Assembly (NCBI GenBank): GCA_029378245.1
Contig: JARKIF010000032.1
Location: 310,001 to 374,000, forward strand
DNA length: 64,000 bases
Source: Roridomyces roridus
Taxonomy: Eukaryota > Basidiomycota > Agaricomycetes > Agaricales > Mycenaceae
Direction: 5' to 3'
Below the pieces are notes generated by a model that worked only from the letters and a program-made list of their open reading frames with translations, was not told where the DNA came from and searched no databases. Below, one piece after another: positions 1 to 64,000 of the stretch; positions within the stretch are counted from its first letter, which is position 1; each line of letters begins with the position of its first letter. Made by a program: the position numbers and the translations under genes.

Positions 1-795
1 CGGTACCAGTAAGGAAAATACGCGTTGGCAGCAGGTTTAGAGAAGAGGGTCAGGAGAGGACGAGGAGGGAAGGACCGCGCTCCCGGCGAGTAGTGTTTGA
101 ATCCAAGCGAAAGCAGGAAAATAGACGTCAGGGTGTCTACCCCTGCGACAATCTGCGTACAATGAGCACCGTCATAATGTGAAGCAAAGGTGAGACGCAC
201 GAGATACCAAATCAATGGTCGATGCAACGCGTGTATTGGGTCGAAAGACAAGCGCAGGCTCTGCACCCCGTGCACGCGTCCAGGATCGACCTGGCGCCCT
301 ATATTCGTCTCAAGGACAGCAATATATTCGTCAATCTCCTCGTCCCACTCGGGCGACGCATCCTCTGACGTAGATGCAAACATGGCCCACAATATCCATT
401 CACGGACGTTCTCGCGTTTGACCTGGGAGCCTGAAGGGAGGAACCACCCCGAGGCATAGTCGAAGCTGATCTCAGCGCTGCATTTTTCAATCAGGGCGCG
501 CCGCTGCGAGCGTGATAGTCTGGGTGGGACGGGAGGTGGTGTCTACATTTAATCTCAAATAGTTTTTCAGCAGCGGTGGGAGGCGACTGACCCGGTTCAG
601 TCGTTTGAGGCGGAGGCGGAAGATGACGTAGAATGTGGCCTCGCAGGAGGCGGCGGCGGCGATTAAGGGGGAGACGAGGAAGCTCTGCGTTGCTGCGCAG
701 GCGAGGAGGTACCAGAAGCTGGCTGGTGCGACGAGACGAAGAGCAACGACGGTCGCTCTTATGAAGAGGTATTCGGGGACGCTCTGGCCTATCAT
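1..795 (-). CDS. Alpha/beta hydrolase-like protein, N-terminal part (cut by window edge)
   Basis: Three exons join in frame: 795-592, 542-201 and 152-1. The two introns are 49 and 48 nt. The product starts with a hydrophobic stretch (residues ~10-60, rich in A, L, V, F), then a charged segment with EWDEEIDEYI. A second part contains HRPLIWYL, a DTLTSIFLLSLGFKHY segment and FPPRP, and ends in PYWYR at the window edge. I know this order of segments from uncharacterised basidiomycete alpha/beta hydrolase proteins, where the nucleophile elbow follows further downstream; here that part lies outside the window. No catalytic residue is visible, so the family call is inference. ATG at 837 is an in-frame alternative start; 795 gives the N-terminus more like the family. 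Confidence 0.55.
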
Positions 796-907
796 TGGAG
801 AAAAGAGAGAATGTGGAGAAGAGCAAGCAGCAGACAATCACATGGCAACATGAGGTGATGCGCCCCGGGCGCATCAAAATACGCCCTCAAATAATATATT
901 GAGTACA

Positions 908-1987
908 CTAGACTCTACTCTCCCTCCAACTCTCATCGCTCGCATCCAACACCAAAAAATTGTACCACACCACAGCAATAGGCGCAGTGGCCAGATGCCA
1001 TAGGGAATGCGCATCAATAACGCGCTTTATCGGCGGGAAATCAAATAGTTCTAGCGCACTCGCGGCTGTCGTCAACGCCACAAAGATTCCAGCCTGGGTC
1101 ACAAAGGGCGGTCGGTAGGATTTTGGGCGGCCCGGGAATCTACGGATGAAGGAAGTGGATGTGGGCAAGGAGTACACTAGCCAAAGGGCATTGTGTGACA
1201 GGCCAATGACCAGATTGAAGAGGATGTTGTATGTGTAGTCGAAGCGGGGGAGGAGCGTGAGGTAGGAGACGTGTCCGAGATATACAAGAACGCAGATCAA
1301 GGACCAGGTTTTGTGCATCGGATTGGAGTCGGGTGCTGGGTTGGGGTTGGAGAGCGTGAGTCTTCTCCGGGGTGTAGGATAGAGGTGAAATAGGCGGATG
1401 ACGGTGAAGTATAACGCGTAGAATATAGTCAGAGCCGCAGAGAAATAATCCAGTTTCTCGGTCGTCGAATTGTCTAGAAAATACGAATCAATGGGGCGAT
1501 TTGGCAACAGTAGATTTAGCGCCGCACCACGCGTATGAAAGACAGCAGACCAAAACCAAGCATTGAGACCCGTAAGTGCCCATACAATATAGTAGGGCCG
1601 CATGGGATGAGACTCTGGGACCTCCCTCCGCACTTTTGCGAGTCCCCGGACGTGTGCCAAGAAATTCAAAAGGGAGAAGGCGACCGAAGCTGGCTCCTGC
1701 ATGCCAGCGAGTCTCCAAAACGGCCATTTGCCGTAGTACTGGTGAACTCGGTCACCAAGCTTGATGTTCCGAGTCGTAATCTGGTTCATGCAGTCGTATT
1801 TGCAGTCGTCCAGGCAGGTCCATCGAGTGAGGCGCAGGAAAAAGGGGAGAGTCACTTGGTTGTTGGGTCCGCATCGCGAGCCCTGACAAGCGCTCAAGCA
1901 CTTTTCGAATTCGGGGGCTCTGTCGCCGGCAGATGCCCACACGCTGCTCGACGCGACGAGTAGCGTCCAGAGGAACGCAGAGCGCAT
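908..1987 (-). CDS. PER1: GPI remodelling protein Per1/PGAP3 type
   Basis: Intronless, 359 residues, a normal length for the family. Residues 1-20 are a signal peptide. The lumenal part has paired cysteines (CLSACQGSRCG, WTCLDDCKYDC). Several membrane spans follow. The conserved polar motifs of the Per1/CREST hydrolase superfamily are present: FHTRG near residue 150, TEKLDYFSA near 180, and DAHSLWHLATAP near the C-terminus. Per1 acts in the ER membrane and removes the sn-2 acyl chain of GPI anchors so that a very long chain can be put on. The gene is divergent from the histone deacetylase; the start codons are 127 bp apart, so they probably share a promoter. Confidence 0.92.
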   Translation of the reverse strand: MRSAFLWTLLVASSSVWASAGDRAPEFEKCLSACQGSRCGPNNQVTLPFFLRLTRWTCLDDCKYDCMNQITTRNIKLGDRVHQYYGKWPFWRLAGMQEPASVAFSLLNFLAHVRGLAKVRREVPESHPMRPYYIVWALTGLNAWFWSAVFHTRGAALNLLLPNRPIDSYFLDNSTTEKLDYFSAALTIFYALYFTVIRLFHLYPTPRRRLTLSNPNPAPDSNPMHKTWSLICVLVYLGHVSYLTLLPRFDYTYNILFNLVIGLSHNALWLVYSLPTSTSFIRRFPGRPKSYRPPFVTQAGIFVALTTAASALELFDFPPIKRVIDAHSLWHLATAPIAVVWYNFLVLDASDESWRESRV

Positions 1988-2114
1988 TGTGGTGGAGTGT
2001 AAGCAGTTTTGATCCGTTTTCGGCGAGCTTACTGTTCAATCCTCTCTTCCTCTCCCTCTGTACCTCGAAAACCCGTTTCCTTGCATAAAGGGCATTCCTT
2101 GCTCTAGAGAATAC

Positions 2115-4184
2115 ATGGTCCGCTCCAATCAAGCCACCACATTCTCCTCCTCCCCCTACTTTTACGACCGAGGCCACCACGGCACCGCCCAGCCCATTAC
2201 TGAACGGGTCTCTGTATGTCTTTCTCTCTCTCTTCTGCTTATTCTCACCTCCTCGAAAGCCTCACTCGCGTCCGATTGTATCGTATTACTTTCCGAAAGG
2301 CGTTGGTGCGCACCACTATGGGGTTCGTTCCATTCCTATAATTGCCACCGTCGCACTCACCAGTTATAGGAACGACACCCAATGAAACCTCACCGACTGA
2401 CCCTTACGAACGCTCTTGTGATGGGGTACGGGCTCGACAAACAGATTCAGAACATCTACGACGTCCGCGCCGCCACTCAAGCAGAACTCGAGGCATACCA
2501 TGACCACGACTATATCGAATTTCTCTCGAGGTAAACCTCACCGAATTATCGTGTTCTCCAGTCCTCATCTATGCGCAGAGTAACTCCGACAAATCAGTCG
2601 GAAATGCGACAAATGATCGACGTCTTCAACTGCGTGGAAGACTGCCCCATTTTTGCTGACTTGTACGACTTTTGTCGTATGTACACGGGTGCTTCATTGG
2701 CTGGTGCGCGAAAACTGTGCGCGCAGACGACCGATATCGCCATCAATTGGTCTGGTGGATTGCATCACGCCAAACGCGGCGAGGCCAGTGGATTTTGCTA
2801 TGTCAACGACATTGTTCTTGCCATTCTTGAACTTCTTCGGTGAGTTTATTTTTCAACTGTGTTTCAACTCGGCTCAATTCGCCTCAGATACCACCCCCGC
2901 GTTTTGTACATCGACATTGACATTCACCACGGCGACGGCGTCGAGCTCGCGTTCTACCAATCCAATCGAGTCATGACCGTCTCCTTCCACAAATACACTG
3001 GCGATTTTTTTCCGGGAACTGGGAAACTGGAGGACAACGGGTACGGACTCGGCAAACATTTTTGCTTGAACGTGCCTCTCAAGGACGGCATCGACGACGA
3101 CATGTATTTGGCCATTTTCAAGGACGTTATCCAGGACACTGTGGCTGCTTTCCGGCCAACGTCCATTGTCCTCCAATGCGGCGCAGATTCGCTCGGCTGT
3201 GATCGCCTGGGTGCGTTCAACCTGTCGATCGCAGCACACGGCGAATGCGTCAACTTTGTTCAAAAATTCAATGTCCCCCTCTTGGTCGTCGGCGGCGGAG
3301 GCTACACCATCAAGAACGTCAGCCGCTGCTGGACGTACGAAACCTCTGTCCTCGTTGGCGCGGAAATCCCCAACGAACTGCCAGCGACGGTTTACGATTC
3401 CTTCTTCAAAGACTCGCACTGGAAACTCCACCCGCCGATCACGGGCAAGGTGGACAACCAAAATTCCCTCGCCTCGTTGCAACGCATCACCATCAGCATC
3501 AAACAGAAACTCCGCTATTTACAGGGCGCGCCGAGCGTACAGATGCAGGAGATTCCCCCGGACATTCAGGGATTCTTGCAGGACGAGGAACGTTCGCCAG
3601 AGGAACGAGACGAGGAGATGAATGGGACGGCGTTTGCCGGTGAGCGGAGGAGCGATCGCGTGACTACGCGGAACGATTATTTCGAAGGGGACAATGATAA
3701 TGACCAGGATGATGTGCTGCCGACGCCGCCACCCCCGCCACCCCCGCCAGTCAGCACGCGTGGCAGGGGTGTGGCCGGTGGCCGGCGCGGTCGGCCCGGG
3801 AGACCGCGTGGGAGAGGCAGAGGGCGCGGTCGTCCGCCTGCCGTGCGCGTCGCGATGGATGATGATGACGACGAAGAGGAGACGGAGGAGGAGATTCAGA
3901 GACGACGACGACTGCCACGAGCTGTAGTCCCTCGAGGTGGTGCTGCTGCTGCTCGCTGGGCTTTGGCCAGTCCCAGTCCGCCTTCCCAGCAAGATGATGA
4001 TGAAGAGACGGAGGATGAAGAAGACGATGATGATGATGACGACGACGACGTATCGAGCAGGCGCGGTCGACGCGGTCGCAAACCCAAGAGCCGAGGCAGA
4101 GGGAGGGGCAGAGGCGCTGCGACAACCAACCGAGAGAGCCCGATGCTCCCGCCTTCACAGATACTCGATATGATACTCGACTGA
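2115..4184 (+). CDS. Class I histone deacetylase, HDAC3/HOS2 type, with long charged tail
   Basis: Exons 2115-2213, 2260-2322, 2370-2530, 2579-2839 and 2888-4184 give 626 residues. The deacetylase domain is complete: [26 protein letters not shown], the zinc-binding [12 protein letters not shown], the FPGTG loop, [13 protein letters not shown] and VVGGGGYT. Details such as [12 protein letters not shown] and the NQNSLASL region with the PSVQMQEIP segment point to the HDAC3/HOS2 branch rather than RPD3, so a Set3C-like corepressor is the expected partner (inference). The last ~190 residues are unusual: a Pro run, RGR-rich basic blocks and runs of Asp/Glu alternate. The stop codon is only 7 bp from the stop of the convergent glucosyltransferase gene. 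Confidence 0.95.
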
Positions 4185-4191
4185 TTGGTTT

Positions 4192-7100
4192 TTACATGGT
4201 CTTGGGACTATTCATCTGCGCCATCGCCCGTTCGTATCCCCTCTGCTCTGCCAACGACAACTCCTTCGCCCGCTCGAGATCGCGTTCGAACGCGGCGTCG
4301 GTCGAGTCTACATCCTGTTGGGAAGTTTCTTGATGCTGTTGGGAAGTTTCTTGGTTATTAGGTAACTCGGGCTGCTCTTTGAACAGCTCTTCCTCCGCCA
4401 TCTCTCTGTATCTCTTCTTGCGCTCCTTGGTCCCTGCCTTTAACTCGTTGAACTTTTTCACAATCGCATCACGCTGTATTTTTGTGCTCTTCTGGACTGC
4501 CTCAACGCCATCGAAGACTCGGACCTCGGACTGTTGCTGTTCTTGCTGTCTAGCCGCCGGGGACTGAACGCTTTTCCAGAGCCCGCGGACAGGGTGAGCC
4601 ACGAGCCCGACGATCCCACCAGCCGGACGAATGGTTGCGTTTGCAACTGAAAAAAAAATAGTCAGACAAGGCAAGTTCAAAAATCACGAGGCCACTGACA
4701 GCTGCGGAGAGATCCCTTGACGGCCCCGATAAACCCCTGAGCATGATATCTGTGAGTCTGTGCAACAACAAAAAAAGTAAGCACCAAACCTCCTTCTGAG
4801 CTCCTTCGTAAGGCTCGCGAACAAGGCCAGTTATCCCATCGTAATATCCGTAAAACAGACCCTACAGAGCTACATCAGCGCCAGGACCGAACACATTCGT
4901 CACAACTTGCCTTGCCGCCTTCCTTGAGACCGCTCGCAAATCCTGTGACTTTTCCGGCTTTGCGGACTTTGGAGCCGTACAACTTGGGGGTATTATGAAA
5001 CCCTTCGTGTACGTCGGTGACAATGTCCATGACTCCTGAAGACGGTGAGATTCTTCACTCTTGACTAATTGAGGATCATACCTCGAGGTATCGCCGTGGT
5101 TGTGTTGATTATCCCCTTCACAGGCGAACTGCAGGCCAAAAATGAGATGAGGAAATAGACTTGGCGGCTGTCACTCACTAGAAAATCTGTGCAATCCCGC
5201 CATACCAATGCGTCACCGTCCAATAAATCGCGCCCGCCCCGCCGGTAACCGGATTTGTGGCCTCCTTTCGAGTTTCGTATTCTTTCGAGCCTGGAAACGA
5301 CTGAGTACCATGAACTGATGGGGAGGAACCGCCTTACGGTGCGCATCCAAACTCTCCATTTCCAAAATTTTGGCATCTGATAATACTTGAGCGGCAAAAG
5401 CGCTGAGTTTGAGGCACTTCAAGCTGACATCAGTCGAGGCACTCCTACAAAGTGATACGCACATATTCCGTGGACCACCACACCGCAATTCTATTCGGGT
5501 CAAGATCGCACCTCATATTGAGCAGAGGTAAATGTCGATAAAAGCTCTCCACGCCGCTTCGAACGCCGTCCTACTCGCGTTTGAAAAGAAAAGGCCGGAG
5601 CACAAAGCCGCACTCACCTCGCTCCGAATTTGCTCTCCCATCTTCCGCGCAGCCACCCCTGCCTGTGGGCTCACGGCAAATTGGATCGCATCCCGGAGGT
5701 TATTTACGTTCAGCTGTTTCTGTGGGATTGGTTCGGGGCCGGCGCCAGCTTTGTGGATCATATCGCCTGCGGAATTATGGTCAGTATGTGACCAGAATAT
5801 AAGCCTGAGCACTCACCCCAAAAAGCTTGATCTCCGAAAAATGGCACGACTACCGTGGGCCGGCCCTTGGCTAGCCCTGCAGCCGTAGTCCCGGCACCTC
5901 CGTGATGGACGACGGCCTTGACTTTTTTTTTTCGGGTATGAAATATATGAAGCTCACGCAAACAGACCGACCTACCTCGTTCGTTATCAAACAACCAATC
6001 GTGCGGGACGTTGCCGAGGATGAAAATGTGATCTGGGATGGACAGGCCCCCGAGACCACCCTGGTGTTGATAAATATATCAGATCTGGAGGAAGTAAAAG
6101 TCGATGTACTCACCCAACCGGCAGAAACAAGTGCACGCACACCAGCCTGCTTCGTCGCCTCGAAAATCGTCTCTGAAACCTTGATCAGCCTGAGGGAAAA
6201 ACAACAATATGATGTAAGTACTAGTCATGCCCTCTGCGTCGTCTACCACCACGGATCCGAACCCGATGTACACAGGGGCCTCCCCAGCAGCCAAAAACGC
6301 CGCGAGATCCTCCGGAGGCGTATAATTCATGGCCAGATCGAGAAAGTAGAACCCGACAACGTCTGTGATCAGTCAATATTCTTCGAAGACTTGTTGAAAA
6401 ATCCAAAGCGCACCGATATAATTCTTCCAATCCTTCGGCTTTGGGACGAGAGCAGGGCTCATGCAGTACGTCCATGGGATCTTTACGCGTTCGACGAGAC
6501 TCGGGCCGGAGCGCAGGGAGAGCGGCTCCAAGCCAAGGGTGTGGGTGCGGAAGGTGTTGACGAGGTCTCCGATCCTGATACAACAGTTGTGGGATACAGG
6601 TTAGAGGGGAAATAAGAGAACGAACCCTTGCCAGGTCATTATATCGGCCAGGGCGTACGTAAGGTAGTTTGTTAGCCCGGCTTGGGCGTTGGACGAGCTG
6701 ATATTGACGAGTGGGTGGGAGAAGGAAGCGGTCGGACTCCAGGGCATCGCTGTTGGAAGCATTATACAAAGTTGAAAGGGAATTTCGCAGACTGACTGAA
6801 GCTCAGTAACAATGGGATCCCCAGGGCCTCGGCACAGTGGACGTGTGCGAATGCTGGTGGGTTGGAGATTATTGCGTCCGCGACAAAGGTGCGTCCCGTT
6901 TTCTGGCACGGAGAGTGGCAGGCCAGCCAGCACCCGTTCATCATCTTGCGAAATTGAATTAACGAAAGATTTATTTGATCATTGAGCATACTTCTGCCAG
7001 CATCTTGCGTTTGCGACCAATGTCGCCGTTTGTCAGGGACGTTATGCCGGGCATGAGACCAGGATCTACGTTTAGGAAGAGTGTGAAACTTAAAAACAAC

Positions 7101-7750
7101 GCTGTAGAGAAGAAAACTGACTCTTAACCATATATGCCAGTAAATCTTGGGGATTTCCGCCGATATCGAAGAATTCGAGGCCAGCGTCGCTCACGAACGT
7201 TCGAAAAGTCTCGTGCGATGCTATCCGCACGCGATGACCATCTGCCAGGAGGTGTTTACCTAGAGCGACATAAGGCTGCACGTCACCTAAATCCGAAGTT
7301 AGAAAATTCGCCACGGTTCCTGCAAACTGGTGCAGACCGCGACTGCCAACAATCATGATGACAATATTCATGGGCGGATAATCCTTCCATTGCGTCTTGT
7401 CAACGGCGAATTCTTGAACGTCCTGGGCATAGTCCTGAGGCAGATCGGGGAGTTTTTGCTTCAGGTCCAGCGAGATGACGATCCGTCCGTCGGCAGTGAC
7501 GCGCGCGGTGGAAGCCAGACCCTTGCCAGAGGATATATAGTCGACAAAGTCTGTGAATTTGTTTTGGATGTGGGCGATGACCCAGGTTCGATTAAATACC
7601 TGCTTTCGGGTTGGTTTGGATGCTCCCAATGTCAACGAAAGTGGCTTGTTTCGGTTCGGACTCGGGAGGAATATCGGCATCCAGAGGCAGAGCAGGGACG
7701 TTGTCGTCGACTTCCCGCATGTGGAACGGTTTCTCTTCGTCTTTGTTCAT
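4192..7750 (-). CDS. Sterol 3-beta-glucosyltransferase-type GT28 enzyme (Atg26/UGT51-like)
   Basis: A many-exon gene with introns near 50 nt. The start is ATG 7750; the first intron splits an Ala codon before [11 protein letters not shown]. The GT28 N-terminal domain is clear: [12 protein letters not shown] is spliced to [12 protein letters not shown], then [12 protein letters not shown] and [14 protein letters not shown]. Later exons hold [17 protein letters not shown] and YIGFGSVVV. The sugar-nucleotide site is [17 protein letters not shown] followed by [15 protein letters not shown]. The C-terminal exon (about 4640-4192) is charged and Gln/Glu-rich. Such enzymes glucosylate ergosterol from UDP-glucose at membranes. 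The N-terminal PH/GRAM modules of yeast Atg26 are not visible, so this is the shorter fungal form. Middle exon borders are approximate. Confidence 0.88.
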
Positions 7751-8198
7751 CGTGAGTCGCGGTTCGCGGTAAGATGGAGCAGTGTGCTGCGCCTGTGACG
7801 CGGTGACTTCATCGCGGAACGGCGGTCACGCGATAATGCGATCAATTGGGGTTGACGCGTACTGATGCCCCTATTCACGGTTGGAAGGACCTGTCATTGG
7901 TTAAGAAGCTCAGAAGCAGGCCACAGTTCGCACCCAAGTGAGTAAGTAAACGGTCCTCCGCCGGACGAAAACGAGCATCAATGGTCAGTCTCGTACAACG
8001 CTGCGCGTCGTCCGCCGCCGCCGCCGCCTTCTTATTGAATCGCGATCCCGCTATCCGGGAAGACCATCGTGGATGCAATCATGAAATTAACACAGTATCA
8101 ATCCGGACTTATGGTTACATTCATTTCTTTGATACAATGTTCTACTTCCCGCGACACGATGATGGACCCACCTACTATGCTAAACAAGCGTGCCCTGG
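7751..8198. other. Intergenic, promoter side of the GT28 gene
   Basis: About 450 bp between the start of the GT28 gene and the stop of the next - strand gene. It has a short GCC-triplet run near 8010. I see no supportable gene or RNA. Confidence 0.5.
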
Positions 8199-9526
8199 TT
8201 ACACCTTCAAGTTTCCATCACCGATCTGCTCCATCCTGAGCTTCGGGGTTCTTTGCCAAAATGCATAGGTCAAAAGGATGTCCTGGGTACAAAACAAAAG
8301 ACGTCAGAACGAGAGACCATGCCTGGATACGGGAGGCTCACTCTTCGGGTTCCAAAAGCGAGTGCAGCTAGAAGAGGAACTTGGGTGGAATGCATGATGA
8401 GAGGGAATGGTATCCGCCAACGACCGGAGGGGCTCACCCGATATCATGAAAATATTCCAAAGCCCACCTCCCATCTTGCTGTCAGGCATGGCGACAGCGC
8501 CGACCCTGGAGTTTACGATTAGAATGCGATGAAGGCAAAGATATGATATATCCACTTACACTGCGGCAAAGCCGACTACGATAGTGAAGGCCCCCAAACG
8601 AACGACTGATGATAACTGGAAATCTGGGGAATTCCTACAAGCCTTGACCAAAGCCCAGTTTCGATACAACAAATAAACGGCCCATCCTTCGGAGACGAGG
8701 GTGAGGAAGAGGGATATGACGGTGAGGAGTGCCGATATTTTGTATTGCGGGGCACTGTGCTGGCTCGCACAGAACATGTGTGCAGAGTCAAAGTACACCG
8801 AGCGGTGGCCTTGGAAGAGTGCAATGGCTTCAAAGAAGACTACGGCGAAAATGATCGAAGGCGCGACAAGGAGCTAAGATTCAAGTTAAGCCATCAAATA
8901 TTCAGTATGAAGAAGCTACCGCACCGTCGCCATGATTGCCTTGCTCCTCTTAAAGTTGTATAGCCTCGCTCGCAGTCCGAGAGTTGTCTGTCCACAAGAT
9001 CAACAAGGGAAAAATGATATGCGGAGAAAGCATACGTCGATCAAGAAACACAAAACAGCAACAGTGCATCTGTGAGCAATAAGGCAAGTCGCCACGGTGA
9101 AAGAAATCATCTAATTACGCTGGAGGCCCTGGAACAAAACATGACTATACGTCCCCTGTGAACGAGCAAAGCCACGTACCGGCATAGCTAAACCCCGCCT
9201 GCAACACACAAAGCCCAAACGGCGGCGAAGAATCGTCGTTAAATTGCGAGCCCACGTTAACGAGATACAGCAGTGGAAAGATCATGAGGGTGGCGATCAT
9301 GCTATACCATGATTTACTGCGCCGGACGTTGGCAGAAAACACGGCTGGCGTGAGGGTGAGTGCGAGGGAGACGAAGGAGGCGGCTGCGACGATGTCGAAG
9401 ACGATTATGAGACGATCGCTGTAATTCGAGGCCTGCTCGTCCGAGTCTGTGCGACATATTGAATCATTTGATGCGTCTGGTCAAAATGACGCACGCACCT
9501 CCACCACGGGAGAGTATTCGTGACAT
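8199..9526 (-). CDS. Seven-helix membrane protein of unknown function (Agaricomycete family)
   Basis: The model starts at ATG 9526 with a 28-nt first exon (MSRILSRGG...) joined through a 48-nt intron to SDRLIIVFDIVAAASF. Further hydrophobic helices follow: SWYSMIATLMIFPLLYLV, then GLCVLQAGFSYAG (a hallmark of this family), ALLTVISLFLTLVSEGWAV and FTIVVGFAAV. The last exons splice to VPLLAALAFGTRR and DILLTYAFWQRTP, ending at TAA 8199. The FGT-(Q/R)R-DI pattern after the last helix is typical of large families of basidiomycete GPCR-like membrane proteins. Ligand and function are unknown. The middle exons near 9150-8850 are less certain. Confidence 0.72.
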
Positions 9527-9912
9527 CGCCGACCCGCAGGCGGGAAGGACCCAAAGAAACGAAGAGGCAGAAGAAGAAAAAAAAGCCCACCACTGGTGAG
9601 AAGGGGTGGAAGAAGAAGAGGGCAACGACCAACGCGGGACGCAAGCAGTGCCCCTGTGCTGGGATGATGACCACAGGGTATTTTTGTGGGAGAAAAAGAG
9701 GTAAGGCTGTCGGCATGTGTGAAGACCTTCACAGCATCATGATTCCCCAGATCTTCAGGCTTCAGTCGCCATGCCACTAAATGCCGTTGTCCGCCCAAAA
9801 GTCAGAAACCCAATATAGAGTGATAGTATATGCAATATTGTATATACACATCTTGGGTCCGCTGCAACCCTCGAGGGTGCCTGTTGAACCAACAGTTGCG
9901 GTTCGACAAATG
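9527..9912. other. Intergenic region
   Basis: About 390 bp upstream of the seven-helix gene, with A/G-rich tracts near 9540-9640. No gene is supportable. Confidence 0.4.
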
Positions 9913-10970
9913 TCAGCCCCCGCCGTCCCCCGCGGCAACCAACATCCTCAGAGCAGTCGCCGCAGCAGACTTGTCACGGAGATCAAACGTCCATGGGTCC
10001 CCGTCATCGTCTTCAGTCTGTGCGAGCCGCCGCCGCCCCCGCGGGAGCACAGAAAGCAGAGCCCCTTCACGCGGGCGCATTAAACGGCCTGAAGCGCGTA
10101 GCTCGTCCGCATCTGAAGTGGTCTCAGCCTCAGCTTCGGATGCTGATTCAGAGTTGGATTCAGAGCCGACGTCGGAGGCTGTGACCGGGGTGAGGATCTT
10201 CACAATCCGCAGGTGAAGGAGGTGGGGAGAAGTGGTCGAGAGTTCAAAGTGAGCGAGACCCGTGCCTACGGTGTTTATGTTAATGGATTCCCAAGCATGT
10301 GCGAGCAAAGCTTACCTTGGAACGGATATTCACAATTCGTCCCCTTCCGATTCGCAGAGAATATATTCCGGAGCCGTGCTTGGTACACCTTCTCCTTGGT
10401 AAGAACATGGAAATTGAGGGACTGCCCAAAGTCCACTGGGAATAGCTGACGTAGTCCAAAGAGCACGTAAGAAGAGGGGAGCCACTGACGACCCTCAAGA
10501 CGCTTATGCCACTCTGTAAGCGACTTAAGGGTGAGATACTTTTCGTGAAGCAGTTGATTGCGGAGGAAGGGGGATTTTGATACCGCCGTTTGCGCGACAA
10601 GTGTCTGCCATGGGAGGCCGTTGGATCGGAGAAGGTCGTGGCCCTCATCCCAGGAGGTTGGGTCCGCTGTCGGGGTGCACCGGAAGCGGAAGCTGGATGC
10701 CAAGGGCCCCAGACCAGGTTGCGGGGCAAAGTAGAAGAAGCCACGCGTGTCTGGGGGGAAGGGATAGATTTCGCCTCTGCGTGAGGGAGAGTTTTCGTAA
10801 TACGTTTGATACTCGGAGTCGTCGGGGGTGGTAGGGAAGCAGATGCTTGGGCGTCGGAGGGAGGATAGGTCGAAAAAGTCGGCGGTTTGAATGTTGGCGG
10901 GCGTCAGACTCGAGATGAAGCGCTGGCGGCGCGTGCCGGGGGGTAGTCCGGGACCCTTGTATTTCAGCAT
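9913..10970 (-). CDS. Unrecognised protein with acidic C-terminus
   Basis: Two exons join through a short intron near 10320-10272 (FQ then GTGLAHFELS). The product has a Pro/Arg-rich start (MLKYKGPGLPPGTRRQRF), a middle part with PFPPDTRGFFYFAPQPG and SWDEGHDLLRSNGLPW, and an end rich in Ser/Glu/Asp (SESNSESASEAEAETTSD). I have seen similar uncharacterised mushroom proteins with this PFPP-T-GF pattern and know of no function. The frame is open upstream of ATG 10970 to a TAG at 11124-11126, and that stretch looks coding (REPIIFLKGSPRNRRKL), so a further 5' exon is likely. A GTG at 10988 is not a credible start in a eukaryote. Confidence 0.65.
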
Positions 10971-11379
10971 GTCTGCTGGCACTTGCACGGAGCCTGCGCG
11001 TTTCTGGAGTAAGGCTTTAGGGAGAGTCGAGGAGTTTGATGATGCGCACAGTTTTCTTCGGTTTCTTGGGCTTCCTTTGAGGAATATAATTGGTTCTCTT
11101 ACTGCCTCCAGAAGTCGCTCAGGCTAATATGAATCGAGGAATGGTACAACACACGGGCAGTTGGATGGCATAGGCTCGAGTCTGTCCCAATTTTCCCAGT
11201 CCGCTACCCAGCTTCATGGTCGAGCGAGATGCTGCGCGAAAATACACCAAAAGTAGGGTGCGAAAAGCACACGGAGAGAACCAGTAAAGTGGAAGAGGTG
11301 GTCAAAGTTTCAGCGTCGATCACACGTGCCACACTGGACTCTCCAATGTTCTTCCGACTGACCTCGCCAGCACCCACTC
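10971..11379. promoter_or_regulatory. Divergent promoter region
   Basis: About 410 bp between two divergent genes. The left third probably still belongs to the 5' part of the - strand gene. No clear TATA box is seen. Confidence 0.4.
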
Positions 11380-13096
11380 ATGGCCGACAATATTGAACTC
11401 GCTCCATTAGATTCTCACCCCAAACCTCCAAGAGAAAATGGCACCTATGCGCCCTCACACAACTCGGACGATTCTGATGACGAGGACCTCGTTATGGACG
11501 ACGGCCGCAGGGCGCTGCTAGGCCCGATGGCATCTACTAGAGACACCACGGGAAGACAAAAAGACTCTGTCACCTCGACCACCAAGTTGTGGCCACAAGT
11601 CCGGGGCATCGTAATCGAGGTGAATACGGGACGCGAAATGCAGGCACGGCGCTGATACGTGTGGTAGAGCGCACCCACTCTCCTTTTCGCTACTGTGGGA
11701 CTACTTTTAACGGGGGAACTGCTGGACCATGTCTCTGTGCGTTCGCTGCCCCTTGTGCTCGCTGGGATTGATATCTGATCTGCGTTCAGCGTTGGCGAGC
11801 CATGGTGCAGGTCGACCAGCTCATCATGATTATACCCGTCGTACTCAACCTGAAGGGTAACCTTGAGATGAACCTCTCAGCGCGTTTGGGTACCGCTGCC
11901 AACGTCGGCGAACTGGATGATCCACCAGCAAGGAGGAGTATCATTCTAGGCAATTTGGCCCTACTTCAGGTCCAGGCGACGGTTGTGTCGTTTGTCGCCG
12001 CAGGGTCTTCTCTTGTACTGGGCTTGGTTGTCCCCCGGGCGCAGCCACAACTCCAGCAGATGGTGGAGCGCGAGGAGAGGCATTCTGGATTCCCGACGTG
12101 AGTCCACTGCGACCTATAGGTGCCTAGCTCATTTTGTAGTTTCATCATGGTCGCTGCGACTGCCATGACCGCCACCTGCCTCTCGAGTCTCCTGCTGGGG
12201 TCCTTCATGTGCGGTCTGGTCGTTGCTTGCAGATCTTTTGGTCTCGATCCTGGTGAGCGACCACCTGCTTCGCCATTATACCCATCTAAATCAGCGCAGA
12301 CAACATCGCGCCGCCCATCGCCTCCTGCCTGGGAGATTTGGTCACACTGATTTTCCTGGGCGCCGTATCCTCCGTCCTCGTCCTCGTTCTCAGAACCCCC
12401 ATACCCTTCACCGTAGCAATCCTGATCGTCCTCAGCTCCGTCTCTTGCGGCCTATACACCCGGCGTAACACCAAAGTCGCTCCCTTACTGACGCAAGGCT
12501 GGTCCCCTCTTTTCGGCGCCATGGTCATCAGCAGCGGTACTGGTATCGTACTCGACCTGTTTGTGAGCCGCTACGAAGGCTTTGCGCTACTCGCGGTTGT
12601 GATCAGCGGCCTACCAGGTGCCGTCGGCGCCATCTTCACCTCGCGGCTGTCCACGCGCCTGCATGCCGCCGCGCTATCCCTGGCGCCACCCGCTACGTCT
12701 GGGTCGGCAGAACCGTCACCGAGGCTCGTGATGATGATTCTGCTGCTGGTGACGCTCCCTGTGGAGATCATCTTTCTGGCCGTTATTCGTGGGTTGGGAT
12801 GGCTTCACCTTCCCTTCCTGTTTATCGCCATGTCCGTCCTCTTCTTCTGCACAGCGGTAAGTTCAATTGTTATCTCTGACTTGTGCTAAATAAACTCACA
12901 GGTGCTTTCCTCGCTCCTCATTGCCCGCGCACTGACCAATTTTTTGTGGTCACGCAATCTGGACCCAGACATGTACGCGCTGCCGATACACTCGGCGCTC
13001 ATGGATCTCATTGGGCAGCTCCTTCTCGTGCTGTGCTTTGAGATTGTGTCGCTGCTAGGCGCAAAAGTGGAGGTGAAGATACCTAAAACTACATAG
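11380..13096 (+). CDS. SLC41/MgtE-type divalent cation (Mg2+) transporter
   Basis: Exons 11380-11619, 11668-11754, 11811-12097, 12140-12252, 12300-12856 and 12902-13096 stay in frame throughout. The N-terminus is acidic and cytosolic (DDSDDEDL). The membrane part carries the two-fold repeat typical of SLC41: a GLLLTGELLDHVSV helix, LNLKGNLEMNLSARLGTAAN, and the pore signature DNIAPPIASCLGDLVTL. More helices follow, and then the second repeat with PIHSALMDLIGQLLLVL. Family members move Mg2+ and related ions across the plasma, vacuolar or mitochondrial membrane. The second intron is given as 11755-11810; another acceptor nearby is possible. Which membrane it uses cannot be told from the sequence. 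Confidence 0.9.
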
Positions 13097-13498
13097 ACAC
13101 TACGTATAATTATCTGTATCGTAGCTGAAAACTAGAGACGAGCTTTTCTGCAGGATCGAGTGCATCGCCACAGTTAGGTAATTGATGCTTGCTGTCACAA
13201 GTTGTTCCCTGCCTTGATTGGACGAGCGCGAACACGGTGTTAGCGCCTCCATCGTCCACAAACACCTCTCTGGCGCCCGACGCCTCTCTTCCAGCCCTTC
13301 CATCCATCTCCTCCCCTCTTCCCGCCGTTCCCAAGCGCGCGACAACCGCCTGTTTTGCGGAGGGGTCGTGATTGTGTTGCATTCTCATTCCTCGCTCTCT
13401 GCACGCTCGTATTCGAGTTTTGCACTCGGAGTAGCATTCAGGAAGCTTCGCGTGCGCTACCGGGGACGCTCGTGTCACTTTTTTGCGAATTGCGAAAA

Positions 13499-15712
13499 AT
13501 GGGATCCAAGCTCGTGCCGTACAGCCGACCCACGTCCCCGATACGGTCAATACTATTCAAAGGGCCTCCGGATGCCGTGCCCGCGACGGAGGAGCTCGAG
13601 TCGCTCCATGAAGAGTTGAAACAGTTGAAGGCAAAGACGTTGGAACGAGCCAAGAAGGCGGGCGAGGACCTCAAGACGATCGAGGAGTCGATGCGGAGGA
13701 TGAAGGAGAGGGAGAAGGGCAAGGCAAAGCTCATTGACAAGGTCAAACGGGAACGCGACTGTGCGTATTTTTCTCTATCCATTCAGTTTCTTGCACTATA
13801 GAGACGCGTCGGAGCCTTCTGATCATGTGTCATCGCGCGCTTAATTGTCCCTTCCCCATTGCATGCCTGTTCTCTCTCCCATTTCGCCCTCGTCGACACG
13901 CTTTTTACACAATTTGACCTCTTGTTCAGATACGCCCCTTCCCGATGGTGCCGACGAGCTGAAGGTGCACATCAAGCCGCGGCTCTCATCCCAGCCAACA
14001 TCGTCCATGCCCCCCTCGTCCGCCCGGTCGTCCCTCGACCCACGCAGGTAGATTGGACTGTTATATGTCCCATTTGATCGAGCTTATGGTTCCAAAAGTG
14101 AAGAATCAAAGAAGAAGAAGAAGAAACGGAAACGCGAGGAAGAGGGTGATAATGAGCCAGGTCACGGTCCTTTATTCGTTTGCCTTGATTCAAGCCAACA
14201 TCACTCCTTAGATGCACAAAGACCTCGCAAAGCAACGCCACCAGCACCAACGACCCATCCTCCAAAGGCACAAAAGTCCACCTCGTCGTCGTCCTCGCAG
14301 CCACCCAAGGTTTGAGTTCTGCTCTCATGTGCACTCGTTCTCGTGCTAAAGCTTTGAAACTCGCCCAGGTGGTGAGCGGGGCAGATTTCGCCATTCCCCC
14401 GATGGTGTCCCTCTTCCCTACGAGACCTCCAATACCCCCGCTTCCCAAACCGGGTCCCAGTAAACCAACAGAGGTGACGGAGGACTTTACGACCCGACCG
14501 TCAACGCAGCAAGTGCTCGTGACCACCTTCTACACCTCAATCGAACCCTACCTGCGACCGATCCGCGAGGAGGACATTGGCTTCCTCGAGCATACTCACG
14601 ACGAGGTGGAGCCCTACGTGATGCCCAAACTTGGGACACATTATTCCCAGGTCTGGGACGAGGCGGATGCGATGGTGCGTGGGGCCGTTCTACCAGAGCA
14701 GGCGGGCAAGGAGCGCGACTTGTCCAAGGACGGGTTTGATCCGCCAGAACCAAAGTGGGACCCGTCGACACTCGAGGAATTCGATACCACCACAGAGGCG
14801 CATGGTCACGGGCCGCTTACTGAGCGTGTCTTGAGTGCGCTACTGCCGGTGGGGGATGCCACTGGCTGGAAGGGCGTCAAGGCTGCTGAGGATGCGATGG
14901 AGGGACGACCCGGAGGCAGTGCTGCTGCTGCGGCGCGTAAGGAGAGGCTGAATGTAACTGACTTGGAGGCGCGGTTGCGAGATACGATGCGATACCATGG
15001 GCTGTTGGATGCACCGGTACGTGACAAGTTATCCCTCTTGCTCTGCTCACACTTTGTTCATTAGCCCGATTATTCGGAAAAAGTCGACGATCCGATCGCT
15101 ACTGCTATACGACAAGCGCAGCGAGAACTGCGGACTGTCGTTGCTACGAACAAGGCGCGCAAGGCACGTCTTGTTGACATTGCGCGTGATCGGCTTGGCT
15201 ACCAGGAGTACCTGGAGCTGCGTGACTCGATTGACCGCAATATCGCCTCGACGTACTCGAGATTGCAGAAGAAAGAGTCGGGGCCCAAGGCGTTGGCGAA
15301 GAAGAAGAAGAAGCTCGGGGAGGCGAGTGCGGCAGGGACACCGGTGCCTGGTGGTGGTGAACCTAATGGGAGTATGCCACCGCCAGCTCCACCACCGTGT
15401 CCTGCAGCGCTCGGGTTGGGGCCGGACGACGACAATATGCTTGTGGTGTCCGAGCAGCTGCAGCAGCTCGTGGAGACCCGGCGACAGTGGGTTGATAATG
15501 TTGGTCGCGTGTTTGAGCAGAAGCAGCAGGAGCGACCCGGGACTATATGGGGGTTCCCTGAGACGAGTGTTTACGAGGGTGTGGATGAGGAGGTTGCCAA
15601 GATGTTGCTACATTCCGGACTTGAGCTGCCGGATCCGGAGCGACCACGGGTGAACAAGGGGAAGGGCAAAGACATAGAAGTGGGGAGGGGAGATGCGATG
15701 GATGTAGGATAA
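13499..15712 (+). CDS. NGG1: SAGA/ADA complex subunit Ngg1 (Ada3)
   Basis: Exons 13499-13760, 13930-14047, 14099-14160, 14212-14309, 14369-15016 and 15065-15712 sum to 611 residues exactly in frame. The N-terminus has a coiled coil (EELESLHEELKQLKAK) and a Lys-rich run. The C-terminal half carries the Ada3 domain: VVSGADFAIPP, the helix around YHGLLDAPPDYSEKVDDP, IATAIRQAQRELRTVV and RLGYQEYLELRDSIDRN. Ada3 links Gcn5 and Ada2 in the histone acetyltransferase module. The start chosen is ATG 13499; frames open further upstream lack support. The first intron (169 nt) is longer than the others and might hide another small exon. Confidence 0.9.
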
Positions 15713-15794
15713 GATGATTTACGCCTTTGTTTTCCCTCTTGCTCTCAACCGTTCGATGTGAATTATTCAAAGCAAAGATAAACTACAGCACACG

Positions 15795-16736
15795 CTACGT
15801 TTTGGTCTTTTTGGATTTTCTAGGTTGCTCTCCGCCCTCATCGTCCCCTTTGCGCTTTTTCGACTTTTTCACTTTGGCGGGAGTGACTCCCGTCTGGGGG
15901 GTGTCGGGCACTAGCACCTCGGCGTCGACCTGCATCGGTGTAGGCGTACTAGCCCGCTCGACTTGTGGTATTGCGGCACCGTAAGGCACAAAGCTATGTT
16001 TCAAGACTTCCACAGGGTATTTTTCCCGCGGTGGGTTTTTGTACTCTGTCGAGGCGTCGGGTGCGGGTGTGGGTATGGCATCTTGAGCGGATAGAACTAT
16101 GGTTCGTGCGATTGGCGTCGGGGCTGGCGGTGGGCAATAATGAAATATTTAATAATATAATTAGACCTGGGATGTAGAACTCGAACTGGAACCTTACCAA
16201 CGTAGAGTTTGCCTTTCTTGCTTTTCCGGGGTAAAAGACACGAGAGGGACTTGATTTCCTCGCCGCCGACGGGGAGGTCATCGGGCGCGTCGTCTCCGAC
16301 GGACCAGATATCGTACGTGACTTTGGTACGAGGCAACGTCCCCATCTTTTCCGTCTTTTTGCTGTCCCTTTTAGCTGCAGGCGAAAGGGATATCTGCGCC
16401 GTTTTGAGATGCTTTGGTTTCACCTGAGCGCAGAAATGTATCAGAATCGTAACGAGGACATGAGTATAGCACACGCACACTGTCGGGGATGCGGACGAGC
16501 CATAGCTCAAGGTCTTTGTTGTTTTGAAGCTCGTCCCAGTCGAATTCCCCTACGTCCGCCGACGCTTCGAGACGGACGGATTTGTGCGGTGGTTTGTATG
16601 CCCAGTGAGGATCGTCGCCTTCATTGCGGCCCTTTCCAGAGGCGGGCTTTTCGATAGCTTTGGCTTTCCCTTTGCCCTTCTTTGGGGGAGGGATTTCAGG
16701 CTCCGGTGAAGAGGAGGACGAAGATGAGGGAGCCAT
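15795..16736 (-). CDS. RPA34: RNA polymerase I subunit RPA34 (CAST/Rpa34.5) type
   Basis: Exons 16736-16479, 16423-16198 and 16123-15795 give 270 residues in frame. The N-terminus is Ser/Pro- and Lys-rich. The core holds NKDLELWLVRIPDSVKPKHL, followed by YDIWSVGDDAPDDLP and LSCLLPRKSKKGKLYV. The short IP-(x)n-LxxLK start and the strongly basic tail (KKSKKRKGDD, RKSKKTKT) are what is known for RPA34, which pairs with RPA49 in the TFIIF-like module of Pol I. Convergent with NGG1 (82 bp between stop codons). Sequence conservation in this family is low, so a structure-based check would be useful for the exact assignment. Confidence 0.82.
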
Positions 16737-16800
16737 GAAATTTAGACGGATCAATGATGCTACTAAATACAAACAAGTAGATACAATATCGATGAAGCAT

Positions 16801-18370
16801 TCAAGCAGCATACGCTGCGTGGGCAGATACACTACGGGTCATAGGAGAAGCGGGTCGAGGAGGCATCGGCCAGGGACTGCGCCGTCCATCTGGAGAAGGG
16901 CTGCCATACTCGGAAGGCGAGTCGCTGCGCGGCGGCATCTCTTCTTCAAACCGGCTGTCTATCGAAGACCGACGCGAACCGTTCTCTATCTCAAGCAATT
17001 CGTCGTTCAACTTGCGACTCACGTCTGATCCCGAGTCCGACCCAAACTCGGAACCAGCGAGCTCAATTTTCCTCCGGGTGAGCCGGAAAGCATCGGCATC
17101 TTCCATGACAGAAACGGACTGTGTGCCGAGTTAGCTTGATATGAGCAGGCGATTGACCGCAACTACCTTCTTGGGTTCAACGGGGACTTCTTCACCGGGA
17201 ATTTCTTTCACTGAATTTTGGTCAGAATTCGTCGGCAACAGAACCTGACGCTCACTTGTCTGTGCCTTTTCGACGGCATTACCGTGGATAGAGGAATCCG
17301 ATTCGGGGCGCGCGTGGAGAGCGTAAAGCATAGTGCAAGAGTAAATCCGCGGCTGCACGAAAGCCAAAGCGATCCAGACTGGGGAAAGTTGAAGGAATAT
17401 CCGGTTCAAAGAAATCAGAACATACTCTTCGTATCACGAGCCGCAAACCATGTCGCTGCGCCGGCAAGGGTAACTGCTGTGGTCAAAGCGCCCGCTTCGA
17501 ACAGCAATAGGACGACCATCTTGGGGAAGCTTAAAAGCAATCAGCACATGTATGGTGCGGGTAAGGAGAGAGACGTACTTCCACTTCGTAAAGGATTGAG
17601 CATTCCTCTTGCAAAGCTGCCAGAATAGAGGTAGGCCAACAAAGACATTTCCAACAGCAGACGATACAAGGGCCAGGCTGACGCGAGGACGGTCAGCTCA
17701 AGTCGAATGTGGTCAGGGGCTCGCTCACTAGATGAAAGCATTCATGACCATGCTTTCAGCGGTCTGAGACAGGACCATCAGGATACCGCATCCGAAGATC
17801 CCAGTCACAGCGGCGAGGAGAACCAGAAAGAGGATAGCAAAGACATAGTGATGCTTTGTCCTGCGGGAAGAAATGAGCCTTCTTCGATTACCAGTTGGCG
17901 CCGCTCACATTTGCCAATAGCTAGTGATCATGAAGAATTGAGACACCGCGGTGACGACCCCGATTGTGAATACCACGACAGTCAGTGGCCAGTACTGTCT
18001 TTCCAAAGCCTCGGTGTTTCCCTAGTGCACACATTGATGAGCGAAACTGTAAACAACTGCGAAAGCAACGAACCCAGTAGAGGATGGAATACAAATAGGC
18101 CGTCGCGCAACAGGCAGCGATGCCCACGAGATCGGCGAACAGGTTGGTGAGGACTCCAAGCTTGATGAAAAAGCTGTCTCGGCGCCGTGCATCACTTCGG
18201 AAGTACTGGATGACCGCGATGAGCTCCACCGTGAAGAGGATGGAGGCGACCCATGTGCCGATGGCGACTGGCCTACGGAGCACAGTCAGCTGCATCGAAT
18301 CAGAAGAAAGTCGAAGGACTTGCGAGAGATCGTCGGGCGTCAAGAAAGGCGCTGTTGAGTTGGAAGACAT
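16801..18370 (-). CDS. Seven-helix membrane protein of unknown function with acidic tail
   Basis: Starts at ATG 18370 (MSSNSTAPFLTPDD) and runs through about eight exons. Helices visible in order: PVAIGTWVASILFTVELIAV, a LGVLTNLFADLVGIAACC segment, the YWPLTVVVFTIGVVTAVSQF segment, YVFAILFLVLLAAVTGIFG, a helix with LALVSSAVGNVFVGLPLFW, and VVLLLFEAGALTTAVTLAG. The cytosolic tail is about 150 residues, polar, and rich in Ser/Pro/Glu. Arrangement and helix content resemble the DUF6534-type proteins common in mushrooms, but I cannot assign that domain with certainty. Function unknown. Lies 64 bp downstream of RPA34 on the same strand. Confidence 0.72.
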
Positions 18371-18643
18371 CGTTAGGCTAGAGACGAGACCATGTTGAGC
18401 CAGGATTTATAGAGAGGACGGCCAGGGGCGTCTCATTGAGATCGCGGGCATGTTGCGCTCCCGCGGGTCAACACGTCTGAGACTTGCAAAGCATTCTACG
18501 GAAGCACCGGAATGTCTTGGAGTGCTGGACGCGCGTGGAAAGTGTTCAAAAGCAAACACGAGGAAGTTGGGTGGGCGGAGGCATCGCGATGGCATTCTAA
18601 ATTCTCTCAGTCTTCTTCTTTCTGCTTCCACGTCCTCTACGCC

Positions 18644-20859
18644 ATGTCGACTGAGCAGAGTCCGCTGCTCCCAAAGGCTCAGCAAGGGCCCTCCCGGCTG
18701 GACTTTGTGCTGCTGATGATGGGCGTTTGGAGGTGCGTGGACGTTTGGGACAAGATGCAGAACGCATACAGAACACACAGTCCAGCCTCGTCTTCATCTC
18801 GTCTCTCGATGGAACTATCGTGGCCACGCTTATCAGCACTATTGGGTCGGACCTGGAGAATATGCAGCTCAGTTCATGGATAGGAACGGCGTATCTACTG
18901 TCACTCTGCGCCTTCACGCCGTTATATGGTCGTTTGGCCAATATCCTCGGTCGGCGGCCCAGCATCTTGGTTAGCCAGGTCTCCGTGGTTCTTCGGTCCA
19001 TCTGACCAACGGTAGTTTGCGGGCACACTTTTTGGAGCTGCCACGGTGCTATGCGGCTTTGCCCAGAACATGTATGCGTTTGCGCTAGTAAAGTTGGAGA
19101 CTAGCTAAAGGTTTCAAGGACGCAGCTGATCGCCCTTCGCGCCCTCGCAGGGGCTGGGTCGAGCGGAATGACCGTTGTGGGCTCCGTAGTCATGTCGGAC
19201 TCGGTTCCACTGAAAAGTCGAGGGCTATACCAAGGATGTCCGTCTTCCGTTTCTGAAGAAAGTGCTACTATCTCATTCTACTCCAGTCGCCAACCTTTTA
19301 TTCGGGCTCGGAGCTGCTGTGGGCGGTCCATTGGGCGGATGGTTAGGTGACACCATCGGGTGGCGTGCAGCTTTTGTCTGTCAGGCGCCGTTCCTCGTCG
19401 TGGCCCTCATTCTGCTTTTCTCCAAAGTCAGAGAACCAGAGTCCCCGCTTGCGCCTACGAATACCACCATCTACGTAAAGCTCAAGAGAATCGATTACGC
19501 TGGCTCGGCAACTCTCGTAGCGGCCCTTGTAACCTTTTTGATCGGGCTTAATATCAAGACTACGACCAGTCGCCAGTGGGGAGACAGTCAGGTTTTGGGC
19601 TTGCTAGTGGCTGGGTGAGTAGCTCTTTGTCTTGTCCACAAATGCTCAACTGTTCCAGCATCGTACTGCTCTGCTTCTTCGTTTGGATAGAGCTCAGATA
19701 TGCGTCTGAGCCTGTAATGCCCTTTTCTATGATAAGCCGGAGAACGCCAGGATTTGTGGCTCTTGTAAGCATTGATCGAGTATGCTTTCGACATGCTGAA
19801 CCCGTTTTCAGAATAACTTCCTTGTATCAATACTCATCTTCTCCACCATCTACAACATTCCTCTGTATTGGGTATGTACGACTCTTCTCTCTCCTGCCAC
19901 TCTTTTGTGACGCGATGCAATTCAGACCGCAGCCCGTCTTCGCAGTTCGACCAACGCCGGTGCCCATCTCATCCCTTACTCTGTCTGTGTATCCATAGGC
20001 TCGCTTTCCGCTGGGTGGTATATGCGCAAGACTGGTCGCTACTGGAAGCTCCAAGCACTTGCCGGCTTGTGTATGGTCGTCCCAAACATTATCATGGCTA
20101 CCTGGTAGGTCGCTTTCCCTTCTAACAATCGCTTGTTTCTCATACTCACCAGGACCACCGAAACTCCTGAATGGGTGTTCTATGCCACTGTTGCGCCCAC
20201 GGTGCGTTACTTCATTGCTGGTGCTCGTCGGAGCCGCTCAATTCGCACCTCTAGGGTTTGGGCTATGCTGCGACATTGACTACCACTCTGCTCGCCCTTA
20301 TCGCAAGTGTCGCCCGTGACGACATACCCGTCGCCACCGCATGTGCGTCACTAAAACTCTTCCCTGACCTTGTCTGACCATTGGTAACCCAGTATCGTAT
20401 CTGTTCCGCACTTCGGGCCAGTCTCTGGGCGTGTCCCTGTCCGCTGCCCTCACGCAGACACTCCTAGCACGTAACCTACGTGCTCGTATCACGGGCGAGG
20501 ATGCCGATGAGGTACATTCATTCTCATTACAATAATATCCCAATCTGAGGACCTCGTCCAGATCATAACTAAAATCCTCGATTCCACGGCATACATCCAC
20601 ACGCTGCCGCAAGAGCTCCAAGCCAAGGCGATGACGAGTTGGGCAATTGCACTTCGTGCCCTATTTTATTGCCAGATCGTGCGTCAAAATTATTCCTTTC
20701 AAGTTCGTGATCACTAATTAGGTCGGACAGGGGCTATCCGTGGCTGTGCTATTATCACTGCTCCCAATCGAGGAGTATTCTCTGCCAGACACGGTGGCTG
20801 GTAAGCCGGTCAGGCATACGACGTCTGAAGAGCGGGATGCGGAGGCCAGGGAAGAGTGA
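18644..20859 (+). CDS. MFS transporter, DHA2 family, vacuolar basic amino acid type
   Basis: Starts at ATG 18644 with MSTEQSPLLPKAQ. The EQSPLL motif fits an acidic dileucine vacuolar sorting signal. Introns are short; one acceptor near 18784 must be placed so that GVWS joins LVFISSLDG. Helix 1 has SLDGTIVATLISTIG. The loop 2-3 motif is YGRLANILGRRP. Then LRALAGAGSSGM, the GGPLGGWLGDTIGWRAAF segment, and later helices up to LSVAVLLSLLPIEEY. The length and the 14-helix pattern match DHA2. Vba/Fnx1-like members carry basic amino acids into the vacuole; drug export is the alternative. The ending is DAEAREE then TGA. I see no disabling change. Confidence 0.85.
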
Positions 20860-20929
20860 TAATGTACTAGATAGACGACTGCATTGCACATGATACAGGG
20901 ACAAACACAATTTTCCAGTACACAATGAA

Positions 20930-21320
20930 CAAGCATCCCCGCCCTCACCCCGCGTGTTCATCTCAAACGAACTCGCAAAAGTGGTCGTATTACCCGGAGT
21001 GCGGAATTGAATCGGCTGGTCAGTGAACACTGTATCCGACGTTGCTCCCGTAGGTATATGAGGAGCCTGTGTGCGAGGACGGCAGGGATGGAGAAGCTGT
21101 AGCCCATCCAAAGGCCGAGTCACGGAACGATAGGACCTGTCGCGCTCATGAACAGATAGATGGTCGAAAGAAGGTTCAGCCAAAGTCTTTCTCGTGAATT
21201 TGGAATCATTGCCGTGCCTGAATGAATCGTGACGGGTGGAGACAAGGCTGGGCCAAGTCCAGACAGCGGGAGCACATACAGAGAAGAGAAGAACGTCCAT
21301 GTTTGTCTTGGTTGTGTCAC
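20930..21320 (-). pseudogene. Broken 3' part of a DUF6533-type seven-helix gene
   Basis: Reading the - strand gives MGYSFSIPAVLAHRLLIYLREQ-like sequence around 21120-21050. This matches the WTGYSFSIPAVLANRLLI exon of the intact paralogue at 28.9 kb. Upstream lies a stretch with LNLLSTIYLFMSA, like a membrane helix. No N-terminal DUF6533 exon is found further upstream, and the reading frame after LREQ does not match the paralogues. I take it as a decayed copy. Transcription from the neighbouring MFS gene could run through it. Confidence 0.6.
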
Positions 21321-21998
21321 GGTGAGAACGTGCGGGTAGCGTTACGTAAGGTGATCTCTCTCTGAATCTCTCTTTGATCTCTCTTGCTGCTCTCGTGGCA
21401 AACACCTCATCTTGGTCCTTCAGCTTTTATTGGCCTGCATAATCTTGGACAGATTCCAGCTCCAAGTCCTACCTGGCTCTTGCCCGACCCCGTTGCCGAT
21501 TCATCGGGCCCTTCATTCGCCGACTTAATAGATGCTTCCACGGATTCATTCAACAACTATCCAATCCCCGTTTCCTCTCAGTACTTCGGAACTTCCCTTC
21601 ATTGATAAGAATCTCCGACACCCGTCGTTTCTGCCGACATTGAAGGCCTCCTGAGAGTCCGAGACCAAAAGCAAACAGCTCTGCGTTGCGATCTACACAT
21701 TAGACAAGGCAGCTAAACTTGGAGCTCCACGACAAGACTTGAGTTGCAGTAGACGGTCTATCGGTGCTCAGAAGTCACACAGCCTTCAGAATACGACAGG
21801 GGATATGACGAGAAGCAGCAGCATGTGGTCCTTGCACTTGGCTTCCATTGGCGACAGTGTATCCAGGTAACTGAAGGCCAAGGCATTCCACGTTTCCTCT
21901 TCACCTCCTTCGAGGCTCAGCCGGGGTGTGAGGGATATCCGCAGTGGTGCGTGGTTTACTGGAATCTTGGCGTATCGACTCACGCTTAGTGCAGCGCC
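21321..21998. other. Intergenic; promoter of first seven-helix copy
   Basis: About 680 bp with no supportable gene. The last ~50 bp resembles the sequence just upstream of the second copy at 27378, so the duplication took part of the promoter along. Confidence 0.45.
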
Positions 21999-23186
21999 AT
22001 GGCTCCCTCATTGCCGGGCGCGGAGTTGATGTCTAATTTCATATCATGTGGAATGTATGGGATCTACATCGTCACGCTTGGAATGGCGTGGCGGGTGCTA
22101 CTGATGACAGAGACGGGACGCATTCGCAGTCGCCGCGAAATCCATTGGGTGATCCTCTCCGTGTCGACCCTCTTGTCAATTGGCTCGACGCTCGACCTAA
22201 TTCTTGGCCTGACGCTCACCTACCAAGCACTTGTGGTGTACGATGGCCCCGGAGGTGCACAGCATGTCTATGCGCATGCAACTAGCTGGCAGAATTTCGT
22301 CAAGGTCCGTCAACCTCGAATGGCTCTCTCTATCGCCGTTCTCATGGAATTCACAGAGTTGTTGTGTGCTTCTACAAACACTTGCCGGCGACTTTATATT
22401 GGTGCCTTCTCTTGAAAGAGTCTTGCCTCCCCGCTTCACGTGTGCTCACAGATATATCGCTGTTGGGTCGTCAATGACCACGCTTGGTTCGTCGGGCTTC
22501 CTGGCACGATCTGGCTAGCGGACGTTGCCTGCGCCATCGGCGTACTAGTCAACCAAGGGCAAATCCAGCAAGGACAAGTCAACTCCGGTCATATCCAGTG
22601 GGGTTTGTCGTTCTGGTCTTTGACTATATGCACCAATATCGCATCGACCTGTATGTGCCTCTGTGACCCTACGTTTTACTTGGCTCATGTCCCTAGCTCT
22701 TATTGTTTGGCGCATCTGGGTCGTAGAGAGGCAAAACAGAAGATACGGTCTCCGCGAGGATCGACAGACGAGCGGCCTTCAACGTGCCATGCGGAACATT
22801 GTCGAGTCTGGCATGATCTACACGACTTGCTCCATCCTCCAATTGGCTGCCTTTGCCAATGGCAGTACCTGGAACTATCCCGCCAGCGCATTGGTGAGTG
22901 CGTGCAGAATCACTGGCTTTAATTTGACGGGGTTCTCCAGGCTTTCCAAAGCGTAGGTATCAGCTTTAACTTGATCATAATCCGTGGGGCCTCCCTTCGA
23001 CTACGACGTGAACCTGGAGGGACGACGAGCACCGCCATTAAATTCACAGGGGGAAGCGACACGGAGGCGACGCATACCAACTGTGACGCTGCTGCGACGT
23101 CCACGCCCGAGATTGACGATAAATCGACCGGCCTCGTACTTTCTCGTCTACCGAAGAACCCAGATTCGTCTGACATGGCAGTTTGA
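21999..23186 (+). CDS. Seven-helix membrane protein, copy 1 of a duplicated pair
   Basis: Starts at ATG 21999 (MAPSLPGAELMSNFI). The first helix is in GMYGIYIVTLGMAWRVLL, then EIHWVILSVSTLLSIGSTL. Short introns follow, including one that ends with AGTTGTTGTGTGC and one before IYRCWVVNDHAW. Then WLADVACAIGVLVNQ, a helix with LSFWSLTICTNIAST, LIVWRIWVVERQNRRYGL, MRNIVESGMIYTTCSIL and VGISFNLIIIRG. The tail ends at TGA 23184-23186. These segments are the standard signature of a large uncharacterised mushroom family. The paralogue at 27378-28642 is on the same strand and very similar. In this copy, one intron lies between ASAL and AFQSVGIS. Confidence 0.78.
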
Positions 23187-23656
23187 CTTGTTCTAGTTAG
23201 TACCTTTGCATCCACCGTATTATACCCCGTTTCCAACACCGCAATCTCTGACGTCGGTGTGAACTCTTAATAACACACCGAGATCCGACGCCGCGGGCAT
23301 CTTGCTGCGAGAATCGAGCTTCTCCAACGTGTACATCTATCTGCATCAGTCTGATGAGCGCTGGCAGCGACCTCCTGAACGACCCTCAATGTTATCCTAA
23401 AGTAAACTCGGCAACGGCCACGGCCAACCAGTTTCCCGACCTTTCTCCTTATACCCGAAACGCCCATCGTCCGCCGGAACGGTTGATACAAAGCCCGCAG
23501 AAGTGCCGTACTAGCATGCGTCCACGCCACTGTAAGTGTGGAGACGAATCAGGACCCATCATCCCCAGGAACTCCATTAGCTGAGAACCCTGCCAGTGGG
23601 TACTTAAACCCAGGATCAAGAAGTTGGATAGACTGGTCTCTTCTTGTGGGCCAATC

Positions 23657-26087
23657 ATGAAGTCGTCCTCCGCCAGTGGGCACACCGACGAGAAGAACGG
23701 TAGTTCGGATTTTGGGGGTGTCGAGGTGACTGCGGACCAGCTCGATACTGGCGCACAGCTCCTCTACGGCCACCACCACGAGCTGGACCCTCAGGAGGCC
23801 AACCGGGTCCGGTACGATTCTACCGTTCTCAATCTTATTTTTAAACACCTCCCTGACCACCAAGTTCCCAGGAGGAAGATTGATATGCATATCATGCCCT
23901 TGATGATGAGTGAGTTCTTCGGGTTCGCCGCGCTGCGAATTCAGCTTCATTTCTTTCGGATGAATAGTCCTCTACTGGTAAGTGAACTAAAAGAACATCT
24001 ATGCTGGCCGTTGACATTTATGTAGGATTCAATTCATGGACAAGGCGACCCTGGGAAATGCCTCTATCTTGGGAATCATGTCAGTCGATCATCTTCTGAG
24101 CCACGGCGTTTCTCACCGAATGAATACAGAAAATCAACCAAGCTGACAACGAACCAGTTGAGTGCGATTCATGTGTTAACCGTCTTTGTACTAACCGCTC
24201 CAAAGATACAACTGGTAAACTCGCCGTTTGAACCAAATTCAACGACTTATGCAGTACAGGCTCGGCACCATATTCTATCTGAGCTACTTGGCCTTTGAAT
24301 TCCCTCAAAATCTATGCCTCCAGCGCTTCCCGGTTGCCAAATGGATGTCGTGAGTATCCGGTCTTCTCACAAATATCAAAAGCTCGAGCATGCAGTGTCA
24401 ACATCTTTGTCTGGGCCGTCGCGCTTGCTTGTCATGCAGCATGCACCAATTTCGGGGGTCTATTCGCTGTCCGCTTTGTGCTGGGCATGTGCGAGGGGTG
24501 AGAATGATCCACAACATTCGATTCACGTTTACATTCTTGCGCAGCTCCATCACCGCTGGATTCCTCCTCGTAACCGCCATGTTTTACACCAGAACGGAAC
24601 AGACGTTGAGAGTGTAAGTGATTCGATTTAATCACGCTGTATACAACTCTGAACGTTCTCACAGCGGATACTGGTGTAAATTTAACGAACTTCATCACCG
24701 ATAAACGCTGACGTTATTCTGTTATAGTTCTCATGAACGGAACAGGTGTGTGGGCCCGATTCAACTCTCGGTACCGAACCTCATTCAGTGCTTGTTTAGC
24801 TCAAATAATCGCTGGTTTCATCAGCTTCGGGTGCTTGCACATCAAGACAGAGACGTTTGAACCGTGGCAGTGGTTGATGATAATAACGGCCATTTTGACT
24901 CTGATCATGGCCGTTCTCTTTTGGTATGTCCTGCCCGTCTAGTACCGCAATCGTCTCATCTCATCTTGCCATAGGTTCTTCTTCCCGGATAGTCCCACAA
25001 CCTGTTGGTTCCTGACTCCAGAAGAACGAATTACAGCCGTTCTTCGTATCAAGGTATTGTTTATAGCCCTCTGCACATGCATTGTCTCATTTATCCCGTT
25101 AAGGTGAATCAAACTGGCGTGGAAAACAAACACTTCAAGAAAGAACAGTACGTCCCGTCAATTCATCCAGCACATTTCTGTCAACCACCCTTTTCAGATT
25201 GATTGAAGCCCTCGTCGATCCCAAGACATGGCTGTTTGCGTTTTTCGCAGCCGTAACGAACGTGACGAACGCCCTCGTCAACCAGAGACAACTCATCGTC
25301 GCGTCGTTCGGGTTCACGCCGCTGCAGACGACGCTCCTCGGTTGTGTGGATGGGGTGATTGAAATCGTGACCATCGCCGCGGGGGTGATACTCGCTGCGC
25401 GCATCCCGAACAGCCGTGCATACGTGGGCTGCATCTCCATTTGCCCGAGCATCCTGGCCGTCTTCTTGATCAACTTTTTGCCGTGGAGCAACAAGATTGG
25501 GCTGCTCTTCTCGCAGTGGTTGACTGGCTTTGATTCGCCCAGTTTCGGTGAGTTGAGTTTTCTGGGATGGGCCAGAGAATGAACTGCGATTATAGTTTTG
25601 GTACTCTCGTGGGTATCTTGCGTCACAGCTGGACATACGAAGCGGATCACTGTCAACGCTATCCTACTCGGGGCGTATTGCGTCGGCAACGCTGTCGGTC
25701 CATTCATGTTCCAAGCCAAATACAAACCCGTGAGTTTCCGCGAATTATTCTTATTCTTGACTGAAACGGCCGACATTTCAGCGCAACCATGTCCCCTGGA
25801 TTATTATTGGCTGCTGCTATCTAACCATGATTGTCACTCTTCTGGGCATTCGCTTCTACATGGCTGCGCAGAACAAGAAGAGAGAGGAAGAGCCTGTGGA
25901 TGAAACATACGACCACGTCTATGTCCAGAACTCTACCGACAGCGGTGCACCGGAGAAGATCGACATGGCAAACCTCAAGGTGCGCTAGGCTGGTTTTGAT
26001 TTCTGCGGTTGTTTAGCTGACGGGACTTTGCAGGAATACTTGGACTTGACGGATATTCAGAACCGGGATTTCCGCTACGTTCTCTGA
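23657..26087 (+). CDS. MFS transporter, allantoate permease/anion:cation symporter (Dal5-like)
   Basis: Starts at ATG 23657 (MKSSSASGHTDEKNGS) and ends at TGA 26085-26087, with many introns. Helix 1 needs two tiny exons. A 10-nt exon 23968-23977 completes MPLMMILYWIQFMDKATLG, and a 9-nt exon 24206-24214 gives NQYNWLGTIFYLSYL. Then FPVAKWMSVNIFVWAVAL, GGLFAVRFVLGMCEG, GYWFLMNGTAQIIAG, and the second half with LIEALVDPKTWLFAFFAAV and GRITVNAILLGAYC-like sequence (here TKRITVNAILLGAY). The order matches Dal5/Tna1-type permeases for small anionic nutrients such as allantoate, nicotinate or pantothenate. The substrate cannot be read from the sequence. The frame is intact when the tiny exons are used. 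Confidence 0.85.
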
Positions 26088-27377
26088 TTGGATGGATTTC
26101 TGGGCTTCTTGTAAACTGGTATATAACAGCTTGGAGTCGCTGGGATTCCACCATGTAATTTTGCCGAATGATGTTTACTGTATCAGTGGCTCTGCATTCG
26201 GTATTTCCATACTCGGAACCTTTGACGCGTCCAACTTGCAAGTTGCCCGATACTTTGAGGCCCTCGGAGCGCAACAGCACGTTGCGGATTTTCTGAGCAT
26301 GGGAACAGACTGATGCACGATAAACGCCGCACCGCATGGCTTCCCGAGCTGGACAGTGGACACGGATTAATACCACATCACCGTTTTGGCACGGGCCCGA
26401 TCCTGAGTTGCAGACTGAGATCGCGTGGGATGCCACGGCGACAATCACGGGCGCTGACATGGGTCACGAACCTCGAAAGCTCACGAAAACTCCCATTTTG
26501 CTCCCATTGGCCTGCGCTACTCCCTGAAGGTGATGAGACGCCATCTCAGACGCCGTTTCATCGTCCTGCCAGAGAATCATGATCTGCAGTCCTCATGAGA
26601 ATGGGAGTGCGTGCGAGCCTGACCGGCGGTGTTCGTTCATGAGAACAGCGCGTTAGCGGAGATTGGAGATAGTGAGAGCGCCAAGCCTGATAGTTACGTA
26701 ACTCGATTGATTCCTCTCCCAACGCAACGCTTATCTGGCCAAAACTCGTCACTACTTTCTATATGAATGGCCTTTCCTTTTACTTACAAGATTCGCTGGC
26801 CCTCGCAATCAAGGCTCAGTTATTCCCCATGAGGGCTCTAGCGCGCCCTGGGCCTCGCCGCGGCTACTTCCGCTCCGATTCCGGAGTAGATCCTTGGAGC
26901 ACCTCTCCGTCGCCTTCATAAACCTCGAAGAGTGTGTCCTTTGATAATCATCTGGCCCATTGTAATGGGTGCTTCGGTATCCAATTTTACCCTCTACCAA
27001 CGGAACGAGACTAGTATCAGTAGCGAACCATGGCTATCAGGCGACGAAGACGGCTCTAAACTTGGAGCCAACCATATTGAAGACCCGTGAATGCGCGGCG
27101 GTGTATTCGGACAGCCTTCGATGTCCAGTGAGTGGACGGAAAGCGGATTGATGAGGATGAGAAGTTCTCGGCATGTGCCACGGTGCCAGAGCTGCACGTC
27201 GTTTCTATCTGTACTCACCGAATTAGACTCAAGAGAGGCATTTCTACCCCTTCGTCCAGGTTGAGACGCTGGAAAGACTCCTCCCGCGAGGACCTGGGCT
27301 GCACTGGTGCGCGTTTGCTGAAATCTTCTGGGAGTATCGGCTCATGCTTCCTCCGTTCTACAGTGCCGCTCTGCCTC
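26088..27377. other. Intergenic; promoter of second seven-helix copy
   Basis: About 1.3 kb with no supportable gene. A stretch at 26178-26205 shares a near-identical ~25 bp with 41080-41105 (TGTATCAGTGGCTC then CATTCGG), perhaps a relic of a dispersed repeat. Confidence 0.4.
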
Positions 27378-28642
27378 ATGGCTCCCACATTGCCTGGTGC
27401 TGAATTAATCTCCAACTTCATCTCATGCGGGCTCTATGGAATCTACATCGTCACGCTCGGGATGGCGGGTCGTGTGCTGCTGATGACAGCGTCGGGGCGC
27501 ATGCGGAATCGCGCCGAAATCCATTGGATGATCATCTCCACGTCGACCGTCTTGTTTATTGGGGCCACGCTTGATCTCGTCCTTGCGTTGCAGCTTACGT
27601 ACGAAGCATTTGTGCTGTACGATGGTCCCGGAGGCCCGCTGCATGTATTTGGACATGCAAGTGGCTTTCAGAATGTTGCAAAGGTTGGCACCTTCAATTT
27701 GAATGAATGTCTCTCACACCATCCACAGAGTATCTGTGTCTTTGTGCAAACACTGGCCGGCGATTTCATATTGGTGCGTTGGTTGGACTGGTCTGCTCTT
27801 GTGGCCTCATATCTCTTCGTACAGATTTATCGGTGCTGGTTTGTCAACGACAAGTCATGGTGGATCTTGGTGCCTGGGGTCATCTGGATAGCAGACATTG
27901 CCTGTGCCATAGGCATCCTCATCAATCAGCTGCAAATCCATTCCGGGCAAGTCAACTCGAGCCACGTCCAATGGGGGTTATCGTTCTTCTCTTTGACTAT
28001 ATGCACCAACATCATATCAACCTGTACGTCCCATCTACATCCTGCGAGCCTGTTTTTTTTTTTCCTGAGGCATACTCTATTCTTCAGCTATGATTGTATG
28101 GCGTATTTGGCTCGTCGAGAAGCAGAACCAGAAATACGCTCTCCGAGATTCCACTCGGAATCGCGGATCGCAGAGTACCCTCAGCAGTGCCATGCGGAAC
28201 ATTGTCGAGTCTGGGATGATCTACACCGTGGCCTCGATCCTGGAACTGGCTGCGTTCTCCACCGGCAGCACCTGGAACTATCCTGCTAGCGCACTGGTGA
28301 GTCCAAACTGTACAATAATCCCACGTACTTGATCCCGGATTCATAGTCATTCCATTCGTGAGTCAATAACCAGTGTAGAATCACTCCACGTACTTACTTT
28401 AATTGGACAGCGTTGGTATCACCTTCAATCTCATTCTCATACGCGGAGCCGCCCTTCGAACGAACCGAAATCCCACGGTGGCTAGCACTGCGATTCAATT
28501 GACAACAGGGAATGGGACTACACCTCACAGCGTTGGAGTCCCCCCGTCCATGCTCACCGCTACTAACGTCGACATGGACGATAAACCGAACGACTTTATG
28601 CTATCTCATCTTTCGAAGAATCGCGAGTCTGTTTCTGTTTAA
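27378..28642 (+). CDS. Seven-helix membrane protein, copy 2, with extra intron
   Basis: Starts at ATG 27378 (MAPTLPGAELISNFI), paralogous over its whole length to the gene at 21999. It has the same helices: GLYGIYIVTLGMAGRVLL, EIHWMIISTSTVLFIGATL, IYRCWFVNDKSWW, WIADIACAIGILINQ, MIVWRIWLVEKQNQKYAL, MRNIVESGMIYTVASIL and VGITFNLILIRG. One difference is striking. Between ASAL and SVGIT there are two introns (28297-28346 and 28358-28410) flanking an 11-nt exon, 28347-28357, coding SFH. Copy 1 has a single intron there. The tail ends at 28640-28642. Function unknown. Confidence 0.78.
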
Positions 28643-28898
28643 CTGGGACACGTACTATTTATTGGCGCCCTTTGTACTATTGTGGTTTAACTAGCTCGTT
28701 CTCTTTCGTGTGTACAAGCGTAGGTACTGCCTCTAATACACAGTTACTTTCGTGTTCATGCGCGATTTTGATTTGCTCGCACGCTAGGATTATCCAACAA
28801 CACGGAGTTGACTCGGAGCTCAACGCCTTCGTTACATATGACAGAACCAAAAGCATATAGACAGTTACAATAAATACCCAATCATGTACCAAGATAGA

Positions 28899-30565
28899 TC
28901 AAACATCCCCACGAGCTACGGTGCTAAGCTCAAAAGTGTTTGTGGTAAAAGTGGTGGTATCCTCAACCTCCCGGCGTAACGCCGCGGGAGTTCGCTTGAA
29001 CTCGAGCGCGTTTTCGGTCACCATCGTATCCGAAACGAAATCAACCTGCTCCCGTACGGATATGAGGAGCCTGTTTGCTAGGACGGCGGGGATGGAGAAG
29101 CTGTAGCCCGTCCAGAGTTCGTTGAGTGTCAACTGCGTGGATTTTGGCATTTATTCCCAAGAAATACATGCAAGGATGCAGTGAAATCGACTCACGATGT
29201 TCATCATCCAAGTTACCACCGTTCCAAGATGACAGAGTACGATCCTGGAAACGGGAATATCATGCACAGAACAGAATGTACCGCAACTTGGAATGCGCAC
29301 CCAAAGAAGAACCAGACAGATTCCTTGGTTAATCTGGGGAGAATACGACCGCTCGGTGAATTTGAGCGGTATTGTTGCCATGCTTTGAACACGGCCAACA
29401 TAAATAAAATGAATTCGGTGATCAAGAGCATCACTGGCACGTAGGCGATCCAGTGACGGTGGTGCGGCGGATCACCATCGGCGCAGATGAATAGGTCCGT
29501 GGAAGGGTTGTTGGTGGCTATATTGGACTTAGAGGACTGCGAGGTCTTTCACAGCGTAGACATACCGACAAGACCCGGCGTCGGCAATTCGAGGAGGATA
29601 ATGAAACCGGTGAGCTCCGTGGTAAGTAGAATGACGAGGAATGCCAGGAGTTTCTTGCTGCGCTCGTACATGGCATAGAGACGAAGAGACAGAATCACTG
29701 TATTTGTTCAGTAGGAAGAACGGTTGCCGATATGATAGACTTACTTTGAGTGAGGATAAACTGCAGAGCTGATCCACCATTTTGCCAGTGGAAGAAATTC
29801 GTGCCTAAATAGAAATATTGAGCCTGGCAGCGAGCGCAGAATGGAAAGCTCTTACATCTACCGGGAGTTATGATCTAATGCGAAGGGAACGCGAAGAAAA
29901 TCACATACAACTGGAAGGGAAGGGATCATCAGCGAGAAGGTGAGAGAGAGAGAGGTACGTGAACCTGCCTTGGCCGAAGCATCGCGCTGCATAAATGCTG
30001 CGAGGAGTTAACTTTTGATCAAACGATGTATGGAACGAACACACCCGCAGCGTTGCCGCTTTTCGTACGATCAGATTTCTCGGTATAAAAATGCCAGGAA
30101 CTCACATGTTGAAACCCAGGCTAAAATACCTATTCTGATCCTGGGATCAGGCTCAAGGGAGACAAAGTCAAGACAACCACGCACAAAGAGGAAGAGGCCC
30201 TTTGCGAAGGTCCACTGGGGTCGCCTCTTCAGATCACAGTCAGCAAAGGGGGAGTGCGTCTCTGAATAAGATGCACCCAGAATAAGTCGACCTGCGCATA
30301 GGACCGTCATATCAGTCTAATCGCCTTTTCAACGGTGGCACTGACCTCCTTGGGAAACTGCATGACTGGTAACAGGCCGTCATTGACGTGTAGTCTCGGA
30401 TTGTGGGCACACTCACTAAACTCGTAGGCGACGACCATAGCAGCGCTGACTGGAGGAGAGATGAATGAACACATGACTAGCAGCAGACTCCGACCTGAAA
30501 GACTCACATTGACAATTGCGCTCCCATTGCGTGTGCTCAAAGGCCGTGAAGTCGATGCTATCCAT
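28899..30565 (-). CDS. DUF6533-domain seven-helix membrane protein, copy A
   Basis: Starts at ATG 30565 (MDSIDFTAFEHTQWERNCQ) and is spliced to FSAAMVVAYEF. The DUF6533 part continues with PKEV and the PQWTFAKGLFLFVRGCLDF stretch. Further segments are NTFFHWQNGGSAL-type sequence near 29780, ERSKKLLAFLVILLTTELTG, PVMLLITEFILFMLAVFKAW, LPRLTKESVWFFFGCAF and LNELWTGYSFSIPAVLANRL. The Thr-rich tail ends at TGA 28899-28901. DUF6533 proteins are abundant in Agaricomycetes and without known function. Copy B at 39263-40931 is very close, and a broken copy is at 20930-21320, all on the - strand. Internal exon borders are approximate. Confidence 0.75.
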
Positions 30566-30700
30566 GGTGCAGTTCGAGGACGAGGAATCACCTCAGGATG
30601 CGCCATTTATCTCCCGGTAAGCGCGCCACGGGAGTTAGACGGGAGATGATAGCAAAGATAATCCATCGGCGAAGAGAAGGCGATGCCGGGAAGATGATGA

Positions 30701-30874
30701 ACGGGAAGCCGTGTATGAATGAACGGCCAACGGAAATCAGGTCAGGGACTTTGGGGGCATCGGATGAGATTGGGGGCGACGCCTCGAAGATGATGCATCA
30801 ATGCATATGATGAAAGGAAGCCCCATTTGAATGGACGGACAACGGAAATCAAATGACTTTGAGGGTATCGGATG
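30701..30874. repeat. Imperfect tandem repeat, second unit split by a MITE
   Basis: Two similar units share GAA-TG-ACGG-CAACGGAAATCA, a GACTTTG-GGG block and ATCGGATG. Unit 1 (about 30701-30775) reads ATCGGATGAGATTG without a break at 30759-30772. Unit 2 (from about 30817) is interrupted right after ATCGGATG by the element starting at 30875 and resumes at 31402. Confidence 0.75.
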
Positions 30875-31401
30875 TAAGGCTCCAACCGTTCTGTTTCCGT
30901 TTGCGATTTTGGAGAAATAGAACGGAAACGGAAGGAAACCATTTCCAAACCGTTGGAAACGGTTTTCGAACGGTAAATTTGACAGTACCTTTTCCCAGTG
31001 TTCAAAAGGACTCCATCATTTCCAAAGTATCTCCAAGATGCATAGGAATGCACACCCGACTGTTCAAAGGACATTGGAGCCAATCCCGAGCCAATTGGGT
31101 GGTTTGATTATGGGCAGATCTTGTGAATGTCAGTTTGACTAAGCAGCTGCCGAGGGTTCTGGCCTCAATTTTGCTACCTCGGATCCTCAACGTTGGGGAA
31201 ACTGTTTCATGAAAATGCACAGGCAGGGTGGGGGACTCTAGGTGACAGTGGTTAAGCTGATTCTGAGCCCTGGCAGGTTGGCCCACGGAAACTGTTTGAA
31301 AATCATTTGAGAAACTGTTTCCCCAGCGAGGCAAACAGAACGGAAATAAAAACCGTTTTTTGGCGGGAAACGGTTTTAAAACGGAAATAGTTGGAGCCTT
31401 A
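30875..31401. mobile_element. hAT-like MITE, 527 bp
   Basis: The ends are inverted repeats. The left end is TAAGGCTCCAAC followed by CGTTCTGTTTCCGTTT. The right end read backwards is TAAGGCTCCAAC followed by TATTTCCGTTTT. The 8-bp sequence ATCGGATG flanks the element on both sides (30867-30874 and 31402-31409). Eight-bp target duplications and a terminal T-A-A-G-G fit the hAT superfamily. No transposase frame is inside, so it is non-autonomous. CGGAAA and its complement TTTCCG occur many times near both ends, like subterminal transposase sites. Confidence 0.85.
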
Positions 31402-32069
31402 ATCGGATGAGATTGCTGTAGCACTGGACAAAGCCGTTCCTTGTTTAGCGGAGAGAAGCAGCTCAGTGGTAACGAGGGACGTTGGATTCGGACAGCGTGG
31501 ACTCGAAGTTTCGCGGAGGTTGCGCAGGGTGACAACAATAGGGGAGGCAAGTTGAGTCAATTGGCATGAAAAACGGATCATTTCAGATCATCAAGCGCAT
31601 CAAATGGTGCTTTATTCATCCTCGTTGGCCGATATTAGCTCTGACAATATGCTCGCATCGCATGCGTGGCTCCAGCAGAGCTCTTCCTTTGTCCTTTTGA
31701 AGACTTATCAAGCTTTCAAAATTTCAAGGGCCGTCCCTGGAAGTGTTGGTCGGCAGCAAATTCTGATGCGAAGTTGATCATCTCGTGTTCAAGTACGATT
31801 TTGAACCCGTGCGCCTACCTAATCTTATGCTTAACTTCCGTTGAGCTTGCCAAATTTTCTACATCTCCCGAGACAGGATACATCGAATCCCGTCGTTTCT
31901 ATCCATGAACCAATCGTCGCAAAAGCCGACATCTGTCCGTGTTGGCGTCCAAGAAGCTGCGGCATGTGGTGCACATCTTCCCCCAGCGCCAAACTTGAAA
32001 TGAGAAAATGTTCCAGCATCGGAGGAGCTCAACTACCGTCTGATCGCGCGAAAATTTGATTCGAGTCTA
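31402..32069. other. Intergenic region
   Basis: About 670 bp right of the MITE up to the F-box gene. Small frames on both strands show no family features. Confidence 0.4.
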
Positions 32070-33413
32070 CTAGTGCGTTCCCTGCGATCCAATCGCACCC
32101 ACACTATCCATCGGTCCCACCTCAACGAACATCCCATCTTCCCTCAAAAGCTTTAAACCATTCACGAACCTCGCACCCAAAGCAAATTCAACATCCCCAC
32201 GAACCCAACCAAACGCAAACCGCCCAAGTCGCGCAGATTGCGGGGGTCCCTCGTGAACAGTGGGCCACCTCCGTGCACGCAAAGCACCAAGGAGGGGATC
32301 ATACAGGGAGAGCGGCACTGGCGGGCGGGATACGACGTCGGTTATGAGCAGGTCCGTGAGGTTGGGAAGGATAGCAGGCCTAGAGTCGTCGTCGTTGGGA
32401 GTAAGCAGATAGAAGAGACTCTCGCTCGCTTCCTTGTCGGCACCTCTAATATTTAGCTGTGCGAGTTCGGGCATCTCGGCGAGCCACGCGCTGCGTCCAA
32501 CGTGGCGCGCAATTTGTGGTCCGGTAACCGTGAGGGAGCGTAGCGAAGTAGACGAACGTTGAATGAACGCGTCTAGAGCTGGACAAGGTTGGACTCCGAG
32601 ATGAAGTTTTCGGAGTCGAGGCATCGTTAACGCGTCCCATAACGACGAGAGATTCGTATGAGCGCTAGTCAACTCGAGAATCTCTAATGGGCAAGTCAAC
32701 TGCAACTCCGGCGCATCGCCGTGCGCCACATCCAAGAAGCGACATTCCAACAATCCCTTTCCCGCCGCCAACACCCGTACGCATTCAGCAAGCCCGAGCT
32801 TCACGGCGGTGAACCTCGTCAGCTGGCTCCACGGAATGATGCACTGGTGGTACGGCGGCAACGTATGTTTATGCCCGACAATCTCGAGCCGCACATCGCG
32901 GAGCTTCCCAGCGGATTTGAACGCCGGAAAATCTTCATCCACGAGCCCCCAGCATCCCAGCGTGAGAGTCCGTAACTGAGGAAGACCCTCGGGAAAGGGA
33001 AGGCTGTTGAGACAGCGGTAGGACAAGACCAATTTGGCGTCGAGCCAACGGGCTGATCGCGAGATGAGAAGGTGTACGAGGGCCTGTGAGATGGCGCTAT
33101 CAAAGTTGACCCGAACGTTGAGCGAGAGGGCGCTATTTTGGCCTCGTTCGAGCCAGACCCTGACGAGGGAGAGAAGCCCCGCGCTTTTGAGAGGCCGGGT
33201 CACAGCCAAAGTGAGTCTGGACCAGAGGAGGGGCGTCGACAAGGCAATGCAGCGCCATCTTGCACAGACGCGGCCGAGAAGCAGGGGTGCGTCTCTTTGC
33301 GAGGGGTGACGGTCATCAAAAGGGATGCAGTGGGTGAAGATGGCGCCGACGATCTCCACGGGGAGGTCGTGGATTCTGATGGGATGGCTCGTAGTGGAGG
33401 TTGTGGTGGCCAT
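32070..33413 (-). CDS. F-box protein with degenerate leucine-rich repeats
   Basis: Intronless, 447 residues. The F-box lies at residues ~11-60: IRIHDLPVEIVGAIFTHCIP, then LLLGRVCARWRCIALSTPLLW. This LP-E-(I/L)-..I-..CVCRRWR..A...P.LW layout is standard in the large mushroom F-box families. The rest is made of irregular leucine-rich segments (LPQLRTLTLGCWGL, ECRFLDVAHGD, LEILELTSAH, MPRLRKLHLGVQ, LAQLNIRGAD). F-box proteins recruit substrates to SCF ubiquitin ligases; the target is unknown. The frame is fully open and no damage is seen. Confidence 0.88.
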   Translation of the reverse strand: MATTTSTTSHPIRIHDLPVEIVGAIFTHCIPFDDRHPSQRDAPLLLGRVCARWRCIALSTPLLWSRLTLAVTRPLKSAGLLSLVRVWLERGQNSALSLNVRVNFDSAISQALVHLLISRSARWLDAKLVLSYRCLNSLPFPEGLPQLRTLTLGCWGLVDEDFPAFKSAGKLRDVRLEIVGHKHTLPPYHQCIIPWSQLTRFTAVKLGLAECVRVLAAGKGLLECRFLDVAHGDAPELQLTCPLEILELTSAHTNLSSLWDALTMPRLRKLHLGVQPCPALDAFIQRSSTSLRSLTVTGPQIARHVGRSAWLAEMPELAQLNIRGADKEASESLFYLLTPNDDDSRPAILPNLTDLLITDVVSRPPVPLSLYDPLLGALRARRWPTVHEGPPQSARLGRFAFGWVRGDVEFALGARFVNGLKLLREDGMFVEVGPMDSVGAIGSQGTH

Positions 33414-34176
33414 GAATGCTGCGCGGGGATGAGGTGGCGAGTAAGCCTGATCCGTCGTAGTTACGCTTTTGTGTGGTGGACCACGCTATATCGGTAGTCG
33501 GTCCCGGGAGAACGACCATGCTTCGACGTGATATCGGGCGGATGACAGCGCTGGGTCGTCGGCGGTTTTTAGAACCGTGGAATACACTTCAAATTGTTTC
33601 AACTCGGAAGGTCCTGAATGGGCCTGAAAAACCGGGTCACCGCAGCAGCCGGCTACCACAGGCTGGGATTGGCCGCTGAGCATGACGCCGAGATCCTAAC
33701 CAGTACATAGTAACTGCGCCAGTTTGGCGCCAGCTCAAGGTAGTTGGGTCGGCCGTTGCACATCGCGGGAGAAGGTGGCGTATTAGATGCAGTGGGTTGA
33801 CATCAAATTCGGATGTTGATTGGCAGTTCGGTTGACGTCAAATTCTGATGTTGATTGGCAGCTCGGCATCCCGGGATGTTGAAATGTTCAAAACGCAACG
33901 GTAGCCTCTACGGAAATTATTATCCACTATTACTTTTCAAGAACACAAGATATAATTAATTACTCGCTCTTGTTTCCCCGGAACACCAAACTAATGGCAG
34001 CTTACATCATATCTCTGCTGCCCTCGCCGTGCCACTCTGGAAGGAAGTTCTTGTACGGAATTTGTTGATGGCCTGTCGACCCGGAGAGACTTCGAAGCAT
34101 CGATATCTATTCGAGCAGGAGTAAAAAGTTACATGGTCAAACAATCTTATAGAGTTCATTCAAAAGGTCAGAATAC
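33414..34176. other. Intergenic region with a short tandem repeat
   Basis: About 760 bp between the F-box gene and the adenylation pseudogene. Contains the 35-bp duplication listed separately; otherwise nothing supportable. Confidence 0.4.
33795..33864. repeat. 35-bp direct tandem duplication
   Basis: Two units (33795-33829 and 33830-33864) differ at only three positions. Each starts GGTTGAC and ends ATTGGCAG-TC. They do not lie in a coding frame I can support. Confidence 0.85.
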
Positions 34177-35477
34177 TCAACCTCGACGGCCTTGCGTCTG
34201 AATGAAGCACCGGTCAGCTGATGAAACTTTTATGAGGCAAGACACACCGAATGTTGCCTTTCTCCTGCACACATGTTGAGAGAGCGAAGAATTGGGAACA
34301 AACTCGCACTCGACGCCGGGGATGAGATGCATAGCAGGGAGGTCGTCCCTTTCGTTTAGGTCCGAGATGAGGATCAGGAACGCCTCCGTGGTAGCGTACA
34401 GCAACTATGTTGATGAGTCCGGGTCGAACGGAGGTATTCATTGACTTACTGTCCCGGGGATATTCTGTGCGACCATCCATGCTTCGTCCTCCGGATTTAA
34501 TGACGCTCCCGTGTAGATGATTTGGCGCATATTCTTCAAGTTGTCCAACACACCCTGGTTGGTTCTGGCGAACTTGAGAAGATTGGACAATCACGGAGCG
34601 TAGAGGAAGAGACGATTAACGCCCGCCTCCCTGCTCAGTTGGAGTAATTCCTCGGCGTCAAAGTCGGAGCGCGACGTCTGAACGTTGCAGTCCCCGCGCA
34701 GAGACAGGTAGCTGATGGCTTTATGTCGGTCAGAGCAGGACTTGGCAAGGCAAACATCACATACAAGAAGCGGACCCGACGTGTAAGTACGAGCCCAATT
34801 TGCTGTAAATGTCTTGCGTTTCGAAGGAGCCTTGGTTGAGCCCGCGCCATTGGGATTGTTGACCTTTGAGATTACGATGGGTGACAGGAACGGGTTTTGG
34901 CCTGCCGGAAGTCGTTCCGCTGGTGTGAAGGATCATGGCAGGCTCGTCTTCTGCGACGTCTAGCAAAGGCTGAAGCGGGTCCGAAGAGGATTGGATAGTG
35001 TCTAGTGCTGGGAGACAAATCGCAGGCAGATTGACATGGCCTTCGACCGCTGCAGCAAAGGTAGGATCATAAAGCAATCCTTTCCCTTTGCAAGCAGCGA
35101 GCAAGTCCCGGACGACGTCGACACTCAGGTAATTGACACTGAAAAGTTGAGGGATGAACCCCGCCCGGATGAGGGAATATATGTGAATCAGGTCGGTGTA
35201 CTTTTCTCCGGTGGCCCTAGAGACAGTCGGACATGAGCCTGGTCGATAATTGAGACACCGAGCACCATAAGCCAACAGCGTCGGAGGAATTGAAGCCTTG
35301 CGACGATAAAGTCGCGCGCCAATGGCGGCCAACGCGGTCGGTTTCGTTCCGAAAGTCCTCGTAGGTGACGGAAAGCCAGGTCTTCTGTCCTGCTGCTCCC
35401 TGAACGAGTTGTTTGAAGAGGGGGCGGTCTCGATACTTTTCCCAGGCGGTGAGCACGTCGGTCAGAAAATGAAGCAT
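34177..35477 (-). pseudogene. Adenylate-forming (AMP-binding) enzyme, truncated and interrupted
   Basis: Starts at ATG 35477 (MLHFLTDVLTAWEKYRDRPL). The exon from about 35170 holds the DPTFAAAVEG region and the ATP-binding core motif AMILHTSGTTSGRPKPVPVT. It is similar to the N-terminal adenylation domains of fungal NRPS-like reductases. Two faults are seen. A TGA at 34591-34593 lies in frame inside a conserved stretch (NRLFLYAP, stop, LSNLLKFART). The domain also ends soon after LLYATTEAFLILISDLNE and HLIPGVECEF, before the rest of the adenylation fold. A related fragment is at about 41640-41880. It is unlikely to give an active enzyme. Confidence 0.75.
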
Positions 35478-36031
35478 CTTGTGCAAATCTTGTGGGTGAG
35501 TGCATCACGGAGGTCACCCTGGACTGTATATAGTATATTCAATGAGAATACCTAGATGGATGGACAGATGGTGAAATTAACAGCCGAGCGGTCGCACCGG
35601 GCGGCAGGAAGGATTGCACCGTGAAAGAACCGTGGATCATCGTGGTCACGTGGAGACGCCGCACTCACCTTCCGTTCTCTGCGGCATCCGACCTCATTGG
35701 GCAGCAAAAATTAGTATCGAGCTTCGACCTTGCTTCGACCAGCTCTCCGTATCTCTACACCATTTCGCGACCTCTTGTCCAGGTTGCTTCCCGCATTTTC
35801 TCATGACCTGACAAGCTCAGTGCCAGTGATTGAACTCTTCAAGTCACTGACCGCCGATTCACTCAGGATGACTCAGTGGACCCAGAGTCGGTCACTCCGG
35901 TGTTCGCTCGCCCACAGTGTATGTCCGCATCTTCTTCTCAGACACGATGCATCCGACGCGATTCCGCCGAAGCATATCTCAACCCGTGCCGCATGCGCGC
36001 GGTATACTTGGCTCCGGTTTGCCTTGCTACC
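35478..36031. other. Intergenic region
   Basis: About 550 bp between the adenylation pseudogene and the MFS gene. An open stretch runs into the MFS start from 35876, but nothing supports an earlier start codon. Confidence 0.4.
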
Positions 36032-38433
36032 ATGCATCAGACGACTAACGATCCAAACGTCAACGACTCTACCAGGGCCCCGAATGCCGACGATGTGCTT
36101 CCCCTTGAAGCGCAATCTAGTCTTCGATTTTGGCTTGTCTTTACCGCCTTGTGTTTCTGTGTTCTTTTGTCCGCCTTGGATCTTGTAGGTTCTCCGTGGC
36201 TCCCACACCCCACTCACTTTCCTCTTAGGGTGGCGTCAGTACAGCTGCACCAACCATTGTAGCAGATCTGCATGGCACTGATTTCTCTTGGGTCGGATCC
36301 GCCTACACATTGAGCAGGTATGTCTCGAAATATAGTCCCGAACCCCGACTCATACAAAGAACTTCAGCGCGGCATGCCTCCCCTTCGCAGGAAACCTGGC
36401 CCAGATGTTTGGGAGACGTCCAGTCACTCTCATCCTGGTCCTCATATTCGCAATCGGATCTGCCGTTTCTGGCTCTTCGAAAAGCATGACAACTCTCATC
36501 ATAGGAAGAGGTGACTTGACCACTTTGCCCTTGTCGTCGATTTAATCTCCGGATGCAGCCATTCAGGGCGTAGGCGGAGGTGGTCTGCAAACACTTGTTT
36601 ATATTGTTACTGCGGATCTCGTGCCCCTTCGAAAGCGAGGGATTTTTACGGGAATAACTGGCTTGTGAGTATGTACTACAAAGCTCTTAGTGCTCATCTA
36701 ATGTCTCTTTGCTAGGGTTTGGACCTTGGGAACCGTCGTCGGACCAGTGATCTCCGGGAGTCTCACTGAAAAGGCCTCTGGAGATGGTTTTTCTGTGCAC
36801 GCAAACTTGCCCTGGTGGCCCCCCCTGATATGTTGCAGATATGAATCTCCCTCTGTGTGCACTGGCGTTTGCAACAGTTGCGCTATTTCTTCATCTTGAA
36901 AAACCAGAAGGCGACATTCGCAGCAAAATCACCAAAATCGATTGGATGTACGTCTTCAGCGTCGACTCCAGAGCGTGTATCTGACCGAATACCAGCGGAA
37001 ATATTCTCATTATCGCTTCTTCGACCTCCTGCATGTTGGGCCTGACTTGGGGCGGTGGTCGTTTTCCCTGGTCGTCTGCTCAAGTTCTTGCCCCCGTCAT
37101 CATTGGCGTGATTGGGCTGGGGGTAACCCTCGTATACGAAATCCATTTTGCACCTAAACCGACGGTCAGTATCGCTCCATCGGCTTGCAGATCACGGTAT
37201 TGAATTTTTTCAGATCCCGAAGATCGTTATTTCCAACCCAGGCAGTCTCCTCGGGTATGCCAGCTACATGTTCTCCTCCCGTAGGCTCACTCGCATTAGA
37301 TATTTCGCCGCTTTTATCCATGGTGTGATCACCCTTGGCGTCGCCTGTAAGTGCTGCCATTAAGACGAATTTCTTCCGTGTTGAAAAGCAGTTTAGTTTA
37401 CCTGTACGCGGAAACCCGACGACTGTACTTTTTCCTAACTATTTGCAGGCCGACATGGTTCCAGTCCGTGCGCGATGCCACACCCATTCAATCTGGGCTA
37501 TATTTCTTGCCCATGGCAGCGAGTATTTCACCTGCAGCAATCGTCCAAGGCCTCTTGATTGCCAAGCTCGGTCACTATCGACTCACCGTACGGGCACTCC
37601 GTCATTTATACAAGCTTAATGCTCAGAAAATTACATCCAGAACCTCATAGGCTGGAGTGCGGTCCTCCTGGGCCTCGGTCTCTTCATAACCCTGGATCGC
37701 AATACTTCACTCGGCGTCATCGTCGTCTTCCAAATCATCCAAGGCGTCGGCATGGGTTTACTTTACGCGTTGACGGTACGTTTGCCTTGGCTGGTCCACT
37801 TCAAGTTCTTGCTCATGAATCCCGTAGTTTGTCGTCCTCGCTCCGCTCCCCGTGTCAGAAAACGCCTCAGCCGTCAGCCTCTTGTCTTTCGTCCGGGCGT
37901 TCTCGCAGGTTTGTTACAATGTCCATTCCGACTCATCCTAACTAACGACTTATTCGCAGAGCTGGGGTGTCGCGATAGCAGGCTCCGTCATCTCAAGCAA
38001 ACTTGCCTCCACCCTCCCTAGCTCAATACTCGAGCAATTCGACCGCGCCAACTTAGTGTACGGCGTCATCCCCGAGATCGCCGGGATGCCCGAACCCCTT
38101 CAGGACCAAGTTAAAGACGCGTATGTGGAAAGCATGCGCGTGATTTGGATCGTCATGACGGTGCTGGCTGCCGTTGGATTCCTCACTGTCTTCTTTGTGA
38201 AGGATATCCCGCTCAGCCGGACGGTTGATGGGAAGTGGGGATTGAAGCCTGCGGAGAAGGGCAAGCCGGAGAAGACTGGGATGGATGAGACGTCGGGAGA
38301 GATATTCCTGTTTCCCTCTGGTACTTTGAAGTATGCTGACTTGCAAAGGCCGCCACTACTTAACACATTCATCCCGGTCGGACTTGTGCAGAGAACTTGT
38401 ACACCGACACTGAGCATGTGGGATCCACTGTGA
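36032..38433 (+). CDS. MFS transporter, DHA2 family, possibly frameshifted
   Basis: Starts at ATG 36032 (MHQTTNDPNVNDSTRAP). Spliced exons read SALDLGGVSTAAPTIVADLH, FSWVGSAYTLSS, NLAQMFGRRPVTLILVLIFA and AIQGVGGGGLQTLVYIVTAD. Later come MNLPLCALAFATVALFLHL, a 7-nt exon (37397-37403) completing AFYLPTWFQSVRDATPIQSG, and SWGVAIAGSVISSKLA, ending at 38433. This is a 14-helix DHA2 pump of the multidrug/siderophore type. At 36776-36790 the expected SWRWFF motif is one base out of frame (GCCTCTGGAGATGG). The reason is either a 1-nt loss or an intron with an odd GTTTTT donor that skips the motif. All other junctions are in frame. Confidence 0.72.
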
Positions 38434-38559
38434 CTGGTTATCACTGTACACGACGCAGGGCGGGATACAAGCTCGTACTAATGGACCATTGATACATATT
38501 GAGTGTCGACGGGATTTGCAACACACTAGTCGTGCGGAACAGCAGATAGGTACTAAGTA

Positions 38560-39010
38560 AAGGCGTTTCCATCTCCATTCTGGAAGGTCGATCTCCTCAC
38601 CAAACGCCGTCGATCTCCATTCTGGAAAGTCAAGCTCCTCACGGGTGGTTGAAAACGCCGGTCGGGCATTGTGTTTGTTCCCAGGTCTTACTTTGTGGGC
38701 GCCTGATTTTCTGCGGCTCATCTACCCATTGGACAACCAAAAAAAAATCAACATCGCTTGTGGGGCCCCCGGGCTATGGCGTGCGCTGCCGTATTGTATT
38801 CCTGGGAAGTAAGTACCGGGCAAAGTATAGATAGTTCTGTTTCCATCTCCATTCTGGAATGTTGATCTGCACCACGGGTGTTTGAAACGCCGTGCGTGAT
38901 ACACTGTGTTTTTAACTGTATGCACCCAGGTCTTACTTACTTGGTGGGCGCCTAGTTTGCTGAAACTCGACTACCCATTGGCCAGCAAAAAGAAAAATCA
39001 ACATCCCTTC
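38560..39010. repeat. Diverged direct repeats of about 200-270 bp
   Basis: Two copies (about 38566-38755 and 38839-39005) share ordered blocks: TTTCCATCTCCATTCTGGAA, an ACGGGTG block, GAAACGCCG-type sequence, CCAGGTCTTACTT, GTGGGCGCCT, CTACCCATTGG, and A-rich sequence before ATCAACATC. The CTCCATTCTGGAA core occurs a third time near 38610. No frame is conserved between copies. It could be a fragment of a dispersed element. Confidence 0.65.
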
Positions 39011-39262
39011 TCCCGGGTTCCTCTGCCTCCGCGGACCTGGGTTCACACATTGTCGGCGCATTTTCTGATTCATTTATCTCATTCTCATGCCCTGGCATCG
39101 ACCAATGACCGGAAGACACAGGACATATTCTTGACCCTGCTCAGATTCTGCTGTGCCTTGAGATGTTCGCGAATAGGGCCGGCACCAGCCCGCATCTCCG
39201 TGAACAAATTGAGCTCGTCTTGAATCTTGATATCGATTCAATATCGATTGTACATCATAGAA

Positions 39263-40931
39263 TTAAATATCCCCGCGCTGCCCCTGGTCAACGGGCATGA
39301 GCTCGAACGAGTTCGCACAAGTAGTGGTGTTAGAAAAGTGAAATTCGAGCGTCGGCTGCTCAGTAGTAATCACTGTATCCGACGTGAAATCTGCTTGCTC
39401 CCGGATGGATATAAGAAGGCGGTTTGCTAAGACAGCAGGGATTGACAAGCTGAAGCCCGTCCAGAGTTCGTCGAGCGTCAACTGGTAGAGAGATTATCGT
39501 GTTCATCCTATACGCAAGGATGTGCAATCGACTCACGATGTTCATCATCCAAGTTGTCACAGTTCCAAGGTGAACAAGTGATATCCTGAAGATCTCAATG
39601 AATGCCAGGGATTGAACATAGGTATTCATGCTCACGCAAAGAAAAACCAGACAGATTCTTTCATCAACTTGGGGAGAATTTGACCGCTTGGGATCTCTGA
39701 GCGATACTGCTGCCATGCTTTGAACACGGCCAGCAAGAATATAATGAACTCCGTTATCAAGAGTATCACTGGCACGTAGGCGATCCAGTGGCCGTGGGGG
39801 GGATCACCGTCGGCACAGATGAATAGGTCGGTGGACGGGTTGTTGGTGGCTGTATTGGAATCAAATTGCTGCAACGCCATTCAAGGACCAGACATACCGA
39901 CAAGACCGGGCGCAGGCAATTCGAGGAGGATGATGAAACCGGTGAGCTCTATAGCCAGGAGGAGCACAAGAAATGCCAAAATCCTCTTGCTGCGTCCGTA
40001 CATCGCATACAGACGAAGCGACAAAATCACTGTATTCTTTCGACAGGGTTTGATAAGTACTTGCGACAAGACTGACTTTGATTGAGGACATGTTGTAACG
40101 CTGATCCGCCATTTTGCCAGTGAAAGAAATCCGAGCCTGGTTTCAAAGAGGAGTCAAGTTTGACGAAGGTCCGAAGGTAAAACACTATTACTTACATCTG
40201 CAGACATTTATCTCTTGCTGAGCGATTCCGAAGAATGAACCCACAACTGGAGTGGCCGAAATCATGAGCGAGTGTGGTGAGTGAAAAGTGTATGGACCTG
40301 CCTTGGCAGAAGCATCGCGCTGCGCGAAGACTGGAAGTAGGACGGACAAATAAGCATTGGCATGAAGAATCCAGCCCATGGACGCACCCACAGCATCGGT
40401 CCTACCGTACAGTTAGACAGTTGTACGCACATAGGATCCAAGAAGCTCACAGATTGTAACCTAGGCTGTAGTACCGATTCTGAATTGAATTCGGGCTTAG
40501 ATTCTGGCAAGAGGAAGCAAACAAAATGCGGACAAATAGGAAAAGGCATTTGGCCACCGTCCATTTGGGCCGACTCTTCAAGACAGTCAGAACGGGGCAG
40601 TATGTTTTGCAAAACCCGCAATGGACGCACCCAGAATAAGCTGATCTAGATATCAATGCCATGGTGAGCCTAGACTACATCTTCATCCTCAAAGGAGCAC
40701 TCACTTCTTTGGGAAAGTGCATGACTGCCGCAGGTTTGCATCGACTGGTAGCATTTGATTCGTGCTGGATTCACTCACAGAACTCGTAGACCACGATAGT
40801 GGCGGCGGCAACTGTAAGGAAGATGAGCACAGGAGTTGCAGGTAACTCATTCAAAGTCCGCATGACTGACGTTGGCAGTTTCGCTCCCATTGGGCGTGCT
40901 CGAAGGCTTGGATGTCGATGGGAGTATCCAT
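39263..40931 (-). CDS. DUF6533-domain seven-helix membrane protein, copy B
   Basis: Starts at ATG 40931 (MDTPIDIQAFEHAQWERNC), spliced to LAAATIVVYEF. Then RPKWTVAKCLFLFVRILF, LSLRLYAMYGRSKRILAFLV, the VPVILLITEFIIFLLAVFK helix, AWQQYRSEIPSGQILPKLM, and LDELWTGFSLSIPAVLANRL. The tail ends at 39263. It matches copy A (28899-30565) exon by exon with high identity. RVWP-type acidic-basic boundaries of DUF6533 are only partly conserved. No stop or frameshift is obvious, but exon borders near 40200-40450 are approximate. Function unknown; receptor-like roles have only been guessed for such families. Confidence 0.74.
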
Positions 40932-41639
40932 GAAATGGGCGGAGGGAAGGCAGGACTCAACGGAGATTCCATTCAAATTTATCTGAGCCAAATTATGCAT
41001 GATCGGCGACGAAGGGGTGAGATTTTTGGTTCATTTTTGGTCCGTTGATGCACCTGCAGCGCTCAACGCCCAGCCTTGTATCAGTGGCTCGTCATTCGGC
41101 ATTTGTGCCCTACGTACCTCCTGCACAGGACAGCTCAGAGGGCAGAAAATCCTGGGGTGGTCGCCAACCTTCCCTACGAATCTCCACTTAGAACTGGGCG
41201 TGTGTCAAATTAGCCGCCACCAGTGACAGTTCTACGGCGTCTCACCACATGTAACTTCAGCTCCCAAACGGTCTCAACAGCACAAGCGCATTCAGCAACG
41301 GGCAGCAACGGGATTCTCCTTCGATTGAATACGCCGTCACCCGTGACTAGTACTGACGCTGTCTCAAGGCCAGGTCACACGGTATTACACCGAGGACGGA
41401 GTCGATAACAACTATTTGCGGTGGCAATAGCTTCATATTGTGTAGAATTATGTGGATCTGGGAACTTAGCGACTGGAGGGGAAGCAGCCAAACACACCAT
41501 GAGAACTCGCTGTACATATTTCCGGAATTCATTCCCGTTGATGCATAGAATCCAGGTGGGATAGATCATCGGTGCCGGGAATGCTTGATTATGTTGATGC
41601 TCCCGAGGAATAGGTCTTCGTGGACTCAGGATTGCAACA
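40932..41639. other. Intergenic region
   Basis: About 700 bp upstream of DUF6533 copy B. Shares a near-identical ~25 bp with 26178-26205. No gene supportable. Confidence 0.35.
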
Positions 41640-41880
41640 CCTGTATGTAGCCAGCGCGACGTCTGGACGGTGCAGTCCCCGCGCAGAGACAGGTAGCTGA
41701 TGGCTTTATGTCGGTCAGAATAGGAGTTGGGAAGGCAAGCATCACATGAAGCGCTTCCTATGTGACAATGAGCCGAGCTTGTTGTAGATGTCTTGCGTTT
41801 CGAAGGCGTCTTGGTTGATCCCGCGAAATTGGGATTGTTGACCTTTGAGGTTACGATGGGTCACAGGAACGGGTTCCGTG
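41640..41880 (-). pseudogene. Fragment of adenylate-forming enzyme gene (second remnant)
   Basis: Read on the - strand, 41872-41765 encodes PVPVTHRNLKGQQSQFRGIN and QDAFETQDIYNKLGS. It matches the exon after the core motif of the pseudogene at 34177-35477 almost residue for residue. The similarity runs on at DNA level through the following intron (about 41640-41745 against 34670-34780). The SGTTSG core and everything before it are missing. It is a partial duplication with no chance of an active product. Confidence 0.8.
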
Positions 41881-42318
41881 GAACGCGTCCTGGCTTGAGT
41901 CATAGCGCGCCATTGCCTCTGCAACGACGGCAGCTTCTTGGGCAGTGGGATACATGGTGGTGGAGAATAAGACGAGTCAAGATCATTCCTCAAGCTGGTG
42001 CAGCGCGACCAAGCAGCGAGTCGGAGATTGCTCGCCAGAGAAAGGAAAGGCGGGATTGTGATGGCGGATCATCGATCATCGATCATCTCCTCTCCTTGAC
42101 GAAATTCGCACAAGACGCTTCGAATGGATTCAAGACACGAGAAGATAAGAAGACAAGGCAATTCAAGAAGAAGAAAATTTCAAATTCAAAGCACGAAAAG
42201 AGATGGAAAAAGGTGGATTGCATAGACTACTTACACGATACATGGGGCATAAGGCATATAATGATACATTTCTGATTGTTTTCACAGTCCGATTCACGAA
42301 AGCAAGTCAATAGCAAGT
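41881..42318. other. Intergenic region downstream of hydrophobin locus
   Basis: About 440 bp. A-rich, lysine-coding-looking stretch near 42140-42210 without family features. No gene supportable. Confidence 0.4.
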
Positions 42319-43617
42319 TTAGAGAGTGGTCGGGGAGCAGTTGAGACCGGTGCTGCCCTTGAGCTGCGAGCAAGCGCAGGGAGAGAGGCCGGCGCTGCAA
42401 CTCTTGGCTCCATAGATCGACGACACAGCCTGGCAGGCCTGGGCAATCGCAGAGCCGACTTCAGAGCTGGCCTTGGTCAATCCGAGCTGCTGAAGGAGGC
42501 TCTCAGCAACGGAGGTCTCCGCTTGGACGATTTTGCTGCAGCAGTAAGTGTCGCGGCCGCCAATCGAGCCCGAAGAGCTCGTGGTCGTGGCCTGCGTCGT
42601 GGAACTGGTGTGGGTAGTGGCGGCTGCGGTGCTGCTGGTGCGGACGGTGGACGAGTAAGCCGGGACCGTAGAGGAGCGCACAGCTGAAGAAGAGACGACG
42701 GGAGCGGTAGAGCTCGGGCGGCTGCTCGGAGAAGGAGCAGAGGAGCTCGGGCGAGCGGCCGAAGAAGAGGCAGCGGCGCTGTTGTAACGAGCAGATGAAG
42801 ACATCACAGAGCTGCTGGGACGGGGAGCCGAGGAAGATGCCGCAGCGGAGCTGGAGTGGGCCGAGGAGGAGGGTGCCGCACTGCTGTAGTGATCGGATGA
42901 AGACATCACAGAGCTGCTGGGACGAGCAGCCGAGGACGATGCCACGACGCTGCTAGGGTGAGCGGAGGAAGAGGCCGCAGCAGAGCTGGAGTGGGCGGAA
43001 GAAGAGGCAGCGGCACTGCTATAGCGAACGGATGAAGAAGCTGCAGCAGAGCTGGAGTGGGCGGAAGAAGAGGCAGCGGCACTGCTAGAGCGGGCAGATG
43101 ATGAGGCTACAACAGAGCTGTAGCGAGCCGATGAAGAGGCGCTGCTAGAGCGGGCAGATGATGAGGCTACAACAGAGCTGTAGCGAGCCGATGAAGAGGT
43201 GCTGCTAGAGCGAGGAGCCGAGGAGGCAGCGGCACTGCTGTAACGAGCAGACGAGGATGGAACAGCAGAGCTGGGGCGAGCCGTGGAAGAAGAGGCAGTG
43301 GCACTGCTAGAGCGGGCAGATGATGAGGCTACGACAGAGCTATAGCGAGCCGATGAAGAGGCACTGCTAGAGCGAGCAGCCGAGGAGGAAGCGGCGGCGC
43401 TGGAGCGAACGGAAGATGCTGCGGCGCTGCCCAAGCGAACTGATGAAGCAGAGCTGCTACGGGCGGCGGAGGAAGAGGCCGCGCTGCTGTAATGAGCAGA
43501 TGAGGGCACCGCAGAGCTAGAGCGGACTGATGAAGCAGAGCTCGAACGAGCGACGGACGACGAGGCCGCGCTGCTGGGACGAGCAGAGGAGGAGACCGCA
43601 GAAGAACTGGGGCGGAC
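42319..43617 (-). pseudogene. Cut-off 3' extension of the hydrophobin gene: linker 3 plus third cysteine domain
   Basis: The frame of the upstream gene continues without shift past the TAA at 43618-43620 for 432 codons. It first gives another Ser/Ala linker (SSSARYSSVVASSSARSSSA type, ~330 residues), then a cysteine domain at the C-terminus: DTYCCSKIVQAETSVAESLL, AQACQAVSS, GAKSCSAGLSPCACSQLKG, STGLNCSPTTL. It resembles a class I hydrophobin domain, but the first Cys is missing (Ile at the spot) and the second CC pair reads C-A-C. There is no start codon with a signal peptide, so it is not a separate gene. It would be made only by stop readthrough or in a strain without the nonsense change. 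Confidence 0.7.
43081..43200. repeat. 60-bp tandem duplication in linker 3
   Basis: Two 60-bp units (43081-43140 and 43141-43200) are identical except at their first and last bases. A diverged third copy lies near 43305-43365. Twenty codons per unit keep the frame. Confidence 0.9.
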
Positions 43618-46600
43618 TTATGAGGCAGAGCTGCTACGAGCGGTTGAGGAAGGAACGGCAGTGCTGTAGCGAGCAGATGAAGAAGCGCTACTGGAACGAG
43701 CGGCCGATGACGAAGCCACACTTGAGCGAGCCGATGAGGAGGTAACGCTGCTAGAGCGGGCAGCGGATGAAGACGGGCGGGCCGAAGAGGACGAGTGAAC
43801 GCTCGAAGCACCGGCGCTCGAAAGCGAGACTGGAGAAAATATAAGTTTTTCGTCTTTTTGTGAGTAGATAGAGACTTTACCGCTCGAGCAATCAATGCCG
43901 ATGGCGTTGAAAAGAGTCTTGCAGCATTGCAGAGGACGCTTGGAACCAGAGCTTGCAAAGGAGTCAGAACGAAATTCTTAACAACAAACCAAATACTCAC
44001 CAAGACTTGGTTCCGTCAGCAGCAATGGTGGCAGGGACACACGCCACACCGATGTTTTGTCCCACATTCAAAGAGGACGAGACACCAGCATCGTTCAAGC
44101 AGCTGCTGCCGTAGGGGCTAGTGGGAAGCTCGATGGTGTCACAGCAGAAAGTGCTCTGTCCGTTGCACGAAACCGATCCAGAGGCAGATGGCGAGGCGCT
44201 CGAAGCTGTGCGGGACACGGAGGCCGAGCTCGAGAGACGGGAAGCTGATGTTGATGCCGACGAGTGGACGGAGGCAGAGCTGGAGTGGGCCGCAGACGAG
44301 CTGCTGGCACGAACGCTCGAGGCTGAACTGCTATGAACAGAGCCGGTAGCCGAGGAACTGGAGTGGGCGGAAGAGCTGCTGGGACGAGCGCTGGAAGCCG
44401 AGCTGCTACGGACAGAGCTGCCAGCCGAAGAGCTAGAGCGGGCGGAAGATGTAACCGCGCTGCTGGAGCGAGCTGATGCCGATGATGCCGATGCCGATGA
44501 GTGGACGGAGGCAGAGCTGGAGTGAGCCACGGAAGAGCTGCTGGGACGGACGCTCGAGGCTGAACTGCTATGAACAGAGTTGGTAGCCGAGGAACTGGAG
44601 TGGGCAGAAGATGCACTGGAGCGAGCTGATGCCGATGCCGACGAGTGAACGGAGGTAGAGCTGGAGTGGGCCGCGGACGAGCTGCTGGCACGAACGCTCG
44701 AGGCTGAACTGCTATGAACAGAGCCGGTAGCCGAGGAACTGGAGTGGGCGGAAGATGCAACCGCGCTGCTGGAACGAGCTGATGCCAATGATGCCGATGC
44801 CGATGAGTGAACGGAGGTAGAGCTGGAGTGAGCCGCGGAAGAGCTGCTGGGACGGGCGCTCGAGGCTGAACTGCTATGAATAGAGCTGCTAGCCGAGGAA
44901 CTGGAGTGGGCGGAAGATGCAACAGCGCTGCTGGAGCGAGCTGATCCCGAGGATGCCGATGCCGACGAGTGGACGGAGGCAGAGCTGGAGTACGCAACGG
45001 AAGAGCTGCTCGAATGAGCGCTGGAAGCAGAGCTGCTATGAGCAGAGTGAGCGGAAGATGCTGATGCCGATGATGCCGAGCTGGAGCGAATGACAGATGA
45101 TGACGTCACAGCCGAAGAGCGTGCCGAAGCAGAGCTGCTAGCCCGGATGCTGGCGGAAGAGCTCTGGCGAATGCTGAAGGAGCTGGCAGAGCTGGAGCGA
45201 GCCGAAGACGCCGCAGCGCTGGCAGATGAGCTGTAGCGAACCGTGGATGACGACGCGGCGGAAGAGCGAGCTGAAGAGCTGCTGGAGGAGCTCGAACGAG
45301 TTCCGGACGATGAAGCAGAGCTAGGATGCGTAGAGCTGCCGGCTACGACGCTGGAATGGGCCGATGAGACAGCAGAACTGCTGGAACGAGCCACAGAGGA
45401 TGAAGCACGAGCAGAGGACGAGCTCGGGGCATAGACAGATGAGGAGCTGCTGCGAGCGCTGCTAGATGCCGGGCGGGATTGAGAAGCGGAGCTGCTTGCA
45501 CGGATGGAAGAGGCCGACAAAGAGGCGCTGCTTGCACGGGAAACTGAGGCAGATGACGAAGCCGAGCTGCTAGGACGCGAGGATGAAGTCGCGCTGCTCG
45601 AATGAGCCACAGAGGAAGATGCAGACGACCGGGGTACCGAAGAGGAAGCACGGGAGCTGCTTGCACTCGCAGAAGAGTAACCGGATGGACGAGACACCGA
45701 GGCAGAGCTAGCACGGGACGCCGACGAGGATGGAACGGCGCTGCTGGAACGAGCTGCAGACGACGACGCGGAGCTGCTGGCATGCGAAACCGACGCAGAG
45801 CTGCTGAGACGCGATGCAGAGGCCGATGCAGAACCGCTCGAGCGGGCTGAAGCAGCTGAAAGAAATTTCGTTAGAATTGGAATACAGAAATCACTTGTAT
45901 AACTTACCCGAACTGCTCAAGCGAGAGGACGATGAAGGGCGAGCGCTGATGCTGGAAGCAGAAGATGCGACCAAGCTACGAGCACTGCTTGAAGGCGCCG
46001 AGGAAGAGTGGAACACCGAAGACGACGAATAGCCGTGAGAGCTGCTCGAAGAACGAGGCGCAGATGATGAAGCAGAGCTGCTAGCCCGGGTGGAAGCCGA
46101 AGCAGACGAAACACGGGCGCTACTCGAAGCCGACGCAGAGCTGCTGGCACGGGAGACCGAAGCGGAGGCGCTGGCGGAACGAGATGCCGAGGCACTGGAG
46201 CTGCTGGCCCTGGAGACACTTGACGAGGCGCTTGCAGAGCGAGACGCTGAAGCAGAGACTGCAGAGCTGCTAGCGTGGGAGGCAGAGCTGCTAACTCGGG
46301 AAGCACTGGAGACCGAGGCACTGGCAGAACGAGATGCGGAAGAACTGCTGACGTGAGCCGATGCCGAAGCCGAAGAGCTGCTAGCCCGGGATGCAGACAC
46401 GCTGGAAGCAGAAGAAGAAGCGTGAACACTGCTCGAAGAGTGCGGTGCGGAGGATGAAGTGCTAGCCCGGGTGGATGCCGAAGCGGCAGAGCTACTAGCC
46501 CAGGACGCGGACACGCTGGAACCCGAAGCAGACGAAGAAGGGCGAACGCTGCTAGAAGAGCGGCCAACTGAAGACGAGGCAGAGCTGCTCACACGGGAGA

Positions 46601-48764
46601 CAGAAGCCGAAGCACTGGCAGAACGGGATGCCGAGGCAACGGAGCTGCTAACCCGGGAGGCGCTAGAAGCCGAGGCGCTCGCAGAGCGAGACGCTGAGAC
46701 AGAGACCGCGGAACTGCTAGCGCGGGATGCAGAGATGCTGGCGCTGGCGGAACGGGATACCGAAGCAGAGGCCGAGCTACTGACCCGAGACGCAGAGCTA
46801 CTAGCCTTGGAGGCAGAAACGCTGGAAGCAGATGAAGACGGGCGAGCGCTGCTCGACGAGCGAGCCATCGAGGAGGAAGCAGAGCTGCTCGATGCCGGAG
46901 CCGATGAGCTGCGAACGCTGCTCGAAGAGCGAGCGACGGAAGCCGACGAGGCAGAGCTGCTTGCACGGGAAGCAGAGGCATATGCTGAGCTGGTGGCACG
47001 GGAGGCACTGCTTGAGGAACGGACCGCAGAAGAAGAAGCGGAACTGGCAGAGGAATGACCGTAAACCGAGCTGCTGGCACGAGAAGCAGACGCAGACGCT
47101 GAGCTGCTAGCCCGGGAGGCACTGCTAGAAGCCGACGCAGATGCAGAGGAGCGAGGGATCGACGCCGACGACGCAGAGGCGCTCGAACGTGATGCCGAAG
47201 CGGACGAGGAACCACTGGGACGCGAAGACGAAGACGAAGACGAGGCCCGGACACTGCTAGGTGACGACGAGCGAGCAGAGCTGGAGCTTGCACGGATTGA
47301 TGCCGATGCCGATGAGCTGCCAAGGCTGCTCGAAGAGCGAGCGACGGAAGCCGACGAGGCAGAGCTGCTTGCACGGGAAGCAGAGGCATATACTGAGCCG
47401 CTGGCACGGGAGGCACTGCTTGAGGAACGGACCGCAGAAGAAGAAGCGGAACTGGCAGAGGAATGACCGTAAACCGAGCTGCTGGTATGAGAAGCAGACG
47501 CAGACGCTGAGCTGCTAGCCCGGGAGGCACTGCTGGAAGCCGACGCAGATGCAGAGGAGCGAGGGATCGACGCCGATGACGCAGAGGCACTCGAACGCGA
47601 TGTCGAAGCGGACGAGGAACCACTGGGGCGCGAAGACGACGAGGAGGCCCGGATGCTGCTAGTTGACGACGAGCGAGCAACAGAAGCAGAGCTTCCAACA
47701 GAGCTGGAGCTTCGGATCGATGCCGATGACGAGCTGCGAGCGCCGCTGGAAGAGTGGGGCGCCGAAGAAGACAAGGCGCTGGCCGAAGAATGACCAACGG
47801 AGGAGCTCGAACGTGCACTGGAGCTAGCGGAAGAGCGAGACGCCGAAATCGACGACGCAGAGGCGCTCGAACGTGATGCCGAAGCGGACGCAGAGCTGCT
47901 CAAACGCGAAGACGACGACGAGGCACGGAAACTGCTGGCCGACGCCGAGTGAGAGTTAGAAGATGCAGAGCTGCTGCTAGCACGCGAGGCGCTGGACGCC
48001 GAAGCCGAGCTGTGAGCACTGCTGGAAGAGTGGGGCACCGAAACCGACGACGCAGAGGCACTCGAACGCGATACCGCGGAGCTGCTCAAACGCGAAGACG
48101 ACAACGACGATGCACGCGCACTACTCGAGGACGACGACGAACGAGGGACCGATGCAGAGCTGGAGCTTGCATGGGCCGACGTCGAGGACGCGTGTGATGA
48201 AGAGGTAGACGATGCAACTGAACGCCATGAGCCCGTGGTTCTGAATACATAAGAAAGATGGCACTCACTCTGTGTGCAGTCTACACCAACTCCAGTACCG
48301 GCGATATTTCCGCAACATTGTGCGAGAGTGCTTCCAGATGAACTAGAGAATAGTTAGCCGAAAGAAGAAGGTTGAAAAGAAGTGGACTCGCCATTTACCA
48401 CCTGCAGCAGCGACAACACAACCGGTACCGACATACTCGCCACAGGTACTCGAAGGTACACCGAGGCCACTGAGTATATTTTTGCCAGCAGAGCTGCTGG
48501 TAGAATCGAAGCCCGAACAGCAGAATTTTTTCTTTGTTCCGCAAGTGTAGGGCGTGGAAGAAGGCGTTAAACGCTTGACGGCGCCTATAACATCGTCAGC
48601 CAACGACCAAAGATAAGAGGAAGAGACTCACCGGGAGTCCGGCGCCGGGGAGGGAGTGGAGGTAAGCCGCGAGCCAACCGACGAGCGTTGGTGTCTTGAG
48701 GGAGAGCGTCGACGGCGACGAAGGTTGCGAGAGAGAGGGCAGAGAGCAGGATTGTGGTCTTCAT
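43618..48764 (-). CDS. Giant secreted multi-hydrophobin-type protein with Ser/Ala-rich linkers
   Basis: Seven exons: 48764-48632, 48584-48392, 48342-48269, 48217-45908, 45855-44001, 43951-43881 and 43829-43618. They sum to 4,848 nt, exactly in frame, 1,615 residues. A signal peptide (MKTTILLSALSLATFVAVDA) leads to cysteine domain 1 (YTCGTKKKFCC, SSTCGEYVGTGC, KCSSGSTLAQCC, VGVDC). Then comes a linker of ~770 residues, about half Ser, with Arg/His/Tyr every 5-8 positions. Linker 2 is ~560 residues. Domain 2 follows (VSCNGQSTFCC, IGVACVP, KSCSGSKRPLQCC, IGIDC). The C-(5,6)-CC...C...C-(7,8)-CC-...-C order fits class I hydrophobins, which coat hyphal surfaces; normal members are ~100-150 residues. 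Intron 2 has a GC donor. A cell-wall or surface-coat role is inference. Confidence 0.85.
46905..47680. repeat. 408-bp tandem duplication in linker 1
   Basis: Two near-identical units are offset by 408 bp (for example CTCGAAGAGCGAGCGACGG at 46921 and 47329). That is 136 codons, so the reading frame is kept. Differences are a few substitutions and a short in-frame indel near 47230. It shows that the linker grew recently by unequal exchange. Confidence 0.88.
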
Positions 48765-48815
48765 GAGTCGTTAAAGCGTTGTTTCGTTGATGCTGGATAG
48801 CGAAAACCTCCCTGG

Positions 48816-48823
48816 CTTTTATA
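48816..48823 (-). promoter_or_regulatory. TATA box of the hydrophobin-type gene
   Basis: TATAAAAG on the - strand, 52 nt before the start codon. Strong TATA boxes close to the start are common in highly expressed hydrophobin genes. Confidence 0.6.
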
Positions 48824-50454
48824 GCATTGCTGAAAAAAAGTCTGGACCGTTAAAGGAGAGGATAGGGGGCGGATGTGGAGTGAGACATGGCGGAACGACT
48901 TGCTTCCACGGAAGCAAGCGGAAGCGAAATTCCTGCTGCTTTTTGCACGCATGGTGTATATAGGAAGAAAGAGAAAAATCCGCCCAACCCGCCGCCCAAA
49001 AGACCGTAATTTTTGGTCTACGGGACGCCGAGATATAGCGAAAATGGGCTCCAAGGCGGTGCAAGACATAGGAGAATTTCGTCTCGGAGGTGGGCCCAGG
49101 CTCTCGGAGAGCTCGGATAGACTGCAGAAAGTCAGACGTATCCCAATTCTCTTGAATCTAGGCCTGGGTGAGGGAATTTGGGGCATCGGTGCGTTTGATG
49201 TGGTGGTTCAGATTCAACAAAGTGGGTCACGGTCACATGACATCAAGTCGAGAGAGCACGAATCTTCTACTTACTATTTCATTGTCCAAGTATGTACTCA
49301 CCTACTGAGAGCAGTACTTAGTCTCCACCCTCCCCTAAATTGAGCTCATACTTCGCAGCTTCGAGCATAAAGAACACCAGATTCGACAATGTTCCCCGCA
49401 CAAGCATTCCACCTCTGCTCCACCGTATCCGCCACTTTCCCACCAGTCGAGATCTGGCACCCCAAAAGTTGACGAAATACAGCCTCCGTTAAATCTCCTC
49501 CGTCCATTCGAAACATTCGTCACCACCACAGGTATACCTTGGAAAGGACAGCGTCTCCTCCCCAGTTTCGTCTTCGTCGTCGTCGGTAGCCGCCCAGACA
49601 CGATTCCGGTCGAAAGAGACAGCGAAATGTTATAATCAGATGGACTTGCCCGAAGAATCACGCCTTCCGCCGCACAGACGCTTGAATAAAAGCGGCTTTT
49701 GTTCGTTGGACTTGTCGTTGATGGGTTTGACGAGGAGTAGCTCCTCATCGTCGAGCGCCCAGCTGCTGTGATAAGCACGGTCGACAGCTATGTAGTATCC
49801 GAATAGTTATTTCCATCCGAGTCCGCGTGTGACAGGTTGGTTGAGGACCTTGAGGTGGCACCAACTGCCATTGCTTGCTCGCAATGAGTACGCGCCCATT
49901 ATTGTTGTCTGGAAAGTCGAAAGAAACCGTCCTTCGACTGCTGTTGGTTCAAGAAGGCGGAACTCACGGGAAATTACATTGGCCTCAGGGCTTCGGGACA
50001 GGCGTCTCGCGTAGATAACACTTGGATGACATTCGGCTCGGATCTTGTCTTGTCCAGCATGACCTCGAGAGCGAACGTGGGGAGTGAGGAGCGCTTCGTG
50101 CAGATTTTATTCCGTGCAAAGAACGAGAGATGCAGCGATGGCCACCCAGTGGAGCGTGTCGAAACTTGAGAACCAACTTCGGGCCATGCAGCCGATTTTC
50201 TGCCTACAAGTGCGCCCAATCGGATAGCGTATTCCGCGAGAAGAGGCAACGTTGGTATAGTGGCTCCGGAGAAGACCTGAGGAGACAAACGTGGGTTGAT
50301 TGATCCACTACAAAAATGTTGAGCACGACCCAACGAAGGAGGTGCCCTTGTACCACCCCAGTGCGTCCTCCGTCCCAATGCCACCCTTTCTGCGCTGATT
50401 CACCCAATCAGCGGCACTTGACAGATACTTTTGGGCTAGGCTTTCGACCGTACC
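48824..50454. other. Intergenic; upstream region of hydrophobin gene and unrecognised frames
   Basis: About 1.6 kb. On the - strand, 49790-49640 and 49600-49520 show coding-like stretches (AVDRAYHSSWALDDEELLLV; ATDDDEDETGEETLSFPRYT) broken by stops. I do not recognise a family. They may be a decayed gene or chance. Nothing else is supportable. Confidence 0.35.
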
Positions 50455-51294
50455 ATGCACGCAGACTCGGTCTCTACGGCTCTTGTCACGACTATTCTTA
50501 CGATCGTCCTCCACCATGTGCTACGGACACTTTACGCCACCAAACGCCAGCGGTCGTGGATAATCACGGCCTTGTCTAGTGCTGCGACGACGTTCGGCAG
50601 CCTTCCCTTCCTGTGGGACGTTATATCGTCTGGTGGGGATGTAACGGCGCTGCAGCCGCGGTACTCCTTTGCGGCCTTGGTCTGCCGCTTGTTCCAGGGC
50701 CTCCTCCTCGCCGATCTCATCGTCGGTTGCTGCTGCTATGCCGAACACATCACGATCGCATGGGGCATCGTTCACCACACCGCTTATATCGCTCTCTTGA
50801 GCTACCTCATACCCAGCGGTGCAGCGCATTGCTTCTGCCTCGCCGCGTTCATGGAGCTCCCCACCCTCCACCTTGCACTATCGTTCCTCCACCCCCGCCT
50901 ACGACACGACGTGCTCTTTTGCGCGCTCTTCTTCGCCACGCGCATAGTCTTCCACATCAGCCTCATCTTCGCCTTCTCAACGAAGCTCGGGATGACTGTC
51001 GTCCAGGGGAACCCGCTCCCCCTCGTATTCCTCACATTGGCCCTCCCCGGCCATGTCATGTGGTTCTCGCAGAGTGTGCGTGGTACCATCCGCAGGAGCA
51101 GGGGCAGCAGTAAAGTTGAGGTGGAGGAATGCCCGACGACGCCGACGGAGGAGCTCTCCTCGGAGAGCCAGTGGTCCAGCGTTTCTTCTGATTCGGATTC
51201 GGATGTCTCGTCCCCGGTTACTCCCACCTTTGAGGCTTCGGGTCCAATGTGGGATCGTACACATGTGGATCTCCCGTCCATTGTATCATTATAG
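50455..51294 (+). CDS. TLC-domain (TRAM/LAG1/CLN8-type) membrane protein
   Basis: Intronless, 279 residues. The helices start with VTTILTIVLHHVLRTLY. The TLC-type core is residues ~75-205: LVCRLFQGLLLADLIVGCC, a VHHTAYIALLSYLI helix containing the conserved His pair, ELPTLHLALSFLHPRLRHD, and ATRIVFHISLIFAF. The E-(L/x)-PT-..L motif followed by a helix with R-(x)2-FH is characteristic of TLCD/CLN8-like proteins rather than ceramide synthases. The Ser/Glu-rich tail (SSVSSDSDSDVSS) is cytosolic. Such proteins act in membrane lipid composition; the exact substrate is unknown. Confidence 0.75.
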   Translation: MHADSVSTALVTTILTIVLHHVLRTLYATKRQRSWIITALSSAATTFGSLPFLWDVISSGGDVTALQPRYSFAALVCRLFQGLLLADLIVGCCCYAEHITIAWGIVHHTAYIALLSYLIPSGAAHCFCLAAFMELPTLHLALSFLHPRLRHDVLFCALFFATRIVFHISLIFAFSTKLGMTVVQGNPLPLVFLTLALPGHVMWFSQSVRGTIRRSRGSSKVEVEECPTTPTEELSSESQWSSVSSDSDSDVSSPVTPTFEASGPMWDRTHVDLPSIVSL

Positions 51295-51723
51295 AAGGAG
51301 GTAGTTGGCCCAGCGTTGGTAGACCAGCTGGTGCCGTTGCACCTCGGAATGGGCATGGGCCGAGGGTTGAATAGAAGTACAAACTAGTGTATTTTTTGTA
51401 CTTGCTTTATGTAGAATTTGAGGGATTTTCGAGGAAAGGATTTGCAGATTGAGTGTTGGCTAACTTGGCCTGTGGGCCGTTGACCATCTTGATGGCGCCG
51501 CTTTCTTCCGTCCACAACCTTGCCACAACCGCAATCCAACTTGAACCTTTCCACAACGCAGTCTTACTTATTTACCGATACACCGACACACCGATATTTC
51601 CTTTCTCACTCGGCCACATCACGCACAAGGAGATTCCCTCGTAGTCGGCCCCACTTGGAATGACTGCCCTTTTTGAATCGCTATCCACCGTGACTCTGCA
51701 CTGTGCATCCGATTCCTTTCATT

Positions 51724-52001
51724 GAAGTCACTCGGAAAATCTATGGTCTGACGTACCACGGCGAACTCTCGGATTTGCTTGGACCCCTTTTTCGTTCAAA
51801 CCCCCTCCTCGCTTTCGACAATTGACTGCGCTCGATCAATACAATAACAAGAATCGAAGTCCCTCGGAAAATCTACGGTCTGGCTTGCCACGGCAACGGC
51901 GAGCTTTCGGATTCGCTTGGCCCCCGTTTCGTTAACACCGTCTGGGCTTTCAAGTTCGACATTTCACTTGTTTGCGTTCGATGAATACAATAACAAGAAT
52001 C
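51724..52001. repeat. Direct tandem repeat of 132 and 146 bp upstream of HNH-like gene
   Basis: Unit A (51724-51855) and unit B (51856-52001) both start GAAGTC-CTCGGAAAATCTA and end CAATAACAAGAATC. The shared blocks include CTTTCGGATT-GCTTGG-type sequence and TCGAT-AATACAATAACAAG. It lies about 500 bp before the HNH-like gene and could hold repeated regulatory sites. Confidence 0.8.
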
Positions 52002-52495
52002 CCACCAGCGTTTGAAGTCAACCGTTGGATGGCAACGAGGCGGATTCGCCCCCCCGACGCCCGGCTCATCTCACATCGCTCGCCGCGCTGGGGAATCGGG
52101 GGAGAGGCCTTCGAATACATCTTCTCTGTTCTGGCATGCGGCGTAGTGCTTTCCTTCTCAGACGCCGCCCTGATTCAATCTTGGTGTGAACTTGAATCTT
52201 CCTTTTCGCGCAATTATCTCATGGGTCCTGATCTTGGGATGATTTTCTCCGTCGTTGGCATTCAGGCTTCAGGTTTTGACTGGGACTGGTGTCGGGTCGA
52301 GCGATTTCGGAACGAATCTCTGCATAATCTAGCCATCGTCGTCAATCAATTCGAGCTTCTTGAATCGGATTCGCCCAATTGTCTAGATGACGAGATCATT
52401 TGTGGGCGCTATCGGCGCCTATAAAAGACTCTCTTTGTTCTTTCGCTTCGTTTGCTCTTTTGGAAATCGCTATCATTCCAGCATCTTTGCCCACC

Positions 52496-53922
52496 ATGTC
52501 TGACCCCTTCAGCAGCCCAACTGCTCAGCCTGGTTCGACTTTCGACCCTTTCGGATCGCCTCTTACTCCCCTCCCTCCCTCCCTCCCCGACCCCAGCCAC
52601 GGCCGCAGTCAACAGCGTCTCGCATCCACATCACCTTCTACCCTCGACGATGCGGCCACGGATCCGCCGCCCAGTCCGCCGAGTCCATCTGAAACGAGGA
52701 GGATCAAAGCCTTATCGGCCAAATCCCGGTCGACGTACACCTCCTCTTCATTGGGAGATGAAACAGAAGCCTTCGGGGTGCACACATACACTCCGCCTTC
52801 TGACGTCGAGGAAGAGGACAAGGAGCGTATAATTTTTGAGGATCCTACTCAGCCGGACTCAGACGAGCTAAAAGCCCCCGATTTCACCGGGCAGCAGCAG
52901 GAGCCAAAGACGCGCAAAGTGCTCAAAGTGATCAAGGAGAGTCCGAAGACACGAGTTCTAATTACCAAGTCCATCAAAACTCAGGCGAAGAATCTCGTCC
53001 GGGCTATCGACCCCAACTCCGGATATTGCATCCTCACCGGCAAGCTGGGGCCCATTGTCGCTATTCAATTCGCCCATGTCACACCTCGGGCGACAAAGGC
53101 AGGCAATGTGGGTTTTCTCCCCTCTCTGTTCGAGAATGAGGTCTGACGTGTAGCGTTGTTAGTTGACGGTCCTCGAGTGGAAGTGGGGCATGAATTTTTT
53201 CTCCCTCTACATCGACACCCGTTTCAATCTCATTCTCCGTAAGCCCGTAAATCGCTCTTTGCACTGCGGCTGAGTCGCAAATAGTGAAATCTGACTGGCA
53301 TATTGCCATGGACAGCTACCAGTGGGCACTTGTTCCCCACTATAAGATCGTCCGTGAACTTCATGAATGGGTGTTAGCACAAAAGGTCAAGGGCGGTCGT
53401 CCCCGGCCAATCTCCGAAGTGAGCCAGTGTTGATTGCTTTCCGATGATGAATCTCACAATTTCCCGACTCAGTTTTTGAAGGAGGCAAACAAGCAACCTT
53501 CAGCATCACAGCCGCAGGCTTCGACATCATCTCAAGCCTCCCTGTCCACATACACATACTTCATGCTGCCCCTGACTACGGCTCTGGATTCTCCCCTCCA
53601 TCGCATCGTGGACAACAAAAAAGTGGAGTGTGCTCCTCCGTACGAGGACCTCGGCCCTCTCAAATCGCATGTACAGCCGCATTTTGTCGTCTATGCCCTC
53701 GGTGCAAAACTTGCGGCAAAACGGGAGGAGCTGAAAGATGGGTACAGCAGCTGGTTGGAGCAGCTTTCGAAGGACGCATCATTCGGGCAAAGTGGGCGAA
53801 GGGCTGCGGACCAGGTCAAGACGACGCTAAATCGAGTGCGCGATATCTATGCAGAATGGGGACCCGATGGCGAAGTCCCTGACGAGGGGGATGTGTGGTA
53901 CAAGAAGATAGGTGGTGACTAG
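52496..53922 (+). CDS. HNH nuclease-like protein
   Basis: Exons 52496-53107, 53163-53238, 53285-53418 and 53473-53922 give 423 residues in frame. The N-terminal ~150 residues are Pro/Ser-rich and disordered. The HNH-like part is residues ~170-300: DPNSGYCILTGKLGPI, VAIQFAHVTPRATKAGN, LEWKWGMNFFSLYIDTRFNLIL, and SDWHIAMDSYQWALVPHYKI. The three expected residues (His in FAHV, Asn in RFN, His in DWH) are all there, as in the HNH_2-type domain proteins common in mushrooms. The C-terminal part is helical and charged. The biological role is unknown. Whether it cuts DNA cannot be told from sequence. Confidence 0.75.
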
Positions 53923-54087
53923 GACTAGATTACCTCGCAAGTTACTCCATGTTGCCAGTTTTGTCTCAATGTACATGTTTGACAATGTTTTGGACTGGCG
54001 TGATCGTGACCATCAATTATCACTTGTCCTGAACGGTCAACTTGACGCGTCCCCGAGTCCCTGGTCCCTGGTGGCGGCTCAAAGCAA

Positions 54088-55264
54088 ATGTCCGTTCCAG
54101 CAGATCGACTTCTCGAGGCCGCTGGGAGAGCATGGAGTTTACAAACGCGCGTATCCAGCGATGACATGGTACGTCCACAAGCTGCAAAGAGGTTCGGCAG
54201 TTCACCTTGGCTGCAGCGACACAAGTTAGAATGGGCGTGGGGCTTACCGCACGGCACCTTCTACAACCATGTCAACGCTTACAGTGAGTCGCTTCTATCA
54301 CTTGGCAGCCAGGCTGACGGCGGCACTAGCGGGCCCAGCCATCGTGGATCTTATAATGAATGACGATTTGATTCTCATTCCACACCCCGAACTCGTATTG
54401 AAATTACACGTCGTCGCCGCAAGCATGCCCTGGGGTTTCTCCTCAACGAGGCGTGTCGCAATTCAAGATGTGCGCCTTCCTTACCTGTCCGTCGCTTTCG
54501 TCTAAAATCATGTCAAGGTCTATCAAGGATGCCAAAACTTTGAATACCTCGTTCTACCTCTCGAAGCTTCGAGCACTGTCCCTCCAAGGGCCGTATTCTC
54601 CCCCATTCCTCCCCATTTAACGATATCTTGCTGTGTGGACAAGATTCTCCGACGTGGGGGTTACGCAGTGACCGTCTTCGATGGCATACGCGATTCGCTC
54701 ATCAGCCATGCTCGAGATAAATCTGTCTCTGGTGCGACCTTTGTACTTAACAAGTCCGCATTTGCTGGGCTCACGTTCATACACGGGAGCTGGGCAGATG
54801 CGAGCGTACCCCGTCGATTTCTTGGATTGGACGAGGACAGCGACGGGGACAGCGGGAGCAGTACTATGGAATGGGAGGCGCAAACACCACCAGCGGAGAC
54901 GAAGCAGCGCCTCTTCCCGCACGAGCTCAAGCAGGATCCCGTCCTGAAGTTCTGGGCACCTGTAGCGGACGATGACGACGCCGTCAGCTGGGATAGCCAT
55001 ATCACGGGCGTCGAGCCGGAGCAACTCGCGCAGGCCAGCATTGCAAAGGGGGATTACTCGTCAGACGAAGCGTGGCTGAAGGGGGTCGAGAGCTGGGTCG
55101 AGAGCACCGCGGGGGCACTTGAAAACGAGGAGCTAATCCCTGCCAAGCCCATTGAGGACAACTCGGACGAGCAGCCGCGTGCCATAGCCAGTCTCGACTT
55201 GGAGAAACCTGACTTCATTCGAGTACGCCGACAGGTGCAAGCCGTGCTGCCACGGACGGCCTAA
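54088..55264 (+). CDS. HNH-array protein 1 (lacks nuclease His/Asn/His)
   Basis: Exons 54088-54168, 54217-54283, 54330-54469 and 54518-55264 give 344 residues. MSVPADRLLEAAGRAWSL is followed by LEWAWGLPHGTFYNHVN and LILIPHPELVLKLHVV. The LEW-WG-..T layout matches the middle of the HNH-like domain in the gene before it, but the flanking His residues are absent. Then VYQGCQNFEYLVLPLE, SPIPPHLTISCCVDKILRRG, SVPRRFLGLDEDSDGDSG and an acidic tail (SHITGVEPEQLAQASIAKGD, SWVESTAGALE). First of four tandem relatives. It was probably derived from an HNH protein and no longer a nuclease. Confidence 0.72.
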
Positions 55265-55593
55265 TTCTTCGAGTTTTCTATCTCACTGTATATTACCCAT
55301 CTACACATCTGTATCTCTACCGTATTATTACTTTCGGAATGCTATTACCTTGCTAGCCAAACTCCTGTGCTTTGCTGTCGAGGCTACTTGCTTTGATTTC
55401 ATTTGTGGCTGGGGCGTGATGCCGAGTCTCCTTGTCTTCCCACATCCATGGCCGCTATTCTCATTCCCTTGAAACCATGTGCTCAGCGCCGTCTCCTTTG
55501 GTCCTGAGTTGGACGATGATATACACAGGAGCTTGTTCTCGCGCGGGGTCGATCAATGCCCGATATCACTTGTCCTGAACGCGCTCCGTTGGA

Positions 55594-56150
55594 ATGGCTG
55601 TCCCAGTAGATCGACTTCTGGAGGCTGCTGGGAGAGCATTGAATGTACAACCAGTCCTATCCAACGACAAGATGGTGCGTCCACAGGCTTGAAACCGGTC
55701 CTCACCAATAGATCCATCTTCTCCGACCTCGAGTTCACCCACAAAACTTGGGCTAATAGGAGCGTCCCCCGTCGCTTTCTTGGACTCGACGAGGACAGCG
55801 ACGAAGAAAGCGATGAGGAAAGCAGGAGTAGCACCACGGAATGGGAGGCACCGGCTGAAGACGACGACGCTATCAGCTGGGATAGTCATATCACCGGCGT
55901 CGAGCCGGAGCAACTCGCGCAAGCTAGCATTGCAAGGGGAGATTACCCCCCGGACGAAGCGTGGCTGGAGGGGGTCGAGAACTGGGTCGAGAGCACCGCC
56001 GGGGTTGCGGAGAATGACGACCTGGTGTCTACGCAGCCTATTGTGGACGACTCGGATGAGCTACCGCGCGTCGCGAGCAGCCTTGACTTGGCAAAACCCG
56101 ATTTTCTCCGGCTGCATCGGACGACAATTTCTCCAAATTGCGAATCCTAA
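55594..56150 (+). pseudogene. HNH-array copy 2, internally deleted
   Basis: The first exon is well kept (ATG 55594: MAVPVDRLLEAAGRALNV). The EWAWG exon, the LILIP exon and the IPPHLTI segment are all missing. After about 40 bp the sequence jumps to LEFTHKTWANRSVPRRFLG, with the acidic tail (SHITGVEPEQLAQASIARGD, NWVESTAGVAEND) and a stop at 56148-56150. The two parts do not join in frame with an ordinary intron. The tail is very similar to copy 1, so the loss is recent. Confidence 0.7.
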
Positions 56151-56362
56151 AAGTGTATCACTACTATACCTGTAACCTGTATCCACCCATCATTGCGACA
56201 TCTGGTCCAGGACGCGTCGCCAACGCGTCCAAAACGCGTGCATTTGGCCGTCACGTGCACCATCAATTTTCGATTGTCTCTCCTCTCTCGCTCGAACAAC
56301 GGGCATTCATCCTCCCCTGACCCGACCAACTCGAACAAGTCTCCGAGGCCCACTTGGACCGA

Positions 56363-57612
56363 ATGTCTATCCCAATCGACGTGTTACTTGAAGTTGCTGG
56401 CAGGGCGCGAGGAATGTCAGAAACCCTCCTAGTACGCAATAACGAAATGGTGCGTCCGCAAAACCACGAATGAACTTATTTTTCATGCGCTCACAGCGTA
56501 ACAATTTCGAATGGGCTTGGGGATTGGGACAAGGCACACTGGATGAGCATGTCTCCAACTATTGTGAGCCGTCCTGCTCTTTGGGAAGAATATGCACTGA
56601 ACAGTACTAGGCGACTCCACCCTGGTGGATATGATACTGGACCATGCTCTGGTAGTTGTCCCTGAGTACGATCTCGTGCTGGCAACCTTTCGTGTCGCAA
56701 TTAGCTCTCCATGGCGCTTCCACTCGAGGAAGCGGAAAATGATATTAGATGTGCGCCATTCCCCTGCGTTATTCGCCGACTCTTCTGACGTCGAGATTCC
56801 AGCTATATACCGGGCGCGACACCTTCAACTATCTTGTCCTTCCGCTTGACCCGTCGAGTGTTACCCAACCTCGAGTCATCTCCTCCATTATTCCACCCCA
56901 TTTGGCGATACCCTTCGCCGTGGACGATATTCTCAGACGCGCGGGGTACAGCTATTGGCGGAAGGACTTTGACGATATCTGCAAATCGCTCGTGCACGTC
57001 GCCAGCAGTGCCTCGACCGCCTCCACCTTCACGCTGGCCAAATTCTCGTGGCTCGAATACATACACACGAGATGGTCCATTATGAGCGTCCCCCGTCGCT
57101 TTCTTGGACTCGAAGGCTCGGTCGAATCAGTCCCTGATGAAGATAGTGACACGGACATTGCAGAGAGCAGCGCGATGAAGCGGAGGCCGCCCCCACGCAA
57201 ACGATTCAGACTCGACGAACCGCGCCGGCGCGTGACTCCTGAAGAGCTCAAGCGGCCACCTGTCATCAGGTTCTGGGTCCCAGTCGTGGCTGACGACGAA
57301 GACGACGCTATCAGCTCCGACAGCGACGTCCCTGGTGACGATGATCCGGTCGGCGATCGTGCGTGGCTCGATGGGGTGGAGAACTGGGTGGAGAGTACCT
57401 CCGGTGTATCGGAAAGCGTTCCCGACGAGCCTATCGAGGACAAGTCGGGTGAGCATTCGAGTACATCGGCGCGAGCCCAGAATCGTACCGACGGCAGTCT
57501 CATAACGATATTTTATTCCTGCATCAATCTCTCCTTTGCATATGACCGTAACTTTCAATTTGTAGAGCACTGCGCAGGGACTTGTGTGGCACGTTTCACA
57601 ACAAACAAATGA
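56363..57612 (+). CDS. HNH-array protein 3
   Basis: ATG 56363 (MSIPIDVLLEVAGRARGMSE). Spliced exons: RNNFEWAWGLGQGTLDEHV, DSTLVDMILDHALVVVPEYD, SPWRFHSRKRKMILD, then LYTGRDTFNYLVLPLDP, SIIPPHLAIPFAVDDILRRA and SVPRRFLGLEGS. Next is a basic segment (KRRPPPRKRFRLDEPRRR) and an acidic part (DEDDAISSDSDVPGDDD). The C-terminus after EDKSGEHSS differs from the other copies and may be shifted by a change near the end. The His residues of HNH are missing. Same order of blocks as copies 1 and 4. Confidence 0.7.
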
Positions 57613-57661
57613 CCCCTAACGCACCACTGTAACCCAAACTACGATCTACATCGACGAAATC

Positions 57662-58578
57662 ATGTCCATTCCTCCGACGTGCATCGTCAAAGCTTCCGAA
57701 AGCGCCTGGAGAACTACAGATCCCTCCCCCAACGTCAAAAGGGTGCGTTCGTTGTCCGCGTCAAGTTCACGCCCTCATGCCGCCTGCAGCGCAGTAACTT
57801 TGAATGGGTCTGGGGCTTGGAACGCGGTACATTCGACCAACACGTTTGTAGTTATGGTGAGCTGGAGCATCTGAATGAGACTACTCCCATTGACCCAGTC
57901 CTAGTCGATCCTAAGCTCCTGAACGTCCTCTTCGACGAAAATCTCGTTCTTATCCCACACCGTGACCTGGTCCAAGCCATCTATCAAGGCGTTAGCAGCC
58001 AGCCATGGTCTTTTTCCTCAAAGAAGCGTGTCTTCATCCAAGATGTACGCCGCCTCAAATCCTGACGTGCTTATTCTGACATTATACAGGTTTATCAAGG
58101 ACGAGAGACCTTTGAATATCTTGTCCTCCCTTCCGACCCCGCCAGTTGTGTCGCGCCACGGAATCTCATCTCCCCCATCCCCCCCCACCTCACAATCTCA
58201 TGCACGGTAGACCAGATCCTGAGACGGATAAACCTCGCTCGCTGCACCTATGGTCAGTGGCACGACTCGCTCCTCAAAGTTTTCAGAGGAACTGCTGTCG
58301 ATGGAGCTACTTTCACGCTCACGAGAGATATTTTCTCCGACATCCGCTTTATACACGAATCTTGGGGAATTGTCATCGTCCCACCCCGCTTCCTTGGGCT
58401 GGAGGATGTCGCCGGGTGGGAAAGAGAGGCGGAAAAAGATGAGAAACTTGGCGAAGTCATTGGAATCAACGTGATACGTCCCGGCATTTCCTTGGACGAA
58501 CCCAAGCGCCGTCTCCGTGAGGACGAGCTCAAGCAGGATTTGAATGTGCAGGACGACGACTGCGACGACTGGGACTAG
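57662..58578 (+). CDS. HNH-array protein 4
   Basis: ATG 57662 (MSIPPTCIVKASESAWRTT), only 50 bp after copy 3. Exons give RSNFEWVWGLERGTFDQHV, then LLNVLFDENLVLIPHRDLVQ, QPWSFSSKKRVFIQD, VYQGRETFEYLVLPSDP, SPIPPHLTISCTVDQILRRI, IHESWGIVIVPPRFLGLED and a short end (LKQDLNVQDDDCDDWD). It lacks the long acidic tail of copies 1-3. The FEW-WGL and LVLIPH-DLV blocks are the best conserved across the array and could be the functional core. Function unknown. Confidence 0.72.
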
Positions 58579-58795
58579 TACTCGTTGGACCCAGCGTGGC
58601 TGAAAGGGACGGGTAACTGGGCGGATAATGTACCCCCTGGACGGCGACGAATGGGTCTTGTTTGAAGAGGGAAAGTAGAGGATTATCAAGAGCCACCGCG
58701 GCTCCAAATCGAGGCCTGGTTACTTCCGCTTATGGAGGTTTGCGCAATGAACTCTTGCTGTCTTTTCTATTTCAATTGTTAACGGTACGGCCCCT

Positions 58796-59593
58796 CTACT
58801 GTGCCTGCACTGTCAAGGGGTTTCCCTCGGAATCAATACCATACGCGCGGAGAGCGCCGTGAGATGAAGATTGCCATTCGTATATGTGGAGAACAAGATC
58901 TGTTGCAACAGAAAGGCGTCCAGACGACCAGTACAAGTTCCAGGAAGGAACAGCATCCGATGTTTCCCTTTCAGATAGAAAGGCCACATCGAACTGCGTC
59001 TGATCCTGCGTAAACTCCAATATCTCCTCGGTAAAGACCATCTCGGGGCTGTCGATAAAACGGAGGGAGAGGGTCTTGTGGCCGGGTTTGGGTGGATTCC
59101 GTGACTGCATCATTGCAGATATGGAATCAATACGATGAGCTTTGTGCCAGTGACACGCAAGGAATTCAAGATGAAGAAAGTGATTCTGGGTATTTGAGAA
59201 CGTCATGGCGTTCCAAAATTCGTTGAGTAGTGTGCAGGGTGAGAGGATGATGAGATATTTGAGGCTGGGGAGAATTCGAGCAAGATCGTGGATGTGATCA
59301 AGCGGAAAGCCGTCGACGATCAACTTGTTCCAATTGCAGGAGGAGCGGCCTACAAAAGCCAACACTTTTGGAATGAGAAGGGTCTCGTCCCAGTCGGACC
59401 ATTCCAGTCTCAACTCCTCAAGCAATGGTACCACTATGCGATCCGACACGGAGGCATCATCGGCGATGCAGAGGCGACGAAGATGGGGCAATGTGATGGT
59501 ATTGTCAGAAGGCGGAAGAGGGTAATCCAGTGCATCGAGGCGTTTCTGCTTTTCGGATATGAAATGGCGGATGAATGGAATATCTGTGTTCAC
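58796..59593 (-). pseudogene. F-box/LRR-type protein remnant lacking the F-box
   Basis: One open frame of 265 residues. Content is typical of the C-terminal part of mushroom F-box proteins: LPHLRRLCIADDA, VPLLEELRLEWSDW, WNKLIVDGFPL, LARILPSLKYLIIL and HLEFLACHW. No F-box (LP-E-I...) is found upstream before the divergent NTH1 gene at 59775, only some 180 bp away. It is either a truncated copy or a gene whose first exon I cannot see. Confidence 0.55.
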
Positions 59594-59774
59594 TGTTCAG
59601 AGGACGGTCGTTGCTACGAAGTAGATGATCTCACTGCAAGTTAAGCATTCTAATTGGGTCAGTGGAGATAAAAAGTAGGAAAGAAGACTTACTTGCGCGT
59701 TGTAGTGGTTCAAAAGGGAACAATTGTTTTGGCATGTTAGAACCCACCGCGCTCTTACCATCACAGCATCAGTA

Positions 59775-60945
59775 ATGCCTGCGCTGCGAGCCACTCCTTC
59801 GAGGCTACGTGCCAACCCACCGCATCTCTCAGTCACTATTTTCGAACTCGAAGATCAGGCACCCGACGTTGGACTCAAAAAACGCGCCCAGGATGATGTT
59901 GATGAAGGGGACAAAACAAAGGCATCGGACGCGTCTCCAAGTCCCTCAAAACGGCCTCGAAGCTCCGCCAAGTCTTCTACCAACGCAAAGAGCAAGACTA
60001 CGCACAAGAAGGCGCTGGCGAAACCGCACCCTGCACCACCCCAGTGGCGCCAAGTCTACGACACCATCAAGGAGATGCGGAGCAAGATCGTCGCGCCGGT
60101 AGATACGATGGGATGTCATATGGCGCAAAAGGGCGAGACTGACCCAAAGGTAGGCTTTTGAGTCCGCTGTTTTGTGCCGCGATTGAAATTTACTGTTAGA
60201 ACAAACGATTTGTAACGCTGGTGTCTCTGATGCTGTCGCCGCAGACGAAGGACCAGGTGACGGATGCGGCGGTGGGTAAGCTGCGGACAGCGCTCGGAGG
60301 CAGCGTGTCGCTTGACGCGGTCCTTACCGCCGACCGTACGGTCATTGAGCAAGCCGTCAACAAAGTCGGCATGTGGGCTACTAAAGCCAAGTTCGTGTCT
60401 CTTCCTTGTCTACACGCCATTCGATGTAATCATGATTCCACAGACATATCAAGGCCACCGCGGAGAAGCTGCGCGACGAATTCGACTCGGACGTCCCTCA
60501 GACGATCGAGGGCCTCCTCTCACTACCCGGCGTTGGTCCCAAGATCGGTTTCCTCGTTCTCCAGAATGCCTGGAACGCAAACGTGGGCATTGGCGTCGAC
60601 GTGCACGTCTTGCGCATAACGAGGTTGCTTGGATGGCACAAAGCAAAGACGCCGGAGGATGCACGGTACGTTTGGCTCCGTCTACATCTGCCATACCCAC
60701 TCACTCATATACTCATTCAGGATCAGTCTCGAGTCCTGGCTTCCCAAAGAGCTTCACGCCGAGATTAACCCTCTCCTCGTCGGATTTGGGCAGGTCTGTG
60801 CCCTCTTCTTTTCCTGGGCAACATCCTCACAGCTCCGTAGACCATCTGCCCGTCCAACAAGCCGCGTTGTGGTGAGTGCGCGCTGGGGTCAGGGCTTTGC
60901 CCGAGCTCGACAGTGAAGAGCAGGCAGCCGATCCCCGACTGGTGA
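59775..60945 (+). CDS. NTH1: Endonuclease III-type DNA glycosylase/AP lyase
   Basis: Starts at ATG 59775 (MPALRATPSRLRANPPHLSV), Lys/Ser-rich N-terminus typical of the nuclear/mitochondrial form. The catalytic Lys lies in LMLSPQTKDQV. The helix-hairpin-helix is LLSLPGVGPKIGFLVL. The catalytic Asp follows in GIGVDVHVLRITRLLGW. After the last intron the iron-sulfur cysteines are ICPSNKPRCGECALGSGLC (spacing C-X6-C-X2-C-X6-C; the usual last gap is five). The enzyme removes oxidised pyrimidines in base excision repair. Introns of ~45-60 nt interrupt it four times. Ends with IPDW then TGA at 60943-60945. Confidence 0.93.
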
Positions 60946-61362
60946 TAAGGATTCGAGGACGGTATTGTATATACAGCACCCTGCGAGGGGACGCTTCCGC
61001 TTCGCTACCCGGTCAGAGCAGGACTTGCCTGCTGAGGAAGAGTCGGTGCACGTTGATGCCGCACGCACGCTGCAGCACGTGCCCCGTCGGCCAGATTTGT
61101 CAACATCCGCCAAACAAGGAATGGCATGGAATCCCTTCTCGACCCTTCCCTCAGCCTCATCTTTCCGACCCACTATGTCGTAGAAAAGTCCAGAGGCGAC
61201 CTCCGATGGAATTTTCACTGTCTATAATGTTTTTTCCTGGAATGTGACATCATATTATATAATCTTGGAGCGAGGCTCCAAAACCTTTACCTTTCTCTAC
61301 CCACGATCCTTATTTCGGCTGCGAGAAAGACGCAGGCTGTCCTTTCTTCTTCTCAAGCTATC
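60946..61362. other. Intergenic region
   Basis: About 420 bp. Contains TTGGAGC-GA-GGCTCCAA, a short perfect palindrome near 61264. No gene supportable. Confidence 0.4.
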
Positions 61363-62854
61363 ATGATCTGCGACACCCCCAGCGTCGACGAGGTGCTCGA
61401 CGGCCAGGTTTACCTCAGCAAGTTCGTTTGTGGGTCCAGACACGGTCTTTGACAGTGCTAATCTCGGCTACTTAGCCTTTCTGCCGCCCGCTGCGAAGGG
61501 ACAAAGAAGGACCTCGGGATAACCCACGTCCTTTCCGTGTGCCCGGACTATCCCTCGACGGGGCCCAACCACTTGTGCATACCCGTCGACGACTCTGAAT
61601 ACGCCGATTTGTTGTACCACCTCGCTGGAGCTTGCCGGTTCATTGAGGAGGCGCTGAAGGAGGGTGGGCGCGTGCTTATACACTGTGTTATGGGTATTTC
61701 GAGGTCTACGACTGTCTGTGAGTACTCTCGCAAATTTTCAAATCAAATCAAATTGAAGTGTGTTCAGTGGCTGCCTACTGTAAGTCCCTGCAGCTCGACA
61801 ATCGCGTTTGGATACTTACTGGGACGCAGTAATGAAGACGCGGTCACTCTCCACCTCCGCTGCCACCTCCTTCATTCGTGCCCGTAAGCGAATCGCCCCT
61901 ATTCAACCGACTTTACTCATGCTTGGCAGGCCGACCGTGCGTCCAACCAAACTACGGCTTCCTCAAACAACTCGAGACGTTTGAACAGTGTGGATACGCG
62001 CCGGCCGCGACCCACCCTGCCTACATCTCCTGGAAACGTCGACAAAAGCAAGACGTTACGAATTTCTTGAATCGGCTGTTCGACACTGCACCCATCGTAC
62101 CGCGCGCTCTGTTTCTTAGCAGCGTGTTCCCGAGCGAACCTGACCAGGCCGAGGTCATTCTGGCGGAATTCGAGATTACGCACGTTTTGTCTGTGTCGCC
62201 TGCCGAGGCTCCGACCCTACCGCCATATGTACGGCATCTGCACCTTGACGTGTGCCATGGCGAGGCCGATCCGGTATTGCTTGCGCTACCAGAGGCGTGT
62301 GCGTTTTTACGCGACGCGTTCGCGAGTGGTGGGCGAATACTCGTACATTCGTTGTTAGAGTCAAGGGCTTGCACCGTTGTGGGCGCTTACCGTACGTCTC
62401 TTCTCTAAGGTCTTTTCCCTCAAGTTCTAACGCGATTGTGCAGTCATGTCGACTCGCAAAATTTGTCCTACGGAAGCAACGGAGGTGATTCGTTCTGGTA
62501 AAGTCGTGGCTTCCCAGATTCAAATGCGTGCTGACTGCGAACCAAGCGCTACCCCTCTTCGACCCAACTCCAAACTGCAACTTTACGCGCCATCTCAAGT
62601 CGTTCCAGGCATGCAAGTACGACCCCAAGCATCCTTCAAACTCCACTTCTTCTTCAGGTCATGCACGCGCGCAACCACCACTGGCAGCGCCACCAGACCT
62701 GCTGAGCATGACGCGCACTGCAGCATCGGTGATGAGCGACACGGGGCTTGATGTCGGAGCGTTTGGGGCAGCGTTGGCGGCTATTCACCAGAAGGCCGCC
62801 CAGGGGTTGGTACCACCACGAGCACCCCCGACTGCTGCAGCGATCTCAGCATAG
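61363..62854 (+). CDS. Dual-specificity phosphatase with one active and one dead domain
   Basis: Starts at ATG 61363 (MICDTPSVDEVLDGQVYLSN). Domain 1 has ITHVLSVCPDYP and the P-loop VLIHCVMGISRSTTV, with the catalytic Cys and Arg in HC-x2-GxSRS. A 12-nt exon (61768-61779) is needed to give TTVLAAYLMKTRS. RARRPCVQPNYGFLKQL closes the domain. Domain 2 starts at PRALFLSSVFPSE, with ITHVLSVSPAEAP; its P-loop reads ILVHSLLESRACTVV, so Cys is Ser and the Arg is gone. LMSTRKICPTEA and SFQACKYDPKHPS follow. The tail is low-complexity. Tandem phosphatase plus pseudophosphatase may bind and act on phosphoproteins such as MAP kinases (inference). Confidence 0.87.
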
Positions 62855-63175
62855 GTTTCTACGTATCATTCCTGTACCACGCATACCACTATTACCCATA
62901 TCCATGCATGCATATCTAATAGACATATTACTTTCCCCCTCGATGGCATATAAATCCACTACTTGCATAACTTTGGGCGGGATGCCATCTACGGAACGCC
63001 GCCTCATAAGTAATCAGGAGGCGCATCACCCTGAGGCTGTCGATCCTCCCGCTTGGCGGTTTTCGTTTGTAATCCGGCCACTGAGAGCCGGTGCAACGCT
63101 CGGATGAAAATCATTTTCATGTGCGGCGGACCTCGCACAAAAGCGCTACCTTCTCTCCTCGACCACTCGTAGAGA
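62855..63175. other. Intergenic region
   Basis: About 320 bp of promoter sequence before the thioesterase-like gene. No other feature is seen. Confidence 0.4.
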
Positions 63176-64000
63176 ATGGCCCCGCTAAATCAAGCAATAC
63201 GCGTTGAGCGGCGGGTGGATTCCGATTGTGTGTATACAGGGACGGTGGACGAAGAGTGGAGCGTCGGGGTGTGAGTCTCTTTCCTTTCCTTTGCGTACAC
63301 ACCCAATTCATAATGCATTTACGGCCAGTGTCCCAAACGGCGGCTACATCCTCGCCCTCATAATCCAAGCCTGCATCACCCACCAAAGCACGACCACGCT
63401 CCCTTCCCCTCTCCACGTCTCCGCACACTACCTCCAGCCTACCCAACCCGCGCCGTTCGAAGTGCACATACGAATCATCAAACCTGGGCGCAATTTCATC
63501 AATATCCACGCCGAGTTGATGCAAGCCGGGCGTACCTGCGTTTTGACGCATCTCATCTTTGGGAACGTTCCCCCGCGTGTCGGGTTAGGTCCTTTGGTCC
63601 CCGTCAACTCTGGCTTTGCGCGCCCCTACCCGCTAAGCGCCTTCCACCCTTCAAGCGTAAACCTCCCAGGTGGCCTCACCGCCCTTCCACCGGGTTATCA
63701 ATTCGAAGATCAGATGCATTGGGCTGAAGACCCTGCCATCCGAGTCTTGAACCACACTCCGCACGCCAACGGCGGTTTCGCGCGCTGGGGAGCGTGGATT
63801 GAGCTTACCGACAAGGATACGGTGATCACGACCGCTTCACTGGCGCTCATCGCTGACACGACGTTGAGTATGGGGTTCTTGTACCCCACGCATGTGACTG
63901 GCGCGGTGGAGGGTGATACGTGGTTGCCGACGTTGACGCTGAGCATCGAGTACAAGGCACCGATCCCTGCGTCGGGGAGGTACTCGAAGAGGACTGTAGG
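63176..64000 (+). CDS. Acyl-CoA thioesterase-like hotdog protein (3' end outside window)
   Basis: Exon 1 is 63176-63270 (MAPLNQAIRVERRVDSDCVY). A 59-nt intron (63271-63329) joins GV to VPNGGYILALIIQACITHQ. The W-(S/x)-VG-..PNGGY start is the hallmark of the TesB-like double-hotdog fold. It continues with LHVSAHYLQPTQPAPFEV, IIKPGRNFINIHAELMQAG, LPPGYQFEDQMHWAED, GGFARWGAWIELTD and MGFLYPTHVTGAVEGDTWLP. The frame is open to the window end at SKRTV. The likely function is hydrolysis of acyl-CoA in lipid metabolism; substrate unknown. Confidence 0.85.

Follow-up and report, generated by a model that had tools for sequence, protein, structure and literature searches.

Gene structure and an in-frame stop codon

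The window, by which we mean the whole 64,000-nucleotide stretch of Roridomyces roridus DNA analysed here, carries on its minus strand a gene of seven exons encoding three cysteine-rich domains (D1, D2 and D3), with a coding span of 42319..48764. An earlier note on this DNA had proposed a seven-exon, 1,615-residue model starting at an ATG at 48764. We reproduced this model exactly: it stays in frame for 1,615 codons up to a TAA at 43620-43618, with an overall Ser content of 49.5%. The TATA box described in the same note is present at 48816..48823, at -59 from the ATG. The paralogues C1a, C1b and C312 have theirs at -65; no TATA box was apparent in the nearest 150 bases of C168 and C346.

Exon 1 (48632..48764) encodes a start that, judged by inspection of its residues, looks like a signal peptide, followed by the propeptide DTNARRLARGLPPLPPRRR. 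This exon 1 leader occurs at nine places genome-wide, every one of them belonging to the family of this gene. Exon 2 (48392..48584) encodes AVKR, presumably a Kex2-like site, and the first part of D1; exon 3 (48269..48342) encodes the end of D1 and follows a GC-AG intron (48391-48343), whose GC start is replaced at the same position by GTGAGT in C312 and C458 and reads GCAAGT in C1b. The first linker occupies exon 4 (48217-45908), is interrupted by an intron (45907-45856) and makes up most of exon 5 (45855-44001), the end of which is the start of D2. After an intron within D2 (44000-43952), exon 6 (43951-43881) continues D2 and is followed by an intron of 51 bases (43830..43880), matching in position the intron, also of 51 bases, that follows D1. 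The intron after D2 measures 52 bases in C1a, 53 in C1b and 44 in C312 and C458, and hence is not read through in these relatives. D1 and D2 had been said to share an intron position; they share two, of which the first interrupts the codon for canonical Cys 5 and the second follows directly on canonical Cys 8.

The gene end requires revision. The TAA (43618..43620, minus strand) had been taken to terminate a two-domain gene, but the frame continues beyond it for 432 codons, with no other stop, to a third Cys domain, and finishes at a stop at 42319..42321; the last 12 coding bases including this second stop are identical in C248, C1a, C1b and C312. A short contig of 29.6 kb, C248, is nearly the same in sequence as the window and lacks the first stop. 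Its copy of the gene is open over 2,048 sense codons and encodes a leader, D1, a linker of ~1,330 residues, D2, a linker of ~420 residues and D3, in a protein that differs from that of the window only at the stop. From 40172 to 53959, the differences between window and C248 are confined to the stop, and two 3-kb flanking queries found 100% matches in the window contig and C248 only; C248 may represent a second haplotype or else be redundant. The same layout is open in four further assembled copies at three loci (C1a, 1,823 amino acids; C1b, 1,926; C312 and C458, 1,906 each).

We consider it very probable that the family is functional and that the stop in the window reflects either an error in the consensus or a null variant of recent origin. 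Both the restriction of the differences to the stop and the two-contig match of the flanks favour this reading, as does C1c, another copy, whose model requires three poor introns and which is probably frame-broken. Against it, a 75-base intron that skips the stop can be drawn, and was chosen by the modeller for the window and not for C248, although its splice sites are weak; we rejected this intron. We give little credence to the reading in which the stop, present as it is in the contig of the window, is the true end of a 1,615-residue product and the downstream frame is a relic. The five open copies argue against this reading, as does the integrity of the 432 downstream codons, which lead to a terminal D3 that is 92-94% identical to D3 of other loci. 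In a Mycena rosella protein, likewise, one frame runs from the last part of D2 through a linker into D3.

Hydrophobin-type domains

The earlier note had recognized two nine-Cys domains set far apart, and this holds: the cysteines of D1 (48276..48543, minus strand) fall at residues 59-131 and those of D2 (43888..44167, minus strand) at residues 1467-1543, with 1,335 residues between them. All 12 domains of the D1/D2 type that were aligned keep, without exception, the eight cysteines of the hydrophobin pattern C-CC-C-C-CC-C; D1 and D2 carry one extra Cys, between C3 and C4. D3 (42337..42543, minus strand) has seven cysteines in an order that departs from this pattern, with two defining features missing: C1 is absent, and C6 and C7 are separated by an Ala. 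D3 of Mycena rosella reads alike, with a Ser between C6 and C7.

We compared the domains with Pfam profile PF01185, for which the curated cut-off is 23 bits. D3 scored 23.8 bits, over the cut-off, and D1 and D2 scored 12.4 and 17.5 bits, below it, in both cases with a match spanning the profile. Relatives of D1 reached 23.4, 29.9 and 24.6 bits; seven of eight related domains match at E<=1, three passing the cut-off and five, one of them with no match, lying under it. An exon-wise Pfam search of the genome returned 21 hydrophobin places, none within this window. A profile of the 12 D1/D2-type domains, searched against the PDB, matched the sequences of five solved hydrophobins, with E-values from 7.8e-9 to 4.6e-4, and D3 alone reached E=0.0034. 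Searched by itself, D1 gave no solved structure with an E-value under 0.3, and the top-ranking protein was no hydrophobin. The AlphaFold models were of unusably low confidence, with a mean pLDDT of 44 for D3 and 48 for a D1 protein.

Class I hydrophobins of basidiomycetes have a Cys spacing of 6 / 26-33 / 12-13 / 6 / 13, as tabulated in PMC3879219; that of D1 is 6/32/8/8/11, that of D2 is 6/33/12/8/10 and that of D3 is -/34/11/6/10. Agreement with the tabulated values is found for C1/C2 (6) and C3/C4 (32-33) in D1 and D2, for C4/C5 of D2 (12) and for C5/C6 of D3 (6). The departures from that table are C4/C5 of D1 (8), C5/C6 of D1 and D2 (8) and C7/C8 (11 and 10 rather than 13), and from the type it describes, the extra Cys between C3 and C4 and, in D3, the lack of C1 and of an adjacent C6C7 (PMC3879219). 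Judged by spacing, the domains fall outside the class I basidiomycete pattern given in that table (PMC3879219) and are class-I-like in their long C3-C4 loop.

The profile match of the 12 domains, the relatives of D1 that pass the Pfam cut-off and the selection on the linkers described below support the earlier reading, in which domains of hydrophobin type are set on giant Ser/Ala linkers. With D3 counted through its Pfam match, at least three hydrophobin domains in one frame behind one leader, the arrangement of a polyhydrophobin, are found in C248, C1a, C1b, C312 and C458.

Composition of, and selection on, the linkers

Linker 1 (44177..48217, minus strand; ~1,330 residues) was said in the earlier note to be about half Ser with regularly spaced Arg, His and Tyr, and the count bears this out. 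It is 55% Ser, 21% Ala and 7% Arg, with 95 Arg, 40 His and no Asp or Glu; its Arg/His/Tyr/Lys spacing has a coefficient of variation of 0.32, more regular than in any of 2,000 shuffles (mean 0.93, minimum 0.73). Linker 2 (42567..43829, minus strand; ~420 residues) has 24 of 48 Arg/His/Tyr/Lys gaps at 10 or 11 residues, and the two linkers together contain one acidic residue in 1,751.

The linkers hold three Met, with no signal-peptide-like stretch after any. Neither D2 nor D3 thus shows a secretory start of its own, and separate small genes at this locus seem unlikely from the sequence. Cleavage of a single precursor into separate hydrophobins would be another route to small products. Rep1 of Ustilago is a repeat protein processed by Kex2, and processing of Hum3 is putative. 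In our family, RR and KR are kept in the propeptide of all six aligned Mycena homologues (RRR in four of six), and a KR directly precedes the last domain of a seven-domain sister gene, in keeping with cleavage. However, dibasic sites between repeats, as in precursors of the Hum3/Rep1 type, were not found: the linkers of C248, C1a, C1b and C312 have no dibasic (Kex2-type) site, in the case of the present gene over ~1,750 residues and despite 7% Arg, and beyond residue 50 dibasic sites occur only within D1 and D2. We therefore judge a precursor cleaved into separate hydrophobins improbable.

Because protein-guided dN/dS may be biased in low-complexity linkers, we repeated the calculation on DNA alignments and added a neutral simulation. 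Four loci were compared, leaving aside C1c, which has frame breaks, and C458, a near copy of C312; five of the six pairs were run on DNA alignments, the sixth, C248 with C1b, having a protein-guided value of 0.31. For the five pairs, linker dN/dS was 0.21-0.29, against neutral simulation means of 0.87-0.92. Out-of-frame codons in the linker alignments numbered zero in four pairs and 11 in the fifth. Of 402 comparisons at R/H/K/Y/W positions, 24 showed a residue outside that class. The four genes agree on Ser at 90% of 659 sites; Tyr and Val were kept across the four genes at only ~40% of sites. In the near-identical pair C312/C458, linker changes were 10 nonsynonymous and 3 synonymous, counts that are tiny. 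We conclude that the linkers are coding and under protein-level selection.

The gene does have the look of simple repeats. Of the window's 21 tandem-repeat rows, 16 fall within it, and linker 1 contains a 408-base duplication with 93% matches (46891..47679, minus strand). Low-complexity DNA or an assembly artefact with no protein meaning is nevertheless an extremely improbable explanation, given that the frame is kept, under this selection, at independent loci, that introns, TATA box and stop context are shared, and that homologues come from other assemblies. A further alternative is that the domains serve mainly as cross-linking modules of a wall mucin, with free thiols from odd Cys numbers (9, 9 and 7) pairing the chains and the linker as the working part, in adhesion, hydration or charge. 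The odd counts, and the selection on linkers that make up most of the mass, are consistent with this idea. The ninth Cys is not present in D1 of C312 or C458, nor in the first domain of C168 or C346; it is therefore dispensable, which counts against the idea, and we regard the wall-mucin explanation as rather unlikely.

A probable giant polyhydrophobin family and its possible role

The textbook view of hydrophobins is of small proteins that form water-repellent coats on fungi, and polyhydrophobins are known mainly from ascomycetes; the gene looks like a new, giant basidiomycete variant of the latter. Among the matches listed in our literature search (titles and abstract openings of open-licence papers), none evidently dealt with such proteins in Mycena or other basidiomycetes. 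Polyhydrophobins have been described as 'more than 400 amino acids' (PMC10820438). An AlphaFold survey, as reported in PMC12375992, lists 138 multidomain hydrophobins, 126 of class II and 12 of class I with a Fusarium bias, with three to five domains; the same source describes the Claviceps trihydrophobin CFTH1 and pentahydrophobin CPPH1, in which linkers are Gly/Asp-rich repeats. Multiple hydrophobin domains in a secreted chain are common to those proteins and, as predicted, to ours, whereas the basidiomycete host, the cationic Ser/Ala-rich linkers of ~1,330 and ~420 residues and the seven domains of the sister gene set it apart from the polyhydrophobins covered there (PMC12375992). A low-complexity stretch attached to a hydrophobin domain also occurs in hydrophobins with long disordered N-terminal tails; those tails, of at least 70 residues, precede the first Cys of the domain, whereas the stretches here separate one domain from the next and exceed such tails many times in length (PMC12375992). 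Ustilago maydis Hum3 (828 residues), as described in PMC4617103, is likewise a large secreted repeat protein with a hydrophobin domain, but it has a single such domain, preceded by seventeen repeats that are 31-36 residues long. Putative Kex2 motifs separate fourteen of these repeats, and the linkers here have no counterpart to those motifs.

Among the ~8,000 scored candidates sharing most words with the query, protein searches identified eight related proteins, all from Mycena, and the restriction to Mycena applies solely to searches of that scope. A search with masked Ser runs and an X tail gave no matches and also missed two of the proteins already identified that were of suitable length, and thus is uninformative on absence elsewhere. 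The sister gene was modelled at ~3,500 residues (3,508 and 3,617), approximate lengths that include many introns from a modeller favouring Ser/Ala frames. In the model of C346, the fifth domain has 11 Cys, probably through a retained intron.

On balance, we think it probable that a Mycena-like mushroom here carries a gene for a giant polyhydrophobin, an intact secreted chain in which linkers tether a film to the wall. The scores of D1 and D2 under the cut-off, the odd D3, the C312/C458 changes, C1c and the turnover of Tyr and Val count against it. The chain, the protein part of which has a computed mass of 186 kDa, would comprise a propeptide and three heads, placed near the N-terminus (D1), at roughly three quarters of the length (D2) and at the very end (D3), joined by two presumably disordered Ser/Ala linkers with an Arg, His or Tyr every ~7-12 residues and practically no acidic residue. 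The propeptide would be cut off at its basic sites, the remaining chain most likely staying uncut; the heads would enter an amphipathic film at the outer surface of hyphae or fruit body, and the linkers, probably O-mannosylated, would extend into the wall and anchor the film as a tethered cationic brush. The window copy, its last head lost to the stop, would yield the 1,615-residue form.

If chains of 1,800-3,500 residues with distant hydrophobin heads are intact, polymers extending into the wall could make up a fungal surface film, and such a chain would offer a natural template for tethered amphipathic coatings. More tentatively, and with somewhat less than even confidence, we suggest that Mycena-type mushrooms have a separate family of giant polyhydrophobins, with heads numbering two to seven and lengths reaching ~3,500 residues. 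Selection would there maintain a brush of Ser, with cationic beads at even intervals, between heads that are surface-active and in part odd-Cys, and a single chain would form a self-tethering, perhaps covalently cross-linked, film, unlike the monolayers of small hydrophobins.

Seven of the eight public homologues are labelled hypothetical and one bears the name of another gene, which suggests why such genes go unnoticed; several of these entries hold stretches that look, by their residues, like linker read out of frame.

Structure and 3′ end of the gene

From an ATG at 48764 on the minus strand, we reproduced the seven-exon, 1,615-residue frame proposed in the earlier note. The encoded protein begins with a signal-peptide-like start and a propeptide (DTNARRLARGLPPLPPRRR..AVKR), followed by a first Cys domain (D1), about 1,330 residues of Ser/Ala linker and a second Cys domain (D2); each domain has nine Cys. 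The note had ended the gene at a TAA (43620-43618), but the same frame continues for 432 codons beyond it, through a linker of the same type into a third Cys domain (D3), and stops at 42321-42319. The assembly contains 27726-56797 twice, the second time as contig C248 (29,595 bases). Across 40172-53959, the sole difference between the two copies lies inside the TAA; the C248 frame is open, and its protein is identical to that of the window save at residue 1616. Two 3-kb flanking queries have 100% matches only to the window's own contig and C248, so C248 may be either a second haplotype or a redundant contig. Other contig pairs of the assembly diverge more (99.3% identity for the C312 and C458 proteins, 90% for C168 and C346). 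At 34291-34357, C248 has about 534 additional bases and an adjoining cluster of 13 base differences; outside this interval the two differ little except near the ends of C248.

Two protein searches, each scoring about 8,000 candidates, yielded eight proteins, all from Mycena (M. kentingensis, M. rosella, M. vulgaris, M. latifolia and M. galericulata); with that scope, such proteins may occur in further genera. The M. rosella protein supports D3 being part of the window gene, because in it a single frame runs from the end of D2 through a linker into D3; its D3 also shares the oddities of the window D3, lacking the first Cys and having Cys-Ser-Cys where the second pair would stand. Seven of the eight are named hypothetical, and the database's own annotation places PF01185, the Pfam hydrophobin family, in two of the eight. 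The eighth, a 1,029-residue M. kentingensis protein labelled a small nucleolar ribonucleoprotein subunit, has two D2-like regions; its gene model apparently fuses these hydrophobin regions with the ribonucleoprotein subunit, and the entry is likely a misannotation. Elsewhere in the window, Pfam identifies ordinary neighbours: a Per1-like protein (908-1987), a histone deacetylase (2859-4184) and an F-box-like protein (32070-33413). A Pfam scan of ten window reading frames left seven without any match.

Hydrophobin kinship and the gene family

D3 passes the PF01185 cut-off (23.8 bits against 23) and alone matches a solved hydrophobin, 5w0y (E=0.0034). D1 and D2 score below the cut-off (12.4 and 17.5 bits), yet their alignments cover the whole profile; D1 alone, searched against solved structures, gave nothing below E=0.3. 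Seven of eight related domains match PF01185 and three pass, all of D1 type (23.4, 29.9 and 24.6 bits); another D1-type domain scores 19.5. Eight Cys are invariant, in hydrophobin order, across all 12 D1/D2-type domains, and a profile built from these 12 matches five hydrophobin sequences of known structure (best E=7.8e-9). AlphaFold models came out at too low a confidence to inform on the fold. Counting the canonical eight Cys, the spacing is 6/32/8/8/11 in D1 and 6/33/12/8/10 in D2, near but outside the 6/26-33/12-13/6/13 tabulated for basidiomycete class I hydrophobins in PMC3879219.

Genome searches with each of the three domains and with the leader (the signal-peptide-like start and propeptide in exon 1) showed that the three-domain gene is assembled seven times: three times on C1 and once each in the window and on C248, C312 and C458. 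Five have no internal stops (C248, 2,048 residues; C1a, 1,823; C1b, 1,926; C312 and C458, 1,906 each). The window copy has one, and the model of C1c (C1:1201000-1209500, locus L036) requires three poor linker introns resembling frame breaks; C1c is probably a decaying copy. On C325, D3 is present less than 1 kb from the contig end. A sister gene on C168 (381291-394000) and C346 (104541-117500; loci L040-L043) has a related leader (67-70% identity to that of the window gene), many short modelled linker introns, and six full hydrophobin domains plus a shortened seventh, in about 3,500 residues by model. The last exon of the seventh was read by eye downstream of the model end; KR immediately precedes the last domain. 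On C79 (566000-579000; loci L044 and L045), hydrophobin-type domains flank, one on each side, a 1,241-codon open stretch of 65% Ser+Ala, and this locus probably encodes another giant of this type, with two domains. Separately, 14 of the genome's 21 exon-wise PF01185 matches fall in a large hydrophobin cluster at C279:196000-540000.

Selection and composition of the linkers

The linkers are protein and are under selection. DNA alignments of five pairs among four loci gave linker dN/dS of 0.21-0.29, whereas simulating unselected change on the same linkers gave averages of 0.87-0.92, with no run below 0.68; four pairs had no out-of-frame codon and the fifth had 11. For the C168/C346 pair, dN/dS was 0.42 versus 0.86 simulated, with 10 out-of-frame codons. 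The C312/C458 linkers point the opposite way, with 10 nonsynonymous and 3 synonymous changes, counts too small for much weight. Of the 1,749 linker codons, 1,220 align across all four genes. Among these, the residue is unchanged in every gene at 90% of Ser sites, 74% of Arg sites, 59% of His sites, 42% of Tyr sites and 40% of Val sites; R/H/K/Y/W positions lost their class in 24 of 402 comparisons. Asp and Glu are absent from the 1,330 residues of linker 1 and occur once in the 421 of linker 2, and the computed pI is 12. Arg/His/Tyr/Lys spacing is regular (coefficient of variation 0.32 and 0.46 in linkers 1 and 2; shuffle means 0.93 and 0.91). An internal duplication of 408 bases, with copies 93% alike, may represent one route of linker growth. 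Fully stretched, at 0.36 nm per residue, the linkers would reach about 480 and 150 nm, which exceeds the approximate thickness of a typical hyphal wall. Neither linker has a dibasic site, which argues against processing of the type described for the Ustilago repeat proteins Rep1, which is Kex2-processed, and Hum3, putatively so (PMC4617103).

Relation to known polyhydrophobins and a proposed arrangement

Polyhydrophobins are already known. An AlphaFold survey (PMC12375992) lists 12 class I and 126 class II proteins with three to five domains, the former biased to Fusarium and the latter to Fusarium, Trichoderma, Gibberella and Claviceps. Since such proteins have been described, and a literature search gave no evident parallel in Mycena or another basidiomycete among the matches listed, we take the present genes as a new form of polyhydrophobin, a variant of the known ones.

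We propose that the chain would be secreted, the propeptide removed at its basic sites and the linkers, with their Ser presumably O-mannosylated, retained in the mature chain; the heads would be positioned in the surface film, with the cationic linkers extending within the wall. Having odd numbers of Cys, chains could be cross-linked to one another. Such links are probably not essential, since D1 of both C312 and C458 lacks the ninth Cys, between C3 and C4, as does the first domain of the C168 and C346 gene.
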